A DNA stretch of 64,000 nucleotides from Mucilaginibacter gossypii. GTDB lineage: Bacteria > Bacteroidota > Bacteroidia > Sphingobacteriales > Sphingobacteriaceae. Positions 1-64,000 of this stretch are shown here, one piece after another (the stretch's first letter is position 1; every line of letters starts with the position of its first letter). Location of the stretch: positions 62,001-126,000 of the forward strand of contig NZ_FNCG01000004.1 in the NCBI RefSeq assembly GCF_900100945.1. Reading direction: 5' to 3'. Under the pieces are notes generated by a model, which ran no database searches, had not been told where the DNA came from, and saw only the letters and a list, made by a program, of their open reading frames with translations. Made by a program: the position numbers and the translations under genes.

Positions 1-448
1 TATATAAACCGGCAACACGCCCCTGTAAGGCCTGCATGGTATTTCCCGAACTATTGTTTTTTACCGGTGCCAAATCAACAACCGCAACTGCGCCTGTTAA
101 ATCCTTCTTTCTTTCAGAAGTGTAACCGGTAACAACTACTTCATTCAGCTTGTTTTCGGCATCTTTAAATATTACATCAAGCGTTTTGGTGTCGGCAGTA
201 ATAGTTATTACTATTGGTTTGGCGCCTACGTACGAAAACCGCACCGACTGGCCGTTTTTTACATTGATGCTAAACTTTCCGCTGGCATCTGATAGCGTTG
301 ATTTTTGGGTTTCAACAACCACAATGGTAACTCCGTCTATAGGTTTCGAGGAGTTATCTAACACAGTCCCGCTTATGGTCCGGGATTGTGCATATCCTTC
401 ACTTATGAGCAGTATAAGAAAGGAACAAATAAGTAATAATTTTCTCAT
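1..448 (-). CDS. SusC/RagA-type TonB-dependent receptor, N-terminal part (cut by window edge)
   Basis: Outer-membrane receptor expected to import an oligosaccharide together with a SusD partner, which would lie beyond the left edge. Only about 149 codons are visible. They show a signal peptide (MRKLLLICSFLILLISEGYA, then Q), a carboxypeptidase-regulatory-like beta domain (GTVLDNSS, SDASGKFSINV, VRFSYVGAKP), the linker LNEVVVTGYTSERKKDLTGA and the start of the plug (MQALQGRVAGLYI). This order is typical of the SusC family. The ATG is at 446-448, with 28 bases between it and the upstream sugar kinase stop, so it is probably the third gene of the transporter-kinase-receptor operon. The fructose/fructan substrate is inferred from these neighbours. 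Family call is firm; substrate is not. Confidence 0.9.
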   Translation of the reverse strand, partial: MRKLLLICSFLILLISEGYAQSRTISGTVLDNSSKPIDGVTIVVVETQKSTLSDASGKFSINVKNGQSVRFSYVGAKPIVITITADTKTLDVIFKDAENKLNEVVVTGYTSERKKDLTGAVAVVDLAPVKNNSSGNTMQALQGRVAGLY

Positions 449-476
449 TGATTTTTGTTTAAGTGTAATTGGTTGG

Positions 477-1388
477 TTAAAACATCTTGTTTATAAAGTC
501 TTGGTATTCTTTGATTTTATAATCCGGACAACCTCCTTTCTTCGTTGCAATGAAGCCGCCCATCGCTATTGCATTTTTTAATAAAATTTCTGGTGATTCG
601 CCACGGTAATGGTTGGCTATGAATGCCGCTAAAAAGGAATCGCCGCTGCCTATGGTATCGCTTACTTTTACCTCGCGCCCGGCAATGTGATAAGCTTTTT
701 CTTCTTTGTAATAGGAAGCGCCAAACTCGCCTTTGGTAACTATGATTTCGGGTATGTTAAAATGATCCTGGATAAATTTGATCTGTTCCGATTCTTTCCA
801 GAACGAACCTCTGAACAGGCCCTGCACCATCTCAAGCTCGGCCTGGTTAAATTTTACGATGTTGGCTTTGTGCAGCAGATCGGCCAGCAGGTCACGGCTT
901 ATAAAGGGCGGCCTCAAATTAATGTCGAATACTTTGATAGCATCGCTTTCCAGCAGCTCAAACAAGGTATTACGCGATACGTTGTTCCTTGACGCAAGGC
1001 TGCCGAAAACGAAATAGGTTGACGGCCTGATCTGTGTTTTAATATGCTCGCTGTCATTAATAAAGTCCCAGGCTACAGGAAAAATAATCTCGTAGGATAC
1101 CTCGTTGCCATTATTCATTTTGGCGATTACCTGGCTGGTTGGGTGTTCGGTGTCAGTTTGCAGCAGGTGCTTTTTTATGCCCCAGTTATCGAGCAGGTTT
1201 TCAAGCTTTTGGCCATCGGGATCATTACCAATTTTACTTACCAGGCTGGCGGGCATACCCAGTTTATTAAGGTGGTACGATACATTCAGCAATGCCCCGC
1301 CGGGCTGCGGGCCATCCGGCAAAACATCCCAAAGTATTTCGCCGTAGCAAATGGCCGGTGTTAAGGTATTTGTATGTAAGTTCATCAT
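477..1388 (-). CDS. PfkB/ribokinase-family sugar kinase, probable fructokinase
   Basis: A 303-aa cytoplasmic kinase, the usual length for the PfkB family. The N-terminal CYGEILWDVLPDGPQPGGALLN carries the substrate-binding GG-x-x-N type motif, and the C-terminal DTIGSGDSFLAAF is the PfkB signature with the GxGD anion hole and catalytic Asp near residue 250. The opening GEILWDVLP is what bacterial fructokinases show, so phosphorylation of fructose to fructose-6-phosphate is the best guess; another ketose or a nucleoside is possible. It lies 12 bases downstream of an MFS sugar porter and 28 upstream of a SusC gene on the same strand, and opposite a periplasmic-sensor hybrid kinase. That set resembles the fructose/levan locus of Bacteroides thetaiotaomicron, which supports the fructokinase reading. 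Confidence 0.85.
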   Translation of the reverse strand: MMNLHTNTLTPAICYGEILWDVLPDGPQPGGALLNVSYHLNKLGMPASLVSKIGNDPDGQKLENLLDNWGIKKHLLQTDTEHPTSQVIAKMNNGNEVSYEIIFPVAWDFINDSEHIKTQIRPSTYFVFGSLASRNNVSRNTLFELLESDAIKVFDINLRPPFISRDLLADLLHKANIVKFNQAELEMVQGLFRGSFWKESEQIKFIQDHFNIPEIIVTKGEFGASYYKEEKAYHIAGREVKVSDTIGSGDSFLAAFIANHYRGESPEILLKNAIAMGGFIATKKGGCPDYKIKEYQDFINKMF

Positions 1389-1400
1389 TGCAGATCCTGA

Positions 1401-2726
1401 TTAATGCATTACCATATTAGTTTCAATTTGCTCCAGCGATCTGCCTTTTGTTTCGGGCATCAACCTCCACACAAAAATTAGCTGGCATATCATCATGGTG
1501 CCGAAAAAGGAAAATGTTATTGTTCCGCCAAGCTTTTCGGCGAAATATGGAAAGGAGAAAGCGATCAATGCCGCCATGATCCAATGGGTTGAGCTGCCCA
1601 GTGTCTGGCCTTTTGCACGTACCTGGTTTGGGAATATCTCCGAGATAAATACCCAGATAACTGCCCCCTGCGAAAACGCAAAGAATGCAATGAACAGCAT
1701 CATATAAGCGGGAACGGCAAAGCCGCTCATGTTTCCTGAGTAAAAGGTATAGGCTACCAGGAACAGGGAAATGATTAAGCCAGCCGAGCCGATGAGCATC
1801 AGGATACGGCGCCCAACTTTATCTATCACATTAATAGCGATGAGCGTGAATACAAAGTTGATAGCCCCCAGGCCAACTGTTGACAGTAATGATGAATGAG
1901 CACCTAAACCTGCCATTTCAAATATGCGGGGTGCATAATAAATAATAGCATTGATACCCGAAACCTGGTTGAAAAAGGCGAACAGCACAGCTAATATTAT
2001 AGGCGTTTTATATTGACCCGAGAAGAGGTTGCCGCCGGAAGCAGTATCATTTAAAGTTGAGTGTTTGATAGATGCCAGCTCCTGTTCACAGTTAAGCGGA
2101 TTAATGATCCGTAAGATCCCGAGGGCCTTTTCCATTTCGCCCTTTTTAAGAATAAGCCAGCGCGGGCTTTCAGGTATAAAGTAGATCAGTATTAAAAACA
2201 GAGCCGAAGGGAAAGCCTGTACGCCAAGCATCCATCGCCATGAAGTTTCGCCAACCTGGCTGATAAGGTAGTTGGACAGATATGATATCAGAATGCCCAG
2301 CACCACATTAAACTGAAACAGGCCCACCAGCCTGCCCCGGCGGTCAGCAGGTGAAACTTCTGAAATATAGATAGGCGCGGTAACCGATGAGATACCAACA
2401 CCAAGACCGCCCAGCAGTCTGAAAACCAGAAATGCATACCAGCTATCGGCCAGTGCAGTGCCCAATGATGATAGTAAATATGCCGCAGCTACAAAATAAA
2501 GCGTGTTTTTACGGCCAAACAGATCTGAAGGCCGGGCTCCTAACAATGACCCGATGACTGTTCCTATTAGTGCGATAGAAATCGTGAACCCATGCTCCAC
2601 TACGGATAGGTGCCAGAATTGCTGGATAGATTTTTCAGCGCCCGATATTACAGCGGTATCAAACCCGAAAAGGAAGCCACCAAGGGCCACGACCATGGAC
2701 CAGGCCAGGACGGAGTGTTTTCTCAT
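1401..2726 (-). CDS. MFS sugar porter (sugar:H+ symporter family)
   Basis: A 441-aa inner-membrane transporter with twelve predicted helices. Sugar-porter signatures are clear: GFDTAVISGA in helix 1, RPSDLFGRKNTL in loop 2-3, PIYISEVSPADRRGRL after helix 4, PESPRWLILKKGE before the central loop, QVSGINAIIYYAPRIF in helix 7 and PETKGRSLEQIE at the C-terminus. It would carry a monosaccharide from periplasm to cytoplasm. As first gene of the leftward operon transporter-kinase-SusC, it would feed the kinase next to it. The ATG at 2724-2726 starts directly at MRKHSVLAWS. The 356-base gap upstream is shared with the divergent sensor-regulator, the probable controller of the operon. Confidence 0.92.
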   Translation of the reverse strand: MRKHSVLAWSMVVALGGFLFGFDTAVISGAEKSIQQFWHLSVVEHGFTISIALIGTVIGSLLGARPSDLFGRKNTLYFVAAAYLLSSLGTALADSWYAFLVFRLLGGLGVGISSVTAPIYISEVSPADRRGRLVGLFQFNVVLGILISYLSNYLISQVGETSWRWMLGVQAFPSALFLILIYFIPESPRWLILKKGEMEKALGILRIINPLNCEQELASIKHSTLNDTASGGNLFSGQYKTPIILAVLFAFFNQVSGINAIIYYAPRIFEMAGLGAHSSLLSTVGLGAINFVFTLIAINVIDKVGRRILMLIGSAGLIISLFLVAYTFYSGNMSGFAVPAYMMLFIAFFAFSQGAVIWVFISEIFPNQVRAKGQTLGSSTHWIMAALIAFSFPYFAEKLGGTITFSFFGTMMICQLIFVWRLMPETKGRSLEQIETNMVMH

Positions 2727-3082
2727 AATAATTATAAAAGGTGTTATATTGGATTTATTGAGGCCAAAGTAGGGTAATGGGCCATGTGAGGGTTATTGAT
2801 TTTGTATCAATAAAGTATAAAAATCAATCTTGTTTTATCTTATTGGTTTACAGTTAGATAAAATAAAAAATGCGAAATTTGAAATTGAAATATTCGTTTA
2901 TGTTACCTGTTACTTTCAATTTGGTTACATCACTCCGGTTGTGAGGTAGGTTGCCCGGCCCTATAAATTTGTTTTTCAGGAACGTTTATAGATATCTTTA
3001 CTTTGTTTAATCCTAAAAGGGAAAAAATAAACCAATAATTAACCCTGTTTTATTACCTTTTTCTTCCAAATAATCTGAGCTT
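2727..3082. promoter_or_regulatory. Divergent control region of the sugar operon, with a perfect palindrome at 2793-2813
   Basis: A gene-free, AT-rich gap between the leftward sugar operon and the rightward hybrid sensor. A palindrome with arms TTATTGAT (2793-2800) and ATCAATAA (2806-2813) and a 5-base spacer lies about 70 bases ahead of the porter ATG. A weak promoter-like CTACTTTGG is read on the minus strand near 2773-2781. The palindrome is a candidate binding site for the AraC-type output of the neighbouring sensor; that role is inferred. No ORF or RNA gene is apparent. Confidence 0.45.
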
Positions 3083-5869
3083 ATGACCTTGCTTAATAAG
3101 TGGCATGCAAAAAACATAAGGACCGGTATCCTACTGATCGGTTTTATGATGCTTATTGCTGCCGGTTGTAAGCGGGCTGATAAAACATCACAGTATACGA
3201 TAGGGTTTTCGCAATGTATTGGTTCTGATCTCTGGCGTCGCACGATGCTTGATGAAATGAGGATGGAACTTTCATTACACCCTGACGCCCGGTTTATTTA
3301 TGCCGATGCGGACGGTAACAGCAGCAAACAGGTTGAACAGGTGAAAAAAATGCTGGACGATGGCGTCGATCTGTTGATCATATCACCCAACGAAGCGCAG
3401 CCCCTCACCGGGATAGTGGAGCAAACGTACAATAAAGGTATCCCGGTAATTGTGATCGACCGTAAAACATCATCAGCTTTATATACAGCTTATGTTGGTG
3501 CGGATAATTACCAGATAGGTAAAATGGCGGGTGAATATGCAGGTGCCCTTTTAAAGGGAAGGGGGAACGTTGTAGAAGTTATGGGGCTGCCCGGCTCGTC
3601 TCCGGCTATTGAGAGGGACCGCGGCTTTTCCGACGGTTTAAGGAAATACACTGATATTAATATAACAGACAGGATATATGGTGATTGGTTAAAGGATAGC
3701 GCTAAAAAACAATTGACCAGGATAGCGCCTGTTATAAAAAATGCAGATGTAATATTTGCACATAACGACGTAATGGCCCTCGGGACCAGAGAGGTGCTTG
3801 ACAAATTTAAAATTCATGGCACCAAAGTATTGGGAGTTGATGCCTTGCCCGGACATGGAGGTGGCCTGCAAATGGTTGCTTCAAAAACTATCAATGCCAG
3901 TATGCTATATCCTGCAGGGGGTAAAGAAGCAATTATGACCGCTTTCAGGATCCTGAACAAAGAGTCGTTCGCAAGGGAAAACCTGCTACAGTCGGTTGTT
4001 ATTGACTCTGCCAATGTACAGTTAATGAAAATGCAATGGAGCAAGATCAGCAGTCAGCAGAAAGATATTGAACGGCAACGATCATTATTGACTGAGCAGC
4101 GTGAGGTGTACAACAGCCAGCAATTGGTTTTAAATGTAATTGTAATGTCGCTGGTGTTAGCTATTGTTTTTGGCGGTCTTGCATTTTACTGGCTCATGGA
4201 AAACCGGAAGATCAACAAAAGCCTGGAGGCAAAAAATAATGAAATTCTGCAACAGCGTAACCAGCTGATCGAGATGTCGGCAAAGGCTGAAGTAGCTACG
4301 GAGGCTAAATTGCAATTTTTCACTAATATTTCTCACGAATTCCGTACGCCGCTCACACTTATCCTCTCGCCGGTAGAAGATATGATGAGTAATGAAAAGC
4401 TAAACCTGGTTGCCGGGAAAAGCCTGAAACTGATCCATAAAAATGTATACCGTTTGCTGCGCCTGATTAACCAATTGATTGAGTACCGTAAAATAGAATA
4501 CGATAAACAACAGATCAATGTATCACCCAATAATATTGTTGAATTTGCCCGGGAGATCATCACCAGCTTTCAGGAAAATGCCCAGAAGCGTAATATCAGC
4601 CTGAGCCTGGTAAGCGATGAGCAACAGATAATTGTTTGGTATGATGTTAACCTGTTAGATAAGGTGTTTTTTAATATCATAGCTAATGCGCTGAAGTTTA
4701 CCAGCGACAATGGCCGTATCCAGGTGAGTTTCAAAAACAGAGATAATAACTCTGTTGATATCGCCATCCAGGATAACGGGATAGGTATGGAGCCGCAGGA
4801 CACCACCCATGTATTTGAGCAGTTCTACCAGGCCGAAAACAGCTCTTCGGGAGGATCCGGATTAGGGCTTGCACTGTCAAAAGAAATCGTATCCCTGCAT
4901 CATGGCAGTATCGAAGTTAAGAGTAAAAAATGGGAAGGAACTACTTTTACCATTAACCTGCTATTGGGAAATGGTCATTTTGACCAAACTGCCCAGGAGC
5001 ACGTTAATGCAAAACAAACAGATCTTGAAGAGCGGGCAAAAATTTATGTTACAGACCTGGCTACACCTGTGTCAGTGGCCGATGAAGGGCAAATATTCGG
5101 CACGCCCAGGGAGCAATCCATATTGATCATCGAAGACAATAAAGACCTGCTGAGCTACCTGAGTGAAAAACTGGGAGCTACTTATGAGATATTTACAGCG
5201 GATAATGGCACAAGCGGATTAAATGAAACCTTTGAGCGTGTTCCGGACCTGATCATATCTGATGTGGTGCTGCCGGGGATGTCTGGCAAAACGTTAACAG
5301 TAAAACTAAAAACTGATGTACGTACCTCGCACATCCCTATTATTCTTTTAACGGCACAAGGCAGTGTTGAACAACAGATAGATGGGATTACTTGCATGGC
5401 CGATGCCTACATTGTTAAGCCATTTAATTTTGATTATTTACTCGCGACCGTGAAGAATTTGATCAAAAGCCGGGCAACACTTAAAGAACATTTTACCAGC
5501 GATGTAAGTAAATCAACTGTACCTGTATCAAAAGCCCTTGACAAAAAATTCCTGAATGATTTTGCGGGTATTGTAGAACAGAATTTAGCGAATGAAAACT
5601 TTAGCGTTGATGAAATATGTAAACTGATAGGTGTTTCAAGAATCCAGCTTTACCGAAAGGTTAAAGCGTTGCTTGGCTGCAGCATCTCTGATTACATATT
5701 AAACCGCCGGCTAAAAAAAGCGAAATATTTGTTAATGAATGAAGGGTATCCGATATCCGAAATAACCTATATGGTGGGTTTCTCTACGCCAAACTATTTC
5801 TCCACGGTTTTTAAAGCAAAATATGGCTGTACGCCAAGTGAATATAAACGCAAGCAACAGCATTCATAG
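3083..5869 (+). CDS. Hybrid two-component system protein: periplasmic sugar-binding sensor, histidine kinase, receiver, AraC HTH
   Basis: A 928-aa one-protein signalling chain. Residues 1-29 form a signal with a lipobox-like end (MLIAAGC, Cys29). Residues ~36-300 are a Peripla_BP/LacI-type sugar-binding domain (YTIGFSQCIGSDLWRRTM, IISPNEAQPLTGIV, VIDRKTSS, DVIFAHNDVMALG). A membrane helix lies at ~350-373. The kinase has the phospho-accepting His418 in ISHEFRTPL, N-box NIIANALKF, DNGIGM and GSGLGLAL. The receiver has LIIEDNK and phospho-acceptor Asp727 in ISDVVLPGMSG. The C-terminus is an AraC HTH (VSRIQLYRKV, ISEITYMVGFSTPNYF). BT1754 of B. thetaiotaomicron, a known fructose sensor, has this layout. 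The gene is divergent from a sugar porter/kinase/SusC operon, so fructose or a related ketose is the inferred ligand and that operon the inferred target. Confidence 0.93.
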   Translation: MTLLNKWHAKNIRTGILLIGFMMLIAAGCKRADKTSQYTIGFSQCIGSDLWRRTMLDEMRMELSLHPDARFIYADADGNSSKQVEQVKKMLDDGVDLLIISPNEAQPLTGIVEQTYNKGIPVIVIDRKTSSALYTAYVGADNYQIGKMAGEYAGALLKGRGNVVEVMGLPGSSPAIERDRGFSDGLRKYTDINITDRIYGDWLKDSAKKQLTRIAPVIKNADVIFAHNDVMALGTREVLDKFKIHGTKVLGVDALPGHGGGLQMVASKTINASMLYPAGGKEAIMTAFRILNKESFARENLLQSVVIDSANVQLMKMQWSKISSQQKDIERQRSLLTEQREVYNSQQLVLNVIVMSLVLAIVFGGLAFYWLMENRKINKSLEAKNNEILQQRNQLIEMSAKAEVATEAKLQFFTNISHEFRTPLTLILSPVEDMMSNEKLNLVAGKSLKLIHKNVYRLLRLINQLIEYRKIEYDKQQINVSPNNIVEFAREIITSFQENAQKRNISLSLVSDEQQIIVWYDVNLLDKVFFNIIANALKFTSDNGRIQVSFKNRDNNSVDIAIQDNGIGMEPQDTTHVFEQFYQAENSSSGGSGLGLALSKEIVSLHHGSIEVKSKKWEGTTFTINLLLGNGHFDQTAQEHVNAKQTDLEERAKIYVTDLATPVSVADEGQIFGTPREQSILIIEDNKDLLSYLSEKLGATYEIFTADNGTSGLNETFERVPDLIISDVVLPGMSGKTLTVKLKTDVRTSHIPIILLTAQGSVEQQIDGITCMADAYIVKPFNFDYLLATVKNLIKSRATLKEHFTSDVSKSTVPVSKALDKKFLNDFAGIVEQNLANENFSVDEICKLIGVSRIQLYRKVKALLGCSISDYILNRRLKKAKYLLMNEGYPISEITYMVGFSTPNYFSTVFKAKYGCTPSEYKRKQQHS

Positions 5870-6082
5870 GTTTTATTTTCTGATCATTAACGAAGGAATA
5901 AACGTTAGCTATTGTATAACAAGATAACGCCGCATACACAGTTATTAAAACCTTTTTTGCCAATCCCTGTTACTCCTGCATCGAAACGGCCTGTTGAGTT
6001 TTCAATGATTAGATAAGATGGATAACCACACATCTACATAAGACGGATATTTACAGACAGCGCAAAAAGAAGATAGCTTTTC

Positions 6083-8092
6083 ATGAAGAATAACTTATTA
6101 CCTGACCTCTTCACACTAACCGCCATTTTTGAAGGAATGGAAGATGCGGTATTGAGCCATGATCTTGACTATATTATTTTAAATTGCAATACGGCTGCTG
6201 AAAAAATGTTTAGATGCCCGGCCCCGGTGTTGTTAGGGCAGAACATCCTTGGCCTGATCCCCGAAAGCGTCCGTCAGGAACAACTGGCTATTCTTGAACG
6301 TGTATGGTCAGGTGAAAGAGTAAACCACTTATATACTGTCCGCAACGACAAACTACATGTCGATTTTCCGGTATCACTTACCATTTCCCCAATAAAAAAT
6401 GAAGAGGGGGAGGTTATTGGAGCATCACACATTATGCGTGATGTGACTGACGAAAGAGAGACAGAAGAGAAACGGGGCATGCTGGCTGCAATTGTTGAAA
6501 ATTCTGATGATGCCATTATTAGCAAAACCCTTAACGGGATCATCACTACCTGGAACGGTGGTGCCGAAAAGATTTTTGGTTACCAGGAAAGAGAGACTAT
6601 CGGTAAACATATATCTATTCTCATTCCTCGTGACAGGCTGTCCGAAGAGGATATCATCATTAAAAACATCAGGAACGGTAATAAAGTTGATCATTTTCAA
6701 ACAGTTAGGCTGCACAAAAATGGAAGCGCCATTGATATATCTCTTACAGTTTCACCGGTAAAGGACCGGCATGGAACCATTATTGGTGCATCAAAGATCG
6801 CCAGGGATATTACAGCCGCAAAAAAAGCCGAAACGGCTATCCGACACCAGGCGGAAAAATTGAAGATCCTGAATACTATAGGGAAAGCCATTTCGGAGAA
6901 ACTTGATACCGAATCTATTCTGCAAAAAGTAACGGATGCCACTACACAAATTACCGGTGCCACTTTTGGCGTATTTTTTTATAATACCATCAATCAGGAC
7001 GGCGAAGCCTATATGTTGTACTCTTTGTCGGGCGCACCAAAAGAGGCATTTGAAAATTTCGGAATGCCCCGGAATACGGCAGTTTTCCATCACACATTTA
7101 GCGTTGAAGGCGTACTAAGGGTAGATGATATAACGAAAGACCCCAGGTATGGACAAAATGCGCCGTATTTTGGAATGCCCGAGGGGCATCTGCCGGTAGT
7201 AAGCTACCTGGCCGTGCCGGTTATAAGCAGTTCAGGCAATGTTGTTGGTGGCTTATTCTTTGGTCACCCGGAAGCTGGGGTTTTCCTGCAGGAGCATGAA
7301 GACATCGTGGTTAGCCTGGCTTCCCAGGCGGCAGTGGCACTCGATAATTCCAGGCTGTTTACAGAAGTAAAAGAGCTGAGTCAGAAAAAAGATGAGTTTA
7401 TCGCTTTGGCTTCCCATGAATTGCGAACCCCTCTCACTTCTATGAGCGGTTTTTTACAACTGCTGGAACGAAAGGTAATTGATGTACACCAGCCTTTTGT
7501 TGCAAAAGCAATAACCCAGTTAAAAAAGCTGAATGCCCTGATCAATGACTTGTTTGATATCTCAAAAATACAATCCGGAAAATTGCAGTTTTATTTTGAA
7601 GAATTTGATTTTGCGGAGCTTATCAAAGAAAACCTTGAAGCTATCCTGGAAGCATACACATCACATGAAATTTATTTCGAAGAAAGTGGAGAAATGATTT
7701 TAGAAGGGGATAAAATGAGGCTGGATCAGGTACTAACCAATTTGGTCACCAACGCGATCAAATATTCGCCGGAATCTGATAGAATTGAAGTATCAGCAAA
7801 AAGGTCAGAAACGGAAATTCAGGTATCTGTTAAAGATTACGGTATGGGCATCAATGAGGAAAATATCAGCCACATATTCAGCCAGTTTTATCGTGCAAAA
7901 GATGTAAACAGTAGCATTACTGGCCTGGGCTTGGGGTTATATATTACCAAAGAGATTATTGAACGGCATGGGGGCCGCATTTGGGTAGAAAGTGAGGCCC
8001 GGATGGGATCGACTTTTTTCTTCGTGTTACCGCTAAAAAAACGAAACAGCGTTAATAGCCACCTCCGAAAAAAAGAAGAAGAGAGGGTCTGA
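6083..8092 (+). CDS. PAS-PAS-GAF sensor histidine kinase
   Basis: A 669-aa soluble-looking kinase with no signal peptide or membrane helix. Two PAS/PAC units cover ~10-255 (the second opens IVENSDDAIISKTLNGIITT and has WNGGAEKIFGY). A GAF domain covers ~275-425 (LDTESILQKVTDATTQITGA, YLAVPVISSSGNVVGGLFFG). HisKA has the phospho-accepting His445 in LASHELRTPLTSM; the ATPase domain has N-box NLVTNAIKYS, DYGMGI and GLGLGLYI. There is no receiver or output domain, so a partner response regulator must be encoded elsewhere. Such kinases usually sense redox, light or small ligands through PAS/GAF; the signal here cannot be read from sequence. It stands alone, 213 bases after the sugar sensor and convergent with the CHAD gene. 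Confidence 0.92.
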   Translation: MKNNLLPDLFTLTAIFEGMEDAVLSHDLDYIILNCNTAAEKMFRCPAPVLLGQNILGLIPESVRQEQLAILERVWSGERVNHLYTVRNDKLHVDFPVSLTISPIKNEEGEVIGASHIMRDVTDERETEEKRGMLAAIVENSDDAIISKTLNGIITTWNGGAEKIFGYQERETIGKHISILIPRDRLSEEDIIIKNIRNGNKVDHFQTVRLHKNGSAIDISLTVSPVKDRHGTIIGASKIARDITAAKKAETAIRHQAEKLKILNTIGKAISEKLDTESILQKVTDATTQITGATFGVFFYNTINQDGEAYMLYSLSGAPKEAFENFGMPRNTAVFHHTFSVEGVLRVDDITKDPRYGQNAPYFGMPEGHLPVVSYLAVPVISSSGNVVGGLFFGHPEAGVFLQEHEDIVVSLASQAAVALDNSRLFTEVKELSQKKDEFIALASHELRTPLTSMSGFLQLLERKVIDVHQPFVAKAITQLKKLNALINDLFDISKIQSGKLQFYFEEFDFAELIKENLEAILEAYTSHEIYFEESGEMILEGDKMRLDQVLTNLVTNAIKYSPESDRIEVSAKRSETEIQVSVKDYGMGINEENISHIFSQFYRAKDVNSSITGLGLGLYITKEIIERHGGRIWVESEARMGSTFFFVLPLKKRNSVNSHLRKKEEERV

Positions 8093-8271
8093 AGTTGTGC
8101 TTTTCCATCAATTAAGGCATCAGGCTTTGCACTCAATATATGCCAGCAGGCAAATGTTAACATACAACACCGATTTCTTAAGCCATTTGTATATGTCAAC
8201 AGCCCGATTTTTATAGGTGTCCTATAATAGGGTAATTCGAATTTGTACTTTTTTACATCTTTACGCTATAG

Positions 8272-9060
8272 TTAAATTGCGGCCGGTGGACTTGCCTGTT
8301 CGCGGAAATTCCTGGTGAGTGTGGTGAGTTGTCTTTCAAGCACGGTGGCCTGCTTCTTTAGTCCTTTGAGTGTCTCTTTGCTGTTCCGGGTATCCGCCGT
8401 GGTTGAAAGAAGTGCGATGGCCAGTTCATTGTCATGCCAGTCGCCGATGGCTGCCTGCACCAGGTCAAGATAAGGTTCATTAAAAGTGAGGTCCAGTTCT
8501 GGGCCAGCGAGGGGGTAATTATAAAGAAGTACCTTCAGTTGTTTACGGCAGGTATGCAATTCCTCATTAAAACGGGGGCGGCTTAAGGCTGCAGCAATAA
8601 TTTCCAGTCGTTGCCTGTAATATAGGGAGAGGTGATGTTTACTGATCGGCCTGATCTGCTTCAGCAGTTTGCGGCGTGTTTTTCGGAGCCAAGCCCGGTG
8701 CTGATCCTTATCGGTGTTAAATGCCCGGGTGGTGATTTTCATGATTTGCTCTTGCTCCCGGATAAAATCGGTGTTTTCACCAACTGCTTTGCCCAATTCC
8801 TGGTTTATATAGGCATTCCTGATTTCGCCGGCCTGCTTAAATATCTTACGAACAGGTTTGAAGCGTTTCTCCAGCGCAACATCCTTTGCCGCGCTGTCTC
8901 CCAAGATCAAAAGCGCCCGTAGTTTTTTTACCCCGGTGCGAAAACGATGCAAATCTTCCTGTTCGCCGTTTTCGACAAAAGAGCGGAGATGGCGTTTCAT
9001 GGTTCGCCATGTCTTAATTATATACTTCTTTTCCGTCTTCTTTTTCATAGCCGGCGGCAT
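8272..9060 (-). CDS. CHAD-domain protein
   Basis: A 262-aa basic, helix-rich protein. The opening (KYIIKTWRTMKRHLRSF, then EDLHRFRTGVKKLRALL) is the first helix pair of a CHAD domain (conserved histidine alpha-helical domain): the conserved His and the basic HRFRTGVKKLR stretch are present, and a second half with LDLVQAAIGDWHDNE matches the later His-Asp rich helices. CHAD domains are known to bind polyphosphate through basic residues. No CYTH triphosphatase domain is fused and no polyphosphate kinase is adjacent, so this is a stand-alone CHAD protein. Start is the ATG of MPPAMKKK; the second Met, four codons in, is equally possible. Convergent with the kinase at 6083-8092. Confidence 0.8.
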   Translation of the reverse strand: MPPAMKKKTEKKYIIKTWRTMKRHLRSFVENGEQEDLHRFRTGVKKLRALLILGDSAAKDVALEKRFKPVRKIFKQAGEIRNAYINQELGKAVGENTDFIREQEQIMKITTRAFNTDKDQHRAWLRKTRRKLLKQIRPISKHHLSLYYRQRLEIIAAALSRPRFNEELHTCRKQLKVLLYNYPLAGPELDLTFNEPYLDLVQAAIGDWHDNELAIALLSTTADTRNSKETLKGLKKQATVLERQLTTLTRNFREQASPPAAI

Positions 9061-9213
9061 AAAAAGGATGCCACATATTCAAAAATACGGCTAAAACGAC
9101 AAATTTGGTGCTAAAAATCGATCTAATTAATCCAATATTATTACATACAAATCACCGGCCGTACAACAGCATGGGATGCTTGGTGAGGCAATGATAGAAA
9201 TAACAATCATTGC

Positions 9214-9966
9214 TCACCTGCTATGTTTTGGATTGCCTGTGCCCGATGTCTGGATAGTTTTAACCGGAACTTTATCATATTGGGCCAGGCAACTGTCCAG
9301 TGGTTTACCCAGGTTGTGCACACAGTCGCAAAAAACCTTACAAGCCTCCGGTTTGGCATTTCCGGTACATCCATTATTGCATTCCATTAATGAATTGCCC
9401 GGACGGATATCATATATGAACTGGTTAATTACTATTACCGCGGCTATTGTTGCAAAAACGCCTCCAAAAAACATGAACGGAAACTTATTACTCTGCATTT
9501 CGGGTTGCGTTGTATCGCTGCTTTTTTGCTTGAATGGCAAAATGAATTTTAAACGGTCATAATCCCAACCCAGCAAATATAAGTTGGCAAGTACCATTAA
9601 GGTGGTGATGCGGGTGCCTTCAAACCTGACGGCGTATGCCAGTATGCAGATGTTCAGTATAATAGGAAAATAAATTAACGCCCCGAGGAGCCGAGTACGG
9701 GGAATCAATAACAGGATAGCGGCTGCAACCTGCAAAATGCCAATAAAAGTGTAATAATAACCTGTATGGTGCAACGCTTCTAAATAATGGCCCATTGGTT
9801 GGTTGGCCGATAAACCACTGGCGAACCGCTCACCCATAATTTTAACACTACCGGCAATAAAGAAACCGGCCGCCAGCATTATCCTGTTAAAAGTAGCAAA
9901 AAGCTGCACCCATTTATTTCCTTTTGCCAAAGAGTGCAATTGATCGAGTATGGTAGAAACGCGCAT
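9214..9966 (-). CDS. DoxX/MauE-like membrane protein with Cys-rich C-terminal tail
   Basis: A 250-aa membrane protein. Four hydrophobic helices fit the DoxX-like fold: IMLAAGFFIAGSVKIMGE near residue 30, YTFIGILQVAAAILLLIPRT, GALIYFPIILNICILAYAV and LMVLANLYLLGWDYDRLKF. A further anchor (FMFFGGVFATIAAVIVINQF) precedes a tail of about 55 residues with six cysteines (MECNNGCTGNAKPEACKVFC, then DC and SC). DoxX-type proteins are linked to redox and quinone or sulfur metabolism, but this member's partner is unknown. Six cysteines just past an anchor suggest a periplasmic disulfide-rich or metal-binding tail; that is inference. A TAnnTTTG box lies about 40 bases upstream. Confidence 0.65.
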   Translation of the reverse strand: MRVSTILDQLHSLAKGNKWVQLFATFNRIMLAAGFFIAGSVKIMGERFASGLSANQPMGHYLEALHHTGYYYTFIGILQVAAAILLLIPRTRLLGALIYFPIILNICILAYAVRFEGTRITTLMVLANLYLLGWDYDRLKFILPFKQKSSDTTQPEMQSNKFPFMFFGGVFATIAAVIVINQFIYDIRPGNSLMECNNGCTGNAKPEACKVFCDCVHNLGKPLDSCLAQYDKVPVKTIQTSGTGNPKHSR

Positions 9967-10006
9967 GATTACCTGTAATTTATGTTTATAAAAGTACTTT
10001 GAAATA

Positions 10007-10014
10007 CAAAGTTA
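10007..10014 (-). promoter_or_regulatory. Predicted -7 box for the DoxX-like gene
   Basis: Minus strand reads TAACTTTG, a full match to the Bacteroidota -7 consensus TAnnTTTG, 41 bases ahead of the ATG at 9966. A TTG-containing -33 candidate lies about 20 bases further upstream (10036-10038). Confidence 0.5.
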
Positions 10015-10046
10015 CTGAAAATAGATTGATATTTGCAAGAAGCAAA

Positions 10047-10076
10047 AAATCCTCTTAGCGTTAACTTAGAGGATTT
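10047..10076 (-). terminator. Rho-independent terminator, probably the ancestral tRNA-Phe terminator
   Basis: Nine-bp stem (AAATCCTCT at 10047-10055 with AGAGGATTT at 10068-10076), followed in the minus direction by TTTTTTGCTTC. It lies just beyond the displaced tRNA-Phe 3' fragment, in the position a tRNA-Phe terminator would have held before an element inserted. Confidence 0.7.
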
Positions 10077-10084
10077 CTTTTTCT

Positions 10085-10118
10085 GTGGTACCAACAGCGA
10101 TCGAACCAGTGACACAAG
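10085..10118 (-). repeat. Displaced, decayed 3' end of tRNA-Phe (attachment-site copy)
   Basis: These 34 bases match the 3' end of tRNA-Phe (14662-14695) at 32 positions, with an uninterrupted 20-base core (10099-10118 = 14676-14695). The two mismatches break the T-arm stem, so the copy is no longer under selection as tRNA. Similarity stops abruptly on both sides. A duplicated tRNA 3' end flanking an accessory segment is the standard mark of site-specific integration by a tyrosine recombinase. Confidence 0.85.
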
Positions 10119-10134
10119 ATTAAATAAAGAATTT

Positions 10135-10920
10135 TTATTTGACTCGCTTGTAGATTTCTACAGATTGGCCATTTGTAGCACTATTAATCACCTGGGTATA
10201 TTGGTCATGACCATTCATCGTAACTTTAACAGTAAATTTGTTACCCTGAAGAAGCCGGTAATTTGATATTTGCTCTTCTTCCCTAAGCGTATCATTACTA
10301 AAAGTAAATACCCCGGTGCCAAACCCATTTTTAAAGATGGTTTTTTCCTTGTTTTGAGCGAGCCTGTGGACGAAAATAAAATGCCCTCCCCAAAATATTT
10401 TATACTGCGTTACATCAGTTGGGATTGTGTCTTTGCCTTTTATCGTGTAGGTTTTTTCCATTTTCCACAAGCCGTCAAGTACTGAGCTATCCGCCGGTGG
10501 GAGTTTTTTATAATCTTCCTTCAATGCATATTTTATACCTTTTACCGTGGCAAAGTCGGGAATCACTTGGCTATAACCATCAGGTTTTTTTGTAACCTCA
10601 AGATTATACGTTAGGGATGAGTCGAGCGCTCTGCTGGTGTAAATACTATGTTCTTTAAGTCGGTTAGCCGAGTCAAGTGTATAAGTGCCCACACCAAATC
10701 CAACAGATGAATCAGGAACTATACTGGCGTATAAATAATTATGATCTGTGTAGATTTTAATTTGCGTTCGTTTAATAACAGAGTCTTTGCCTCCTCGATC
10801 AAGCACTTGTTTTTCAAGTTCATATACACCCGAGAGGCCTGCCTCGGACGGCTTATCTTTTTTCTTACATCCAAAAATCAGGAAGCTAAATAAAGCTGCG
10901 AAAACTAAAATCTTATTCAT
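10135..10920 (-). CDS. Lipoprotein with two lipocalin-like repeats, function unknown
   Basis: A 261-aa secreted protein with a short signal peptide and lipobox (FLIFGC, Cys18), then Lys-rich linker KKKDKPSE. The mature part is an internal duplication: unit 1 (~29-122) has GVYELEKQV, IYTDHNYLYASI, GFGVGTYTLDS and DGYSQVIPD; unit 2 (~148-248) has GLWKMEKTY, IFWGGHFIFVHR, GFGTGVFTFSND and HDQYTQVIN. The unit pattern (W/Y-E-K opening, mid-strand aromatic, G-x-G-x-Y/F) resembles small lipocalin-like beta-barrel lipoproteins common in Bacteroidota. It is the first gene inside the left boundary of the tRNA-Phe island, so it may be cargo. No enzyme motif is seen. Confidence 0.6.
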   Translation of the reverse strand: MNKILVFAALFSFLIFGCKKKDKPSEAGLSGVYELEKQVLDRGGKDSVIKRTQIKIYTDHNYLYASIVPDSSVGFGVGTYTLDSANRLKEHSIYTSRALDSSLTYNLEVTKKPDGYSQVIPDFATVKGIKYALKEDYKKLPPADSSVLDGLWKMEKTYTIKGKDTIPTDVTQYKIFWGGHFIFVHRLAQNKEKTIFKNGFGTGVFTFSNDTLREEEQISNYRLLQGNKFTVKVTMNGHDQYTQVINSATNGQSVEIYKRVK

Positions 10921-11413
10921 AATGCTTAAGGTTTAATATGATATAAGGCTTTACTTCGTCTGGTAGCGGTTTTATTTGGCGGGCGACAACTTCTTGGTAA
11001 AAGAGCCAGGTAAAGACAAAATAATGCCTAAAATTTTATCACCATAAATAATGCAATTGGTTACATAAACTTACAAATAATATATATCATAAACAATTTG
11101 TTAGTGAATTATTAATATATTGTTAATGAGGTATTTAAATGGAAGTAAGGCTGTTTAATTAAATACAGTGCAAAGAGAAAGTCAATCAATATTTAGTTGG
11201 AGAGAAAAAGATGCCTTTAAACAGAAAGAAGGCCATTTTCTTATCGAAAAATGACCTTCTTTTTTTGCTGTGGTGCAGACTTTAGTTATAACACAACATT
11301 TCTTTTATGATTTAAAGAGATTGGCTAATTTGGACCTAAAATGAAATTGGTTCAAATTAGGCAAAATGCTATATAGTAATGCCTTTTTTTGAACAGAGAA
11401 AATCAATAAACAT
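10921..11413. other. AT-rich gap inside the island
   Basis: About 490 bases with no convincing ORF. It holds a strong bidirectional terminator hairpin (11225-11264) serving the RT gene that ends at 11414, and an AT-rich stretch (11040-11170) that probably carries the lipoprotein promoter. No RNA gene or repeat is recognised. Confidence 0.5.
11225..11264. terminator. Bidirectional terminator hairpin after the RT gene
   Basis: Long imperfect stem: AAGAAGG-CATTTTC on the left pairs with GAAAATG-CCTTCTT on the right across a short loop. T-runs lie on the right for + transcripts and CTTTCTGTTT follows on the minus strand. Located 150 bases past the RT stop. Confidence 0.65.
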
Positions 11414-12979
11414 TTAAAATTTATAGCGTTGTGAATAAATCTTAGCGTACTTCTGAACCGCTTGTTTAAAAATGGTTCTATGCCTCCTTGTCTGTTTTAC
11501 AATAGAATTAGTACCCATGATTTCGCTTGCTCGCTCTCCGTATTTAAAATAATTACTTCTAAATTCACCTTCATTCTTTTGAACCCTATAAACATAATCT
11601 CCAAATTGATTTGGAACAAGAGATTTAAAATTGCGCGTAATTGATTTTTTGTCAAGATCAATATTGGTGTATAATCTATAGAGCCTTCGATTGAAAAGAG
11701 CAGTATTGATCGTTTGATTGCCATAAGCTGATGCATATGCGCGCTTTGTTCGACTTTTCACAGCCAAAATCATCCGCCGATAGAACTTCGATAAGTTAGC
11801 AGATTTTATTAAAGTTTTATTTCCATAAAATTCAAACCCTAAATACGTCAAGGGACGGTTGTCAAAAAATCGCCCATTTTGCCACAGTTGTGAGGTTAAT
11901 TTTGAAACGCCCCGAACATCTTTATTCGAAAAGAAATATTCCTCGTTTTTACCAGGGCTTACGTTCAATTCAATGTCCTCCAAAGTATTGTCGACCAATT
12001 CCATGATCGCTTTTTTATGTTCCTCGCTACACACTATAATGATATCGTCGGAATAACGTCGATAGAACCCCTGCCTTTTTACAACAACCTCGTCAAGCAT
12101 AATTTTATCGAAGCTTAAAAGGTATAGGTTTGCCAATGTCGCACTTATCGGTAATCCCTGGGGAATGCCTACCATCTCACCCTGTTTGTTTCTAAAATTG
12201 TTTTTGTGAACCTTTAGTTTACCTTCTTTCAAAGTGTTCCGAAAATCGACTGGATCGTAAAAAAATGCCGATACGTTCGTTTTTCTTATTTCCGCAAGGT
12301 AACGTTCATCAAAACCAGCACGCCTATTAAAGTCATGTGATTTTAGACGGAGGTCATCGCGATAAATGAATGAAAATTTAGTTGCAGCTTTAAATACACT
12401 ATAATGATCAGTAGGTAATGTTGTGTTGTCAAGCAACTTTGCCCAAGCATTTTTTAAAACGCGATGGTTCATGTTGCTAAAAAATTTTTCTATATCATAT
12501 TTTAGTGCCCAGCACCCTTGCTCAGAGCGGCTTTCAATTTCTTTAAATACCTCGTGAGCAAAATCTATAGTGCCTTTGTTTTTACCTTTACGTACTGGAT
12601 GCGCAATCTGGATGTAAGCAGTAACACAGTCTGTTAACCCCTCGGTTTTTTTCAACTCATCCAAATATTTTAACTGTAGCCTTTCGCCATAATAGCCAAA
12701 AATCATGGCATCTATATGTGTAGCGTAATGGAGTGGCCGTAGTTTATAAGTTTGCTCACCGTTATGTGAATGGGCTCTTGCCGTACCTGGCTTATCGAAT
12801 TTATATCGCCTCACTTTGATATTAGTGTGTATCAAAGGAAAAAAAGCATGTTTTGCAACTGCTTCTTTATTTTTCACAAAACCCAAAATCTCTCCTCGCT
12901 TTTCACTTACATTAATTTGGTTTGTGAAATGCAGATAACCGCGATTGCGAAGCCATGTTGATTTACGTTTCGGTTTCAT
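11414..12979 (-). CDS. Reverse transcriptase, candidate defence-associated (unknown-group/retron-like) RT
   Basis: A 521-aa RNA-directed DNA polymerase. The catalytic aspartates are present: motif A ALKYDIEKFFSNMNH with Asp162, and YSDD at 309-312 in FYRRYSDDIIIV. Motif B is GIPQGLPISATLANLY (271-286), unlike group II introns, retrons (QGAPTSP) or DGRs (SQ). The upstream block RPLHYATHIDAMIFGYYGER (81-100) is a conserved part of this RT kind. About 180 residues follow the active site, rich in Arg/Lys, probably a thumb and RNA-binding tail. No maturase, endonuclease, nitrilase or protease domain is visible. The ATG directly follows a T7 run at the end of a putative ncRNA; there is no Shine-Dalgarno. 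The best fit is the unknown-group RTs that include antiviral DRT proteins; the exact class is undetermined. Confidence 0.85.
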   Translation of the reverse strand: MKPKRKSTWLRNRGYLHFTNQINVSEKRGEILGFVKNKEAVAKHAFFPLIHTNIKVRRYKFDKPGTARAHSHNGEQTYKLRPLHYATHIDAMIFGYYGERLQLKYLDELKKTEGLTDCVTAYIQIAHPVRKGKNKGTIDFAHEVFKEIESRSEQGCWALKYDIEKFFSNMNHRVLKNAWAKLLDNTTLPTDHYSVFKAATKFSFIYRDDLRLKSHDFNRRAGFDERYLAEIRKTNVSAFFYDPVDFRNTLKEGKLKVHKNNFRNKQGEMVGIPQGLPISATLANLYLLSFDKIMLDEVVVKRQGFYRRYSDDIIIVCSEEHKKAIMELVDNTLEDIELNVSPGKNEEYFFSNKDVRGVSKLTSQLWQNGRFFDNRPLTYLGFEFYGNKTLIKSANLSKFYRRMILAVKSRTKRAYASAYGNQTINTALFNRRLYRLYTNIDLDKKSITRNFKSLVPNQFGDYVYRVQKNEGEFRSNYFKYGERASEIMGTNSIVKQTRRHRTIFKQAVQKYAKIYSQRYKF

Positions 12980-13366
12980 AAAAAAAGGGACTTCGGATTA
13001 CGGCGTAGTTGATATCAGACCCGCATACACCCTTAGGCTGACCGTTACCCAATTTCTTGAGTCACGCCACTGTCTCGAATTATACAGTAAATAACCAAAC
13101 AACAGTTAAAGTAATGAAAGCACTACCTAACATATTGAAGATAATTGCTATATTTGTTCATAGTCTAACCATAGCGTTGCCGATGATGAGTTACCTCACT
13201 AAAGGTTCGCCAGTAACCTATAATCAGCGGGAGATGATTATCACCTCTGCTTCCTACAAGGCCGGTAATGACAATGTACATCCATCATGCACTATTTCGC
13301 ATGAAGTATCTTATGGTCAATTCCAAATGCAATAGATAAGGCCATTTCTTCCTCCGAAGTCCCTCC
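12980..13366 (-). ncRNA. Candidate structured RNA with complementary ends, upstream of the RT
   Basis: This RT-proximal stretch is closed by a perfect 12-bp inverted repeat: AGGGACTTCGGA at 12986-12997 and TCCGAAGTCCCT at 13353-13364. On the minus strand the first arm begins 2-3 bases past a TATCTTTG promoter box, and the second ends in seven T directly before the RT ATG. Inner hairpins include a bulged 7-bp stem (13036-13042 with 13061-13068) and GAGATGAT/ATCACCTC at 13231-13247. Complementary ends closing an RNA just upstream of the RT recall the a1/a2 stem of retron ncRNAs and the RNAs of DRT2/DRT9-type systems. The role as template or cofactor is inference. Confidence 0.6.
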
Positions 13367-13374
13367 CAAAGATA
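13367..13374 (-). promoter_or_regulatory. -7 box of the ncRNA/RT transcript
   Basis: Minus strand TATCTTTG, a full TAnnTTTG match. Expected transcription start is within the GGG of the first ncRNA arm (about 13363-13361). No clear -33 TTTG is seen. Confidence 0.6.
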
Positions 13375-13375
13375 T

Positions 13376-13383
13376 TATATTTG
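13376..13383 (+). promoter_or_regulatory. -7 box of the divergent WYL-like gene
   Basis: Plus strand TATATTTG, a full TAnnTTTG match, one base away from and back to back with the box of the ncRNA/RT unit. Expected start is near 13388-13390, giving a leader of only about a dozen bases before the ATG at 13401. Confidence 0.55.
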
Positions 13384-13400
13384 AGTTTATTTTTTTCCCT

Positions 13401-14519
13401 ATGCCTAAATTCACTATTGGGGATGCAGTGATTTTAAAAACGCACCCATTTCAAGAAACAATCCATTCCATCGTTATTAGCGGTGAATATCTGATGACGC
13501 CGCCAATAATGGTTGTTACAGAGGTTATCAATCATGATGAAGATGTTGATCCTCCAATTTTGAATAAGTACAAATGCGTATGGTTTTCAAGTAAAAAAAA
13601 TCAATTTCAGGAAAGTAATTTACTGGAAACTGATTTAAGAAGGCTTGAAATTGAAGGCACGGATTATGATAATTTCCTACCTGGTTCGTTAGTAGCATTA
13701 AAAACTTTACCAGTTGAATTGGGTAAAGAGAGAAGTTTTATGCATTCCGAGCTTTCGTCTAACTCCAGCAAGAAAACTAATACTCTAAGTGGTTTACTTT
13801 CATTTGTAAGCCCAATAATGACGCTTTGCGAAATTAAAGAACACGATTTGGAGAAAGGAAGCAAGGTAAGCCCCGATATTAAGCGCAAAAAAATCTATCC
13901 CGACTATGTTGCAAAGTGCAAGTGGTTCAATGCAGTTGGTGAAAAATTCTCTGAAGAACTGTTGCCGTTAGCCTCGCTAATGATCATCATGGAACCTGAC
14001 AATGAATTATTATCGATTTTGGATAAGGCAATAAAGGAAGAAACCTGTATAAATTGTTTAAATACGATTTTGAAACCTTTACAATTGTCAAATCGGAGCG
14101 GAATTTATTATATAACCTATTTCGATTATGTATTAAATAGAAACGTTAATAAAGAAGTTTCAGAGATAATTGATCCGATTGTAATATCTAATCCCTTTAA
14201 AACCCACGCTCCAATATTTAAGAAACGTAAGAAAGGCGGAAAAAGCATCCTAAAGCTTACTACCGAAGTTGAGACTCTTTTAAATAACGCCCTTAAAAGA
14301 AAAAGTAAAAACTACTTATTTATAAAATATCAAGATCGATTTGGGCAGATAACAACACGGACTTTAAGTAATTATGAGGTGATTGAGGGAGAGGATGATT
14401 TGTCACCAACAAAAGATCTTGTGAAATACTTAAGAGCATTCTGCCATCTTAGAGGATCGGATAGAAATTTTCGGGTAAAATCGATTATCGAAATTAGTGA
14501 ATTGAGGTTAGCATTTTAA
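13401..14519 (+). CDS. Protein with two DUF2158-like modules and a C-terminal WYL-like domain
   Basis: A 372-aa soluble protein. Two related N-terminal modules are visible by eye: unit 1 (7-79) has GDAVILKTHPF, PPIMVVTEVI, YKCVWF and FQESNL; unit 2 (95-194) has GSLVALKTLPV, SPIMTLCEIK, AKCKWF and FSEELL. The order G-(D)-x-V-x-LK...P-x-M...C-x-WF is that of DUF2158/YodC-type small proteins. The last 80 residues (LFIKYQDRFGQITTRTL, YLRAFCHLRGSDRNFRVKSI) match the WYL-domain pattern of Tyr-rich strands then a CHLR...R-F motif, here with Cys348, His349, Arg351, Arg355 and Phe357. WYL domains bind nucleotide or nucleic-acid ligands and control several defence islands. Divergent from an RT over a shared promoter, so co-function is likely; its biochemical role is unknown. 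Confidence 0.6.
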   Translation: MPKFTIGDAVILKTHPFQETIHSIVISGEYLMTPPIMVVTEVINHDEDVDPPILNKYKCVWFSSKKNQFQESNLLETDLRRLEIEGTDYDNFLPGSLVALKTLPVELGKERSFMHSELSSNSSKKTNTLSGLLSFVSPIMTLCEIKEHDLEKGSKVSPDIKRKKIYPDYVAKCKWFNAVGEKFSEELLPLASLMIIMEPDNELLSILDKAIKEETCINCLNTILKPLQLSNRSGIYYITYFDYVLNRNVNKEVSEIIDPIVISNPFKTHAPIFKKRKKGGKSILKLTTEVETLLNNALKRKSKNYLFIKYQDRFGQITTRTLSNYEVIEGEDDLSPTKDLVKYLRAFCHLRGSDRNFRVKSIIEISELRLAF

Positions 14520-14542
14520 ACGCTATAGCTTGCGACAGCAAC

Positions 14543-14571
14543 GCCCGTCTGCCGCGTCGCGGCAGACGGGC
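14543..14571. repeat. GC-rich perfect 13-bp hairpin
   Basis: Arms GCCCGTCTGCCGC and GCGGCAGACGGGC around GTC, in an otherwise AT-rich island, 23 bases after the WYL-like gene. There is no T-run, so it may be a REP-like palindrome acting as a transcript end-block rather than a classic terminator. Confidence 0.6.
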
Positions 14572-14594
14572 ACGAGATATATATTTAATAAAAA

Positions 14595-14621
14595 AAGCCC
14601 TCAGAAAATCTCTGAAGGCTT
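14595..14621 (-). terminator. Terminator of tRNA-Phe (element-derived)
   Basis: Stem AAGCC-TCAGA (14595-14605) with TCTGA-GGCTT (14611-14621), one mismatch, followed in the minus direction by TTTTTTATTAA. It differs from the terminator beside the displaced tRNA fragment at 10047-10076, as expected if the element brought its own tRNA 3' end and terminator. Confidence 0.6.
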
Positions 14622-14662
14622 AATAAATTTTTTTTAATAATTTGACCATATGGTCTTTTAAG

Positions 14663-14735
14663 TGGTACCAACTGGGATCGAACCAGTGACACAAGGATTT
14701 TCAGTCCTTTGCTCTACCATCTGAGCTATGGTACC
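14663..14735 (-). tRNA. tRNA-Phe (GAA)
   Basis: A 73-nt cloverleaf on the minus strand. Acceptor GGTACCA pairs with TGGTACC, discriminator A, CCA not encoded. D-arm contains AGCTCAGATGGTAGAGC; anticodon loop CTGAAAA between AAGGA and TCCTT gives anticodon GAA; T-arm ACTGG-TTCGATC-CCAGT. Its 3' end is duplicated at 10085-10118, marking an integration site. Confidence 0.97.
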
Positions 14736-14889
14736 AAACCGTTCCCGTGTTTGGGGAGTGCAAATGTAGCCTTTTTTTTATGTTTGAAAACTTTTTTTTG
14801 AAAAAAGTTTCTGTTCGCCCCCTGGTTTTAAATAATTGTGCAGGTAATCAGCTAATTAATTTTCAAATATTTTTTCAATCCCAAAACAT

Positions 14890-14919
14890 TTTGCGCTTTA
14901 AACAATTCATTTAACTTTG
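14890..14919 (+). promoter_or_regulatory. Promoter of the Fe-S oxidoreductase genes
   Basis: TTTG (14890-14893), 18-base spacer, TAACTTTG (14912-14919): close to the Bacteroidota sigma consensus. Expected start is about 20 bases ahead of the ATG at 14942. Confidence 0.65.
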
Positions 14920-14941
14920 AGAAAAATACTATGCACGCATA

Positions 14942-16240
14942 ATGATTGCTCAGCTTATATTTATTATCATCCTGGCGGCTGCCGTTTACTTCTTCGGCAA
15001 TAACGTGTCTAAAATAAGGCGCAATATTTTGCTGGGTAAAGACACGGATCGTAACGACCAGCCAGCCCTGCGCTGGAAAGTGATGGCCAAAATTGCCCTT
15101 GGCCAAACCAAAATGGTTAAACGCCCCGTAGCGGCGGTAATGCACTTTTTTATTTATATTGGTTTTATTATCATCAATCTTGAAGTGCTGGAGATCATGA
15201 TTGATGGGGTCTTTGGCTCGCACCGCATTTTTGCGCACCCGCTTGGTGGCTTGTATGGTTTTTTAATAGGCGGTTTCGAGGTGCTTGCAGTATTGGTACT
15301 TACGGCATGTATCGTTTTCCTGTGCAGGCGCAATGTTGTGCATCTAAAACGCTTTACGGGTACAGAAATGACTCAATGGCCAAAATCCGATGCGAATTAC
15401 ATCCTCATTACCGAAATATTGCTCATGACCGCTTTCCTGACCATGAATGCGGCCGATTATAAATTACAACTGCTGCATTTTGGCCACTATATTACAGCCG
15501 GAAGCTTTCCGGTGAGTTCATTGCTGGCGCCGTTACTGCCTGGTAGCGCTTCGGCATTGGTAATTACCGAACGGGTTTGCTGGTGGTTTCATATTGTAGG
15601 AATCTTGTGTTTCTTAAATTACCTACCATATTCAAAGCATTTTCATATCCTGCTGGCTTTCCCCAATACATACTATTCAAACTTGAACCCTAAAGGGAAA
15701 TTTACCAATATGGCATCGGTTACTAATGAGGTTAAGGCCATGCTTGATCCATCATTCGTCCCTGAAAATAATGGCGAGCCCGCCCGTTTTGGTGCAAAGG
15801 ATGTAACTGACCTTACCTGGAAAAACCTGATGGAGGCATATACCTGCACCGAATGCGGCAGGTGCACCTCGGTTTGCCCGGCTAACATTACCGGCAAACT
15901 GCTGTCGCCGCGCAAGATCATGATGGATACCCGCGACCGCATCACCGAGATTGGTAATAACATTGATAAGCACGGTAAAGACCACCAGGATGATAAATCA
16001 TTGCTTGACAATTACATTACCCGCGAAGAGCTCTGGGCTTGTACCAGTTGCAATGCCTGTGTGGAAGCTTGCCCGGTGAACATCAATCCGCTGGAGATCA
16101 TAACAGAAATGCGCCGTTATATTGTAATGGAAGAATCGCAGGCCCCGGCAAGCCTCAATAATATGTTTGGCAACGTAGAAAACAACGGCGCCCCATGGAA
16201 ATACAGCCAGGCCGACAGGTTTAACTGGGCGGAGGAATAG
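14942..16240 (+). CDS. Membrane-anchored 4Fe-4S dicluster oxidoreductase subunit (HdrC/GlpC-like)
   Basis: A 432-aa protein with an N-terminal membrane half and an iron-sulfur C-terminal half. Membrane helices appear near residues 3-20, 67-87, 100-125, 155-175 and 205-225, with intramembrane histidines that could bind haem as in nitrate reductase gamma-type subunits. Two ferredoxin-type motifs, CTECGRCTSVCP (near 301) and CTSCNACVEACP (near 367), each bind a [4Fe-4S] cluster. Paired with the CCG-domain protein 104 bases downstream, it probably forms an electron-transfer complex linking quinone and a soluble donor. The donor substrate cannot be read from sequence. Starts at MIAQLIFIII, placed by the promoter just upstream. 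Confidence 0.85.
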   Translation: MIAQLIFIIILAAAVYFFGNNVSKIRRNILLGKDTDRNDQPALRWKVMAKIALGQTKMVKRPVAAVMHFFIYIGFIIINLEVLEIMIDGVFGSHRIFAHPLGGLYGFLIGGFEVLAVLVLTACIVFLCRRNVVHLKRFTGTEMTQWPKSDANYILITEILLMTAFLTMNAADYKLQLLHFGHYITAGSFPVSSLLAPLLPGSASALVITERVCWWFHIVGILCFLNYLPYSKHFHILLAFPNTYYSNLNPKGKFTNMASVTNEVKAMLDPSFVPENNGEPARFGAKDVTDLTWKNLMEAYTCTECGRCTSVCPANITGKLLSPRKIMMDTRDRITEIGNNIDKHGKDHQDDKSLLDNYITREELWACTSCNACVEACPVNINPLEIITEMRRYIVMEESQAPASLNNMFGNVENNGAPWKYSQADRFNWAEE

Positions 16241-16344
16241 TTTTACAGATCATAGTTAATGGTTTATAGATCATGGCTGTGAAGGGAAATAAAAATAATT
16301 AACAATGGTCCATGGACTATCGACCATAAATAAAACCATGAGCT

Positions 16345-17142
16345 ATGAACAATGAACCATTGGCCATCCCAACCATGGCCGAAATGGCTGCACAGGGAAG
16401 GGAGCCTGAAATATTGTTTTGGGTAGGGTGTGCCGGCAGCTTTGATGAACGTGCCCGTAAAATTACCCGCGATATTTGCAAGATATTACAGCATGTGGGT
16501 ATTAGCTACGCAGTGTTAGGTACAGAAGAAAACTGCACTGGCGACCCGGCTAAGCGGGCTGGTAATGAATTTTTGTTTCAGATGCAGGCCATGATGAACA
16601 TCCAGGTGTTGGATGGCTATAACATCAAAAAAATAGTTACCGGTTGTCCGCATTGTTTCAATACCATAAAAAACGAATACCCTGGCTTGGGGGGTAATTA
16701 TGAGGTGATTCATCATACACAACTTATTCAACAGTTAATTGATGCCGGTAAGCTGAAAGCCGAAAACGGTGAAAGTTTTAAGGGTAAAAAGATCACCTAT
16801 CATGATCCTTGCTATTTGGGCCGGGGAAACGGCGTCTACGAGGCTCCGCGGGCAGCGCTGGAGATATTGGATACTGAGTTGGTGGAAATGAAACGCTGTA
16901 AATCAAATGGTTTGTGCTGTGGTGCCGGTGGTGCCCAGATGTTTAAGGAGCCTGAGCCCGGTATAAGGGATATCAATATAGAACGTATTGCTGATGTTAT
17001 CGAGACTAAGGCCCAGGTGGTAGCCGCCGCTTGTCCTTTTTGTATGACCATGCTAACTGATGGCGTAAAAAACCAGGATAAGGAGCAGGAGATAAAAGTT
17101 TTGGATATTGCCGAGATCACGGTTAGGGCTAACGGGTTATAA
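16345..17142 (+). CDS. CCG-domain Fe-S protein (HdrB/LutA/GlcF-like)
   Basis: A 265-aa cysteine-rich protein with two CCG-type domains. The first has VGCAGSFDER, ENCTGDPAKRAG and VTGCPHCFNT; the second has YHDPCYLGRG, GLCCGAGG and AACPFCMTML. Such domains bind an unusual [4Fe-4S] cluster or metal in heterodisulfide reductase HdrB, lactate-utilisation LutA and glycolate oxidase GlcF. It follows the dicluster membrane subunit and would receive electrons from or pass them to it. The ATG is the first in a run of near-identical ATGAACAATGAACC-type words in the spacer. The last six bases overlap the convergent gene at 17137. Confidence 0.85.
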   Translation: MNNEPLAIPTMAEMAAQGREPEILFWVGCAGSFDERARKITRDICKILQHVGISYAVLGTEENCTGDPAKRAGNEFLFQMQAMMNIQVLDGYNIKKIVTGCPHCFNTIKNEYPGLGGNYEVIHHTQLIQQLIDAGKLKAENGESFKGKKITYHDPCYLGRGNGVYEAPRAALEILDTELVEMKRCKSNGLCCGAGGAQMFKEPEPGIRDINIERIADVIETKAQVVAAACPFCMTMLTDGVKNQDKEQEIKVLDIAEITVRANGL

Positions 17143-17619
17143 ACCTTTTGTCCTGAAATAATGCAACGCATTCTTCAGGCTGTCAAATTTGGTGGCGCTC
17201 ATGTTATGAACCGGTAAATCAAATGTAGTGGCCATTGAGTCGATATTGCCATTAGGGTCTTCGTAGGTTTGTACAATAATATCATCAGTTTGCGTATTGA
17301 ATTTTAATATGCCTGTAGTATCGCTGGCCAGATAATCAACATTGGTTAGGCGGTGCAGGTTAAAAGAAAAATATTCCTGTTTACCCTGTTGATAAGTTTT
17401 CCTCACACGTAAAAAATAGTCGTTAGTAAGGGTTATCTCCCACTTTTTGAGGTTGATACCAGGCGCGGGATTAAATGAGCTGTTGAGGCATTTATTGCTC
17501 CAGTTTAACCATTCCTGTTCGCTCATTTCGGCTTTAAAACCGTAATTTAGCGCAACAAGGGCTAAAATTGATGTAATGAGCGCGGTTTTTTCAATTGATG
17601 GCAGAATTGATATTTTCAT
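17137..17619 (-). CDS. Hypothetical secreted or membrane-anchored protein
   Basis: A 160-aa protein that I do not recognise. An N-terminal hydrophobic segment (ALITSILALVALNYGF) can act as signal or anchor; the rest is a small alpha/beta domain with conserved-looking aromatic positions (EWLNWSNKCLNS, WEITLTNDYFLRVRKTY, QEYFSFNLHRL, IVQTYEDPNGNIDSM). No catalytic motif is visible. It is convergent with the Fe-S protein (6-base overlap) and divergent from 17665, so it is a single-gene unit. Confidence 0.6.
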   Translation of the reverse strand: MKISILPSIEKTALITSILALVALNYGFKAEMSEQEWLNWSNKCLNSSFNPAPGINLKKWEITLTNDYFLRVRKTYQQGKQEYFSFNLHRLTNVDYLASDTTGILKFNTQTDDIIVQTYEDPNGNIDSMATTFDLPVHNMSATKFDSLKNALHYFRTKGL

Positions 17620-17664
17620 GACAACAAAATGTAACCCGAAGTTAATAAATTGATATTTTTGGAA

Positions 17665-18150
17665 ATGAAATTTTCTCCACAGTCAAGAGTTTGGATCTAT
17701 CAGTCGGACAGGAAATTAACCGACCAGGAAGTACAACAGATTCAGCCTGAGCTGGACAAGTTTGCTACCGGGTGGACAGCTCACAATAACCAGCTGAAAG
17801 CCAAAGGTGAGGTTAGGTACAACCGTTTTTTTATTTTGATAGTTGATGAAAGCCAGGCAGGTGCCAGCGGCTGTTCTATTGATAAATCGGTTCATTTTAT
17901 GCAGCAGGTGCAGCAGCATTTAGGCATCAATCTTTTCGACAGGTTTAATTTGGCTTATCGCGAAGGTGAGGAAGTGCTCTCACTGCCACGCCGTGATTTT
18001 GAGGCTAAGCTGAAAGATGGTAGCATCAATAAGGAAACGGTTGTTTACAATAACCTGGTTCAAAATTTAACCGAGCTTGAAACTAAATGGGAGGTGCCGT
18101 TTAAAGATAGCTGGCATATTCAGTTATTTCGCGACCTGGTAGCCAGTTAA
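17665..18150 (+). CDS. Conserved hypothetical protein of Bacteroidota
   Basis: A 161-aa soluble protein starting at ATG 17665 (MKFSPQSRVWIYQSDRKL); a TTG five codons upstream is possible but weaker. It has FATGWTAHNNQLKAKGE, RFFILIVDESQAGASGCSID and a Phe-Asp-Arg-rich middle (NLFDRFNLAYREG). Homologues I recall are often labelled ABC transporter ATPase in Bacteroidota genomes, but no Walker A or signature motif exists here, so that label looks wrong. The SGCSID cysteine next to an Asp is striking. TATTTTTG lies a few bases before the ATG, so any leader would be very short. Confidence 0.65.
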   Translation: MKFSPQSRVWIYQSDRKLTDQEVQQIQPELDKFATGWTAHNNQLKAKGEVRYNRFFILIVDESQAGASGCSIDKSVHFMQQVQQHLGINLFDRFNLAYREGEEVLSLPRRDFEAKLKDGSINKETVVYNNLVQNLTELETKWEVPFKDSWHIQLFRDLVAS

Positions 18151-18204
18151 TTAACCGGCTATCCAAATTTTTTAAATTTACTGTGCTTAAGCCATGCAAA
18201 TGTT

Positions 18205-18212
18205 TACCTTTG
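18205..18212 (+). promoter_or_regulatory. -7 box for the SPW-repeat gene
   Basis: TACCTTTG matches TAnnTTTG, 57 bases ahead of the ATG at 18269. No clear -33 element. Confidence 0.4.
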
Positions 18213-18268
18213 GCACAAAATTTAGATATAAATCATTTATACTGATACTTTATAAATAAGCTATAAAA

Positions 18269-18670
18269 ATGAAAGGCTTCATCTCAACCAAAACTTACGG
18301 ATTTTTAAACTACGTTGTAGCCCTGTTAATGATCTCAACTTTGTGGACTTTTGGTGGTACCCTGCATGTTGGTGGCGCTGCTTTATTCCTGCCTCTGATA
18401 ATTGGCTGGCTGCAGTTGATCATGGCTATCTTCGCTAAAAACGAAATGGGTTTTATCAAACAATTCCCGATGGTTATGCACAATGTAGGTGACGTAATTA
18501 TGGGCTCGTTCCTGTTTTGCTCGCCTTGGGTTTATGCTTTTTCTGATAAAATGGTTTTACCTCAATTAGTTTTTGGTGCTTACCTTTTAATTGTAGGTTG
18601 CTTTACCAAAGGTTCACCATTCATTAACCCACAGGTTGAAGAAGATCACGGCGTAAGCTATAATGCTTAA
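18269..18670 (+). CDS. SPW-repeat membrane protein
   Basis: A 133-aa protein with four hydrophobic helices (near 11-28, 36-56, 72-90 and 95-112). Helix 3 ends in the SPW motif (SFLFCSPWVYAF) that names this small-membrane-protein family, and the first half has the cognate MISTLWTF. SPW proteins have no known activity. The gene stands alone between two divergent or convergent units and ends at a strong bidirectional terminator. The short acidic C-terminal tail faces the cytoplasm or periplasm; topology is not determinable by eye. Confidence 0.75.
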   Translation: MKGFISTKTYGFLNYVVALLMISTLWTFGGTLHVGGAALFLPLIIGWLQLIMAIFAKNEMGFIKQFPMVMHNVGDVIMGSFLFCSPWVYAFSDKMVLPQLVFGAYLLIVGCFTKGSPFINPQVEEDHGVSYNA

Positions 18671-18690
18671 TCCTTTTTCCCGAAAAGATA

Positions 18691-18732
18691 TAAAACAAAA
18701 GAGGTGCTCATTTGAGCACCTCTTTTGTTTTA
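18691..18732. terminator. Bidirectional terminator
   Basis: Near-perfect palindrome: AAAACAAAAGAGGTGCTCA pairs with TGAGCACCTCTTTTGTTTT. It serves both the SPW gene (+) and the PAS gene (-); the PAS stop lies at its right edge. Confidence 0.85.
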
Positions 18733-19416
18733 TATGCCAAGCTCTTTTGATCGCTGCTCTTCCCGTTGATTACGCATGATTTTAGTGAAACCACGATGAT
18801 TGTGCTGTTCATCAAACAGCGGAAAAACCAACCCGCTGCCCCAGAAACGTGTGCCGTCCTTGCGTACATGATAACGCTCATCAATAGCCCTGCCCCGGCT
18901 CAGCGCTTTTTTTAATTCGGCTTCGGGTTTACCTTCAGCAATATCTTCGGGAGTAAAAAAAATCCGGGCGCTTAGGCCTAATACTTCCTGTTCGGTGTAG
19001 CCAAGCACTTTTTGGGCGCCGGTATTCCAGCTGTTAATATCACCATTTTTATCTGTAGTGATCACCGCGTAATCTTCTAGGCTGTCCAACACCTGCCTGA
19101 AAAAGTCCTCGCTCATCCTAAAATAAGTGTCATCGAAAAGGTCCTGGCTGGTTATAGTGTCATCAAAGGTTTGATATTCGATGAAAATACTGGTATTGTC
19201 GACACCGCAAACCAGTTGCATGGGCTCGCGGGTGATGCGGTAAAAAGTTTCAAAGCCCGCTGGTAATTTATTTAATTCCGGTTTTTCTTTTATTGGTACA
19301 AGTGTTATGTCGACAGCCTCATCTTGTTGTGGGTTCAGGTTGATCTTTACCAATACATATTCGTAGCCTTTTTCAATCAGGTCGCCAAGTAGTTGTGAGG
19401 TTAACGGAGTGCGCAT
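18730..19416 (-). CDS. Single-PAS-domain protein without output domain
   Basis: A 228-aa protein starting at ATG 19416 (MRTPLTSQLLGDLIEKGYEY); a GTG 16 codons upstream is less likely. The N-terminal ~90 residues form an unrecognised alpha/beta region (YVLVKINLNPQQDEAVDITL). A PAS/PAC unit occupies ~105-225 with YAVITTDKNGDINSWNTGAQ, VLGYTEQEVLG and YHVRKDGTRFWGSGLVFPL. There is no kinase, cyclase or DNA-binding output, so it may sense a ligand and act on a partner. It is convergent with the SPW gene and shares its terminator. Confidence 0.75.
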   Translation of the reverse strand: MRTPLTSQLLGDLIEKGYEYVLVKINLNPQQDEAVDITLVPIKEKPELNKLPAGFETFYRITREPMQLVCGVDNTSIFIEYQTFDDTITSQDLFDDTYFRMSEDFFRQVLDSLEDYAVITTDKNGDINSWNTGAQKVLGYTEQEVLGLSARIFFTPEDIAEGKPEAELKKALSRGRAIDERYHVRKDGTRFWGSGLVFPLFDEQHNHRGFTKIMRNQREEQRSKELGI

Positions 19417-19504
19417 TTTTAAGGTAGATTGCTTGTTCAGAAGATTCCAGTACAAAAATGACACCAGTTATAACGGTGTACTTATCATCGCAGCCTGTTT
19501 ACAG

Positions 19505-20794
19505 CTAAAATACCTCGTTAAGTCCCAAAAAGAACCCACTTGAACCATAAGTTCCCCTGGCATAATCAATACATAGATTGGAGCGCGTGTATTTATTAAA
19601 CAACAGTCGCAGCCCTGCGCCGCCGCCGGGTTCCCAATACCTGAATAGTTTTATGCGTTGCTGATTGTTTGCTGTTTCTGCATTGATAAAGGCAACGCCA
19701 CTAAGTAATTTGTTGCTTGTTAGCGGAAAACGGTATTCGGCCTCGTTATATACAAATGACATGCCTTTAAACCTACCTATAATAAATGCTCTGCCAATGC
19801 GGCCATAAGCATCGCTGCCGGTGCCGGGCAATTCAAGGTAGGGCAGCGCCCCGCTCAACAAATAGTTTGACCAGTGCCACAACGCAAAAACATGTTCGGG
19901 GTGGGTTGATGACAGGCTCCAATACTTCCTGAATTCAAACTTTACCTGCATGGCATTGCGGTTGCTGCCCAGCCAGGTTTGGTTGCTCCGCAAAACAATA
20001 TCGGCATAAATACCCCTGAACGGCCGGTTGGGCTGGTCGCGGTTATTAAACTGGAAATTGAACAGCAGTCCATTAGCCTGGTACGAGTTAACAGGAAAAC
20101 CGTTACGGATACTATAGCGATAATTATGAGTTTTTGATAGCGGAATGTCTTTGCGGTCATCATCTATATGGCTGTAATAATTAAAGCTTAGCCCGGCACC
20201 TACATATATATGATGTGCCAGTTTACGGTAGATGCGCTCATTGGCTTTGATATATACATAACGGATAGGGAATGCATCAGGATTATTTTCAAAATGGGTG
20301 TTGTTCATGAAAAAGTTGCCTTCACCAAAACTGCGCCTGCCGGTGCCGAGGCCGTTGTCCATGGCAACGGTTTTCCCAATTTGTACAGTGCCCTGCAGGT
20401 TCCACTTGTTTTCGGCCGAGAAAGCGTTTTGTTTAAACTCAAAAGTAGAGAGCCCGCTTGTTGACAGGTAAAAGCCCGCATTAATTACCGAAAGGGTTGT
20501 AGTTGAAGGATCGCCAAAGTATTTTCCTCCTGATGAGATCACCCCTCCCGCAAAACCTACACTTGGGTTATAAGCGGCCGATGGCAATACCGACCAATAG
20601 GTACGATTTCGTAGCTGTTCGGTAGCTGCGGCAGGTTTGCTGCTTTTGCCGCTGAATATGGAAGCTAAGATTCCATTGGCGTCTACCTGCGATTGCAGCG
20701 AATCAACCGGATCGGCCAGTGTTTGGGCAAACAACTTGCAGGTACTTAAAAGTACAATCAAGGTTAAGGTGAGCCGGTAAGCAGCGGGAGCCAA
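19505..20794 (-). CDS. BamA/TamA-like outer-membrane beta-barrel protein
   Basis: A 429-aa protein with a signal peptide (LIVLLSTCKLFAQ) and a C-terminal part of alternating aromatic strands, ending in FFLGLNEVF with the terminal Phe typical of barrels. RDQPNRPFRGIYAD matches the D-x-P-x-x-P-x-x-G strand of the bacterial surface antigen (D15/Omp85) barrel, and GRFKGMSFVYNEAEYRFPL matches the family's E-Y-R motif. No POTRA domains are present in the short N-terminus, so it is barrel-only, like other short Bacteroidota members. No ATG precedes the signal peptide: an in-frame TAA lies directly before TTG at 20792-20794, so initiation at TTG is the likeliest reading. Confidence 0.8.
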   Translation of the reverse strand: MAPAAYRLTLTLIVLLSTCKLFAQTLADPVDSLQSQVDANGILASIFSGKSSKPAAATEQLRNRTYWSVLPSAAYNPSVGFAGGVISSGGKYFGDPSTTTLSVINAGFYLSTSGLSTFEFKQNAFSAENKWNLQGTVQIGKTVAMDNGLGTGRRSFGEGNFFMNNTHFENNPDAFPIRYVYIKANERIYRKLAHHIYVGAGLSFNYYSHIDDDRKDIPLSKTHNYRYSIRNGFPVNSYQANGLLFNFQFNNRDQPNRPFRGIYADIVLRSNQTWLGSNRNAMQVKFEFRKYWSLSSTHPEHVFALWHWSNYLLSGALPYLELPGTGSDAYGRIGRAFIIGRFKGMSFVYNEAEYRFPLTSNKLLSGVAFINAETANNQQRIKLFRYWEPGGGAGLRLLFNKYTRSNLCIDYARGTYGSSGFFLGLNEVF

Positions 20795-20955
20795 TTATTC
20801 AGGAATTAATTAGTGTTCCTGCTAATATATTTATATCATCTGAATGTAAAAAACTTATTACAAAATAAAAATTCCATAAGTGCCGGCTGTCTGCCGAATG
20901 ACTGATTACAAGTAATTAAGAAGCTGCTTGCAACCAATTTGCTATTTTGCGCATC

Positions 20956-22380
20956 ATGTTTGATATGAAGCTGCCTTTACTCTTATTACTAATGATGGTG
21001 TTGCCTGTTGTTGGCTTGTCTGCAAAAAAACGGGACACTCTTGCTACAGAAAAACACTACTCAAAACATCAGTTAGCCGAAGATGTAAAATACCTGGTTG
21101 CCACGGTTGCCGACGTACATCCTGATATGTATCACAGCATAAGTAAGGCTTCCTATTCGCGGCTCATTGATAGTGTGCTTGCCGGCCTGCACGATGGTAT
21201 GACAGCAAAAGAGGCGTGGCCAATTATGGCAAGGCTGATAGGCGCATTGAATGAAGGGCATAGTGTGTTTAACTATCCCGAATCGTTAGTTGGCGAATTG
21301 AAGGCTGGGGGAAATCTTTTATTTCCTGTACTGATAAGAGAGTTTAACGGCTCAGAGTTTATTGTGAGGCTTGATGCTTCCGCGGGAGATAAACTAAAGC
21401 CGGGCGATGCCATCATCAGCATCAATGGAATTACTACAGAGAAATTGATGGGTAAGCTGGGTGGTTATGCGGGCGGTCTGCCGCAATATAAGGCTCTTGA
21501 TATCTGTCGTAACCTCATCGTGTATTTGCATTTGTATGGAGTAAACGGGCCATGGCATATCCGTTACCTACGCAACAATCAGGTAGATAGTGCAGTAGTA
21601 AACCCGGTTTCATGGGCAGATTTCAGAAGCAATATTGCTGCAAGAGCGAAAGACCTGCCTAAGATTAAACCAATTGCAGATCATCAATTTGATTTTTTGA
21701 ATACGGATAAAGCCTATTTAGCATTGAATACACTTACAGCTGAACCGGCTGTATTTAAACGGTTTTTAGATTCGTGCTTTACTTCCATTAAAAACAAACA
21801 AGCCAAGGTGCTGATCATCGATTTGCGAAAAAATGGAGGAGGTAATTCGGCATTAGCCGAAATGCTATTAGGCTATATTACCGATAGGCCTTTCCGGATG
21901 ACAGGAGGTGTGAAGTGGAAAGTAAGCCAGGAGTACAAAGATCAGCTTAATGAAAAGTTAAAGGGAGAAGGGCCACAAACGATGGCTTATTATTTTAATG
22001 CCATTAATGGTACTACTATATCAAATAGCGGTGATAAACCTGCCCGGCCAATATTTAATGATTTGTTATTCAAAGGGAACGTTTTGGTGCTGATTGGCCC
22101 GCATACTTTTTCAAGTGCCAACATGCTGGCCAATACCATTCAGGATTATAAGCTGGCTACATTGGTCGGTGAACCATCAGGCGAACCGGCCAATGATTAT
22201 GGTGAACTGATTTTTTTAAAACTGCCTAACACCGGGTTTACTTTTACTACTTCAACCAAGCAATTTATCAGGGCCAATGGTAATACTAATGATCAACACC
22301 CGGTAATGCCAGATTTTATGGTAAAGGATAACCCGCTAACACCTGCTGATGAGGTATTGGATTTTGCTTTGGCCAAGTGA
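20956..22380 (+). CDS. Secreted S41-family (C-terminal processing type) peptidase
   Basis: A 474-aa protein starting at ATG 20956; the next Met three codons on also suits the signal peptide (LLLLLMMVLPVVGLSA). It opens with helices seen in S41 enzymes (LAEDVKYLVATVADVHPDMY, ALNEGHSVFNYP). The core has a PDZ-like KLKPGDAIISINGI and the S41 protease fold VLIIDLRKNGGGNSALAEML, then VLVLIGPHTFSSANMLANT with the candidate catalytic Ser, and LVGEPSGEPANDYGEL. This matches Bacteroidota secreted S41 members rather than the CtpA housekeeping kind. Substrate unknown. It faces away from the barrel gene. Confidence 0.88.
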   Translation: MFDMKLPLLLLLMMVLPVVGLSAKKRDTLATEKHYSKHQLAEDVKYLVATVADVHPDMYHSISKASYSRLIDSVLAGLHDGMTAKEAWPIMARLIGALNEGHSVFNYPESLVGELKAGGNLLFPVLIREFNGSEFIVRLDASAGDKLKPGDAIISINGITTEKLMGKLGGYAGGLPQYKALDICRNLIVYLHLYGVNGPWHIRYLRNNQVDSAVVNPVSWADFRSNIAARAKDLPKIKPIADHQFDFLNTDKAYLALNTLTAEPAVFKRFLDSCFTSIKNKQAKVLIIDLRKNGGGNSALAEMLLGYITDRPFRMTGGVKWKVSQEYKDQLNEKLKGEGPQTMAYYFNAINGTTISNSGDKPARPIFNDLLFKGNVLVLIGPHTFSSANMLANTIQDYKLATLVGEPSGEPANDYGELIFLKLPNTGFTFTTSTKQFIRANGNTNDQHPVMPDFMVKDNPLTPADEVLDFALAK

Positions 22381-22703
22381 AAATTTTCGAGTTGGGGAAG
22401 GTAGCGTATACCGGCCAATGCGGTAAGGCCTGCAGGCGTATGAACGGATGGCCAGGGCCGGAGGCAATACCATTATGAACCGTGATTTTTAGGATTTAAG
22501 GATTGTCGGGATGTTTCTGCCTGTTCAAACAAAATAAAACCCTGGCAATCCCTGAATCTCCCCAAATCCCGGTTCAGACAATCCTTTAATCATGCTACAA
22601 TATTTTCCTTAAAATCTATTTGCTAATAAGATAATTAACCCTATCTTTGCAGTCCCGAAAATACGGGGTATAATAAACGTTTAAACAATTTAATTTAAAG
22701 CAA
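22381..22703. other. Intergenic region before the ribosomal operon
   Basis: 323 bases with no credible ORF. The right third carries the operon promoter (22619-22649); the rest is low-complexity AT-rich DNA with two similar words GGATTTAAGGATTGTCGGG and its partial inverse (CCCAAATCCCGGTTCAGACA). Confidence 0.6.
22619..22649 (+). promoter_or_regulatory. Promoter of rplM-rpsI-rpsB
   Basis: TTTG (22619-22622), 19-base spacer, TATCTTTG (22642-22649): textbook Bacteroidota housekeeping promoter. Predicted start is about 50 bases ahead of the rplM GTG. Confidence 0.8.
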
Positions 22704-23141
22704 GTGAATACGTTAAGTTACAAAACTGTCTCAGCCAACAAAAAAACCGTTAACAAACAATGGGTTGTTGTTGACGCCGAAGGCGAGATTTTGGGGCGCT
22801 TGTCTACGAAGATCGCAATGATCATCCGTGGTAAAACCAAGCCTGATTTCACCCCAAACGTAGACTGTGGTGATAATGTGATCGTTATCAACGCAGACAA
22901 GGTAAAACTGACCGGCAACAAACTAAGCGACAAAGTTTATGTTCGTTACACTGGATATCCAGGTGGTCAGCGTTTTATTTCTCCTAAGGAGTTATTGGCG
23001 AAACATCCAACCCGCATCATCGAGAAAGCGGTACGTGGTATGTTACCTAAAAATCGTTTGGGTAAAGCATTATTCGGCAATTTGCATGTATATGCAGGTG
23101 CTGAGCATCCTCATGCAGCGCAAAACCCAACAGCCATTTAA
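22704..23141 (+). CDS. rplM: 50S ribosomal protein L13
   Basis: A 145-aa r-protein, normal length. WVVVDAEGEILGRLSTKIA, GDNVIVINADKVKLTGNK and the C-terminal MLPKNRLGKALFGNLHVYAG are the L13 signatures; it binds 23S rRNA early in 50S assembly. The start is GTG (MNTLSYKTV). First gene of rplM-rpsI-rpsB, with 25 bases to rpsI. No unusual features beyond the non-ATG start, which I keep because homologues begin at this Asn-Thr-Leu-Ser-Tyr. Confidence 0.97.
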   Translation: MNTLSYKTVSANKKTVNKQWVVVDAEGEILGRLSTKIAMIIRGKTKPDFTPNVDCGDNVIVINADKVKLTGNKLSDKVYVRYTGYPGGQRFISPKELLAKHPTRIIEKAVRGMLPKNRLGKALFGNLHVYAGAEHPHAAQNPTAI

Positions 23142-23166
23142 TTTTTAATTTTTAAGGAGAAAAAAA

Positions 23167-23553
23167 ATGCCAACAACTAACACTTCAGGCAGAAGAAAAA
23201 CAGCCGTTGCCCGCATCTACCTTACAGAAGGAAATGGTGCGATCATCGTTAACGGTAAAGATTACAAAGAGTATTTCCCTACTTTGCCATTGCAATATAT
23301 CGTAACTCAGAGCACTGAGGTTTCTGGTAGCACCGGAAAATATGATGTTAAAGCAAACGTTGCAGGTGGTGGTGTAAAAGGACAGGCAGAAGCTGTTCGT
23401 TTAGCTATCGCTAAAGCTATTGTTGAACTTGATGCTGAAAAGAAACCGGCATTACGTGCTAAAGGCTTAATGACCCGCGATGACCGTATGGTTGAGCGTA
23501 AAAAACCAGGTCGCAGGAAAGCACGTAAGAGATTCCAATTCAGTAAACGTTAA
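23167..23553 (+). CDS. rpsI: 30S ribosomal protein S9
   Basis: A 128-aa r-protein with SGRRKTAVARIYLTEGNGAI, the GGGVKGQAEAVRLAIAKAIV helix and the basic C-terminus KPGRRKARKRFQFSKR whose end reaches into the decoding centre near the P-site tRNA. Normal length. An AAGGAGA run ahead of the ATG is one of the few Shine-Dalgarno-like sites in the window. Operon position between rplM and rpsB is the usual one. Confidence 0.97.
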   Translation: MPTTNTSGRRKTAVARIYLTEGNGAIIVNGKDYKEYFPTLPLQYIVTQSTEVSGSTGKYDVKANVAGGGVKGQAEAVRLAIAKAIVELDAEKKPALRAKGLMTRDDRMVERKKPGRRKARKRFQFSKR

Positions 23554-23571
23554 TCAAAGGAGGACAACAAA

Positions 23572-24414
23572 ATGGCAAGAACAACTTATCAGGATTTACT
23601 GGACGCTGGTGTACACTTTGGTCACCTTACCCGCAAATGGGATCCGAAAATGTCACAGTACATTTTCATGGAGCGTAACGGTATCCACATTATCGATTTA
23701 AATAAAACCTTAACTAAGGTTGAAGAAGCTGCTGCAGCTATAAAACAAATTGTAAAATCAGGCCGTAAGGTATTATTCGTAGCTACAAAGAAACAAGCGA
23801 AAGATATCGTTGCTGATTATGCGAAAAGCGTAAACATGCCATACATCACCGAGCGTTGGTTAGGTGGTATGTTAACTAACTTTGCTACTGTACGTAAGTC
23901 GATCAAAAAGATGTCAAACATCGATAAATTGACTAAAGACGGTACTTACAGCAACCTTTCTAAAAAAGAGCGTCTGATGATTCAGCGTGAGCGTATCAAA
24001 TTAGAAACCCTTTTAGGTGGTATCTCTGACTTGAACCGTTTACCGGCTGCTTTATTCCTGATCGACGTTAAGAAAGAGCACATCGCGGTTTCAGAAGCAT
24101 TGAAGTTGAACATCCCTACATTTGCTATGGTTGATACCAACTCTGATCCTTCAAACATCGACTTCCCGATCCCTGCGAATGACGACGCTACAAAATCAAT
24201 CTCTTTGATCACCAGCATCATCATCAAAGCTATAGAAGAAGGTTTAGATGAGCGCAAACGTGAGAAAGAAGACGAAGCTGAAAAAGAAGCAGTAGCTGCA
24301 AAAGCTAAAGCTGATGCTCCTGAAGTTAACGAAGGCGGTAAAAGAACCCGTAAAGTTGCTGAAGTAGCTACTGAAGGCGAAGCTGAAGCTCCGGCTGCTG
24401 AAACAGAAGAATAA
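23572..24414 (+). CDS. rpsB: 30S ribosomal protein S2
   Basis: A 280-aa r-protein. The S2 core is clear (DLLDAGVHFGHLTRKWDPKM, GIHIIDLNKTL, ITERWLGGMLTNF, IPANDDATKSI). A C-terminal tail of about 50 residues rich in Glu/Ala/Lys (EDEAEKEAVAAKAKADAPEV) is common in Bacteroidota S2. AAAGGAGG precedes the ATG. In this operon a rho-independent hairpin at 24461-24492 follows, separating S2 from tsf. Confidence 0.97.
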   Translation: MARTTYQDLLDAGVHFGHLTRKWDPKMSQYIFMERNGIHIIDLNKTLTKVEEAAAAIKQIVKSGRKVLFVATKKQAKDIVADYAKSVNMPYITERWLGGMLTNFATVRKSIKKMSNIDKLTKDGTYSNLSKKERLMIQRERIKLETLLGGISDLNRLPAALFLIDVKKEHIAVSEALKLNIPTFAMVDTNSDPSNIDFPIPANDDATKSISLITSIIIKAIEEGLDERKREKEDEAEKEAVAAKAKADAPEVNEGGKRTRKVAEVATEGEAEAPAAETEE

Positions 24415-24460
24415 TCTTCCTTGTTAACCCTTTAAGGGAACAACAAAAAATATATTAATT

Positions 24461-24492
24461 CTCTCACCTCAGCAAGGGGTGGGAGATTTTTA
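24461..24492 (+). terminator. Terminator/attenuator between rpsB and tsf
   Basis: Ten-bp stem with two G-U pairs (CTCTCACCTC with GGGGTGGGAG), loop AGCAA, then ATTTTT. It would lower tsf expression relative to the ribosomal genes or end the first transcript. Confidence 0.65.
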
Positions 24493-24580
24493 ATATTAAA
24501 AATAGTTGCAGGTTACAGTATTATAACACCATAGCGGTAACTTGTAACCCGATATAAAAAATCTTAAAACTCAAAAAAAC

Positions 24581-25432
24581 ATGTCTACAGTACAAATTTC
24601 TGCAGCCGACGTAAACAAACTGCGCCAGCAAACCGGTGCCGGTATGATGGATTGCAAAAAAGCATTAACCGAAACTAACGGTGATTTTGAAGCAGCTATC
24701 GATTTTTTAAGGAAAAAAGGTGCTAAAGTTGCAGCAAGCCGTCAGGACAGGGAATCAAACGAAGGTGTTGTTATTGCACGTACGTCTGAAGATTTTAAAA
24801 CCGGTGTTATCATCGAGCTTAACTGCGAAACTGACTTCGTAGCTAAAAATGCTGAGTTTATCGCTTTTGCAAATGAAATTGCTAACAAAGCTGTTGAAGC
24901 AAAACCAGCTTCAATTGAAGAGCTTTACGCCCTTGAAATCGACGTTGAAACTGCCCGCGTTAAAATAGGTGATGCAATCATCGAAAAAACAGGTAAAATC
25001 GGTGAGAAAATCGGCGTATCTAAATATGAAGTTGTTAACGGTGAAAAAGTTGTTGCTTACATCCACGGTAACTTCCGTTTAGGTGTATTGGTAGCATTAA
25101 GTGCTGATGGTGCAGGTGCCGAAGAAGCCGGTAAAGACGTAGCCATGCAAATTGCTGCTATGAACCCTATCGCTTTGGATAAAGATGGTGTTGACGCTTC
25201 AGTAATTGAGCGTGAGCTTGAAATTGCTAAAGAGCAGATCCGTGCAGAAGGTAAACCAGAAGCAATGGTTGAAAAAATTGCTGCAGGTAAGTTGAATAAA
25301 TTCTACAAAGACTCAACCCTGTTAAACCAGGAGTTTGTGAAAGATTCGTCTAAGAGCATTTCACAATTCCTTGACTCAGTTGAAAAAGGCCTTACAGTAA
25401 CCGCCTTCAAGCGAGTAGCTTTAGGAGCTTAA
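24581..25432 (+). CDS. tsf: Elongation factor Ts
   Basis: A 283-aa guanine-nucleotide exchange factor for EF-Tu. The N-terminal UBA-like domain has KLRQQTGAGMMDCKKALTE, and the core has ELNCETDFVAKNAEFIAFAN and VGEKVGVSK-type GEKIGVSKYEVV, the contacts to EF-Tu. Full length; ends at a perfect terminator with nine-bp stem and T8 directly after the stop. The gap to rpsB (166 bases) contains a terminator, so tsf probably has its own promoter; TAACTTG near 24537 is a weak candidate. Confidence 0.97.
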   Translation: MSTVQISAADVNKLRQQTGAGMMDCKKALTETNGDFEAAIDFLRKKGAKVAASRQDRESNEGVVIARTSEDFKTGVIIELNCETDFVAKNAEFIAFANEIANKAVEAKPASIEELYALEIDVETARVKIGDAIIEKTGKIGEKIGVSKYEVVNGEKVVAYIHGNFRLGVLVALSADGAGAEEAGKDVAMQIAAMNPIALDKDGVDASVIERELEIAKEQIRAEGKPEAMVEKIAAGKLNKFYKDSTLLNQEFVKDSSKSISQFLDSVEKGLTVTAFKRVALGA

Positions 25433-25440
25433 TCATATTA

Positions 25441-25470
25441 TCCCCCGATGAAAATCGGGGGATTTTTTTT
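25441..25470 (+). terminator. tsf terminator
   Basis: TCCCCCGAT, loop GAAA, ATCGGGGGA, then eight T. Perfect stem with tetraloop. Confidence 0.95.
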
Positions 25471-25504
25471 GCGATATTGTTTCGTTATCGAAACAACTGT
25501 TTGC

Positions 25505-25602
25505 TTCCCCTCTTGAGAGGGGGCGCGACGGGAAAGCGCGTTTGCAGGGGTGCGTTTGTACAAGCGGACAGACACACCCCTCCACCCCTCTCAAGAGGGG
25601 AA
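25505..25602. repeat. Nested inverted-repeat element between tsf and nagA
   Basis: Outer arms TTCCCCTCTTGAGAGGGG (25505-25522) and its exact complement at 25585-25602, 18 bp. Each arm is itself near-palindromic, and an inner GGGGTG...CACCCC stem lies between. It looks like a small REP- or MITE-type dispersed element; no ORF is inside. Confidence 0.7.
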
Positions 25603-25656
25603 TTGCACACCCCCTCGCTTTAAAATGTATTGGTTTAAAAGTTATATTGATCAATC

Positions 25657-26781
25657 ATGTCTATCCTCGCCCTCCACAACCTCAAACTCATCTCCACCGG
25701 CACTATTGCCGAGGGCAAAGCCGTTTTAATTTCAAACGGTACCATTACCGATGTAATTGATGAAAGCGCTATCCCAGCGGATGCGGTAAAGAAAAACCTG
25801 AACGGCGCATACCTTGCCCCGGGATTTATCGATCTGCAGATCTACGGGAGCGGCGGTAAGCTTTTTGCCGGTACACCTACCGTTGAGGCGCTTGAACAAT
25901 TGGAGAATGACCTGCTGAACCAGGGAACTATAGGCGTGTTTGCCACTATCGGCACCAACACCAATGATATTGTGGAAACTGGTATTGAAGCGGCTAAGAT
26001 CTATAGCCAAAAAAGCAGGGGGGCTTTCTGGGGATTGCACTTGGAAGGGCCTTATTTAAACCCTGCAAAAAAGGGCGCTCACCCTGAAAAGTTTATCAAG
26101 AAAGCCACCCTTGCTGAGGTTAAAACCTGGCTCGAAAAGGCCGATGGTGTTATCAAGATGATCACCATTGCGCCCGAACTGCAGGATCAGGAGGTAATTA
26201 ATTATTTATATGAGCAGGGTGTCATCATATCATCCGGCCATAGTAATGCTACTTATGCCGAAGGCAAATCATTTTTAAAGAAACCGGTGCAGGCAGTAAC
26301 CCACCTGTTTAATGCTATGCCATCCATGCACCATCGTGAGCCCGGTTATATCCCTGCAATTTTTGAGGAAAGGCCATATACCAGTATTGTAGCAGATGGT
26401 ATCCACGTTGATTTTGCTATGATCCGCCTCGCCAAACGTGAGCTTGGCGACAAGCTTTTCCTGATCACTGATGCTGTTACTTCAACCAAAGAAGGAGCTT
26501 ATCAACATGAACTAAGGGGTGACAGGTATACCATGCCCGATGGTACTTTATCAGGTTCAAACCTTACCATGCTTAAAGCAGTTGAAAATTGCGTTAAATT
26601 GGCCGGTATTGACCTGGCTGAGGCCGTAAATATGGCTTCATTATATCCCGCCGAGCTAGCATCGCAAACAAAAAAGGGTAAAATAGAGAAGGGCTTTGAT
26701 GCTGATCTCGTTATTTTTAATGCTGATTTTGAAGTGCTTGGGACTATACTAAAGGGTGATTTTTTAACAAAGACAACATAA
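25657..26781 (+). CDS. nagA: N-acetylglucosamine-6-phosphate deacetylase
   Basis: A 374-aa amidohydrolase that turns GlcNAc-6-P into GlcN-6-P and acetate. Family signatures are PGFIDLQIYGSGG (metal-site loop), GLHLEGPYLNPAKKGAHP with the metal-binding Glu, ISSGHSNATYAEG, THLFNAMPSMHHREPG and the catalytic Asp in FLITDAV. Usual length is about 380. It is inserted between tsf and pyrH, two translation/nucleotide genes that are usually close neighbours, and sits behind a repeat element. Supplies amino-sugar to peptidoglycan precursors or salvages cell-wall GlcNAc. Confidence 0.93.
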   Translation: MSILALHNLKLISTGTIAEGKAVLISNGTITDVIDESAIPADAVKKNLNGAYLAPGFIDLQIYGSGGKLFAGTPTVEALEQLENDLLNQGTIGVFATIGTNTNDIVETGIEAAKIYSQKSRGAFWGLHLEGPYLNPAKKGAHPEKFIKKATLAEVKTWLEKADGVIKMITIAPELQDQEVINYLYEQGVIISSGHSNATYAEGKSFLKKPVQAVTHLFNAMPSMHHREPGYIPAIFEERPYTSIVADGIHVDFAMIRLAKRELGDKLFLITDAVTSTKEGAYQHELRGDRYTMPDGTLSGSNLTMLKAVENCVKLAGIDLAEAVNMASLYPAELASQTKKGKIEKGFDADLVIFNADFEVLGTILKGDFLTKTT

Positions 26782-26806
26782 AATTTTAACACTGAAATTT
26801 ATTCGC

Positions 26807-26814
26807 TATTTTTG
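26807..26814 (+). promoter_or_regulatory. -7 box for pyrH
   Basis: TATTTTTG matches TAnnTTTG, 93 bases before the pyrH ATG. No clear -33 element. Confidence 0.4.
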
Positions 26815-26906
26815 GCGAACTACTCTCGTATGAACAGAGCTTTATCAATTCTTGATATAAACAAAAGCAGGTTTCATCTTTTTCTATTATTAGCAAATCA
26901 CACCAA

Positions 26907-27611
26907 ATGAAATACAAAAGAATATTACTGAAACTTTCGGGCGAATCGCTGATGGGCGCAAGGCAATATGGTATTGATAACAACCAGGTTTTGCAGTATG
27001 CTCATGACATTAAAAACGTTTATGATGCCGGTATCGAGATTGCGGTAGTTGTTGGAGGCGGTAATATTTTCAGGGGATTAAGTGCTGAAAAATCGGGTAT
27101 GGAACGTGCGCAGGCCGATTATATGGGTATGCTTGCAACGGTGATTAACTGTATGGCGCTGCAAAATGCTTTAGAAAGCATTGGTGTGGAAACCCGCCTG
27201 CAATCGGCCATTAAAATGGAACAGATCTGTGAGCCGTACATCCGTCGTCGTGCTATGCACCACCTGGAAATGGGCAAGATCGTGATCTTCGGAGCCGGTA
27301 CAGGTAATCCTTACTTTACTACTGATACTGCCGCTTCATTACGCGCTATTGAAATTAAAGCTGATGTGGTATTGAAAGGTACCCGCGTTGACGGCATCTA
27401 CACTGCCGACCCGGAAAAAGACCCAAGTGCAACCCGTTACGACGAGATCACCTTCCAGGAAGTATATGATAAAGGCCTGAATGTAATGGATATGACCGCC
27501 ATAACCCTTTGCCAGGAAAATAAGCTGCCTATCATTGTATTTGATATGAACAAGGAAGGTAACTTTATGAAAATTGCCAAAGGCGAAGATATTGGTACAC
27601 TGGTAAAATAA
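26907..27611 (+). CDS. pyrH: UMP kinase
   Basis: A 234-aa hexameric UMP kinase (UMP to UDP) of the amino-acid-kinase fold, essential for pyrimidine nucleotide supply. [12 protein letters not shown] (ATP-binding lysine), [27 protein letters not shown] and the [16 protein letters not shown] motif are all present. The usual downstream frr (ribosome recycling factor) is absent; instead there is a repeat-filled gap and a convergent aminopeptidase. Confidence 0.97.
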
Positions 27612-27634
27612 AGAGCGAAAAGCCGAAGGCTCAA

Positions 27635-27711
27635 AGCTTAAGGCCGAACGCAAAAGCTGAAAGCTAAATAATGCCAACAGTCAAAAAGCTTTTGGCTTTA
27701 GGCCTTAAGCT
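27635..27711. repeat. Inverted repeat in the pyrH downstream gap
   Basis: AGCTTAAGGCC (27635-27645) and GGCCTTAAGCT (27701-27711) bracket A-rich words such as AAAAGCTGAAAGC. Simple-word, repeat-rich filler. Confidence 0.5.
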
Positions 27712-27737
27712 CAATCACATCGCTTTAAACTAAAAAT

Positions 27738-27770
27738 AAAAGGACGCCCGATAAAAGGCGTCCTTTTATT
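27738..27770. terminator. Bidirectional terminator between pyrH and the aminopeptidase
   Basis: AAAAGGACGCC, eight-base loop, GGCGTCCTTTT, followed by TATTTTT; A-run on the other side. Serves both converging genes. Confidence 0.85.
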
Positions 27771-27786
27771 TTTAGATGCTTATATA

Positions 27787-30285
27787 TTATTTAGCATCAT
27801 TCACAGCCTTGATAGCATCGTCAGCAGCTTTTGCCGATGCATCGTCTTTCATAGTAGTACGCGAGGTTTTGATACCTTCCAGTTGGGTTACTATAAATGG
27901 TGCTGCTCCGTAAACCTTAAATTTAATGCCGGCGTTTTTAAGCTCTTCAATACCTTGTTGAGCGTACTCAGGCTTATTCACTTTGGCCGTCATGTCAGCA
28001 AAGTTTTTAAGGGAATTGAACTTTTCCTGAATCCCTGCCTCGGTAAACGCATGGTAAACAAATGGCCATTCAGCATCATTACCATTAGTTGTATATAAAG
28101 TCATGATAGCGGCAGTTAACGCGCCTTTGTTGTCTTTTTCAAGGCCTTTGGCTAAGCTTAATGCCTTGGCCGGGTCAAGTTGTGCTATGGCGTTTAAGGC
28201 AGCGCCCTGTACAGCGTATGATTCGCTCGATATGGATTGGGTAAACAAAGCCATGTTACCGCTCGCTTTCAATTTGCCTAATGCAGTTATAGCAGCTGCT
28301 TTTACAAGCGTGTTATTATCGGTTTGAGCTAATGAGATTAATATTGGCTGGGCTGCATTACGCACGTCATCTTTGGTGAGATTTAATGCCCTGATGGTTT
28401 TAATGCGGAGGCCATAATACTTATCCTTTAAAGCCGCGATTAGGATTTTTTGTGCTTGCGGACGGGTTTGATCTGATGCAGCAGCTTCTATAGCCTCGTA
28501 ACGGTCGAGGTAATTAGGGGCGTTGAAATACTGGAATGAAAACTCGTCAATTGTTTTATTGTCAGTTTTCTTGGTTAACAGGATTTTATCGGCATCAACA
28601 TTCACCAAATCAGGTTTGCCGGTCAGTTGGTAGCTGATAGAATCTACCTTGTCATTCATCCACTCTTTGTGGCGCACTTTTTTACCGCCCTGGTAAATAT
28701 CAATAGCCATTGGCAGTTTAAAGGTTTGGCCATCCTGGGTTTGTTTCAGGTAAGCGGTTTCGGTTTTAGTTGCCTCGTCCCATTTGTAGCTGATGTTCAG
28801 TATCGGGTGACCGGCGCCATAATACCATTGGTTAAAATACCAGTTAAGGTCCTGGCCGCTGGCTTCCTCAAATGCTAAACGTAATTGCTGGGCTTCACCG
28901 TTTTTGAAGGCGTTAGTTTTAAGGTAGATATTAAGGCCTTTATAAAAGGCGGCATCGCCTAAATAATTGCGGAGCATGTTCAGGATGCGGCCACCTTTTT
29001 GGTAGGTTACAGCGTCAAAAACGTCCTCTTTATCGGCATAGTAAAAACGCACCAGGTTTTTGGTGCTGGCCCCCTGCGAACGGAGATAGCTTTGCATATC
29101 TGCATAGTTATGGGCATCGGCTTCATCCTTGCCGTATTTATGCTCGGCCCAAATGGTTTCGCTGAAGTTGGCAAACGATTCGTTTACGGTAAGGTTGCTC
29201 CAGCTTTCGGCGGTAACATAATCGCCAAACCATTGATGAAACAGCTCGTGCACAATAGTGCTGCGGCCATTGCTAAAGTTGGCATCTATCAGCTCACGGG
29301 GGGTAGCCTGTACATATTCGCCGTGAAGGGTAGCCGAAGTATTTTCCATGGCGCCGCTCACGTAATCACGAACTACGATTTGGGAGTATTTAACCCATGG
29401 AAAATCAACACCCAGGGTTTTTGAATAAAAGTCGATAGCTTCCGGGGTAAAGCCGAAGATCTCTTTGGCGTAAGGGGCGTATTTAGGCTCAAGGTAATAG
29501 CTTACCTCTTTATCTTTCCACTTGTCTTTATAGATCTTGAAATCGCCAACGGCCATCATAAACAAATATGGTGAGTGTGGAAGCTCCTGTTTCCAGGTAT
29601 CGGTACGGGTACCGTCGGCATTTGTTTTTTGAGCAGTCAGTTTACCGTTTGATAGGGTTACGTACTTTGCAGGCACAGTCATCGTGATCTCTTCGGTAGT
29701 TTTTTGGCTTGGCTTATCAATGGTAGGGAACCAGGCCGATGAACTTTCGGTTTCACCCTGGGTCCAGATCTGGGTTGGCTTATCTTTTTCCGTGCCGTCG
29801 GGATTGATGAAATATAAGCCTTTGGCATCGTTAATAGCTGCGCTGCCTTTAGCTTTCAGCTCATTGGGCTTGGCAGTATAATCAATGTAAATGGTATAGC
29901 TTTCGTTGTTGCGGTAAACCTTGTCCAGTTTAATGGCTACCGAAAGGCTATCCTGGTAAGTAAATTTAAGCGGGACGTTTTTGCCATTTTTTACCACCGA
30001 GATGTTTTTAAGGTCCATGCCTTTAGCGTCGAGCCTTAAGCTGTCGGTTGGATAAAAGTGAGGTTTCAAAGTAACCCATTCTTTGCCATACAGGTAACGT
30101 TTTTTGTAATCGAAACGAACATCAAGTTTGGTGTGGATGAGATCGTTGATTTTAGTTGGTACGGCCCGGTAAATTTTTAGTGCCGGGTTTTCCGGTGGAG
30201 GAGTTTGCTGCCCGTAAGCAGTTGCCATAGCTGTGGTAAGCACACACGACAGCATGAGTTTTGTAATTAATTTGCGATCAGTCAT
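27787..30285 (-). CDS. Secreted M1-family metallo-aminopeptidase
   Basis: An 832-aa zinc aminopeptidase. Signal peptide (LSCVLTTAMATAYG). The N-terminal beta domain is followed by the exopeptidase motif GAMEN and the zinc site HELFHQW...NESFA (HEXXH near residue 341, Glu 18 residues after the second His in WSNLTVNESFANF). The C-terminal ~250 residues are an alpha-solenoid rich in Ala/Leu helices, as in other bacterial M1 enzymes. It removes N-terminal residues from peptides in the periplasm. Convergent with pyrH; its upstream gap is unusually long (514 bases). Confidence 0.93.
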   Translation of the reverse strand: MTDRKLITKLMLSCVLTTAMATAYGQQTPPPENPALKIYRAVPTKINDLIHTKLDVRFDYKKRYLYGKEWVTLKPHFYPTDSLRLDAKGMDLKNISVVKNGKNVPLKFTYQDSLSVAIKLDKVYRNNESYTIYIDYTAKPNELKAKGSAAINDAKGLYFINPDGTEKDKPTQIWTQGETESSSAWFPTIDKPSQKTTEEITMTVPAKYVTLSNGKLTAQKTNADGTRTDTWKQELPHSPYLFMMAVGDFKIYKDKWKDKEVSYYLEPKYAPYAKEIFGFTPEAIDFYSKTLGVDFPWVKYSQIVVRDYVSGAMENTSATLHGEYVQATPRELIDANFSNGRSTIVHELFHQWFGDYVTAESWSNLTVNESFANFSETIWAEHKYGKDEADAHNYADMQSYLRSQGASTKNLVRFYYADKEDVFDAVTYQKGGRILNMLRNYLGDAAFYKGLNIYLKTNAFKNGEAQQLRLAFEEASGQDLNWYFNQWYYGAGHPILNISYKWDEATKTETAYLKQTQDGQTFKLPMAIDIYQGGKKVRHKEWMNDKVDSISYQLTGKPDLVNVDADKILLTKKTDNKTIDEFSFQYFNAPNYLDRYEAIEAAASDQTRPQAQKILIAALKDKYYGLRIKTIRALNLTKDDVRNAAQPILISLAQTDNNTLVKAAAITALGKLKASGNMALFTQSISSESYAVQGAALNAIAQLDPAKALSLAKGLEKDNKGALTAAIMTLYTTNGNDAEWPFVYHAFTEAGIQEKFNSLKNFADMTAKVNKPEYAQQGIEELKNAGIKFKVYGAAPFIVTQLEGIKTSRTTMKDDASAKAADDAIKAVNDAK

Positions 30286-30799
30286 ATATGGTACAAAAAG
30301 TTTGCTTTTTACAAGCTGTTAAGGATAGTAAATTTTCAAATATACACCCCGCCAGCCAAAATGTTTTGTGCGTAAATCACCTATGACGCGCCGGACGGGA
30401 TTATGTTACGGGGAGTGACTGATTTTTGAAAGGAAGGCACAAGTAAGCCCGGCCCTGGTCTCCGCACAACACTTACTACAGCTGAGGGCGGAAGGGGTTA
30501 ATAGGGTTAACATAAATTGGAATTTTGTTAAATAAATTACTGTATTTCAAGTTGTTAAAAAAAACAGGGGTTACGCCAATGATTGGTTAAAGACGTTCTG
30601 TTTGCAGCTGGTGTTATCATACTTGTTCAGGAAGGAAATGACTCTGCTTAAAACCGAACACCAGATGTACGCTATCGTACAGTAATAACGACGATTTTTA
30701 TCTAAATTATTGATTTTAAGATATTTATATAAATGGCATGGCTTTTATCTATCCAAACAGTAGTGTACTGCCTATCAATAAACTGACAACCTGTGAGAT
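30286..30799. other. Long intergenic gap with a GTACG palindrome
   Basis: 514 bases between two divergent genes. No credible ORF or RNA. A palindrome TGTACG-CTAT-CGTACA lies at 30666-30681, about 120 bases ahead of the first permease. The left part is moderately GC-rich and may be decayed sequence. Confidence 0.5.
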
Positions 30800-33574
30800 A
30801 TGAACTTAGATGACGACGTTTGGAACCTGGCTTCAAAGAAGTTGGCCAATGAAGCTTCGGAAAGGGAGTTGGCTGAGCTAAACGCTTTGCTGGCCGAAAA
30901 TCCTCAATTGCATAGTCAGCTAAAGCTCATGTCGAAATGGTGGGATGATGGAGAAGAAAAGCCGGCAGACAATGGTTCGGCTTTGTTCAGTAAAATCCAG
31001 GCAAAAATTAAAGATATTGAAGGTGTAAAGGCACCGGAACTTGCAGCGGTGCGCCCGGTTAAGCAAGTGAAAGTACTACAGCGTAATTATAAGACTGAAA
31101 AGCTACAACAGCATACGCCATTTTTAAACAGCATAGCCATGATCAAAAATTACCTGAAGGTTGCCTTAAGACAGTTGCGCAAGCAAAAAATGTATACTGC
31201 TATTAAAATTGGTGGCTTTGCGTTTAGTATTGCGGCCTGTTTGCTAATTGCCCTCTACATTCGCGATGAGTTGAGTTTTGATAAAAGTTACCCTAATGCC
31301 GCCAATATTTATCGCTTGCTTGGGCACTACCACGATGGTTCGGTAGATGAAAAAGGTGTTGATTGGCCTTCGGTGATGGCTAAGGTGATCAAACAGGACT
31401 ATCCGGAAGTAGAGAAATCAGGGCGTTTAATGCCAAACTCGCTGTTTTGGGGAGCCGGCGCAAATGAGTTAAAGCGTGCCGACCAGGCTGATAATACCCA
31501 CGAAGAAGGGTTTGCCTATGCCGACCAGGGGCTAATAGATATTTTAAACCTGCCCATGGTTTACGGCGACCCAAAACATGCCTTAAGCGAGCCGTTGAGT
31601 ATGGTGATCTCAAAAAGCAAGGCCGATAAATACTTCCCCGGTCAAAACCCGGTAGGTAAGGTAATGTACCTAAACAATAACAAAACCAAACCTTTTAAAA
31701 TAGCCGCGGTAATGCAGGATATCCCCAATAATTCGCATTTGCACGATTTTAAGTTTTTCATCACCCTTGCCGGTGTCGAATTCTGGAATGGCGAGCAGGC
31801 AACCTGGGATGCAAATAATTATCATATATATATGGCGCTGAAACCCGGCACCAACATAGCACAGTTTAATAAAAAGGTGAATGATGGGATCCTGAAAAAT
31901 TATTACATCCCCAGCATGACACGTAACGGCGATAAACGGGCCAGCAGGGTAATGAGTTTGTTTAACTTGATGGTACAGAATGTAAAGGATATCAATCTGC
32001 GTTCGTATGATGTTCACGATGGTATGTCGCACGGGGATATCCGCTTTGTGTGGTTATTTGGTGCGGTAGCAGGTTTCATCCTGGTTATTGCCTGTATTAA
32101 TTTTGTTAATCTATCCACAGCCAAATCGGCTAACAGGGCCAAAGAGGTTGGGTTACGTAAAGTAGTTGGCTCGCAGCGAAGTGGTTTGATCAGGCAGTTT
32201 TTGTCCGAATCATTATTGTATAGCTTTTTCTCGTTTGTATTAGGGCTGATATTAGCCTGGGCATTACTGCCGTATTTTAATACGCTGGCATCTAAATCGC
32301 TTGTTATGCCATGGGCGGTTTGGTGGTTAGTGCCGGTAGTGTTGGCAGCGGCATTCTTAATTGGCATTGTGGCGGGCATTTACCCGGCCTTTTACCTCTC
32401 GGGCTTTAAACCAGCCGAAGTGCTTAAAGGTAATTTAAGTGCCGGAAGTAAAAGTTCGGTATTGCGTAATGTGCTGGTGGTTTTCCAGTTTGCCACATCT
32501 ATTATTCTCATCATCAGTACGGTAGTTATTTATAACCAGATGCAATACCTGCTTAACAAAAAAGTAGGTTTTGAGAAAGACCAGGTGGTGATGATACAGG
32601 GTACCAACACGCTTGATAACCAGGTGAAGCCATTTAAAAGCGAATTGTTGAAGCTATCCACAGTTAAAAGTGCATCTATCAGCGATTTTTTACCGGTTTC
32701 GGGCACTAAGCGTAATGGCAACCAATTTTTTATTGAGGGAAGAGAAAAGATTGATCCTACTGTAGGTGGCCAGTTTTGGGATGTGGATCATGATTATCTC
32801 AAAACACTGGGCATTAAACTGGTGGCTGGCCGCGACTTTATTCCCGATATGAAAGCCGACTCGCAGGCGGTGATCATTAACCAAATGATGGCCAACAAAC
32901 TCGGACTTAAAAATCCGATAGGGAAAAAGATAGTTAACTATGGCCCGGGTAAAACAATTATCGGCGTGGTGCAGGATTTTAATTTTAACTCGATGCGCGA
33001 TGGTATTGAGCCATTGGTGATGCACTTAAGCTCAAGCGAATCGATAGTATCGGTAAAAATAAAAGCCGGTGATGTAAAAAAAGCGCTCGACCAAATCACT
33101 GCGACCTGGAAACAGTTTGCACCCAACCAGCCCATCCGCTATACTTTTATGGACGAACGCTTTGCCAGTATGTATGCCGATGTGCAACGGATGGGGCGTA
33201 TTTTCACAAGTTTCGCGGTATTGGCCATTATTATAGCCTGTCTTGGCCTGTTTGCTTTAGCCGCCTTTATGGCCGAGCAGCGCAGCAAGGAAATAGGGAT
33301 TCGCAAGGTACTGGGCGCAACCGTTGGTAATATCACCACTATGCTATCTGTGAATTTTGTAAAGCTGGTGTTTGTTGCCATCGTGGTTGCAACACCGATA
33401 GCCTATTATGCAATGACCCAATGGCTGCAGGATTTTACCTATCGCGTACAGCTTAGCTGGTGGATGTTTGCCCTTGCAGGTGTGGTAGCAATTATGATAG
33501 CACTGGTTACAGTAAGCTATCAAAGCATTAAAGCCGCGTTGATGAACCCGGTAAAGAGTTTGAAAGCGGAGTAG
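30800..33574 (+). CDS. FtsX/MacB-type permease with FecR-like N-terminal extension
   Basis: A 924-aa COG0577-type permease. Residues 1-~60 (VWNLASKKLANEASERELAE, LNALLAENPQ) look like the N-terminal segment of FecR-type anti-sigma regulators, a soluble prefix that none of the three downstream paralogues has. The rest is two FtsX halves: helix near 135-155, MacB-like periplasmic domain, three helices near 415-545, a helix near 560, a second periplasmic domain and three C-terminal helices. RAKEVGLRKVVGS and RSKEIGIRKVLGA mark each half; the protein ends NPVKSLKAE. No ATPase gene is adjacent, so it must use one from elsewhere. Substrate unknown. Confidence 0.88.
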   Translation: MNLDDDVWNLASKKLANEASERELAELNALLAENPQLHSQLKLMSKWWDDGEEKPADNGSALFSKIQAKIKDIEGVKAPELAAVRPVKQVKVLQRNYKTEKLQQHTPFLNSIAMIKNYLKVALRQLRKQKMYTAIKIGGFAFSIAACLLIALYIRDELSFDKSYPNAANIYRLLGHYHDGSVDEKGVDWPSVMAKVIKQDYPEVEKSGRLMPNSLFWGAGANELKRADQADNTHEEGFAYADQGLIDILNLPMVYGDPKHALSEPLSMVISKSKADKYFPGQNPVGKVMYLNNNKTKPFKIAAVMQDIPNNSHLHDFKFFITLAGVEFWNGEQATWDANNYHIYMALKPGTNIAQFNKKVNDGILKNYYIPSMTRNGDKRASRVMSLFNLMVQNVKDINLRSYDVHDGMSHGDIRFVWLFGAVAGFILVIACINFVNLSTAKSANRAKEVGLRKVVGSQRSGLIRQFLSESLLYSFFSFVLGLILAWALLPYFNTLASKSLVMPWAVWWLVPVVLAAAFLIGIVAGIYPAFYLSGFKPAEVLKGNLSAGSKSSVLRNVLVVFQFATSIILIISTVVIYNQMQYLLNKKVGFEKDQVVMIQGTNTLDNQVKPFKSELLKLSTVKSASISDFLPVSGTKRNGNQFFIEGREKIDPTVGGQFWDVDHDYLKTLGIKLVAGRDFIPDMKADSQAVIINQMMANKLGLKNPIGKKIVNYGPGKTIIGVVQDFNFNSMRDGIEPLVMHLSSSESIVSVKIKAGDVKKALDQITATWKQFAPNQPIRYTFMDERFASMYADVQRMGRIFTSFAVLAIIIACLGLFALAAFMAEQRSKEIGIRKVLGATVGNITTMLSVNFVKLVFVAIVVATPIAYYAMTQWLQDFTYRVQLSWWMFALAGVVAIMIALVTVSYQSIKAALMNPVKSLKAE

Positions 33575-33627
33575 TTTTGATTTCGGATTTCGGATGTTCG
33601 ATTTCGGAATTAAGAAAATAATAATTC

Positions 33628-33714
33628 ATGTCATTGCGAGGCACGAAGCAATCGCATGCTATACAGAGCTGCTCTGCTTCCGTGCGATTGCCACGCTATC
33701 GCTCGCAATGACAT
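33628..33714. repeat. Dispersed palindromic repeat, copy A
   Basis: Ends ATGTCATTGCGAG and CTCGCAATGACAT form a 13-bp terminal inverted repeat, with an inner CGAAGCAATCGC...GCGATTGC. Fills most of the gap between the first two permease genes. Confidence 0.8.
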
Positions 33715-33742
33715 ATTTGAATGAACCATTGAATCAACTAAA

Positions 33743-36172
33743 ATGTTAAAAAGTTATTTAAAAACGGCATGGCGGTTTTTGTTGAAAAACAAAACCTTTA
33801 GTTTAATTAATATAGTAGGGCTGGCTACGGGTACACTTTGCTGCCTTTACATTTTGCTGTATGTGCAGGATCAGTACAGTTACGATAAACAACATAAAGA
33901 TGTTAAGGATATTTATCGTATCATCACTACGCTCGAGCTAACCGGCGATAAACATGACGGCGCTGCAAGTTCGCCGCCTATTGCGCCGGCTATGAAAAAC
34001 GATTTCGGTGAAGTTTTGCAGTTTACCCGGTTAGTTACTACTGAGGGTTTTGGCGCCAAGCAGCACCTGTTACGCTACAAAGAAAAATCATTTTATCAGC
34101 AGGATGCTGCTTATGTGGATTCTACCTTTTTTGATGTGTTTAACTTTCATTTTGTTAGCGGCAACGTTAATAAAGTGCTGGCTGAGCCTTACAGCCTTGT
34201 ATTAATGAAGCCGGTAGCTGATAAGCTTTTCGGCAGCGAGAATCCCATAGGGAAAATGATCTCTATCGATAATTCATTCGGCAAACATGATTTTAAGGTT
34301 ATGGGGGTGATAGACGAAAGCGCCGGACAGTCGCACATTAAAGTAAGCATGTTTATGGCCATGAACAGTGGTGGCCTTGGGCAGTACGTACGGCAAAATA
34401 CTGCATGGGCCGGTAATAACTTTTTATACGCTTATGTAAAGTTACGCCCCAATGCCAGTGCTGCTGCTCTTGAGAAAAAGCTTCCGGACTTTTTGAATAA
34501 ATATGGCGCCGACCAATTGAAGGCTATCGGCATGAAAAAGTCGCTGCACCTGCAGCCGGTAACTACCATTCATACAACGCCGGGGCATGAGCATGAGCTA
34601 ACCAAAACGCTTGATCCTGCATTCCTGTACATCATGATATTGGTGGCTGTACTGATACAGGTAGTGGCCTGTATCAACTTCATGAACCTTTCAACAGCGC
34701 GTGCATCAAAACGCGCCAAAGAGGTTGGTGTACGCAAAGTAATAGGCGCCGGCCAGGGTGATTTGATGAAACAGTTTTTAGGCGAATCATTTATGCTAAC
34801 GCTCATTGGTGTGGCAATAGCCTTACCAATGCTTATAATTCTGCTGCCTTATTTAAACCAGGTAACGCATACAGATATTCATTTATCGTTTTTTAGCAAT
34901 TATAAGCTTTGGCTAATGCTGGTGTGTATAGTTGTGGTTACCGGTTTTGTGGCAGGGAGCTATCCGGCTTTTTATTTATCGGCGTTCAGGGCTATTAAGG
35001 TAATCAAAGGGAATTTTACCAGTCATATTTCGGCAGCAGGGATCCGTAAATCATTGGTAGTGTTTCAGTTTGTGCTGTCTATAGTACTTATAACAGGTAT
35101 TATCGTGATTTACAGTCAGCTCAATTTCGTAAAGAATAAAGACCTTGGCTTCGACCAAAATCAAAAGCTCATCTTTAATTTTTATACCGGTACTACTCAA
35201 GGCAAAATGAAAAATTTTGCAAATGATTTAAGGCAGATGGCCGAGGTTAAAACAGTAAGTAATGCCGATAATTACCTGAGCCAGTTTGTACCACATGATC
35301 ATGGTGTTTATACCGCAGGCGGCAACATGACCACCGCAACGGATGCACAAAATATTAATACTGATGAGTTTTTTGCCAAAGCCAACGGCATCAAAATAAT
35401 TGCAGGCAGAGATTTCCGTATTGGCGATACTACCCGTGTACTTATCAATGAAACCTTATGTAAAAGATTGGGAATTAGTCCGCAGGCTGCTCCCGGTACC
35501 AGGCTTTATACGCAATATGCGCCCGATCCGGTAAGCTTTGTTGAAGTGGCCGGTGTAATGAAGGATTTTAACTACAACTCCCTGCATATGGAAGTAAAAC
35601 CGTTTATGCTGGTTTACCGTAATGATCCGCGGCAATTTAATGTGATGGTGGTATCAACAGATAGCAAAAACTATAAATCGTTACTGAGCAAAATGGAAGC
35701 GCTATGGCGCAAGGACATTGCTGATGCACCGTTTGAATATTCGTTTTTAGATACTGAGGTTCAAAAGCAATATGAAACCGAGGTTACGCTGTCGCAAATC
35801 ATCAATTCATTTACATTGATGGCGATAGTGATCTCCTGCCTTGGTTTGTTTGGTTTGGCAGCTTTCAGCGCCGAACAGCGCAGCAAGGAAATTGGCGTAC
35901 GTAAGGTGCTTGGTGCCAGTGTAACGGGTATTGTACAATTACTGTCGAAAGATTTTGTACAACTGGTGCTGGTAGCCCTCGTGATAGCTATACCAATAGC
36001 CTGGTGGGGCATGAGCAAATGGCTGCAGGCATTTGAATATCGGGTAACTATAAGCTGGTGGATGTTTGCCCTGGCCGGTGTGCTGGCTATGGTAATAGCT
36101 CTGTTAACGGTAAGCACACAAGCCATAAAAGCCGCGAGGATGAACCCGGTGAAGAGCTTGAAGGCGGAATAG
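33743..36172 (+). CDS. FtsX/MacB-type ABC permease, second paralogue
   Basis: An 809-aa permease with the same two-half layout as its neighbours: N-terminal helix (FSLINIVGLATGTLCCLYIL), MacB-type periplasmic domain, helices with RAKEVGVRKVIGA after VVACINFMNLSTA, second periplasmic domain, RSKEIGVRKVLGA and C-terminal end NPVKSLKAE. It has no FecR-like prefix. Tandem position and common motifs show it arose by duplication. Members of this family move lipids, peptides or antimicrobials across the envelope or act in adhesion/efflux; the cargo cannot be named. Confidence 0.9.
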   Translation: MLKSYLKTAWRFLLKNKTFSLINIVGLATGTLCCLYILLYVQDQYSYDKQHKDVKDIYRIITTLELTGDKHDGAASSPPIAPAMKNDFGEVLQFTRLVTTEGFGAKQHLLRYKEKSFYQQDAAYVDSTFFDVFNFHFVSGNVNKVLAEPYSLVLMKPVADKLFGSENPIGKMISIDNSFGKHDFKVMGVIDESAGQSHIKVSMFMAMNSGGLGQYVRQNTAWAGNNFLYAYVKLRPNASAAALEKKLPDFLNKYGADQLKAIGMKKSLHLQPVTTIHTTPGHEHELTKTLDPAFLYIMILVAVLIQVVACINFMNLSTARASKRAKEVGVRKVIGAGQGDLMKQFLGESFMLTLIGVAIALPMLIILLPYLNQVTHTDIHLSFFSNYKLWLMLVCIVVVTGFVAGSYPAFYLSAFRAIKVIKGNFTSHISAAGIRKSLVVFQFVLSIVLITGIIVIYSQLNFVKNKDLGFDQNQKLIFNFYTGTTQGKMKNFANDLRQMAEVKTVSNADNYLSQFVPHDHGVYTAGGNMTTATDAQNINTDEFFAKANGIKIIAGRDFRIGDTTRVLINETLCKRLGISPQAAPGTRLYTQYAPDPVSFVEVAGVMKDFNYNSLHMEVKPFMLVYRNDPRQFNVMVVSTDSKNYKSLLSKMEALWRKDIADAPFEYSFLDTEVQKQYETEVTLSQIINSFTLMAIVISCLGLFGLAAFSAEQRSKEIGVRKVLGASVTGIVQLLSKDFVQLVLVALVIAIPIAWWGMSKWLQAFEYRVTISWWMFALAGVLAMVIALLTVSTQAIKAARMNPVKSLKAE

Positions 36173-36256
36173 AGTGGTTAGAGGTTGGAGATTAGAGGTT
36201 AGGAAGATTTCGGAATTCGGATGTTCGATTTCGGAATTAAAGAAATAATATAATCT

Positions 36257-36390
36257 ATGTCATTGCGAGGAGCAGGCTGAGTAACGAATAGGCGCGACGC
36301 GGCAATCTCGTAACTAATGCATAAACGCCATGCAACGCGGTCGAGTTAAGCACGACGAGGTTGCTACGCTGCACTGCGCTGCAATGACAT
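36257..36390. repeat. Dispersed palindromic repeat, copy B
   Basis: Opens ATGTCATTGCGAGGAGCAGG and closes TGCAATGACAT. Longer and more diverged than the other copies, with an internal CGCGACGCGGCAATCTCG segment. Confidence 0.7.
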
Positions 36391-36425
36391 GATTGCAAAT
36401 ACCAATGAACCAATGAACTATAATC

Positions 36426-38786
36426 ATGTTAAAGAATTACATCAAAATCGCGTTCCGTAATATTGTTAAAAACAAGGTGCATGCCTTTATTAACATTGCG
36501 GGTTTATCGGTGGGGATGGCAGTGGCCATGCTTATCGGTCTTTGGATCTGGGACGAGCTATCGTTTGATAAGTACCATAGCACCTACAACCGCATGGGGC
36601 AGATTATGGTTACACAAACGGCAAATGGCGAAACGCCTACTTTTCGATCTACCGTGGTGCCGCTGAGTGCCGAATTGCGTACTAAGTATGCCAGCGATTT
36701 TAAACACACCTCGCTTTTTTGGGGTGGGGCGCATATTCTTACAGTAGGTGATAAAAAGATATCACAAATTGGGGCCTGGGCCGAGGGTGATTTGCCGGCC
36801 ATGCTTGCATTGAATATGGTAAGAGGCAGTTATACCGAGTTTAGGGATCCTTCATCAATAGTTATATCTCAATCAATTGCCAAAGCGCTGTTTGGCAATG
36901 CCGATCCGGTCAATAAAACTATCAAAGCTGATAATAAAACAAACTTAAAAGTTATCGGCGTATATGAAGACCTGCCACGCAATACTTCATTTTATGAAAC
37001 AAAGTTCCTGATGCCTTTTTTTAATAAAAACAACTGGTGGGGCACGCAAACGGGAGCATGGGATAATCATGGCTGCTCATTGTTTGTTCAGCTGGCCGAT
37101 AACGTGGATTTTGATAAAGTATCGGCTAAGATCAGGAACATTACCAAGCCACATTTCAAGATGAATGATGAAAGTATACAGGTGCACCCCATGAGCAAAT
37201 GGCACCTGTACAGCGATTTTAAAAACAGCAAACCTGTTGGTGGACTTATTGAAATGGTTTGGCTGTTTGGTATTATTGGGGTATTTGTGTTGTTGCTGGC
37301 CTGTATCAATTTCATGAACCTGAGTACCGCCCGAAGTGAGAAACGTGCTAAGGAAGTGGGGATCAGAAAGTCTATCGGCTCCATGCGCTCACAGCTCATC
37401 AACCAGTTTTTGAGCGAATCGGTAATATTTGCCTGTTTGGCGCTGATAGTTACACTTGGTATAGTTTTGATTGCGCTGCCATCATTTAATCATATTGCTG
37501 ATAAACAAATAGGTATGCCATTTGGCAATGTTTGGTTTTGGCTCCTGGCTTTGGGTTTTACTTTATTTACAGGCGTCATAGCAGGCAGTTATCCGGCATT
37601 TTACCTTTCATCATTTGAGCCGGTGAAGGTTTTAAAGGGCACTTTCAAGGTCGGCCGTTTTGCGTCTCTGCCGCGTAAGGTTTTGGTTGTTGTGCAGTTT
37701 ACGGTATCCATAGCGCTGATTATAGGTACCATTGTCATATTCAGGCAAATCCAGTATGCTAAAGACAGGCCGGTCGGTTATTCGCGTGCGGGCTTACTTT
37801 CTTTCGAGATGAAGACTCCTGAAATTTACGGACATTATGAAACCATGCGTAACGACCTGATCCAAACCGGCGCGGTTGAGGATATGGCCGAATCAAACAG
37901 TACCACCACAGAGATTTGGGCAAATAACGGAGGCTTCGATTGGGAGGGCAAGCCCGCAGGCTTCGATCCAACTTTTGGTACCGTTGCTACAACCTATGAT
38001 TTTGGGCATACCGTAGGCTGGAAAATTATCCAGGGCCGCGATTTTTCAAGAAACTTCCCAACGGATACCGGTGCCTTTATCCTCAACGAATCGGCAGTGA
38101 AAATGAGTGGTATTAAAAACCCGGTGGGCAAAGTGATCAGGTGGAACAAACAGGATCATGTTGTTACGGGCGTGGTGAAGGATATGGTGATGGAATCGCC
38201 TTACAAAAAAACTGTAGCTACGGTATTTATGATGTTACCGGGCTGGGTTAATTTCATAACGCTGAGGGTTAAACCAACCATGCCCATGCAGGAAGCCTTA
38301 AAAAAGATAGAACCGGTGTTCAAAAAATATAACCCCGGCAGCCCGTTTGATTTTAAATTTAATGATGACGAATACGCGAGCAAGTTTTCGGACGAACAGC
38401 GGATCGGCAACCTCGCTACCATATTTGCGGTGCTGGCTATATTTATATCGTGCCTTGGCTTATTCGGCCTGGCTTCATTTGTTGCCGAACAACGTATCAA
38501 GGAAATTGGCGTACGCAAGGTGCTCGGAGCGTCGGTAGTCAACCTGTGGCGATTGCTTTCGACAGAATTTGTAGTATTGGTTACTATTTCGCTGTTTATA
38601 GCGATACCTGCTGCTTATTATTACATGAACAACTGGCTGCACAGGTACGAGTATAGATCAGCCATAACCTGGTGGATCTTTGCTGCATCAGGAGTTGGCG
38701 CTGTTTTAATCACTTTGCTAACGGTAAGCTATCATGCCATAAAAGCGGCGCTGGCAAACCCGGTTAAGAATTTGAGGAGTGAATAA
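36426..38786 (+). CDS. FtsX/MacB-type ABC permease, third paralogue
   Basis: A 786-aa permease opening MLKNYIKIAFRNIVKNKVHA, then helix FINIAGLSVGMAVAMLIGLW. Two FtsX halves are marked by RAKEVGIRKSIGS and IKEIGVRKVLGAS, and the protein ends NPVKNLRSE. It is closest to the fourth paralogue by shared stretches such as MSKWHLYSDF/MSKWHLYSSF and AEGDLPAML/AEAPDLLTL, so the last two genes look like the most recent duplication. The ATG follows a repeat. Role as for its neighbours: envelope permease with unknown cargo. Confidence 0.9.
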   Translation: MLKNYIKIAFRNIVKNKVHAFINIAGLSVGMAVAMLIGLWIWDELSFDKYHSTYNRMGQIMVTQTANGETPTFRSTVVPLSAELRTKYASDFKHTSLFWGGAHILTVGDKKISQIGAWAEGDLPAMLALNMVRGSYTEFRDPSSIVISQSIAKALFGNADPVNKTIKADNKTNLKVIGVYEDLPRNTSFYETKFLMPFFNKNNWWGTQTGAWDNHGCSLFVQLADNVDFDKVSAKIRNITKPHFKMNDESIQVHPMSKWHLYSDFKNSKPVGGLIEMVWLFGIIGVFVLLLACINFMNLSTARSEKRAKEVGIRKSIGSMRSQLINQFLSESVIFACLALIVTLGIVLIALPSFNHIADKQIGMPFGNVWFWLLALGFTLFTGVIAGSYPAFYLSSFEPVKVLKGTFKVGRFASLPRKVLVVVQFTVSIALIIGTIVIFRQIQYAKDRPVGYSRAGLLSFEMKTPEIYGHYETMRNDLIQTGAVEDMAESNSTTTEIWANNGGFDWEGKPAGFDPTFGTVATTYDFGHTVGWKIIQGRDFSRNFPTDTGAFILNESAVKMSGIKNPVGKVIRWNKQDHVVTGVVKDMVMESPYKKTVATVFMMLPGWVNFITLRVKPTMPMQEALKKIEPVFKKYNPGSPFDFKFNDDEYASKFSDEQRIGNLATIFAVLAIFISCLGLFGLASFVAEQRIKEIGVRKVLGASVVNLWRLLSTEFVVLVTISLFIAIPAAYYYMNNWLHRYEYRSAITWWIFAASGVGAVLITLLTVSYHAIKAALANPVKNLRSE

Positions 38787-38798
38787 AACCTCACCCAA

Positions 38799-38863
38799 CC
38801 CTCTCCAAAGGAGAGGGCTAATAAATTATTAATTAAATTAAAGATCCCTCCCCTTTGGGGAGG
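38799..38863. repeat. Paired palindromes between permeases 3 and 4
   Basis: CCCTCTCC-AAA-GGAGAGGG (38799-38817) and CCTCCCC-TTT-GGGGAGG (38847-38863), each a perfect hairpin. Another short dispersed-repeat type, ending a dozen bases ahead of the next ATG. Confidence 0.75.
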
Positions 38864-38876
38864 TTAGGAGGGGTAA

Positions 38877-41270
38877 ATGTTTAAAAACTATTTAACCGTT
38901 GCGTGGCGAAACCTTGTTAAGAACAAGGCACATACGCTTATCAATATTACAGGCCTGTCGGTAGGTATGGCGGTAGCGATGCTTATTGGCCTGTGGATCT
39001 GGGACGAGTTATCGTACAATAAAAACTTCGATAATTACGACCGGATAGTTCAGGTATGGCAAAATCAAACATTCAATGGAGTAACGGGCTCGCAAACGGC
39101 TATGCCTATACCTCTGGGTTATAAGTTGCGGAACGACTATAAGCACGATTTTAAATACGTGGTGCTTTCGTCCTGGAATTATGGGCACATCATGGCCTAT
39201 GGAGAAAAAAAGCTGACTAAGGAGGGAAGCTACATGCAGGCCGAAGCGCCTGATCTGCTTACTTTAAAAATGCTGAAGGGCACACGTGACGGTTTGAAAG
39301 ATCCATCATCTGTTTTACTTTCGGCAACATTGGCCAAGGCTTTGTTTGGTGGTACCGATCCGATGCTTAAAACCATCAAAATTGATAATGTATGGAATGT
39401 TAAAGTGACCGGCGTTTATGAAGACATGCCGCATAATTCCGAGTTTCGCGAGCTGGGTTTCATAGCGCCATGGGATTTATATATAACTACCGCCGCATGG
39501 TTAAAACGGGCCGAAACACGTTGGGGCAATAACTCCTGGCAAATTTTTGCTCAGCTGAAGCCTGGTATCGACGCCAAAAAAGTATCGGCCGAGATCAAAG
39601 ATCTTAAACTGCATGCGATTAAAGCGCAGGGAGACGACGTTGGCGCCAGCTTTAAACCGGTAGTTTTTCTGCATCCAATGAGTAAATGGCACCTTTACTC
39701 GAGCTTTAAAGATGGCTTTAATGTTGGCGGCGATATCAAATTTGTATGGATGTTTGGCATTATCGCCGTATTTGTGCTGATGTTGGCCTGTATCAATTTC
39801 ATGAACCTGAGTACCGCCCGTAGTGAGAAAAGGGCCAAGGAAGTAGGGATCCGCAAAACGGTAGGCTCGTTAAGGAGCCAGCTGATCAGCCAGTTCTTTA
39901 TCGAGTCGGTAATATTAGCGTTGTTCGCATTTTTAATTTCGGTTTTACTGGCGCAGCTTACGCTATCGTGGTTCAATGGCGTAGCCGATAAAACCATGCA
40001 CATTCTTTGGGGCAACGCGGTTTTCTGGCTGCTGGGTTTAAGTTTCAGCATTATCACAGGGCTAATTGCCGGTAGTTACCCGGCATTTTATCTGTCGTCC
40101 TTTCAACCGGTTAAGGTTTTGAAGGGTACATTCAAGGCCGGCCGCTATGCAGCAGTGCCGCGTAAAATACTGGTGGTACTGCAGTTTGCTGTGTCGGTTA
40201 CGCTAATCATCGGCACCATCATCGTGTTCAGGCAGGTGCAGTTCACCAAAAACAGGCCTATCGGTTATGAGCGTACGGGGTTGGTACAGATAGATATGCG
40301 TACCGATGAAATTCATAAACATTTTGAAGCCGTAAGGAACGATCTGCTTAAATCGGGGGCTATTATTGAAATTGCCGAGTCTGGTAGCCCGCTTACTGCT
40401 GTGTACTCCAATAACAGCGGCCTAAACTGGCGGGGAAAACCTGCCGGTTTACAGGATGACTTCGCCACGATAACCCTTAGTCCGGAGTTTGGCAAGGTTG
40501 CCCAGTGGAAGTTAATTGAAGGCCGCGATTTTGAACGCAATAATGCAGGCGATTCGTCAAGCATGATTGTAAACGAAACTGCCGCCCGTTTCATGAATTT
40601 TAAGCACGCTGTAGGTGAAACAATCGACTGGGGCAAAAAATTCAAGATCATAGGCGTGGTAAAGGATATGGTGATGTCGTCGCCATATGAGCCGGTTAAG
40701 TCATCGATATTTGTGCTGGATAATGATCCGGGCGGGCTTGTGGATATCCGTTTAAACCCCAAAATGAGCGCCCACGATGCTATTGCCAAAATTGAGTCAG
40801 TTTTTAAACAATATGCGCCCGGCAGCCCGTTCGAATATAAGTTTACCGACGAAGAGTATGCCCGTAAATTCACCAACGAAGAGCGCATAGGCAAACTCGC
40901 CGGGTTCTTTACCTTGCTGGCCATTTTTATCAGCTGCATGGGCTTGTTTGGTATGGCATCATTCATGGCCGAACAACGCACTAAGGAGATTGGTGTACGC
41001 AAAGTGCTGGGTGCTTCAATATTTAGCCTATGGCAATTAATGTCGAAGGAATTTGTGCTTCTGGTATCGGTATCATTATTGATAGCCATACCAACAGCTT
41101 ATTACTTTATGCAGGGCTGGCTGCAGGATTATAAATACCGGGCCGATTTATCATGGTGGATATTTGGCCTCACCGCAATAGGAGCTATCGCCATAACGCT
41201 GCTCACCGTAAGTTATCAAAGTATAAAAGCAGCTTCAATGAACCCGGTAAAAAGTTTGAAAACGGAATAG
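38877..41270 (+). CDS. FtsX/MacB-type ABC permease, fourth paralogue
   Basis: A 797-aa permease opening MFKNYLTVAWRNLVKNKAHT. Family landmarks are LINITGLSVGMAVAMLIGLW, RAKEVGIRKTVGS, RTKEIGVRKVLGA and the end NPVKSLKTE. Near-identical short blocks with the third paralogue mark recent duplication. The four genes form a rightward cluster with repeat-filled spacers of 90-250 bases, so they may be separate transcripts. The last spacer ends in a 14-bp hairpin. Cargo unknown. Confidence 0.9.
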   Translation: MFKNYLTVAWRNLVKNKAHTLINITGLSVGMAVAMLIGLWIWDELSYNKNFDNYDRIVQVWQNQTFNGVTGSQTAMPIPLGYKLRNDYKHDFKYVVLSSWNYGHIMAYGEKKLTKEGSYMQAEAPDLLTLKMLKGTRDGLKDPSSVLLSATLAKALFGGTDPMLKTIKIDNVWNVKVTGVYEDMPHNSEFRELGFIAPWDLYITTAAWLKRAETRWGNNSWQIFAQLKPGIDAKKVSAEIKDLKLHAIKAQGDDVGASFKPVVFLHPMSKWHLYSSFKDGFNVGGDIKFVWMFGIIAVFVLMLACINFMNLSTARSEKRAKEVGIRKTVGSLRSQLISQFFIESVILALFAFLISVLLAQLTLSWFNGVADKTMHILWGNAVFWLLGLSFSIITGLIAGSYPAFYLSSFQPVKVLKGTFKAGRYAAVPRKILVVLQFAVSVTLIIGTIIVFRQVQFTKNRPIGYERTGLVQIDMRTDEIHKHFEAVRNDLLKSGAIIEIAESGSPLTAVYSNNSGLNWRGKPAGLQDDFATITLSPEFGKVAQWKLIEGRDFERNNAGDSSSMIVNETAARFMNFKHAVGETIDWGKKFKIIGVVKDMVMSSPYEPVKSSIFVLDNDPGGLVDIRLNPKMSAHDAIAKIESVFKQYAPGSPFEYKFTDEEYARKFTNEERIGKLAGFFTLLAIFISCMGLFGMASFMAEQRTKEIGVRKVLGASIFSLWQLMSKEFVLLVSVSLLIAIPTAYYFMQGWLQDYKYRADLSWWIFGLTAIGAIAITLLTVSYQSIKAASMNPVKSLKTE

Positions 41271-41603
41271 AGTAGTATTGTTGGAGATCAGTTTTTACCC
41301 CGTTGTCGTGCCCTCACGACAACGGGGTGTGAGCTTCTGAACCTAAATTTATAGAATTTAATGAATTAACCGGATGCCAGGCAAATTCCGAAAATTCTTT
41401 AATTCGTTTAATTCGAGTTCAGACATTCTGAGCCAAGCAACAACAAATACAAACACCGTAATGTCAATCTTACATCCACGCATAACGGTTTAAAGCATTA
41501 TCCTTTCGGCATTCGGCACAAAACCTTACATTTGCCTGTCAATTTGGCTCTAACGGCTGCTATGGCGCAATTGTTGAGCCGGGTTGTATCATAATAAAAT
41601 AAT
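41271..41603. other. Gap between permease 4 and secA
   Basis: 333 bases without a gene. The left end has the hairpin at 41297-41328; the right end has TACATTTG at 41527-41534, a likely -7 box for secA about 70 bases ahead of its ATG. Otherwise nothing is recognised. Confidence 0.55.
41297..41328 (+). terminator. Hairpin terminator after the permease cluster
   Basis: Fourteen-bp perfect stem ACCCCGTTGTCGTG / CACGACAACGGGGT around CCCT. No T-run, so strength as a terminator is uncertain. Confidence 0.6.
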
Positions 41604-44600
41604 ATGTTAAATTTTATCAGTAAGCTTTTCGGAAGCAAATCAGAACGGGATGTAAAAAGTATACAGCCTATAGTTGAGAAAATTAAGGCTGAATATGCTA
41701 AGCTTGGCTCCCTGAGTAATGATGAGCTTAGGGCTAAGACCATATATTTTAAAGAAACCATTGCCGAAGGCCTTTCTGGTATCGACAGTGAAATACAAGC
41801 CATTAAAGATCGTACAGAAAACGAGCTTGATATGGATGTAGCCGAAAAAGTTGAGCTTTATACTCAGCTTGATAAGCTTGAAAAAGACCGTAATAAAGAG
41901 CTTGAAGATATATTGATGAATATATTGCCCGAGGCATTTGCTGTAGTTAAAGAAACAGCAAGCCGCCTGGCTGCCAATAGTTCATTAGAAGTTACCGCTA
42001 CCGAGTTTGACCGCACGCTGGCTGCCCGCAAACCAAACGTTACTATTAAAGGCGATAAAGCTTTTCATAGCAGCACCTGGATAGCAGCCGGCAACGAGGT
42101 TACCTGGAACATGGTTCATTATGATGTACAGCTGATTGGCGGTACCGTACTGCACCAGGGTAAAATATCGGAAATGGCCACAGGTGAAGGTAAAACGCTG
42201 GTAGCCACGCTGCCTGCATATCTTAACGCTTTGGCCGGACAAGGTGTTCACATCGTAACGGTGAACGATTACCTGGCCCGACGAGATAGTGAGTGGATGG
42301 GCCCATTGTATGAGTTCCATGGGTTATCTGTTGATTGTATCGATAAGCATGAACCAAACTCTGAGCAGCGCCGTGCCGCTTATTTGGCCGATATTACTTT
42401 TGGTACCAACAACGAATTTGGTTTCGATTACCTGCGTGACAATATGACACGCAGCCCGGAAGAGCTGGTACAACGCAAATTGCATTATGCCATGGTGGAT
42501 GAGGTTGACTCCGTTTTAATTGATGATGCCCGTACACCTTTAATTATATCAGGCCCTATCCCACGTGGCGATGAGCATGAGTTTTATGAGCTGAAACCAC
42601 GCATCGAGCGTTTGGTTAATGCGCAAAAAAACTACGTTAACGGCGTATTGAACGAAGCTAAGAAAGCTATTAACGACGGTAATACCGATGTTGATGGTGG
42701 TGGCTTAGCTTTGTTACGTGCTTTCCGTGGTTTGCCAAAAAGCAAAGCATTAATCAAATTTTTGAGCGAAGGTGGTAACCGCACCATCCTGCAAAAAGTA
42801 GAAAATCACTACATGCAGGATCAGGGAAAAGAAATGCCAAAGGTTGACTCTGAATTATTCTTCGTTATTGATGAAAAGAACAACCAGGTTGAACTTTCTG
42901 AAAAAGGCATCGAGCTGATCACCGCATCCGGCGAAGATCCACATTTCTTTGTAATGCCTGACGTAGGTACCGAAATAGCTGAAATTGAAAAATCAGCCTT
43001 AAGCACCGAAGAAAAGATTGCCCGTAAAGACGAGTTGATGCGCGATTTCTCGATCAAATCTGAACGTATCCATTCGGTTAACCAGTTACTGAAAGCTTAT
43101 ACCCTTTTTGAAAAAGATACCGAATACATTCTTGACGAAGGCAAGGTAAAGATAGTTGACGAGCAAACCGGTCGTGTATTGGACGGCCGCCGTTACTCTG
43201 ATGGCTTACACCAGGCTATTGAGGCTAAAGAAAACGTAAAAGTTGAGGATGCTACCCAAACTTTTGCAACCATTACCCTGCAAAACTACTTCAGGATGTA
43301 CCATAAGCTTTGCGGCATGACTGGTACCGCTGTTACCGAAGCAGGCGAGTTTTGGGAGATCTACAAACTGGATGTGGTTGAAATACCAACCAACACCCCA
43401 ATTACCCGTGATGACAAGCAAGACCTTGTTTACCGTACTGTACGTGAAAAATACAATGCGGTGGCCGAGGAAATTGTTAGTCTTACTCAGGCTGGTCGCC
43501 CGGTACTGGTTGGTACAACGTCGGTTGAGATCTCGGAGTTATTGAGCCGTATGCTTAAACTGCGCGGTATCAAACATAACGTACTGAATGCCAAAATGCA
43601 CCAGAAAGAGGCCGATATTGTGGCCGAAGCTGGTAAGGCCGGCACTGTGACTATTGCTACCAACATGGCTGGTCGTGGTACGGATATTAAATTGGGCCCT
43701 GGCGTTAAAGAAGCCGGTGGTTTAGCCATTGTGGGTACCGAGCGTCACGAATCGCGCCGTGTTGACAGGCAGTTGCGCGGTCGTTCTGGGCGTCAGGGTG
43801 ACCCGGGCTCATCACAGTTCTTTGTATCGTTAGAGGATAACCTGATGCGTTTATTCGGATCAGAGCGGATTTCAAGCCTGATGGTACGTATGGGTATTGA
43901 AGAAGGAGAAGTGATCCAACACTCCATGATCTCCAAATCAATTGAGCGTGCACAGAAAAAAGTGGAAGAAAACAACTTCGGCATTCGTAAACGTTTGCTG
44001 GAATATGACGACGTGATGAACTCACAGCGTACAGTGATCTACACCAAACGTAAAAACGCCCTGTTTGGTGAGCGTTTGGATGTTGACCTGAGCAACACCA
44101 TTTTTGATGTGGTTGAGGACATTGTTACCGAATATAAAGAAAGTGCCAACTACGAAGGCTTTACCTTAGAAGTGATCCGTTTGTTCTCGGTTGATATTGA
44201 GCTTAGCGCTGACGAATTTACTGCAAAAACAATTCCGGCGTTAACTGATCTGACCTTCCAAACGGTAATGGATTTTTATAAACGTAAACAGGAAGCAGTT
44301 GCACAACAGGCTTACCCGGTTATTAAAGACGTTTATGAAACCCGCGGCCAGTATGTTGAAAACATTGTTGTTCCGTTCAGCGATGGTATTCACGGCATCC
44401 AGGTAGCTGTTCCGCTTAAAAAAGCGGTTGAAAACCATGGTCACGAGGTATTTAAATCTTTCGAGAAAAACGTTACCCTGTACCTGATCGACGATGCGTG
44501 GAAAGAGCACCTGCGCGAAATGGACGAGTTAAAACAATCGGTACAAAACGCGGTTTACGAACAAAAGGACCCACTGTTGGTTTACAAGTTTGAGGCCTTT

Positions 44601-44915
44601 GAATTATTCCGCGGCATGCTGGCCAATGTGAACAAGGAAATTGTAAGCTTCCTGTTCCGCGGTGGCATCCCGGTTCAGCAACAGGCCGAAGAGGTAAGGG
44701 AAGCGAGGCCCGAGCCGAAGCTTGACCTGCGCAAGATGAAAACAACCAAGGCCGAAGTGGTGAGCGAAAGCAACGGCGTGCCTATGGATGATTTTCCGCA
44801 GGAGCAGCAAAAGATCACCCCGGTAAGGGTTGAAAACAAAATTGGCCGTAATGACCCTTGCCCTTGCGGTAGCGGTAAAAAATACAAAAACTGCCACGGT
44901 GTAGGGCAGAATTAA
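41604..44915 (+). CDS. secA: Preprotein translocase ATPase SecA
   Basis: A 1103-aa motor that drives unfolded preproteins through SecYEG, of the large Bacteroidota size. Walker A is ATGEGKT (near residue 194), the DEAD box reads [14 protein letters not shown], and [36 protein letters not shown] and [12 protein letters not shown] are family blocks of NBD1 and NBD2. The C-terminus is a zinc-binding SEC-C tail [14 protein letters not shown] that contacts SecB or ribosomes in other bacteria. A long insert near 320-430 is typical of the phylum. Starts at [16 protein letters not shown]. Confidence 0.98.
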
Positions 44916-44949
44916 TATAAAGCTCGTGAAAACGGGCTATGATAATCAT

Positions 44950-45042
44950 GTCATTGCGAGGTACGAAGCAATCCCAAACTATACAGGGCAAACTTTAATG
45001 GATGCTCTGCAAATCGGGGATTGCTTCGTACCTCGCAATGAC
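44950..45042. repeat. Dispersed palindromic repeat, copy C
   Basis: Perfect 26-bp terminal inverted repeat (44950-44975 and 45017-45042), beginning GTCATTGCGAGGTACGAAGC. The best-preserved copy in this window and longest of this family. Confidence 0.85.
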
Positions 45043-45055
45043 GGTTAAAAAAAGG

Positions 45056-45127
45056 TGTCATGGGTAGCCTGTCGAAGCATGGTGGGAGTGCCTTTACTCG
45101 CGACCCTTCGACAGGCTCAGGGTGACA
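45056..45127. repeat. Second repeat type (CTTCGACAGGC family)
   Basis: Arms GCCTGTCGAAG (45067-45077) and CTTCGACAGGC (45106-45116), 11 bp, followed by TCAGGGTGACAGG. Directly adjoins copy C. Confidence 0.7.
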
Positions 45128-45178
45128 GGCCTTTATGCAAGTTTCATCCGCTATTAATGCCAAATAATAATTTATCAT

Positions 45179-45643
45179 ATGAAAAAAGCAGTATTTGATC
45201 ATCAAGCTAAATCAGCCATTATCAGATACTGCTTTTTTGTTTTATTACTGCTTGCATCAACCCAAACCTTTGCCCAAACACGCGGCAAGGTTGAAGTGAT
45301 CAAGGACCCGCTGGTTGACAGCCTGATAGCTAAAAGATTTACGCTGAACAGTACAGCGGGTACTGATGCCGCCGGTTATTCATCCTACGGCTACCGCGTA
45401 CAGTTCTTCAGTGGCTCAAACCGCAAGGATGCCTACAACGCGCAAAACCGGTTGCAGCAGCAATACCCCGAACTGCGTACGTACATCAGTTACCGCGAGC
45501 CCAACTTTAAGGTAAAGGCAGGCGATTTCCGTACCCGGCTTGAAGCTGAAAAACTGGTACAGGAACTGCGCTCGTCGTTTTCGAGCATATTCATCATTTC
45601 CGAAAAAATAAATCTTCCTAAAACGGATCCTAATAATGATTAA
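45179..45643 (+). CDS. SPOR-domain envelope protein
   Basis: A 154-aa exported protein with an N-terminal signal (YCFFVLLLLASTQTFAQ) and a C-terminal SPOR domain at ~70-145 (YGYRVQFFSGSNRKDAYNAQ, KVKAGDFRTRLEAEKLVQEL). SPOR domains bind denuded glycan strands of septal peptidoglycan and bring proteins to division sites. The stop overlaps the next gene's start by 8 bases, so translation of the two is probably coupled, a pairing with no obvious logic. No enzymatic domain. Confidence 0.85.
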   Translation: MKKAVFDHQAKSAIIRYCFFVLLLLASTQTFAQTRGKVEVIKDPLVDSLIAKRFTLNSTAGTDAAGYSSYGYRVQFFSGSNRKDAYNAQNRLQQQYPELRTYISYREPNFKVKAGDFRTRLEAEKLVQELRSSFSSIFIISEKINLPKTDPNND

Positions 45644-46826
45644 AGAGCAAATACAGGAATTATCCGCAAAAATATTCAATGAGGTAGTGGCTAACCGCCG
45701 TCACCTGCATGCCAACCCGGAGCTTTCATTTCATGAATTGCAAACCTCGGTTTTTGTAGCCAACAAGCTTGAAGAGCTTGGCCTGGAATACCATAAGATG
45801 GCCGATACAGGTTTGGTAGCCCTCATTAAAGGCGAAAAACCATCTGACGCCGGCAATGTTGTTGCATTGCGTGCCGATATGGATGCGCTTCCGATATTGG
45901 AAGCCAATGATGTTCCGTATAAATCGCAAAACCCGGGTGTAATGCATGCCTGTGGCCACGATGCGCACACATCATCATTATTAGGTACAGCTAAAATATT
46001 AACCGAATTGAAAAGTCAGTTTGCAGGCACCGTTAAACTGATCTTTCAACCGGCCGAAGAGAAACTGCCCGGCGGTGCCAGCCTCATGATTAAAGAGGGC
46101 GTTTTGGAAAACCCAAAACCGGCTGCCGTATTGGGCCAGCATGTAATGCCTTTGATTGATGCCGGTAAAGTTGGTTTCCGTGCAGGTAAATATATGGCCT
46201 CAACTGATGAACTTTATGTTACTGTTAAAGGTAAAGGCGGTCACGGTGCTCAGCCGCAGCAGAATATCGATCCGGTTATCATTACCGCACATATATTAAC
46301 CGCGCTACAGCAGGTGGTGAGCCGCTTTGCCGATCCTAAAAGCCCTTCGGTATTATCATTTGGTAAGGTAATAGCCAATGGGGCTACCAACGTGATCCCT
46401 AACGAGGTTTACCTGGAAGGTACTTTCCGCACCATGGATGAGAAATGGCGCGAGGAAGCTCACAAACGCATGAAAAAAATGGCCGAAGGTATTGCCGAAA
46501 GCATGGGCGGAAGCTGCGATTTCAATATCATGCGCGGTTATCCATTCCTGATTAACGAAGAAAAATTAACCCATGCCACCCGTGGCCATGCCGAAGCTTA
46601 CCTGGGGAAAGAAAACGTGCTCGACCTGGACATCTGGATGGCTGCCGAAGATTTTGCTTATTACTCGCAGGCTGCCAGCAGCTGTTTTTACCGCCTTGGC
46701 ACCCGTAACGAAGCCCGCGGAATAACTTCATCTGTGCACACACCTACTTTTGACGTGGAAGAAGATGCATTTAAAATAAGTACCGGTTTGATGGCTTATT
46801 TGGCGGTTAAACAACTCGGCAACTAA
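45636..46826 (+). CDS. M20-family amidohydrolase (hippurate/IAA-amino-acid hydrolase type)
   Basis: A 396-aa zinc-dependent enzyme that splits N-acyl amino acids or similar amides. Signatures are the M20D metal site MHACGHDAHTS, FQPAEEKLPGGASLM with catalytic Glu, VLGQHVMP, the dimerisation lid KGKGGHGAQPQQNIDPV and the C-terminal SVHTPTFDVEEDAF. Length fits the family. The start overlaps the SPOR gene by 8 bases. Substrate is not predictable; acyl-amino-acid, hippurate or a peptidoglycan-derived peptide are options. Confidence 0.92.
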   Translation: MIKEQIQELSAKIFNEVVANRRHLHANPELSFHELQTSVFVANKLEELGLEYHKMADTGLVALIKGEKPSDAGNVVALRADMDALPILEANDVPYKSQNPGVMHACGHDAHTSSLLGTAKILTELKSQFAGTVKLIFQPAEEKLPGGASLMIKEGVLENPKPAAVLGQHVMPLIDAGKVGFRAGKYMASTDELYVTVKGKGGHGAQPQQNIDPVIITAHILTALQQVVSRFADPKSPSVLSFGKVIANGATNVIPNEVYLEGTFRTMDEKWREEAHKRMKKMAEGIAESMGGSCDFNIMRGYPFLINEEKLTHATRGHAEAYLGKENVLDLDIWMAAEDFAYYSQAASSCFYRLGTRNEARGITSSVHTPTFDVEEDAFKISTGLMAYLAVKQLGN

Positions 46827-46830
46827 AAAC

Positions 46831-46919
46831 CATGTCATTGCGAGGTACGAAGCAATCGCGAACTCTGCAGATCCGCTCTGTATTGCATGCGATTGCCGCG
46901 CTACGCTCGCAATGACATG
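46831..46919. repeat. Dispersed palindromic repeat, copy D
   Basis: CATGTCATTGCGAG (46831-46844) and CTCGCAATGACATG (46906-46919) form a 14-bp terminal inverted repeat; the inner GCATGCGATTGC block matches copy A. Confidence 0.8.
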
Positions 46920-46935
46920 CTGTAAAAAGCAATCA

Positions 46936-47862
46936 ATGAAAAAACTACTCCTGATCCTTATCCTTACTACTGCCAGCCTGCTAACAAAAGCTCAGCAAAT
47001 CAATCGCTTTAATCCGGATACTATCCGTACCATCGTTATCGATTCACTGGTTGATATCCGCTCACATAAACTCAACGCGCAGGATTTCATAGATGCCGTA
47101 TTGGCCGATACAGGCTTTTATAAGGCCTTCCAGAATATGAAAGGCTTTGGCTTTACTGCCGAAAACCGAATTTTTACTTACGACAGCAAGAACCGGGTAA
47201 ACGGGCGCATCTACCGTAAAATACTCCACAGCAACGCAGCCGGTAAACATAAAATAGAATACGTTGCTAAAAGGGACAGCGGTGACGTTTACAAAAAGAA
47301 CGGCAAGTACCAGTTGTATACGGTTGAGATGTTCGATTTTATTTTCATGAATGCGTATAACTCTGATTTTACTAAAGGTGATGCCCTGCCGGGATCGGGA
47401 GGTAAAAATGAATCGTACAAAAGCAAACTCAAAACGCTGATCTTTACGCCGGGTCGCAAAGTAAGCGGAATCCCTTTCATCAGCAGCAAAACGGAAATTT
47501 TCTCTAATGATATGCGCCAATATTATTATTACGAATTTGCCCGTGGTAAATACCTCGACACCATCCCTGTTTATCGCTTTAAGGTGAGGTGCAAGCCGAG
47601 CACATCCGACAGCGATACCATGATTAAGGAAATGACCACCATTTTTGATGAGCGTACCTTTCAGATCCTTGGCCGGTATATCGATATGAAATTCAGCAAC
47701 ATGTTCTTTGATTTTAATGTGCAGATGAACATCGAGCTTAATAATTTCCAGGGCGAAACGCTACCTGCAAAAATTACCTACCAGGGTAATTGGAATATTC
47801 CTTTTCATAAGGAAGAGCGTGCGAGTTTCTTGATTGTACATAAGGATTATAAGAAAGAGTAG
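46936..47862 (+). CDS. Secreted hypothetical protein
   Basis: A 308-aa exported protein; I choose ATG 46936 (MKKLLLILILTTASLLTKA, Q) because the upstream in-frame ATG lies in repeat copy D. No known domain is recognised by eye. Visible features are a helical start (HKLNAQDFIDAVLADTGFYK), strand-rich middle with many Lys/Tyr (YKKNGKYQLYTVEMFDF, NDMRQYYYYEFARGKYLDT), and KITYQGNWNIPFHKEE near the end. Similar strand-rich secreted proteins with DKT-type C-termini are common in Bacteroidota. Function unknown. Confidence 0.65.
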   Translation: MKKLLLILILTTASLLTKAQQINRFNPDTIRTIVIDSLVDIRSHKLNAQDFIDAVLADTGFYKAFQNMKGFGFTAENRIFTYDSKNRVNGRIYRKILHSNAAGKHKIEYVAKRDSGDVYKKNGKYQLYTVEMFDFIFMNAYNSDFTKGDALPGSGGKNESYKSKLKTLIFTPGRKVSGIPFISSKTEIFSNDMRQYYYYEFARGKYLDTIPVYRFKVRCKPSTSDSDTMIKEMTTIFDERTFQILGRYIDMKFSNMFFDFNVQMNIELNNFQGETLPAKITYQGNWNIPFHKEERASFLIVHKDYKKE

Positions 47863-48154
47863 AAACTCTTAACCACCTGAAAGGGGCATTAAGAAAAAGC
47901 CCTTAGCCAGCGCTCAACCGGAGCCGGGCGTAGCAGCCTTTTTTGTGCTTGCAGACCCTAAGCATGACATCTGCAACACACAGAAATATGATTAGCTTGT
48001 TTTTCATATTAGCAGGCTTTTGTATACTAATAGTTAACTTTTGGGAGATAACGCCTGTTCACGATAAGTGGTTGTTTTGCAGTGAGTAATATATTCGTGG
48101 TTTAATTGCTTTTATACGCTGGGATAACCAAAAAAATATATTTTTGATGGTTCG

Positions 48155-50146
48155 ATGTTTATATCCTTCAACCGGTTAATGCCTTTTAATTTCATTAAAT
48201 TATTTCTGTTGATCTTGTTTGCTTTTACTTTTCCAAAGGTTAAAGTGAAAACGGCTGTTTGTAATGGCAGTTACGGCGACCCGGTAGTAAAACTTGATTT
48301 TGGATCGGGAGTTAGTCATACCGGTCCTCCACTGGCTACAGGTATTACAACCATGTTCTATGCTCCTGATTGCCCGGATGATAGGTATTATTCAATTGTA
48401 AGCAGTCAAACTTCGTGTCATGATACCTGGCATACTGTACTTCATGATCATACAGGAAATTCTGGTGGTTATATGATGCTCGTGAATGCATCGTACGAAC
48501 CAAGTGTTTTTTTTACCGAAATGAAGGAGCTTAATCTTTGCGAAAACACAACCTACGAGTTTTCAGCTTATGTACTCAATCTCATGAAACTTTCATCAAG
48601 TGATGCCAGTACTAAACAGCCTGATTTATTATTTACCATAAAAAAGCCCGATGGCACAATCTTAACCCAGTACGATACCAATACCATACAGCCCACCGCA
48701 GATCCTCAGTGGAATAAATATAGTGTGCCATTTTCAACAGGGGCGGGCGTTACGCAAATTGTATTGGAAATCAGCAATAGTGGGCCGGGAGGTAATGGAA
48801 ACGATTTGCTGCTTGATGATATTGAATTCAGGGCTTGCGGACCTAACATTAAAGTTGGATTTACAAATGTTGACAACACCGAACCGCAAAATGTCTGCAA
48901 GGAGCAGGTGCAAAACTATAAACTTATTGCAGATCTGAATAACGGCTATAGCAACCCTAAAGTACAATGGCAAAGCAGTACTGATGGTGGCGGTAGCTGG
49001 ACTAACATTCCGGGTGCTACTGATCTTAGCTATGCTTTTCAATTTGCTGCGGATAAACCGGTAGGTACCTACCAATACAGGATGGCTGCAGCTGAAGGAG
49101 ATAATATCAATTCGCCAACTTGCCGCGTTTACTCAGACGTGCGCACCATAACGGTTAATGCTTACCCGGCCAAACCTTCTATTACCGCACCGGCTGTATG
49201 CGAAGGGGATGTGCTTACACTTACTGCAAATGCGCCGGGAGCAATCAGGTATGAATGGACCGGGCCGGGCGTTACCGCTAATAATAAAGCTCAAAATCCT
49301 CTGGTAATTGACAATGCCACTGTTGCTGTTAATGGCGATTATCAGGTTACTGTGTTCTCGGCTGGTGATTGTCCTACTTTATCAGATAAAGTTACGGTAA
49401 CTGTTAACTTAAAACCCGTTATACCTGTTCTCACCCCAGCTCCAATTTGTAAGGGCGACCTAATCATTCTCAATGAAACTACGCCCAACGCCAAAAGCTA
49501 TAGCTGGTCGCCGGTTACAGGATTGTCTGATCCAACTGCGGCAAACCCTACTGCCATGCCGACCGAAACAACCACTTATACAGTAACAGTAACAAGCAAT
49601 GGGGATTGTACTGCAACCCAAACAGTAACTGTAACAGTTATGCCCACTCCCGAAGCAAGTATAAGTCCGCAGAAAAAAATCTTTGAAGGGCAATCGGTAG
49701 TACTGGATGCCGAGGCAAAATATGCAGATACTTATTTATGGAGCCCCGCGGATGGACTCGACGATCCTACCAAATTGAACCCTGTTGCCAGCCCTTCCGA
49801 TGATGTTACTTATACCCTGAAAGCCTCATCAGGTATTGGTTGCGGATATGTTAATGCCTCAATTTTTGTACGGGTTTATAAAAAGATCGTTATTCCATCA
49901 ACGTTTTCGCCCAATGGAGATGGTTTAAATGATAACTGGGATATTGAGGCTTTATCAACCTATCCGCAATGTTCACTGAATGTTTTTAACCGAAACGGGC
50001 AAAAAGTATATGCCTCTACAGGTTATGATAAACCGTGGAGCGGCGGTTATAAAGGATATGCTTTACCACCCGGGACTTACTACTATGTGATTGATCTTAA
50101 AAGTGGGGCGCCGCTATTATCGGGCTGGGTGCTTATAGTGCGCTGA
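48155..50146 (+). CDS. Secreted Ig-like-repeat protein with T9SS type B sorting domain
   Basis: A 663-aa extracellular protein. A signal peptide (FIKLFLLILFAFTFPKV) is followed by a ~200-aa domain with a carbohydrate-binding look (FGSGVSHTGPPLA, LCENTTYEFSAYVLNL). Ig/PKD-like repeats span ~245-560; CEGDVLTLTANA and CKGDLIILNETT mark unit starts and WSPADGLDDPTKLNPVASP is a repeat edge. The C-terminal ~90 residues (TFSPNGDGLNDNWDI, LNVFNRNGQKVYAS, WVLIVR) are the gliding-motility/CHU_C type B T9SS signal. It is probably exported across the outer membrane by type IX secretion and surface-attached. Ligand unknown. Confidence 0.88.
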   Translation: MFISFNRLMPFNFIKLFLLILFAFTFPKVKVKTAVCNGSYGDPVVKLDFGSGVSHTGPPLATGITTMFYAPDCPDDRYYSIVSSQTSCHDTWHTVLHDHTGNSGGYMMLVNASYEPSVFFTEMKELNLCENTTYEFSAYVLNLMKLSSSDASTKQPDLLFTIKKPDGTILTQYDTNTIQPTADPQWNKYSVPFSTGAGVTQIVLEISNSGPGGNGNDLLLDDIEFRACGPNIKVGFTNVDNTEPQNVCKEQVQNYKLIADLNNGYSNPKVQWQSSTDGGGSWTNIPGATDLSYAFQFAADKPVGTYQYRMAAAEGDNINSPTCRVYSDVRTITVNAYPAKPSITAPAVCEGDVLTLTANAPGAIRYEWTGPGVTANNKAQNPLVIDNATVAVNGDYQVTVFSAGDCPTLSDKVTVTVNLKPVIPVLTPAPICKGDLIILNETTPNAKSYSWSPVTGLSDPTAANPTAMPTETTTYTVTVTSNGDCTATQTVTVTVMPTPEASISPQKKIFEGQSVVLDAEAKYADTYLWSPADGLDDPTKLNPVASPSDDVTYTLKASSGIGCGYVNASIFVRVYKKIVIPSTFSPNGDGLNDNWDIEALSTYPQCSLNVFNRNGQKVYASTGYDKPWSGGYKGYALPPGTYYYVIDLKSGAPLLSGWVLIVR

Positions 50147-50316
50147 TTATATAAAGCCAAAAGCAGATTGTGCAAAGCCTAAAACAAAATTGATTACATA
50201 GGTTTAAGTTATTACTGAAGCTAATTTTTAGGCTTCATATAATTGCTTCTTTTTATGTTATCATTAACTGCGGTGCTTGTGCCCGGAATTAATCCAACAG
50301 GTAGCTCAAGCAAAAA

Positions 50317-50838
50317 TCAAAACTTAATGATCTTTTCTATCTGCTCGTTTACAAACTTTATGGTATCGGGCTTAAACAGGTTCCCTTCTTCATCAAACTC
50401 TTTGTGTATGGCCGCTATGTGTAATTTAAGCGCCATAATGTTGAGGTGCAGGTAATGGCAAACGCCGGTAAAATGGTCAACCCCGCGGATATTACCATAT
50501 TTGCCCGATGATAAGCCTACCAATGCCGCTTTTTTATCATAAAAACTTTCGGGGAAACTACAGGCATCAATGAAAACCTTAAGTACACCCGGAAAGCTGC
50601 CGTTATATTCGGGGATAAGGAATATGAATTTATCTGTATTGGTAACTGTTTGCTGGATAGGCTCAAATGCTGCGCTGCGTTTGTTGTAGAGGTCGGTTTC
50701 AATAACGTTTGGAGGCAGCTGAGCAAGTGATAAGATACCTGCTTCAACACCCTTTTCCTGCAGTTTTTGCTGATAAACCTTAGCAAGTTTGAGCGTTGAG
50801 CTTCCCGGTCTGTTGGTTGACGATATTATGGTTATCAT
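50317..50838 (-). CDS. NAD(P)H-dependent FMN reductase-family oxidoreductase
   Basis: A 173-aa flavodoxin-like enzyme. IISSTNRPGSSTLKLAKVY binds the FMN phosphate, IPEYNGSFPGVLKVFIDAC and LVGLSSGKYGNIRG are the usual FMN/NADPH-contact loops. Typical length for the small reductase branch (ArsH/ChrR/azoreductase-like). It would reduce quinones, azo compounds or free flavin; the true substrate is not evident. Stands alone, divergent from parA. Confidence 0.88.
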   Translation of the reverse strand: MITIISSTNRPGSSTLKLAKVYQQKLQEKGVEAGILSLAQLPPNVIETDLYNKRSAAFEPIQQTVTNTDKFIFLIPEYNGSFPGVLKVFIDACSFPESFYDKKAALVGLSSGKYGNIRGVDHFTGVCHYLHLNIMALKLHIAAIHKEFDEEGNLFKPDTIKFVNEQIEKIIKF

Positions 50839-51136
50839 TTATTATTGGTAAATTGCTGACTGATCTGATTAGTAATATTGTTGTTGATTAATTTGTAATA
50901 TTTTGTTAATGAATGTTTTAATAATAAATATGATTAAGTAATAATATTTATTAGTTGCCGCGCTGATAATTGACTAATTGATCAATTTTGTTTGTAAATA
51001 GGCAAAAGCTGTGGAATTCTGCATTATTTAATTCCGTATCTTTATCACCGGATAAAAACTTTACGAAAGTAGAAATTTCTGTTTCTATTTAACGTTGTTA
51101 TAAATCACAGAACTATAAATTTTTTTAAACTATAGA

Positions 51137-51940
51137 ATGAGTAAAATTATTGCTTTAGCCAACCAGAAAGGCGGCGTAGGGAAAACTACATCATCTATAA
51201 ATCTGGCTGCAAGTTTAGCTGTATTAGATTATAAAACCTTGTTGGTTGACGCCGACCCGCAGGCTAATTCAACTTCGGGTATTGGTTTCGATCCCCGCAA
51301 TATAAAAAACAGTATCTATGAATGTATCATCAATGAGGTTGATCCTCATGAGGCCATTCAGAAAACTGAAACTCCTAATCTTGATTTATTACCCGCACAT
51401 ATTGATCTGGTAGGTGCCGAAATTGAAATGATCAATTTAACGGGCCGCGAGTTTAAAATGAAACAGGTATTTGAAAAAGTGAGGGATGAATATGATTTTA
51501 TTATTATCGATTGTTCGCCGTCATTAGGTTTGATCACCATTAACGCTTTAACCGCTGCCGATTCGGTAATTGTACCGGTACAGTGCGAGTATTTCGCATT
51601 AGAGGGTTTGGGCAAATTGTTAAATACCATCAAAATTGTTCAGTCGCGCCTTAACCCCCAACTTGAAATTGAGGGGATTTTGTTAACCATGTACGATGTG
51701 CGTTTGCGTTTGAGCAATCAGGTGGTTGATGAAGTTAGGACCCATTTTGAAGACATGGTTTTTGATACCATTATACAGCGTAATACCCGGTTAAGCGAGG
51801 CCCCGAGCTTTGGCGTATCGGTAATTATGCATGATGCTACCTGTAAGGGTGCAATAAATTATTTAAACCTTGCCCGCGAAATTCTGGAGAAAAACGGGTT
51901 GGTTAAGGGTGAACAGGCAACAGCTACAGCAACAGTATAG
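51137..51940 (+). CDS. parA: Chromosome-partitioning ATPase ParA (Soj)
   Basis: A 267-aa Walker-type ATPase. The deviant Walker A NQKGGVGKTTSSINLAAS starts at residue ~8; DADPQANSTSG and DCSPSLGLITINAL are Walker A' and B. It acts with ParB on centromere-like parS sites in chromosome segregation. The next gene starts three bases past its stop, so the pair is an operon. An AT-rich 298-base gap upstream holds the promoter; TATCTTTA at 51037-51044 is the best -7 candidate. No parS consensus is visible nearby. Confidence 0.97.
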   Translation: MSKIIALANQKGGVGKTTSSINLAASLAVLDYKTLLVDADPQANSTSGIGFDPRNIKNSIYECIINEVDPHEAIQKTETPNLDLLPAHIDLVGAEIEMINLTGREFKMKQVFEKVRDEYDFIIIDCSPSLGLITINALTAADSVIVPVQCEYFALEGLGKLLNTIKIVQSRLNPQLEIEGILLTMYDVRLRLSNQVVDEVRTHFEDMVFDTIIQRNTRLSEAPSFGVSVIMHDATCKGAINYLNLAREILEKNGLVKGEQATATATV

Positions 51941-51943
51941 TAA

Positions 51944-52855
51944 ATGAGTGGTGAAAAGAGAAATGCCCTGGGAAAGGGACTGAGTGCGCTATTGAACGAC
52001 ACGCCTAACGTACAACCATACCAAAACAGAAGTAGAGAAACAGCAAGCCCTGCCGAGGTAAATGACCTTGGCTCGGTTAATGAAATAAAACTGGCCGAAA
52101 TTGAGGTTAACCCGTTTCAGCCCCGTACCGATTTTGATGAGCAGGCACTGGCCGAGCTTTCAGAGTCGATCAAACTGCAGGGTTTAATTCAGCCGATAAC
52201 GCTCAGGAAAATTGGGGCGCATAAATATCAGCTGATATCTGGCGAGCGTCGTTTTCGGGCATCAAAGCTGGCCGGCCTAACCCAAATTCCGGCTTATGTG
52301 CGCACCGCCAATGATCAGCAAATGCTGGAGATGGCACTTATCGAAAACATTCAGCGCGAAAACCTGAATGCTATAGAGGTTGCCCTTAGTTTTCAGCGCA
52401 TGATTGAGGAATGTAACCTGAAGCAGGAAGAACTGGGCGATAGAGTAAGCAAAAACCGCTCGACGGTGACCAACTACCTTCGTTTGTTAAGGTTGCCGCC
52501 GGTTATCCAGGCCTCCATTCGTGATGGCGAGCTTTCAATGGGGCATGCAAAAGCTATTTTAACGCTAACCGATCCTGCCAAACAATTATTTATACATCAG
52601 CATATTATAAAGGAAGGTTTATCCGTTCGTAAGGTTGAAGAACTGGTAAGAGAGATGCAAAAGTCGCCGGTAAAAAAGGAAGGCAAACAGCCCGAGCCGG
52701 TATCATATCAGTTGCAGAAGATCCAGGATGACCTGGCTTCAAAATTTAGTACAAGGGTAAAACTAAAAGTTGGCAGCCGCGGAAGCGGTGTTATCGAGAT
52801 CCCTTTCCTTTCGGAAGATGATCTTGGCCGCATCCTTGAAATGCTTGATTGGTAA
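51944..52855 (+). CDS. parB: Chromosome-partitioning protein ParB (Spo0J)
   Basis: A 303-aa DNA-binding CTPase. GKGLSALL opens the protein, as in other ParBs; the CTP/ParB-N block (NPFQPRTDFDEQALAELSES, GLIQPITLR, GERRFRASK, ALIENIQRENLNAIEVA) is complete, followed by an HTH (DRVSKNRSTVTNYLRLLRLP) that reads parS and a C-terminal dimer helix. Directly after parA. Housekeeping chromosome version, not a plasmid relic. Confidence 0.97.
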   Translation: MSGEKRNALGKGLSALLNDTPNVQPYQNRSRETASPAEVNDLGSVNEIKLAEIEVNPFQPRTDFDEQALAELSESIKLQGLIQPITLRKIGAHKYQLISGERRFRASKLAGLTQIPAYVRTANDQQMLEMALIENIQRENLNAIEVALSFQRMIEECNLKQEELGDRVSKNRSTVTNYLRLLRLPPVIQASIRDGELSMGHAKAILTLTDPAKQLFIHQHIIKEGLSVRKVEELVREMQKSPVKKEGKQPEPVSYQLQKIQDDLASKFSTRVKLKVGSRGSGVIEIPFLSEDDLGRILEMLDW

Positions 52856-52870
52856 TTGTTAATTTAAAAA

Positions 52871-53548
52871 ATGTATAAATTCCTGTTTTTTTTAGCTGTA
52901 TCCGCTTTTTTTATTTCTGCCGCACAGGCGCAGGTAGTTGATAGTACGGGGAGTAAAAAAAGTGATACGCTGAAAGTAAAGCATCCTGTTAAAACCCCGT
53001 CAGGCTCATTTGCTCCCAAAATTGATCCTGCCAAAGAAAAGATCTATCATCCCGATAGTACCCATATCCCGCATAAAGCAGTAATGCATTCATTGATGAT
53101 ACCTGGTTGGGGCCAGGTGTACAACCGCAGATGGTGGAAAGTGCCGTTAATTTACGGAGGTTTAGGTTTGCTAACCTCGGCCATTATATATAACCAGCAT
53201 TATTACAAAGAATATTTAACATTATCAAGATATCGCCAGGGTACTCCTCCTAATCCCGGCGATCCTTATTATACAGAATATAACCTTTATAAAGACGTGC
53301 CAGATGCCAACCTGAGCGATGCCCGTGAAAATTCAAGGCGTAACCGCGATTTGAGCATACTGGGCTTTTTAGCTGTATGGGGTATCCAGGCTATTGATGC
53401 TTATATCGATGCCAAGTTCATCCACTCATATACGGTAGATAATAATTTGTCGTTCAAAGTAGCTCCGGGTATAATTAATCAGCCGGTTTATGCGCAGGGC
53501 GCTAATAATGCTTATATTCCGGGTATAAAAGTTACCTTTACGTTTTAA
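52871..53548 (+). CDS. DUF5683 membrane protein
   Basis: A 225-aa envelope protein that follows parB in many Bacteroidota. Signal peptide (FLAVSAFFISAAQAQ), a disordered Pro/Lys linker with HPDSTHIPHKA, then the DUF5683 core HSLMIPGWGQVYNRRWWKVP with the P-G-W-G-Q-x-Y-N-R motif and two membrane helices (YGGLGLLTSAIIY and LSILGFLAVWGIQAIDAYID). Function unknown. Only 15 bases after parB, likely one transcript with parAB and dapB. Confidence 0.88.
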   Translation: MYKFLFFLAVSAFFISAAQAQVVDSTGSKKSDTLKVKHPVKTPSGSFAPKIDPAKEKIYHPDSTHIPHKAVMHSLMIPGWGQVYNRRWWKVPLIYGGLGLLTSAIIYNQHYYKEYLTLSRYRQGTPPNPGDPYYTEYNLYKDVPDANLSDARENSRRNRDLSILGFLAVWGIQAIDAYIDAKFIHSYTVDNNLSFKVAPGIINQPVYAQGANNAYIPGIKVTFTF

Positions 53549-53571
53549 TAAGGAAAACCACAATACCTGAA

Positions 53572-54321
53572 ATGAAGATAGCGTTACTTGGCTACGGAAA
53601 AATGGGCAAAATCATCGAAAAGATAGCCCTTAGCCGCAAGCATGAAATTGTACTTACCATTGATCATGAAACCCTTCATGACCTTACAACCGAAAATCTG
53701 CAAAAAGCAGATGTGGTAATTGAATTTACTACCCCGGCATCCGTATTATCAAATATCGAGCATTGCTTTAATGCTAATGTACCTGTTGTTATTGGTACTA
53801 CAGGCTGGTACGAGAAATTACCGGAAGTAAAACAGCAATGTATTGAGGGGAATAAATCATTATTGTGGGCTTCAAACTTCAGCGTTGGCGTTAACGTGTT
53901 TTTTTACGTGAATAAGCTGTTGGCTAAAGTCATGAACAAGTACCCTTATTACGAAGTACAGGTTGAAGAGATCCACCATACCCAAAAAATGGACTCGCCA
54001 AGCGGTACTGCCATAACCATCGCCGAAGGCATCATTAACAACACCGATACCAAAAATGAGTGGATTAATGTATTAACTACCGACGACAGTGATGACGATG
54101 CGAATGTTGCTCCTAACCAATTACTTATAGAATCATTAAGGATAGACAGTGTGCCGGGTACTCATACCGTTATTTATGATTCGGAAGTGGATAGCATCGA
54201 ATTTAAGCATACTGCCCATAACCGTAATGGGTTTGCTTTAGGCGCTGTACTGGCTGCCGAGTGGCTGCACGATAAAAAGGGTTTTTACTCTGTTGAAGCC
54301 ATGTTTGATTTTAACAGCTAA
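53572..54321 (+). CDS. dapB: 4-hydroxy-tetrahydrodipicolinate reductase
   Basis: A 249-aa enzyme of lysine and diaminopimelate biosynthesis, reducing the DapA product with NAD(P)H. ALLGYGKMGKIIE is the nucleotide fold, GTTGWYEKLPEV and SNFSVGVNVF follow, EEIHHTQKMDSPSGTA carries the catalytic His pair and Lys, and HTAHNRNGFALGAVLAA ends the dimerisation domain. Compact form usual for Bacteroidota. It lies in the parAB-DUF5683-dapB-lepB run. Confidence 0.96.
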   Translation: MKIALLGYGKMGKIIEKIALSRKHEIVLTIDHETLHDLTTENLQKADVVIEFTTPASVLSNIEHCFNANVPVVIGTTGWYEKLPEVKQQCIEGNKSLLWASNFSVGVNVFFYVNKLLAKVMNKYPYYEVQVEEIHHTQKMDSPSGTAITIAEGIINNTDTKNEWINVLTTDDSDDDANVAPNQLLIESLRIDSVPGTHTVIYDSEVDSIEFKHTAHNRNGFALGAVLAAEWLHDKKGFYSVEAMFDFNS

Positions 54322-54337
54322 TAGCTTTTTAATATAA

Positions 54338-55792
54338 ATGGCAATAGCGGGCTATATAGGGTTTTATATCATTACGGGCCCGCTATTGATTTTAATACTG
54401 GCTGGATACTGGAAACTTTTTGAAAAAGCCGGTCGCCGGGGGTGGGAAGCACTGATCCCGGTTTACCATCTTTACATTATGCTTAAGTTGAGCCAACGGC
54501 CGTTGTGGCTCCTTTTGTTGCTTTTAATACCGGGCGTAAACTTTATTATAAGCATCGGCATCCTCATTGATTTTATTAAATCGTTTGGCAAGGTGGGCAT
54601 AGGGCAAATCACCATGTCGGTGTTGTTGCCATTTATTTTTATCCCCAAATGGGGTTTTGATAAAAACACCCGTTATGTTGGCCCGTCGGCAAGTGACGAT
54701 TTCAGGGAAAAATACCGTGACCTTGATAAATCCCCACTAAGGGAATGGACGGAAGCTATTCTTTTCGCTATAATAGCGGCAACGGTTATTCGCGGGCTTT
54801 TCCTCGAGGCTTTCACCATCCCTTCGTCATCTATGGAGAGCTCACTAATGGTAGGCGATTTTTTATTTGTGAGCAAGATCAATTACGGTGCACGCCTGCC
54901 TATGACCCCCATAGCATTTCCATTTGCACACCACACTATGCCGCTCACCGGTACTAAAGCCTATTGGGATGGTATTAAGCTGCCCTACTATCGGCTGCCG
55001 GGTTTCAGCGAAGTGAAAAAGGGTGATGCAGTAGTATTTAACTATCCAATGGATGCTGATTCGCCGTTTTACCGCCCTGTAGATAAGCAGGAAAATTATA
55101 TCAAACGGTGCCAGGGCACACCCGGCGATACCATAAGGCTGGAGTACGGCCAGGTATACGTAAATAACCGTTTGATAGCCGCCCCACCCAACGCGGAAAT
55201 GGAATACCGGGTACGTACAAATGGTTCGGGAAGAGGTTTTGGTCCCCATACGCGATATAACCTTCATTTGTCTGATATTCAACAGTTTACCTGGGTTTAT
55301 TTTACAGCGAATATGACTGCACAATCGGCCGAAAAGCTAAAAACATATCCCTATATCAAGGCGGTGAAGCCCGATGTTAAGTTAAGAGGGGTGTATGATC
55401 ATGAGGTTTTTCCGCATGATCCGCGCTTTAGGTGGAACGAGGATAACCTGGGGCCAATTATTATTCCGCAAAGAGGCTGGACTGTAAAGCTGGATAGCAT
55501 GACCATGCCTTTTTATCGCCGGGCCATTGAGGTGTATGAAAATAATAAAGTGCAGGTTAAAGGGAACGCAGTTTTTATTAATGGGAGCAAGGCCGATAGT
55601 TATACCTTTAAAATGGATTACTATTGGATGATGGGCGATAACCGCCATAACTCTGAAGATTCGCGTTTTTGGGGCTTTGTGCCCGAAGACCATATTGTAG
55701 GTAAAGCCATATTGGTTTGGATGAGCTGGGATGCCAATTCGCCTTCATTTTGTAAAATAAGATGGGACAGGGTATTTAGAAGAATTAATTAG
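54338..55792 (+). CDS. lepB: Signal peptidase I with DUF5684-like membrane extension (copy 1)
   Basis: A 484-aa leader peptidase that removes signal peptides at the periplasmic face. Residues 1-~110 are an added membrane domain of the DUF5684 kind (YWKLFEKAGRRGWEALIPVY, WLLLLLLIPGVNFIISIGIL). The S26 core starts near 125: REWTEAILFAIIAATVIRGL anchor, catalytic Ser165 in IPSSSMESS, Lys256 in [11 protein letters not shown], and the end box [21 protein letters not shown] ~130-aa insert lies between the Lys and end boxes, common in this phylum. Starts 16 bases after dapB. First of three tandem copies. Confidence 0.92.
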   Translation: MAIAGYIGFYIITGPLLILILAGYWKLFEKAGRRGWEALIPVYHLYIMLKLSQRPLWLLLLLLIPGVNFIISIGILIDFIKSFGKVGIGQITMSVLLPFIFIPKWGFDKNTRYVGPSASDDFREKYRDLDKSPLREWTEAILFAIIAATVIRGLFLEAFTIPSSSMESSLMVGDFLFVSKINYGARLPMTPIAFPFAHHTMPLTGTKAYWDGIKLPYYRLPGFSEVKKGDAVVFNYPMDADSPFYRPVDKQENYIKRCQGTPGDTIRLEYGQVYVNNRLIAAPPNAEMEYRVRTNGSGRGFGPHTRYNLHLSDIQQFTWVYFTANMTAQSAEKLKTYPYIKAVKPDVKLRGVYDHEVFPHDPRFRWNEDNLGPIIIPQRGWTVKLDSMTMPFYRRAIEVYENNKVQVKGNAVFINGSKADSYTFKMDYYWMMGDNRHNSEDSRFWGFVPEDHIVGKAILVWMSWDANSPSFCKIRWDRVFRRIN

Positions 55793-55801
55793 AGAGATAT
55801 G

Positions 55802-55966
55802 CAGATGTGCAAATTCCGGATGTGCAGATGAGAGATTAAATAATTATCAATTTGTGCCCTAATAATAGAATCTATAATTAATATGGGGGAGCGTAACATA
55901 TAACGTGTAACATATATCTTATACATAAAATATAAACATTAAAAAATCTGCACATTTGCACATCTG
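55802..55966. repeat. Repeat words in the gap between lepB copies 1 and 2
   Basis: CAGATGTGCAAA (55802-55813) and its complement TTTGCACATCTG (55955-55966) flank AT-rich DNA, with further imperfect copies (GGATGTGCAGATGA, AAATTTGCACATTC) beside them. Kind of dispersed simple-word repeat seen in other gaps here. Confidence 0.55.
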
Positions 55967-55990
55967 AAATTTGCACATTCGATACATCAT

Positions 55991-57130
55991 ATGAACTGGA
56001 AATTCTGGAAAAAGAAAGATTCAACTAAAGTAAAAAAGAAAAAAAGTGCGCTTCGTGAATGGGGCGACGCTATCATATTTGCAGTAATAGCCGCCACCCT
56101 TATTCGTACGCTGTTTATCGAAGCCTACGTTATCCCCAGCGGCTCAATGGAAAACTCACTTTTAATTGGCGACTACCTGTTTGTAAGCAAGGTTAACTAT
56201 GGCGCAAGGATGCCTATAACGCCTGTTTCGTTTCCGTTTATGCACCATACTACTCCCTGGGGGACTCAAGCTTACTGGGGCGGAGTAAAATTGCCTTATT
56301 ATCGCTTGCCGGGTTTAAGTGATATAAAAAAGCAGGATATCGTGGTTTTTAACGCGCCGATAGAGGCCGATTCTCCTTATTTCAGGCCGGTGGATAAGCG
56401 CGAAAACATTATCAAACGCTGCCAGGGTACTCCCGGGGATACCTTAAGCGTAGTTAACGCGCAGGTTTATATTAACGGCAAGGCCGCTCCAAATCCGGAA
56501 AGGGGAAAGGAAGGTTATTTTGTTGAAACCAATGGGCAGGAATTTAACCCGGCTATTTTGAACGAGCTTAAGATAGATATTAGGGGCAATACCGGCAACC
56601 GTTATGAAATGATGATGTCTAAGGAATCGGCAGCTACTTTGAAAACTTATTCAAATGTAAAATCAATTGTGCCGGCTTTAACGCTTAAGGGTACCAGTGA
56701 CCCGCTGAACCCGGTTTACCCTGCCAAGTACCCGCGTTATAAGATCACACCTAATTTTCCTGACTTTAAATGGAATGTAGATAATTATGGCCCCATCATT
56801 ATCCCTAAAAAAGGCTGGACAGTTAAATTGGATAGCCTGACTTTCCCGGTTTATGGCCGCGCTATTGAGATTTATGAAAATAATAAAGTAAATGTTGTGG
56901 GTAAGGATGTCATGATTAACGGAAAAAAAGCCGATACTTATACCTTTAAGCTTAACTACTATTTTATGATGGGGGATAATCGTCACAATTCGGAAGATTC
57001 GCGCTTTTGGGGGTTTGTTCCGGAAGATCACGTAGTAGGGAAAGCTTTATTTACCTGGATGAGTATTGACAGTACAGCCAGCTTCTTTAATAAAATAAGG
57101 TGGAACCGGTTGTTCAGAGGCATACATTAA
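55991..57130 (+). CDS. lepB: Signal peptidase I without membrane extension (copy 2)
   Basis: A 379-aa S26 peptidase. It starts at a Lys-rich tail ([20 protein letters not shown]), then the anchor [20 protein letters not shown], catalytic Ser52 in [10 protein letters not shown], the Lys box [11 protein letters not shown] and the end box [20 protein letters not shown]. It lacks the DUF5684 domain of copies 1 and 3 and carries the same long insert between Lys and end boxes. The gene has a repeat-filled gap upstream and 22 bases to copy 3. Confidence 0.92.
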
Positions 57131-57152
57131 TTGAAAATATAAAAACACCAAA

Positions 57153-58631
57153 GTGAACGGAATAGGATTAATAATAGTATTTGTTCTTTTTATAGTACTG
57201 CCATTTGCAGGTTTATGGAAACTGTTTGAAAAGGCAGGGCGGCCAGGCTGGGAAGGCATTGTGCCACTCTACAACTTTTTCATCATCATTAAGTTAACCG
57301 GTAGGCCGGCGTGGTGGTTTATTATGCTGCTAATACCAGGCTTAAACTTTTTGATAGCGCTGGGCTTGATTGTTGATTTTTTAAAATCGTACGGAAAGTT
57401 CACTTTTGTTGAACATGTGCAGGGTGTAATCCTTCCGTTTATATATTTCCCTAAATGGGGCGGTGATAAGGATACCAAATATTTAGGCCAGTCGGCGAGC
57501 CCCGAGTTCAGGACTAAGTATAAGATTGCCCTAAAGAAAACCCAGGCACGTGAGTGGGCTGATGCCATCATTTTTGCGGTAATCGCTGCAACGCTGATCC
57601 GTACATTATTTATTGAAGCTTATGTAATTCCAAGTGCATCGATGGAAAGCTCGTTGCTTATTGGCGATTACCTGTTTGTAAGCAAAGTGAACTATGGAGC
57701 ACGTTTACCCATGACGCCAGTTGCATTTCCTTTCGCACACCATACCATGCCGCTTATTAATACCAAGGCCTATTGGGATGGTATCGAACTGCCGTACTAT
57801 CGTCTGCCGGGTTTAAGTGATATTAAAAAAGGTGATGTGGTAGTGTTCAATTATCCTATGGATGCCGATTCGCCTTATTTCAGGCCGGTTGATAAACGCG
57901 AAAACTATATCAAACGCTGCCAGGGTACCCCGGGCGATACGCTGAGTGTAGTTAAGGCCCAGGTGTTTATAAATGGGAAAGCTGCTGTTACACCACCAAA
58001 AGGCGAGATTACTTATGATGTTAAAACAGATGGGAACGAGCTTAACCCGCAGATAGCTACAGATTTGCATTTGTCGGATATTTCATCGGTAAATAATACT
58101 GAGTTTATTACCAATACCACCGAGGAATCGGCAAAGGCACTGAGGGGATATTCAAACATCAAGTCAGTTACACCACGGTTAACTTCGCCAGGCGCGTCTG
58201 ATCCGATGAACCCGGTTTACCCTGCCATTTTCTCCAACTATAAAATAGGAGCTAACATTCCCGATTATAAATGGAATGTAGACAATTTCGGGCCTGTCAT
58301 TGTACCTAAAAAGGGCTGGACAGTAAAACTGGATAGTTTAACCTTCCCGATCTACGGTCGTGCAATTGCCGTATATGAAGGTAACAAGGTTGAAGTGAGC
58401 GGTAAAGACATCCTGATCAATGGCAAAAAAGCCGATAGTTACACCTTTAAACTCAACTACTATTTTATGATGGGCGATAACCGTCATAACTCAGAAGATT
58501 CACGTTTTTGGGGCTTTGTTCCTGAAGATCATATTGTGGGTAAAGCACTGTTCATTTGGATGAGTGTTGACGACAATGCATCGTTCATCCACAAGATCCG
58601 CTGGAGCAGACTGTTTAATCTGATCCATTAG
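57153..58631 (+). CDS. lepB: Signal peptidase I with DUF5684-like membrane extension (copy 3)
   Basis: A 492-aa S26 peptidase with GTG start (MNGIGLIIVFVLFIVLPFAG). A DUF5684 membrane domain (WKLFEKAGRPGWEGIVPLYN, WWFIMLLIPGLNFLIALGLI) precedes the anchor [20 protein letters not shown]. Catalytic Ser163 lies in VIPSASMESS, the Lys box is [11 protein letters not shown], the end box [20 protein letters not shown]. The core is closer to copy 2 than copy 1 (shared VINGKAA- and GASDPMNPVYP-type insert blocks), so the extension was gained, lost or recombined among copies. Ends in a 19-bp terminator. Confidence 0.92.
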   Translation: MNGIGLIIVFVLFIVLPFAGLWKLFEKAGRPGWEGIVPLYNFFIIIKLTGRPAWWFIMLLIPGLNFLIALGLIVDFLKSYGKFTFVEHVQGVILPFIYFPKWGGDKDTKYLGQSASPEFRTKYKIALKKTQAREWADAIIFAVIAATLIRTLFIEAYVIPSASMESSLLIGDYLFVSKVNYGARLPMTPVAFPFAHHTMPLINTKAYWDGIELPYYRLPGLSDIKKGDVVVFNYPMDADSPYFRPVDKRENYIKRCQGTPGDTLSVVKAQVFINGKAAVTPPKGEITYDVKTDGNELNPQIATDLHLSDISSVNNTEFITNTTEESAKALRGYSNIKSVTPRLTSPGASDPMNPVYPAIFSNYKIGANIPDYKWNVDNFGPVIVPKKGWTVKLDSLTFPIYGRAIAVYEGNKVEVSGKDILINGKKADSYTFKLNYYFMMGDNRHNSEDSRFWGFVPEDHIVGKALFIWMSVDDNASFIHKIRWSRLFNLIH

Positions 58632-58658
58632 CCCCCTAAACCCCTGAAGGGGAACTAA

Positions 58659-58699
58659 AGTGAAAAGCCTGTTTTGCTTAGCAAAACAGGCTTTTCACT
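58659..58699 (+). terminator. Strong terminator after lepB copy 3
   Basis: AGTGAAAAGCCTGTTTTGC and its exact complement around TTA: 19 bp perfect stem, ending in a T-containing tail (TTAATAAAA). Probably acts on both strands. Confidence 0.8.
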
Positions 58700-58812
58700 T
58701 TAATAAAATCACGGCCGCGGGCTTTCAGTCCGTGGTTTACCATAGTTTCAGGTTTGAGCTGAATTTCCGTAAGATGGAAGCTTACATTATGCCTGCCACG
58801 GGTTACGCTGCG

Positions 58813-59895
58813 CTAAACCTGCGGTAGCGGGCTAATTTTAAACCTTTCCGCCAATTTATTCAAATCTTCAACAACGGCATCAACTAATGGTATGCCGTTG
58901 GCTATCCTGTCAGCTTCTGCTTCCAGTTCTGGCTCCCCTGGAATAATTACTTTTTGATCAGGATCAACTGTAGCCGATGATTTAAAACGCTCTATCCAAT
59001 TATCTAAATGATTTTTAAACTCATTTACCGGCCGGAACCCATCCACGCGCATTGCGCCTAAGAAATGCCCTATACCCGCGCCAACGGGATCATTCGGCGG
59101 ATCAAGAAAAGCCACAAAGGGCGGTACCCAGGGTCCGTAATTGGCGCCTGATAATACTGCTGATAAAATATCAACGGTAGCACTCAAACCAAAACCTTTA
59201 TGACTGCCATGGTCGCGGTCGCTGCCGAGGGGGAGGAGAGAGCCGCCGGTTTTTAATGCATGAGGATCGGTAGTATAATTGCCTTCTTTATCCTGGATCC
59301 AGCCTTCGGGAACCTGCCTGCCTAAGCGCTGGGCTATTTCCAGTTTTCCGTTAGCAGCGGCTGAAGTGGCAATATCAACTATCACCGGCGGATATTTACC
59401 AGCCGGAAAAGCGTAACACATAGGGTTGGTACCCAAAAGCCGTTCACTGGAAAACGTAGGCGCAACCAGCGGACTGGCATTGGTCATGGCAAAACCGATC
59501 ATATCTTTCTCCACAGCCATCAACGTGTGATAACCGGCAATACCAAAATGGTTGGAGTTGCGTACTGATACCCAACCCGAGCCGTATAGCTCAGCTTTTT
59601 TAATGGCTACCTCCATGGCAAACGGAGCTACCACTAAACCAAGGCCTGCATCGCCATCTACAGTGGCAGTTGTTGGCGTTTCATGCACTATCCGGATGTT
59701 GGGCGTGGGATTAATGCGTTTCTTCTCCCAAAGGCGTACATAACCGCTCAACCGGGCTACGCCATGCGAGTCGATACCACGGAGATCGGATTTAAGCAGC
59801 ACGTCGGCTGCTAAAACCGCATGTTCATGGCTGCAGCCAATAACTTTGAATATATTTTCGGTAAATGTGCGTAGAGTGGATGGCGATATCAGCAT
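58813..59895 (-). CDS. Ldh-family (malate/L-lactate/ureidoglycolate-type) dehydrogenase
   Basis: A 360-aa NAD(P)-dependent 2-hydroxyacid dehydrogenase of the Ldh_2 (YlbC/MdhY) fold, not the Rossmann lactate dehydrogenase. Signatures: GIDSHGVARLSGYVRLWEKK, the catalytic-His region SVRNSNHFGIAGYHTLMA, MTNASPLVAPT, LLGTNPMCYAFPAG and DIATSAAANGKLEIA, plus GSDRDHGSHKGFGLSATVDI. Possible substrates are malate, sulfolactate, ureidoglycolate and 2,3-diketogulonate; none is favoured by context. Confidence 0.9.
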   Translation of the reverse strand: MLISPSTLRTFTENIFKVIGCSHEHAVLAADVLLKSDLRGIDSHGVARLSGYVRLWEKKRINPTPNIRIVHETPTTATVDGDAGLGLVVAPFAMEVAIKKAELYGSGWVSVRNSNHFGIAGYHTLMAVEKDMIGFAMTNASPLVAPTFSSERLLGTNPMCYAFPAGKYPPVIVDIATSAAANGKLEIAQRLGRQVPEGWIQDKEGNYTTDPHALKTGGSLLPLGSDRDHGSHKGFGLSATVDILSAVLSGANYGPWVPPFVAFLDPPNDPVGAGIGHFLGAMRVDGFRPVNEFKNHLDNWIERFKSSATVDPDQKVIIPGEPELEAEADRIANGIPLVDAVVEDLNKLAERFKISPLPQV

Positions 59896-60027
59896 ACGGC
59901 AAAGATAACCGTTGATTTTTAAAATGATTACGTTGATTTCGCTGATGAGGTACCTTTATACACTTGATTTGGAGTAGCAGCGGGTAGCCCGGACTAATCT
60001 CCAATCACCAACCTCTAATCTCTACCC

Positions 60028-60819
60028 TCAAGCCATCGCAAACTCGGGCTTTACTTCGCTCAGGTGTTTGTTATACCAGTTGGTACTGTTATAGCGGGCG
60101 TTTATTTCGTAGATTTCGGGTTTTAGTTTCAGCAGGTTAAGGATATCCTGGCATGAAAAACGGTTGCAAACCGGGTATAACTCTTTAAATACGCGCTCGA
60201 TAAAATAAAAATCTTCGGGGTGGTCGAGTGCAAAACGGTGCGACATGGAATAATCCAGGCCAGTTTCCCAGGTTACGTTGCCGATGTTAAAAATAAGCGG
60301 ATTTTCATAGATGTAGGGCGAGGTATGCTCCAAATCATGAGGGCGACCGGCGTTTTCCCAGGCTTGTTTGAGACAGGCCATGGTCATCACTTCTACGTCG
60401 TTGCCATCGGGATAGGTGGCCGGGTACAGGTTGCTTACATAATCAAACTTTTGCCTGTTGCTGAAAAAATATTCAAGCACGTTATCAATGATCCGCGGAT
60501 CGATTAGCGGGCAGTCGGCCGGAATTTTGACAACCACATCGGTATTGAATAGTTTTGCTGCCTGGTAATGCCTGTCAAGCAGGTTGCCAAGGCTGCCGCG
60601 ATAACATTGAACGTTAAGATTTTCGGCCTCCTGTGCAATAACATCATCTTCAGCGCCTTCGGAAGTGGCAATAACAATATTGGCCTGGTGCTGGATCATA
60701 CCTACCCGCTCCACCATGCGCGCTAACAAACTTTTACCCAATATAGGCAGCATTACTTTGCCATATAAACGACTTGATGCCATGCGGGCCGGCACAATAA
60801 TCACTACATGCTCATCCAT
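60028..60819 (-). CDS. SpsF-like nucleotidyl/cytidylyltransferase
   Basis: A 263-aa enzyme starting at ATG 60819 (MDEHVVIIVPARMASSRLYG); a TTG nine codons upstream would add only a basic leader. PARMASSRLYGKVMLPILGK is the CTP-binding loop of KdsB/NeuA-type transferases and VVKIPADCPLIDPRIID the metal-binding strand. YPDGNDVEVM and DYSMSHRFALDHPEDF match the SpsF branch, which activates sugars or amino-sugars for surface glycans or spore-coat polysaccharide. Substrate unknown. No glycan operon surrounds it. Confidence 0.85.
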   Translation of the reverse strand: MDEHVVIIVPARMASSRLYGKVMLPILGKSLLARMVERVGMIQHQANIVIATSEGAEDDVIAQEAENLNVQCYRGSLGNLLDRHYQAAKLFNTDVVVKIPADCPLIDPRIIDNVLEYFFSNRQKFDYVSNLYPATYPDGNDVEVMTMACLKQAWENAGRPHDLEHTSPYIYENPLIFNIGNVTWETGLDYSMSHRFALDHPEDFYFIERVFKELYPVCNRFSCQDILNLLKLKPEIYEINARYNSTNWYNKHLSEVKPEFAMA

Positions 60820-60935
60820 CTTTTCCGGAAATTTGAGGTTTATCAAAAAAACATTAACCGGGTTAAATGTAGAATGGTAAGGTTTAAATATGGCGAAGTT
60901 TATATTATGAAATTGTTAACCGGTGGGTTGATATG

Positions 60936-60966
60936 CAAAAAATAAAGCCCGGCACAATGGCCGGGC
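60936..60966 (-). terminator. Terminator of the DUF4397 gene
   Basis: On the minus strand, stem GCCCGGC/GCCGGGC followed by TTTATTTTTTG. Confidence 0.8.
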
Positions 60967-60989
60967 CTTACAACACAGGTATAGGTTAT

Positions 60990-61706
60990 TTAATAGTAGT
61001 AAACGTTGGTTTGAATATCTGCACTTAGTTTTTTATCGTCGGTTGCTGCTTTAATACCCTGCAGCCACACGGTATATACAGAACCCGCCCGAAGGTTAAC
61101 GTTAGTAAGGCTGGCTAATACGGTAGGAGTGCCTTTTTGGCGAATGTTAAGCGTGTAAGTAACACCGCCTTTAATAGTCACAAAATCAGATACTTGTTTG
61201 TAAGCTTTGTTTGATGCCAGAACCGAATCTTTTGAAGTAACCAGGTCAACCGTACCGGCATCGGCGCTGAGGTTTGCCAAACGGATACTGGCCATCCCGG
61301 CGGCCGGCTGAACGATAGAATCGGCAACAAAAATTACATCGCGTTTGCCTGCGGTGTTGGCAAGGTATACCGAGTAAAGTTTTTTAGCTACGAGGGTGAT
61401 GGTATCGTCTGCAACTTTTTGCTTGGTGCCCGAAACATAAAAGGTTGCTGTTCTTTTACCGGGATAAGCATTAATGTAATCTATACCGTGACCGTAACGA
61501 ATTGGAAAATTGTTCGCCCTGTTGGGCTCAAGATAAAAATCAACCGGATCAGAATCGGGCGAGGCATTGATGACTGAAACAAGTGCCACCGGCGGCTGAA
61601 CGTAATTGTTGTGATCTTTTAAACACGAGCTGAGTGTTGCTGCCAGCAAACACACCATCCCGATAATGCCTGCCCGCCTTGTTAATTTTTGCTGAACTGT
61701 TTTCAT
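60990..61706 (-). CDS. DUF4397 lipoprotein
   Basis: A 238-aa surface or periplasmic lipoprotein. The signal peptide ends in a lipobox LAATLSSC (Cys28). The mature protein is made of two DUF4397-type beta units: VSVINASPDSDPVDFYLEPN, then YINAYPGKRTATFYVSG and, after AGMASIRLANLSADAGTVDL, the second unit ending RAGSVYTVWLQG. DUF4397 proteins have unknown roles at the envelope. Terminated by the hairpin at 60936-60966. Confidence 0.85.
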   Translation of the reverse strand: MKTVQQKLTRRAGIIGMVCLLAATLSSCLKDHNNYVQPPVALVSVINASPDSDPVDFYLEPNRANNFPIRYGHGIDYINAYPGKRTATFYVSGTKQKVADDTITLVAKKLYSVYLANTAGKRDVIFVADSIVQPAAGMASIRLANLSADAGTVDLVTSKDSVLASNKAYKQVSDFVTIKGGVTYTLNIRQKGTPTVLASLTNVNLRAGSVYTVWLQGIKAATDDKKLSADIQTNVYYY

Positions 61707-61855
61707 AAAATAAAATATTGGTAGTAAACTGATATTTTAACTTTACGTAACCAGCAGGCATTACGCTACTTTGGATTAAAAATTTTAACCCCGGTGTGAT
61801 TAGCATAAATACGTTTGAGCTTAGGTTTTAGTATGCAAGGGATAGGGGTTTCAAT

Positions 61856-61890
61856 TGTAAAAAAATATCGGATAATTTTTATCCGATATT
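61856..61890 (-). terminator. Terminator of the SDR gene
   Basis: AATATCGGAT / ATCCGATATT stem of ten bp with AT-rich loop; T7 follows on the minus strand. Confidence 0.75.
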
Positions 61891-61907
61891 GTAAATAAGT
61901 TAATGGA

Positions 61908-62708
61908 TTATACAATAGGGATAGTGCCTCCATCTATAGTAAATTCGCTTCCGTTTAAATAAGCAGCACGGTCTGATACCAGGAAGGCTACCAGTTCGGC
62001 AACTTCTTGGGGTTCTGCCGGGCGGCCCATGGGGATGCCCCCTAACGAATCCATAATGATTTTTAGTGCTGCTTCTTTGTCTCCGCCGTTTTGCGAGGCC
62101 AGGTTGTCAATCATGCCCTGTGCCCCGCCGGTATTGATAAAACCCGGCGCTACCGAATTAACCCGTACGCCTCTGGGTGCAAGCTCCTTTGAAATGCCTT
62201 TGCTATAATTACTCAGGGCTGCTTTTGCTGCTGCGTATGGTAGTGTTGCCTCGAAAAGTGGCATTTTACGCTGTATGGACGAAATGTGGACTATCACCCC
62301 TTGTTTTTGATTAAGCATGGTTGGCAGTAATCCTCTGTCTAACCTAACGGCTGCCAATAAATTGGTTTGCAAGGCTGCTTCCCAGTCTTCATCGCTTAGC
62401 ACCATAACTCCGCCTGCCGGCGATTCAGAACCTCCAAGGTTGTTGATCAGGATGTCTATGCCTCCCAAGCGTTCAAGGGTTTCTTTAATTACTTTATCAG
62501 TACCTGCTTTGGTGCTGAGATCGGCCTGGATAAACTGTTTAGGGTCAATATCTGTTGGCTGGGTACGGGCTGTGGTTACAATGCTGGCCCCACCTTTAAA
62601 CAGGCGCTCAAAAATAGCTTTGCCTGCGCCTTTTGTTCCGGCTGTAACCAGGATCTTGTTGCCGTTAAATTCATTTGGGTCGATATTGAAATTTGCTTTT
62701 GCAATCAT
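61908..62708 (-). CDS. SDR-family oxidoreductase
   Basis: A 266-aa short-chain dehydrogenase; I choose ATG 62708 (MIAKANFNIDPNEFNGNKIL), since the upstream extension begins at TTG. The nucleotide-binding motif reads TAGTKGAGKAIFERL (TGxxxGxG form), followed by NNLGG, the catalytic Ser region VHISSIQRKMPL, Tyr-x-x-x-Lys as YAAAKAAL, and VAPGFINTGG. It is divergent from a HxlR-type regulator, which in many genomes controls such a neighbouring quinone- or aldehyde-stress oxidoreductase. Confidence 0.9.
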   Translation of the reverse strand: MIAKANFNIDPNEFNGNKILVTAGTKGAGKAIFERLFKGGASIVTTARTQPTDIDPKQFIQADLSTKAGTDKVIKETLERLGGIDILINNLGGSESPAGGVMVLSDEDWEAALQTNLLAAVRLDRGLLPTMLNQKQGVIVHISSIQRKMPLFEATLPYAAAKAALSNYSKGISKELAPRGVRVNSVAPGFINTGGAQGMIDNLASQNGGDKEAALKIIMDSLGGIPMGRPAEPQEVAELVAFLVSDRAAYLNGSEFTIDGGTIPIV

Positions 62709-62854
62709 TTTATGTGGATTTGTGTTGTATGATAATGCAAAATTGGTGAAGTGAACGTGGCGGATCAAGTACGGAAAAATGATTCAATACGGATAAATTT
62801 ATCCCTGTGGTTACCGAAATTTGCAGCTTGAATAATACCGAAACCGGAATTATT
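62709..62854. promoter_or_regulatory. Divergent SDR/HxlR control region with TACGGA repeats
   Basis: A 146-base shared gap. Two direct copies, TACGGAAAAAT and TACGGATAAAT, lie near 62769-62797 about two helical turns apart. This is a plausible binding site for the HxlR protein; direct evidence is lacking. Confidence 0.4.
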
Positions 62855-63223
62855 ATGTACGAAAGAAAATTACCTATACAGGAAGAGTGCGGGCTTGACC
62901 TTATCCGTGAGGTTGTATTTGGCAAGTGGAAAATCCATTTGTTGTATTATATATCGCAAGGGATCAGCAGGCCCGGGCAACTGCAAAAAAATATCCCGGA
63001 AGCATCCCGCAGGGTTTTGAATATCCAGCTAAATCAACTGGAGGATGATGAACTCGTAGCCAAAACGGTATACAACCAACAACCGCCTAAAGTAGAATAT
63101 TACTTAACGGATTTAGGGAAATCAATAATGCCCATCATCAATGAGCTTGGCCGGTGGGGGGATACTCACAGCGGGCACCTGAGGAGGGTGATCAAAAAGC
63201 GATTGATATTGCCCGAGGCATAG
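62855..63223 (+). CDS. HxlR-family transcriptional regulator
   Basis: A 122-aa winged-helix regulator starting at ATG 62855 (MYERKLPIQEECGLDLIREV). GKWKIHLLYYISQGISRPGQ is the HxlR opening, IPEASRRVLNIQLNQLEDDE the recognition region and YYLTDLGKSIMPIINELGRWG the wing and dimer helix. One Cys near the start (EECGL) sits where redox- or electrophile-sensing members carry a conserved cysteine. It is divergent from the SDR gene and likely controls it in response to quinone or aldehyde stress. Confidence 0.9.
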   Translation: MYERKLPIQEECGLDLIREVVFGKWKIHLLYYISQGISRPGQLQKNIPEASRRVLNIQLNQLEDDELVAKTVYNQQPPKVEYYLTDLGKSIMPIINELGRWGDTHSGHLRRVIKKRLILPEA

Positions 63224-63311
63224 CAGGTGAAAAGCGAGCCCTTATTGTTGATACCTGCTTTTATGGCATTGTTATAAAGCGGATTATTAAGTATAATTTT
63301 ATCTATAGCGC

Positions 63312-63584
63312 TTACTTTTCCAGTTGTTTATCAATCAGGTGTTGTAATTCATTTTTAAATTTGTCATCAAGCTTGATGTTTTCGGCAACAGGCTGATGAA
63401 ACATATTTTTGATCATGCGGTTAATAGCGGTACTTTGTTGCTGAAATACCCTGCAAACGTGGCATCCCGCCAGGTGGATCTTTAATTCCAGTTTTTCTCG
63501 CAGGGAGATCTTTCCTATTTCCTGCTTTTCAATCAGGTAAGTAGCCTTTTTGCAGTTGTAGGCTATTTTAGTTAATTCGTCCAT
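63312..63584 (-). CDS. Anti-sigma factor, zf-HC2-like
   Basis: A 90-aa cytoplasmic-looking protein. The ligand set C-x-x-A-T-x-L-I-E (NCKKATYLIEKQE), then HLAGCHVCRVFQQQS, matches the zinc-binding H-x3-C-x2-C anti-sigma domain. There is no membrane helix, so it may be a soluble zinc-type anti-sigma factor. It follows the ECF sigma gene by 11 bases, so the pair forms a sigma/anti-sigma unit, expected to be released by oxidative or zinc stress. Ends at Lys-rich HLIDKQLEK. Confidence 0.8.
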   Translation of the reverse strand: MDELTKIAYNCKKATYLIEKQEIGKISLREKLELKIHLAGCHVCRVFQQQSTAINRMIKNMFHQPVAENIKLDDKFKNELQHLIDKQLEK

Positions 63585-63595
63585 AATCCATTAGT

Positions 63596-64000
63596 TTAAA
63601 GCCAGTTTTTTTGAAGGCACTCTCTTAGGCTTAGCTTGGCGCGGTGAATAATTACCCAAAAGTTGGATGATGATATTCTCAAATCGCCGCAAATGGTGTC
63701 GGTGGTTTCATCATCAAGGTGTTTCATAGTAAACGCCGAGAGCCATAATGAGGGCAATTTTCTCATGCATCTTTGCAGTATAAACTCAAATTCTTTGCTT
63801 TCGAGGTGATCGGGTTGTTCAATGCCAAACTCCGCTGGCCTGTGATCGGTTTTCCAGTTATGGGCATCAAGTTCAAAAAAATCGTCTGTTTCATATTCGG
63901 CAAATGTTACCGCAGGTTCCTTAACAAAAGCGGATGCTTTTTTGCGGTAAATATCAATAATCTTGTTTTTTAGTATGGCGGTAAGCCATGTACGTTCGGT
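63596..64000 (-). CDS. ECF RNA polymerase sigma factor, C-terminal part (cut by window edge)
   Basis: 135 codons are visible, ending at the stop 63596-63598. Residues TERTWLTAILKNKIIDIYRK are the end of region 2, and the C-terminal part (RKLPSLWLSAFTMKHLDDET, then ISSSNFWVIIHRAKLSLREC) is region 4 with its HTH. The start lies beyond the right edge. Upstream of a zinc-finger anti-sigma, as is usual for ECF pairs. Assigned from the minus-strand reading of the last 405 bases. Confidence 0.85.
   Translation of the reverse strand, partial: TERTWLTAILKNKIIDIYRKKASAFVKEPAVTFAEYETDDFFELDAHNWKTDHRPAEFGIEQPDHLESKEFEFILQRCMRKLPSLWLSAFTMKHLDDETTDTICGDLRISSSNFWVIIHRAKLSLRECLQKNWL

What the first reader, a model, noticed from the sequence alone, without database searches (positions are those of the whole stretch)
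11414..13366. Candidate undescribed RT + structured RNA system
The RT has a YSDD active site and QGLPIS motif, which differ from group II introns, canonical retrons and DGRs. It is preceded by a gene-free segment closed by a 12-bp perfect inverted repeat. One arm coincides with the predicted transcription start and the other with a T7 run abutting the RT ATG. Retron and DRT2/DRT9 RTs are known to use an RNA encoded just upstream; here the fit of promoter, closing stem and start codon is very tight.
Basis: partly seen in the sequence, partly recalled or inferred. Interest (0 to 1): 0.9.

Follow-up and report, generated by a model that had tools for sequence, protein, structure and literature searches.

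The report
DRT2 reverse transcriptase with hidden gene
This is a divergent member of a known bacterial anti-phage system (DRT2) in which a reverse transcriptase is thought to copy a small RNA round and round; the RNA here carries a hidden 65-codon stop-free reading frame that only becomes a gene after that copying, and its clade always carries a neighbouring WYL-domain gene.

Summary
The RT (11414-12979, -) is a DRT2/UG2 enzyme (PADLOC Drt2 5e-125; KpnDRT2 8e-44), not an undescribed kind. Between a covarying hairpin and a conserved 3' scaffold lies a 195-nt segment (13081-13275). A short sequence (ATT) at its 5' end recurs just past its 3' end; other lineages have other, but again matching, motifs. 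Its length is a multiple of three in 22/22 tabulated relatives, while flanking distances are not. Its reverse complement, joined head to tail, has exactly one stop-free frame in 23/23. That is the published DRT2 design, in which rolling-circle reverse transcription builds a 'neo' gene. Here the repeat is 65 aa (KpnDRT2: 40) and the jump motif is not ACA. All 25 loci of this RT clade (support 100/99) carry a divergent WYL-YodC gene; none of 20 other DRT2 loci do. A sister subclade (150-162 nt) and a separate clade without WYL (108-114 nt) extend the neo pattern. The module is a 3.4-kb islet with empty sites in related species. Unresolved: the neo promoter, the WYL protein's role, and all experimental steps.

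The parts
11414..12979 (-). DRT2 (UG2) reverse transcriptase, 521 aa; motif A Asp, YSDD and QGLPISA conserved
   Evidence: PADLOC Drt2 5.3e-125, NCBIfam Drt2 8.3e-99 (331.6 bits, under its 390 cut-off), PDB 9c0i KpnDRT2 7.7e-44; alignment
12986..13363 (-). ncRNA (predicted extent, about 377 nt)
   Evidence: conserved promoter box, closing stem, hairpin and scaffold in relatives; ends not shown by experiment
13367..13374 (-). ncRNA promoter -7 box TATCTTTG (Bacteroidota TAnnTTTG type)
   Evidence: same box just before the stem in nearly all clade relatives
13353..13363 (-). closing stem, 5' arm
   Evidence: compensatory changes, arm-swap test
12987..12997 (-). closing stem, 3' arm, followed by T7 and the RT ATG
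13286..13303 (-). hairpin CATGCGAAATAGTGCATG just 5' of the template
   Evidence: same position, different stem sequence in relatives
13272..13275 (-). 5' jump motif (ATTG), first bases of the template
   Evidence: matches the 3' motif in each relative although the motif differs between lineages
13077..13080 (-). 3' jump motif (ATTC; shares ATT with the 5' motif)
13081..13275 (-). inferred reverse-transcription template, 195 nt
   Evidence: length a multiple of 3 in 22/22, flanks not
13081..13275 (+). neo repeat unit, 65 codons without stop when concatenated; candidate start ATG at 13114
13149..13156 (+). TATATTTG inside the neo unit, possible neo promoter -7 (tentative)
   Evidence: aligned with TA-n-n-TT in relatives, with TTG 20 nt upstream in several of them but not here; could be coding constraint instead
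13042..13067 (-). conserved 3' scaffold GCGTGACTCAAGAAATTGGGTAACGG
   Evidence: GACTCA...TGGGT conserved over the WYL clade
13401..14519 (+). divergent WYL-YodC gene, 372 aa: barrel-rich YodC-like N-terminal part and C-terminal WYL domain
   Evidence: PADLOC RTasWYL-YodC 1.4e-102; 25/25 in the clade, 0/20 outside; fold
11263..14661 (.). whole islet, inserted between 11262 and 14662
   Evidence: three genomes of the same genus join the two flanks with 6 nt between (L052, L053, L057)

Best explanation
A DRT2 anti-phage system of a WYL-linked Bacteroidota clade. The ncRNA is transcribed from about 13363 towards the RT and is held closed by its terminal stem; its 3' scaffold docks the RT (inferred from KpnDRT2). 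On infection the RT copies the 195-nt template from its 3' end; when it reaches the ATT(G) at the 5' end, the cDNA end re-anneals to the matching ATT at the 3' end, so that copies are joined head to tail. The double-stranded concatemer contains one endless reading frame (65 aa per turn, hydrophobic), which is transcribed and translated into a Neo-type growth-arresting protein. The divergent WYL-YodC protein is a clade-specific partner, most likely a regulator, perhaps one that senses ssDNA. Shown from sequence: RT family, RNA, template ends, frame closure, WYL linkage. Inferred: cDNA synthesis, jumping, trigger, toxicity, WYL function.
For: RT family. RNA with covarying closing stem. Template: 15/15 clade-A and 8/8 clade-B relatives have lengths of 150-195 nt divisible by 3; flanking distances are spread over all three classes. 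One stop-free cDNA frame in 23/23; a shuffled template has one in 1-10% of cases. Matching motifs at both ends, 4.3 nt on average against 1.9 for ends of different relatives, with different motifs by lineage: ATTG, TATCA, AATCA, TTTA. In-frame ATG 15-45 nt after the junction in 27/27; hydrophobic, mean GRAVY 0.73 against 0.16 in shuffles. Positive control: a KpnDRT2-like plasmid locus gives a 111-nt unit, one open frame, TTGACA-17-TATAAT across the junction. Clade C (no WYL) gives 108-114 nt units with a Bacteroidota-like promoter across the junction.
Against: No junction-spanning promoter is recognisable in the WYL clade, unlike KpnDRT2. The direct repeat in the window itself is only 3 nt. 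Codon-position bias of substitutions is weak. The motif pair was found by eye: a first pair (TGG/TAG) failed, and for L028 and L016 the register was moved by one base. Templates of L003 and L005 in the same clade were not resolved. Relatives are not independent, so the joint probability is not a real p-value. No experiment.
Confidence: 0.86

Rival explanations
1. The RNA guides or primes some other product, such as a homopolymer or short tandem repeat (DRT9/DRT10 style) or an msDNA (retron style), and the open antisense frame is incidental.
For: Class 2 UG RTs are known to make such products from partner RNAs (PMC12483538, PMC12632851).
Against: Drt9 and UG17 profiles score far lower (1.5e-11 and 4e-26 against 5e-125). 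An incidental frame would not close in frame over the jump sites in 23/23 relatives of six different lengths while the flanks vary freely.
Confidence: 0.06
2. The antisense frame (13114 to 13335, +) is an ordinary small gene, for instance a toxin held down by the ncRNA as antisense RNA, read directly from the genome.
For: In the linear genome the frame runs to a stop at 13335 and has an ATG; a possible -7 box (13149-13156) lies on that strand.
Against: The frame is also open upstream of the ATG back to the template end in all relatives, and its closure over the template ends has no reason in an ordinary gene. The candidate promoter lies downstream of the ATG.
Confidence: 0.04
3. DRT2 with neo, but the WYL-YodC protein is an effector, an enhancer of the RT complex or an immunity partner rather than a transcriptional regulator.
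For: No DNA-binding winged helix is evident; the N-terminal half is built of small barrels with weak resemblance to tudor domains, which could bind protein or nucleic acid.
Against: The best matches of the C-terminal half are WYL regulators (PafBC, CapW, DriD, BrxR), though at weak E-values; a divergent gene next to the operon promoter is a usual place for a regulator (general knowledge).
Confidence: 0.3

Closest known systems
KpnDRT2 (Klebsiella pneumoniae DRT2; PMC11100668, PMC12039810)
   Same: RT family, upstream ncRNA, central template flanked by a short repeated motif, concatemer with one stop-free frame on the cDNA strand, hydrophobic Neo, ATG soon after the junction
   Different: unit 195 nt/65 aa instead of 120 nt/40 aa; ATT(G) instead of ACA; no recognisable split promoter at the junction; extra divergent WYL-YodC gene; YSDD instead of YCDD; RT about 95 aa longer
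DRT9 and DRT10 (UG17)
   Same: Class 2 UG RT with partner ncRNA
   Different: their RT profiles score far lower here; their products are homopolymers or short tandem repeats (PMC12483538, PMC12632851), not a gene-length unit
WYL regulators BrxR, CapW, DriD, PafBC
   Same: WYL domain; BrxR and CapW also sit beside defence operons (general knowledge)
   Different: YodC/SH3-like barrels in place of a winged helix-turn-helix

Membership tests
DRT2 | RT of the UG2/Drt2 family | tested here: met
   NCBI's own cut-off for the name is not reached (331.6 of 390 bits)
DRT2 | structured ncRNA encoded just upstream of the RT | tested here: met
DRT2 | template flanked by a short repeated motif that lets the RT jump back | tested here: met
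   motif ATT here, not ACA; a KpnDRT2 relative seems to use AGAT, so ACA itself is not defining
DRT2 | repeat unit divisible by 3 with one stop-free frame on the cDNA strand | tested here: met
DRT2 | promoter rebuilt across the repeat junction | tested here: inconclusive
   none recognisable in this clade; present in clade C and in the control
DRT2 | concatemeric cDNA, Neo toxicity, phage defence | not testable with these tools
   needs experiment
DRT9 / DRT10 | RT of the Drt9 / UG17 family | tested here: not met
   weak secondary hits only
retron | retron RT family | tested here: not met
   only retron profile hit is St85, 47 bits against cut-off 235
retron | msr-msd RNA with branching G | not tested
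   RT test already negative
group II intron | intron RNA and maturase RT | tested here: not met
   no Rfam match in 10900-13500; maturase profile 68.8 bits against 300

The most novel reading that the evidence does not exclude
A DRT2 subtype with a different safety logic: the neo promoter is intact but lies downstream of the neo start codon within the repeat, so that only a second joined copy puts a promoter before the ATG; and the partner WYL-YodC protein senses the RT's single-stranded cDNA and switches the system or neo on.
Probability: 0.25. Interest if true: 0.78.

Novelty: new variant of a known kind. Interest (0 to 1): 0.6.

Why it matters
The preprint that described Neo reported that in more divergent DRT2 clades the ncRNA could be modelled but Neo annotation was more challenging, and left open that these work by other mechanisms (PMC11100668). 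Here template and Neo become readable in a WYL-linked clade and in a further clade without WYL, with repeat units of 36 to 65 aa and changed jump motifs. That suggests that building a hidden gene is a general DRT2 mechanism, that the jump rule is 'the same short sequence at both ends' rather than ACA, and it gives exact, testable coordinates. It also defines a two-gene DRT2 subtype with a constant WYL partner, which opens the question how these systems are switched.

Tried and rejected
Template ends at TGG/TAG motifs: lengths not constant modulo 3, rejected. ACA motifs in the Photobacterium control: no hit; the control was resolved with the published promoter spacing instead and gave AGAT. Bacteroidota promoter at the junction in the WYL clade: none consistent. 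Viral contigs: no relative. Rfam: no match. Codon-position substitution bias: weak, not used as evidence. Template of L003: no consistent solution. A combined alignment of closing-stem arms was misaligned by MAFFT; pairs were counted in a fixed register instead. Paper searches for a description of the WYL-YodC link found none in the held library; I did not find the original UG/Abi survey or the final journal version of the Neo preprint there, so prior mention cannot be excluded.

Full report
WHAT IS THERE. The 521-aa ORF at 11414-12979(-) is a reverse transcriptase. Libraries agree on DRT2: PADLOC Drt2 5.3e-125 (next RT family, UG17, 4e-26), NCBIfam Drt2 8.3e-99 but at 331.6 bits, under the 390-bit naming cut-off, and the solved KpnDRT2 chains (9c0i and others) at 7.7e-44 by sequence. 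The YSDD box is shared by the Bacteroidota DRT2s aligned; KpnDRT2 has YCDD. The genome carries a single copy. The nearest named relative is in Mucilaginibacter pallidiroseus; the window genome is probably also Mucilaginibacter, because a genome placed in its own genus (G433) has a match of the same 76% identity.

RELATIVES. DRT2 relatives were collected from the phylum, genus, family and class and 45 loci were oriented on the RT start. A maximum-likelihood tree of 47 RTs puts the window's RT in a group of 25 (support 100/99), apart from KpnDRT2 and its Photobacterium relative.

THE RNA. Own arms pair better than swapped arms (-22.8 against -13.3 kcal/mol). Three apparent failures (L017, L034, L035) have the 3' arm overlapping the RT start as I had annotated it. 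Double compensatory changes are seen at pairs 4, 6 and 9 among L001/L015/L002 and at 4, 9 and 10 among L018/L016/L032/L033. A second hairpin just before the template keeps its pairing with changed sequence, and GACTCA...TGGGT is the conserved 3' scaffold.

THE TEMPLATE AND NEO. In the five closest relatives one antisense frame is open over about 290 nt of the RNA gene, and the longest open frame is antisense in most other relatives too. Published DRT2 work predicts a template bounded by a repeated short motif, with length divisible by 3 and one endless frame on the cDNA strand (PMC12039810, PMC11100668). A first candidate motif pair failed. The second, ATTG just after the hairpin and ATT(G/C) just before the scaffold, gave 192-195 nt and a stop-free frame in ten of twelve relatives at once; L016 and L028 needed a register one base earlier (ATTTG), giving 195 and 192. 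L030 and L029/L031, which lack ATTG, have TATCA...TATCA (180 nt) and AATCA...AATCA (192 nt) at the same places, all closing in frame. A sister subclade (L036-L042, L004) has TTTA...TTTA with 150, 153 or 162 nt, 8/8 closing in frame. Controls: template length is 0 modulo 3 in 22/22 tabulated loci, while the 5' and 3' flanking distances fall into all classes (12/5/5 and 10/7/5); the two motifs of one locus match over 4.3 nt on average, those of different loci over 1.9. Each template has exactly one open frame on the cDNA strand; dinucleotide shuffles have one in 1-10% of cases. All have an in-frame ATG shortly after the junction, and most encode peptides more hydrophobic than shuffles, the window's own only slightly so. 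The same logic applied to a KpnDRT2-like plasmid locus from Photobacterium recovered the known layout, including TTGACA-17-TATAAT over the junction. For the window the Neo unit is YTVNNQTTVKVMKALPNILKIIAIFVHSLTIALPMMSYLTKGSPVTYNQREMIITSASYKAGNDN (13081-13275, +).

PROMOTER OF NEO. In clade C (L019-L021, L044; no WYL gene; 108-114 nt units) a TTG-N19/20-TA(T/A)CTTTA element spans the junction just before the ATG, a Bacteroidota counterpart of the KpnDRT2 split promoter, though one sequence at a time it is not rare in shuffles. In the WYL clade nothing of the kind is visible. A TTG-N20-TA(A/T)ATT(T/C)G element lies inside the repeat, after the ATG, in several lineages; the window has the -7 half only. 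If it is the promoter, concatenation would still be required to place it before an ATG. The same bases encode a conserved I-F-V motif, so this stays a conjecture.

THE PARTNER GENE. A divergent gene (13401-14519, +; PADLOC RTasWYL-YodC 1.4e-102) starts close to the ncRNA promoter box in the clade. A homologue is present in 25/25 loci of the RT clade and in 0/20 others, one change on the tree. Its AlphaFold model (pLDDT 79, pTM 0.64) has strand-rich N-terminal domains and a C-terminal WYL part; Foldseek gives PafBC, CapW, DriD and BrxR for the WYL half with high probability but weak E-values, proteins that are, from general knowledge, ssDNA- or ligand-gated regulators. PADLOC's model name shows that an RT association of this gene was known in 2023.

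MOBILITY. In three genomes of the same genus the sequences at 11262 and 14662 of the window lie 6 nt apart (L052, L053, L057), so RT, ncRNA and WYL gene form one 3.4-kb islet without an integrase gene. M. pallidiroseus carries the module next to the same neighbour.

LIMITS. Everything beyond sequence anatomy is inferred from KpnDRT2. The relatives are related to each other, so the product of probabilities is not a p-value. L003 and L005 of the clade were not resolved. I did not find the 2022 UG/Abi survey or the final Neo paper in the literature library, so prior description of this clade's Neo or WYL link cannot be ruled out.

Noticed in passing
L019, L020, L021, L044 (clade C DRT2, no WYL gene): 108-114 nt repeat units with an (A)ATTTC jump motif and a Bacteroidota-type promoter (TTG-N19/20-TA[TA]CTTTA) spanning the junction just before the ATG: a counterpart of the KpnDRT2 split promoter.
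   Followed up: partly
L008 (-283..-121), L043 (-254..-122), relative to RT ATG: Possible neo units of 162 nt (TAATT) and 132 nt (TAATAT) in a fourth DRT2 group; seen in an automated scan only.
   Followed up: no
window 13367-13383: CAAATATA-ATATCTTTG: the ncRNA -7 box and a TATATTTG on the other strand stand back to back, 17 nt before the WYL ATG; also in L013, L015 and L028. Possible overlapping divergent promoters or an operator.
   Followed up: partly
window 12980-12986: T-run directly after the closing stem, kept in most near relatives; stem plus T-run could act as a long-range terminator or processing site separating ncRNA from RT mRNA.
   Followed up: no
L048 (Photobacterium damselae plasmid pPHDD1), upstream of 1980: KpnDRT2-like system whose jump motif appears to be AGAT rather than ACA.
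   Followed up: partly
L003 and L005, upstream of the RT: WYL-clade DRT2 loci whose template could not be placed; either a different motif or a different layout.
   Followed up: partly
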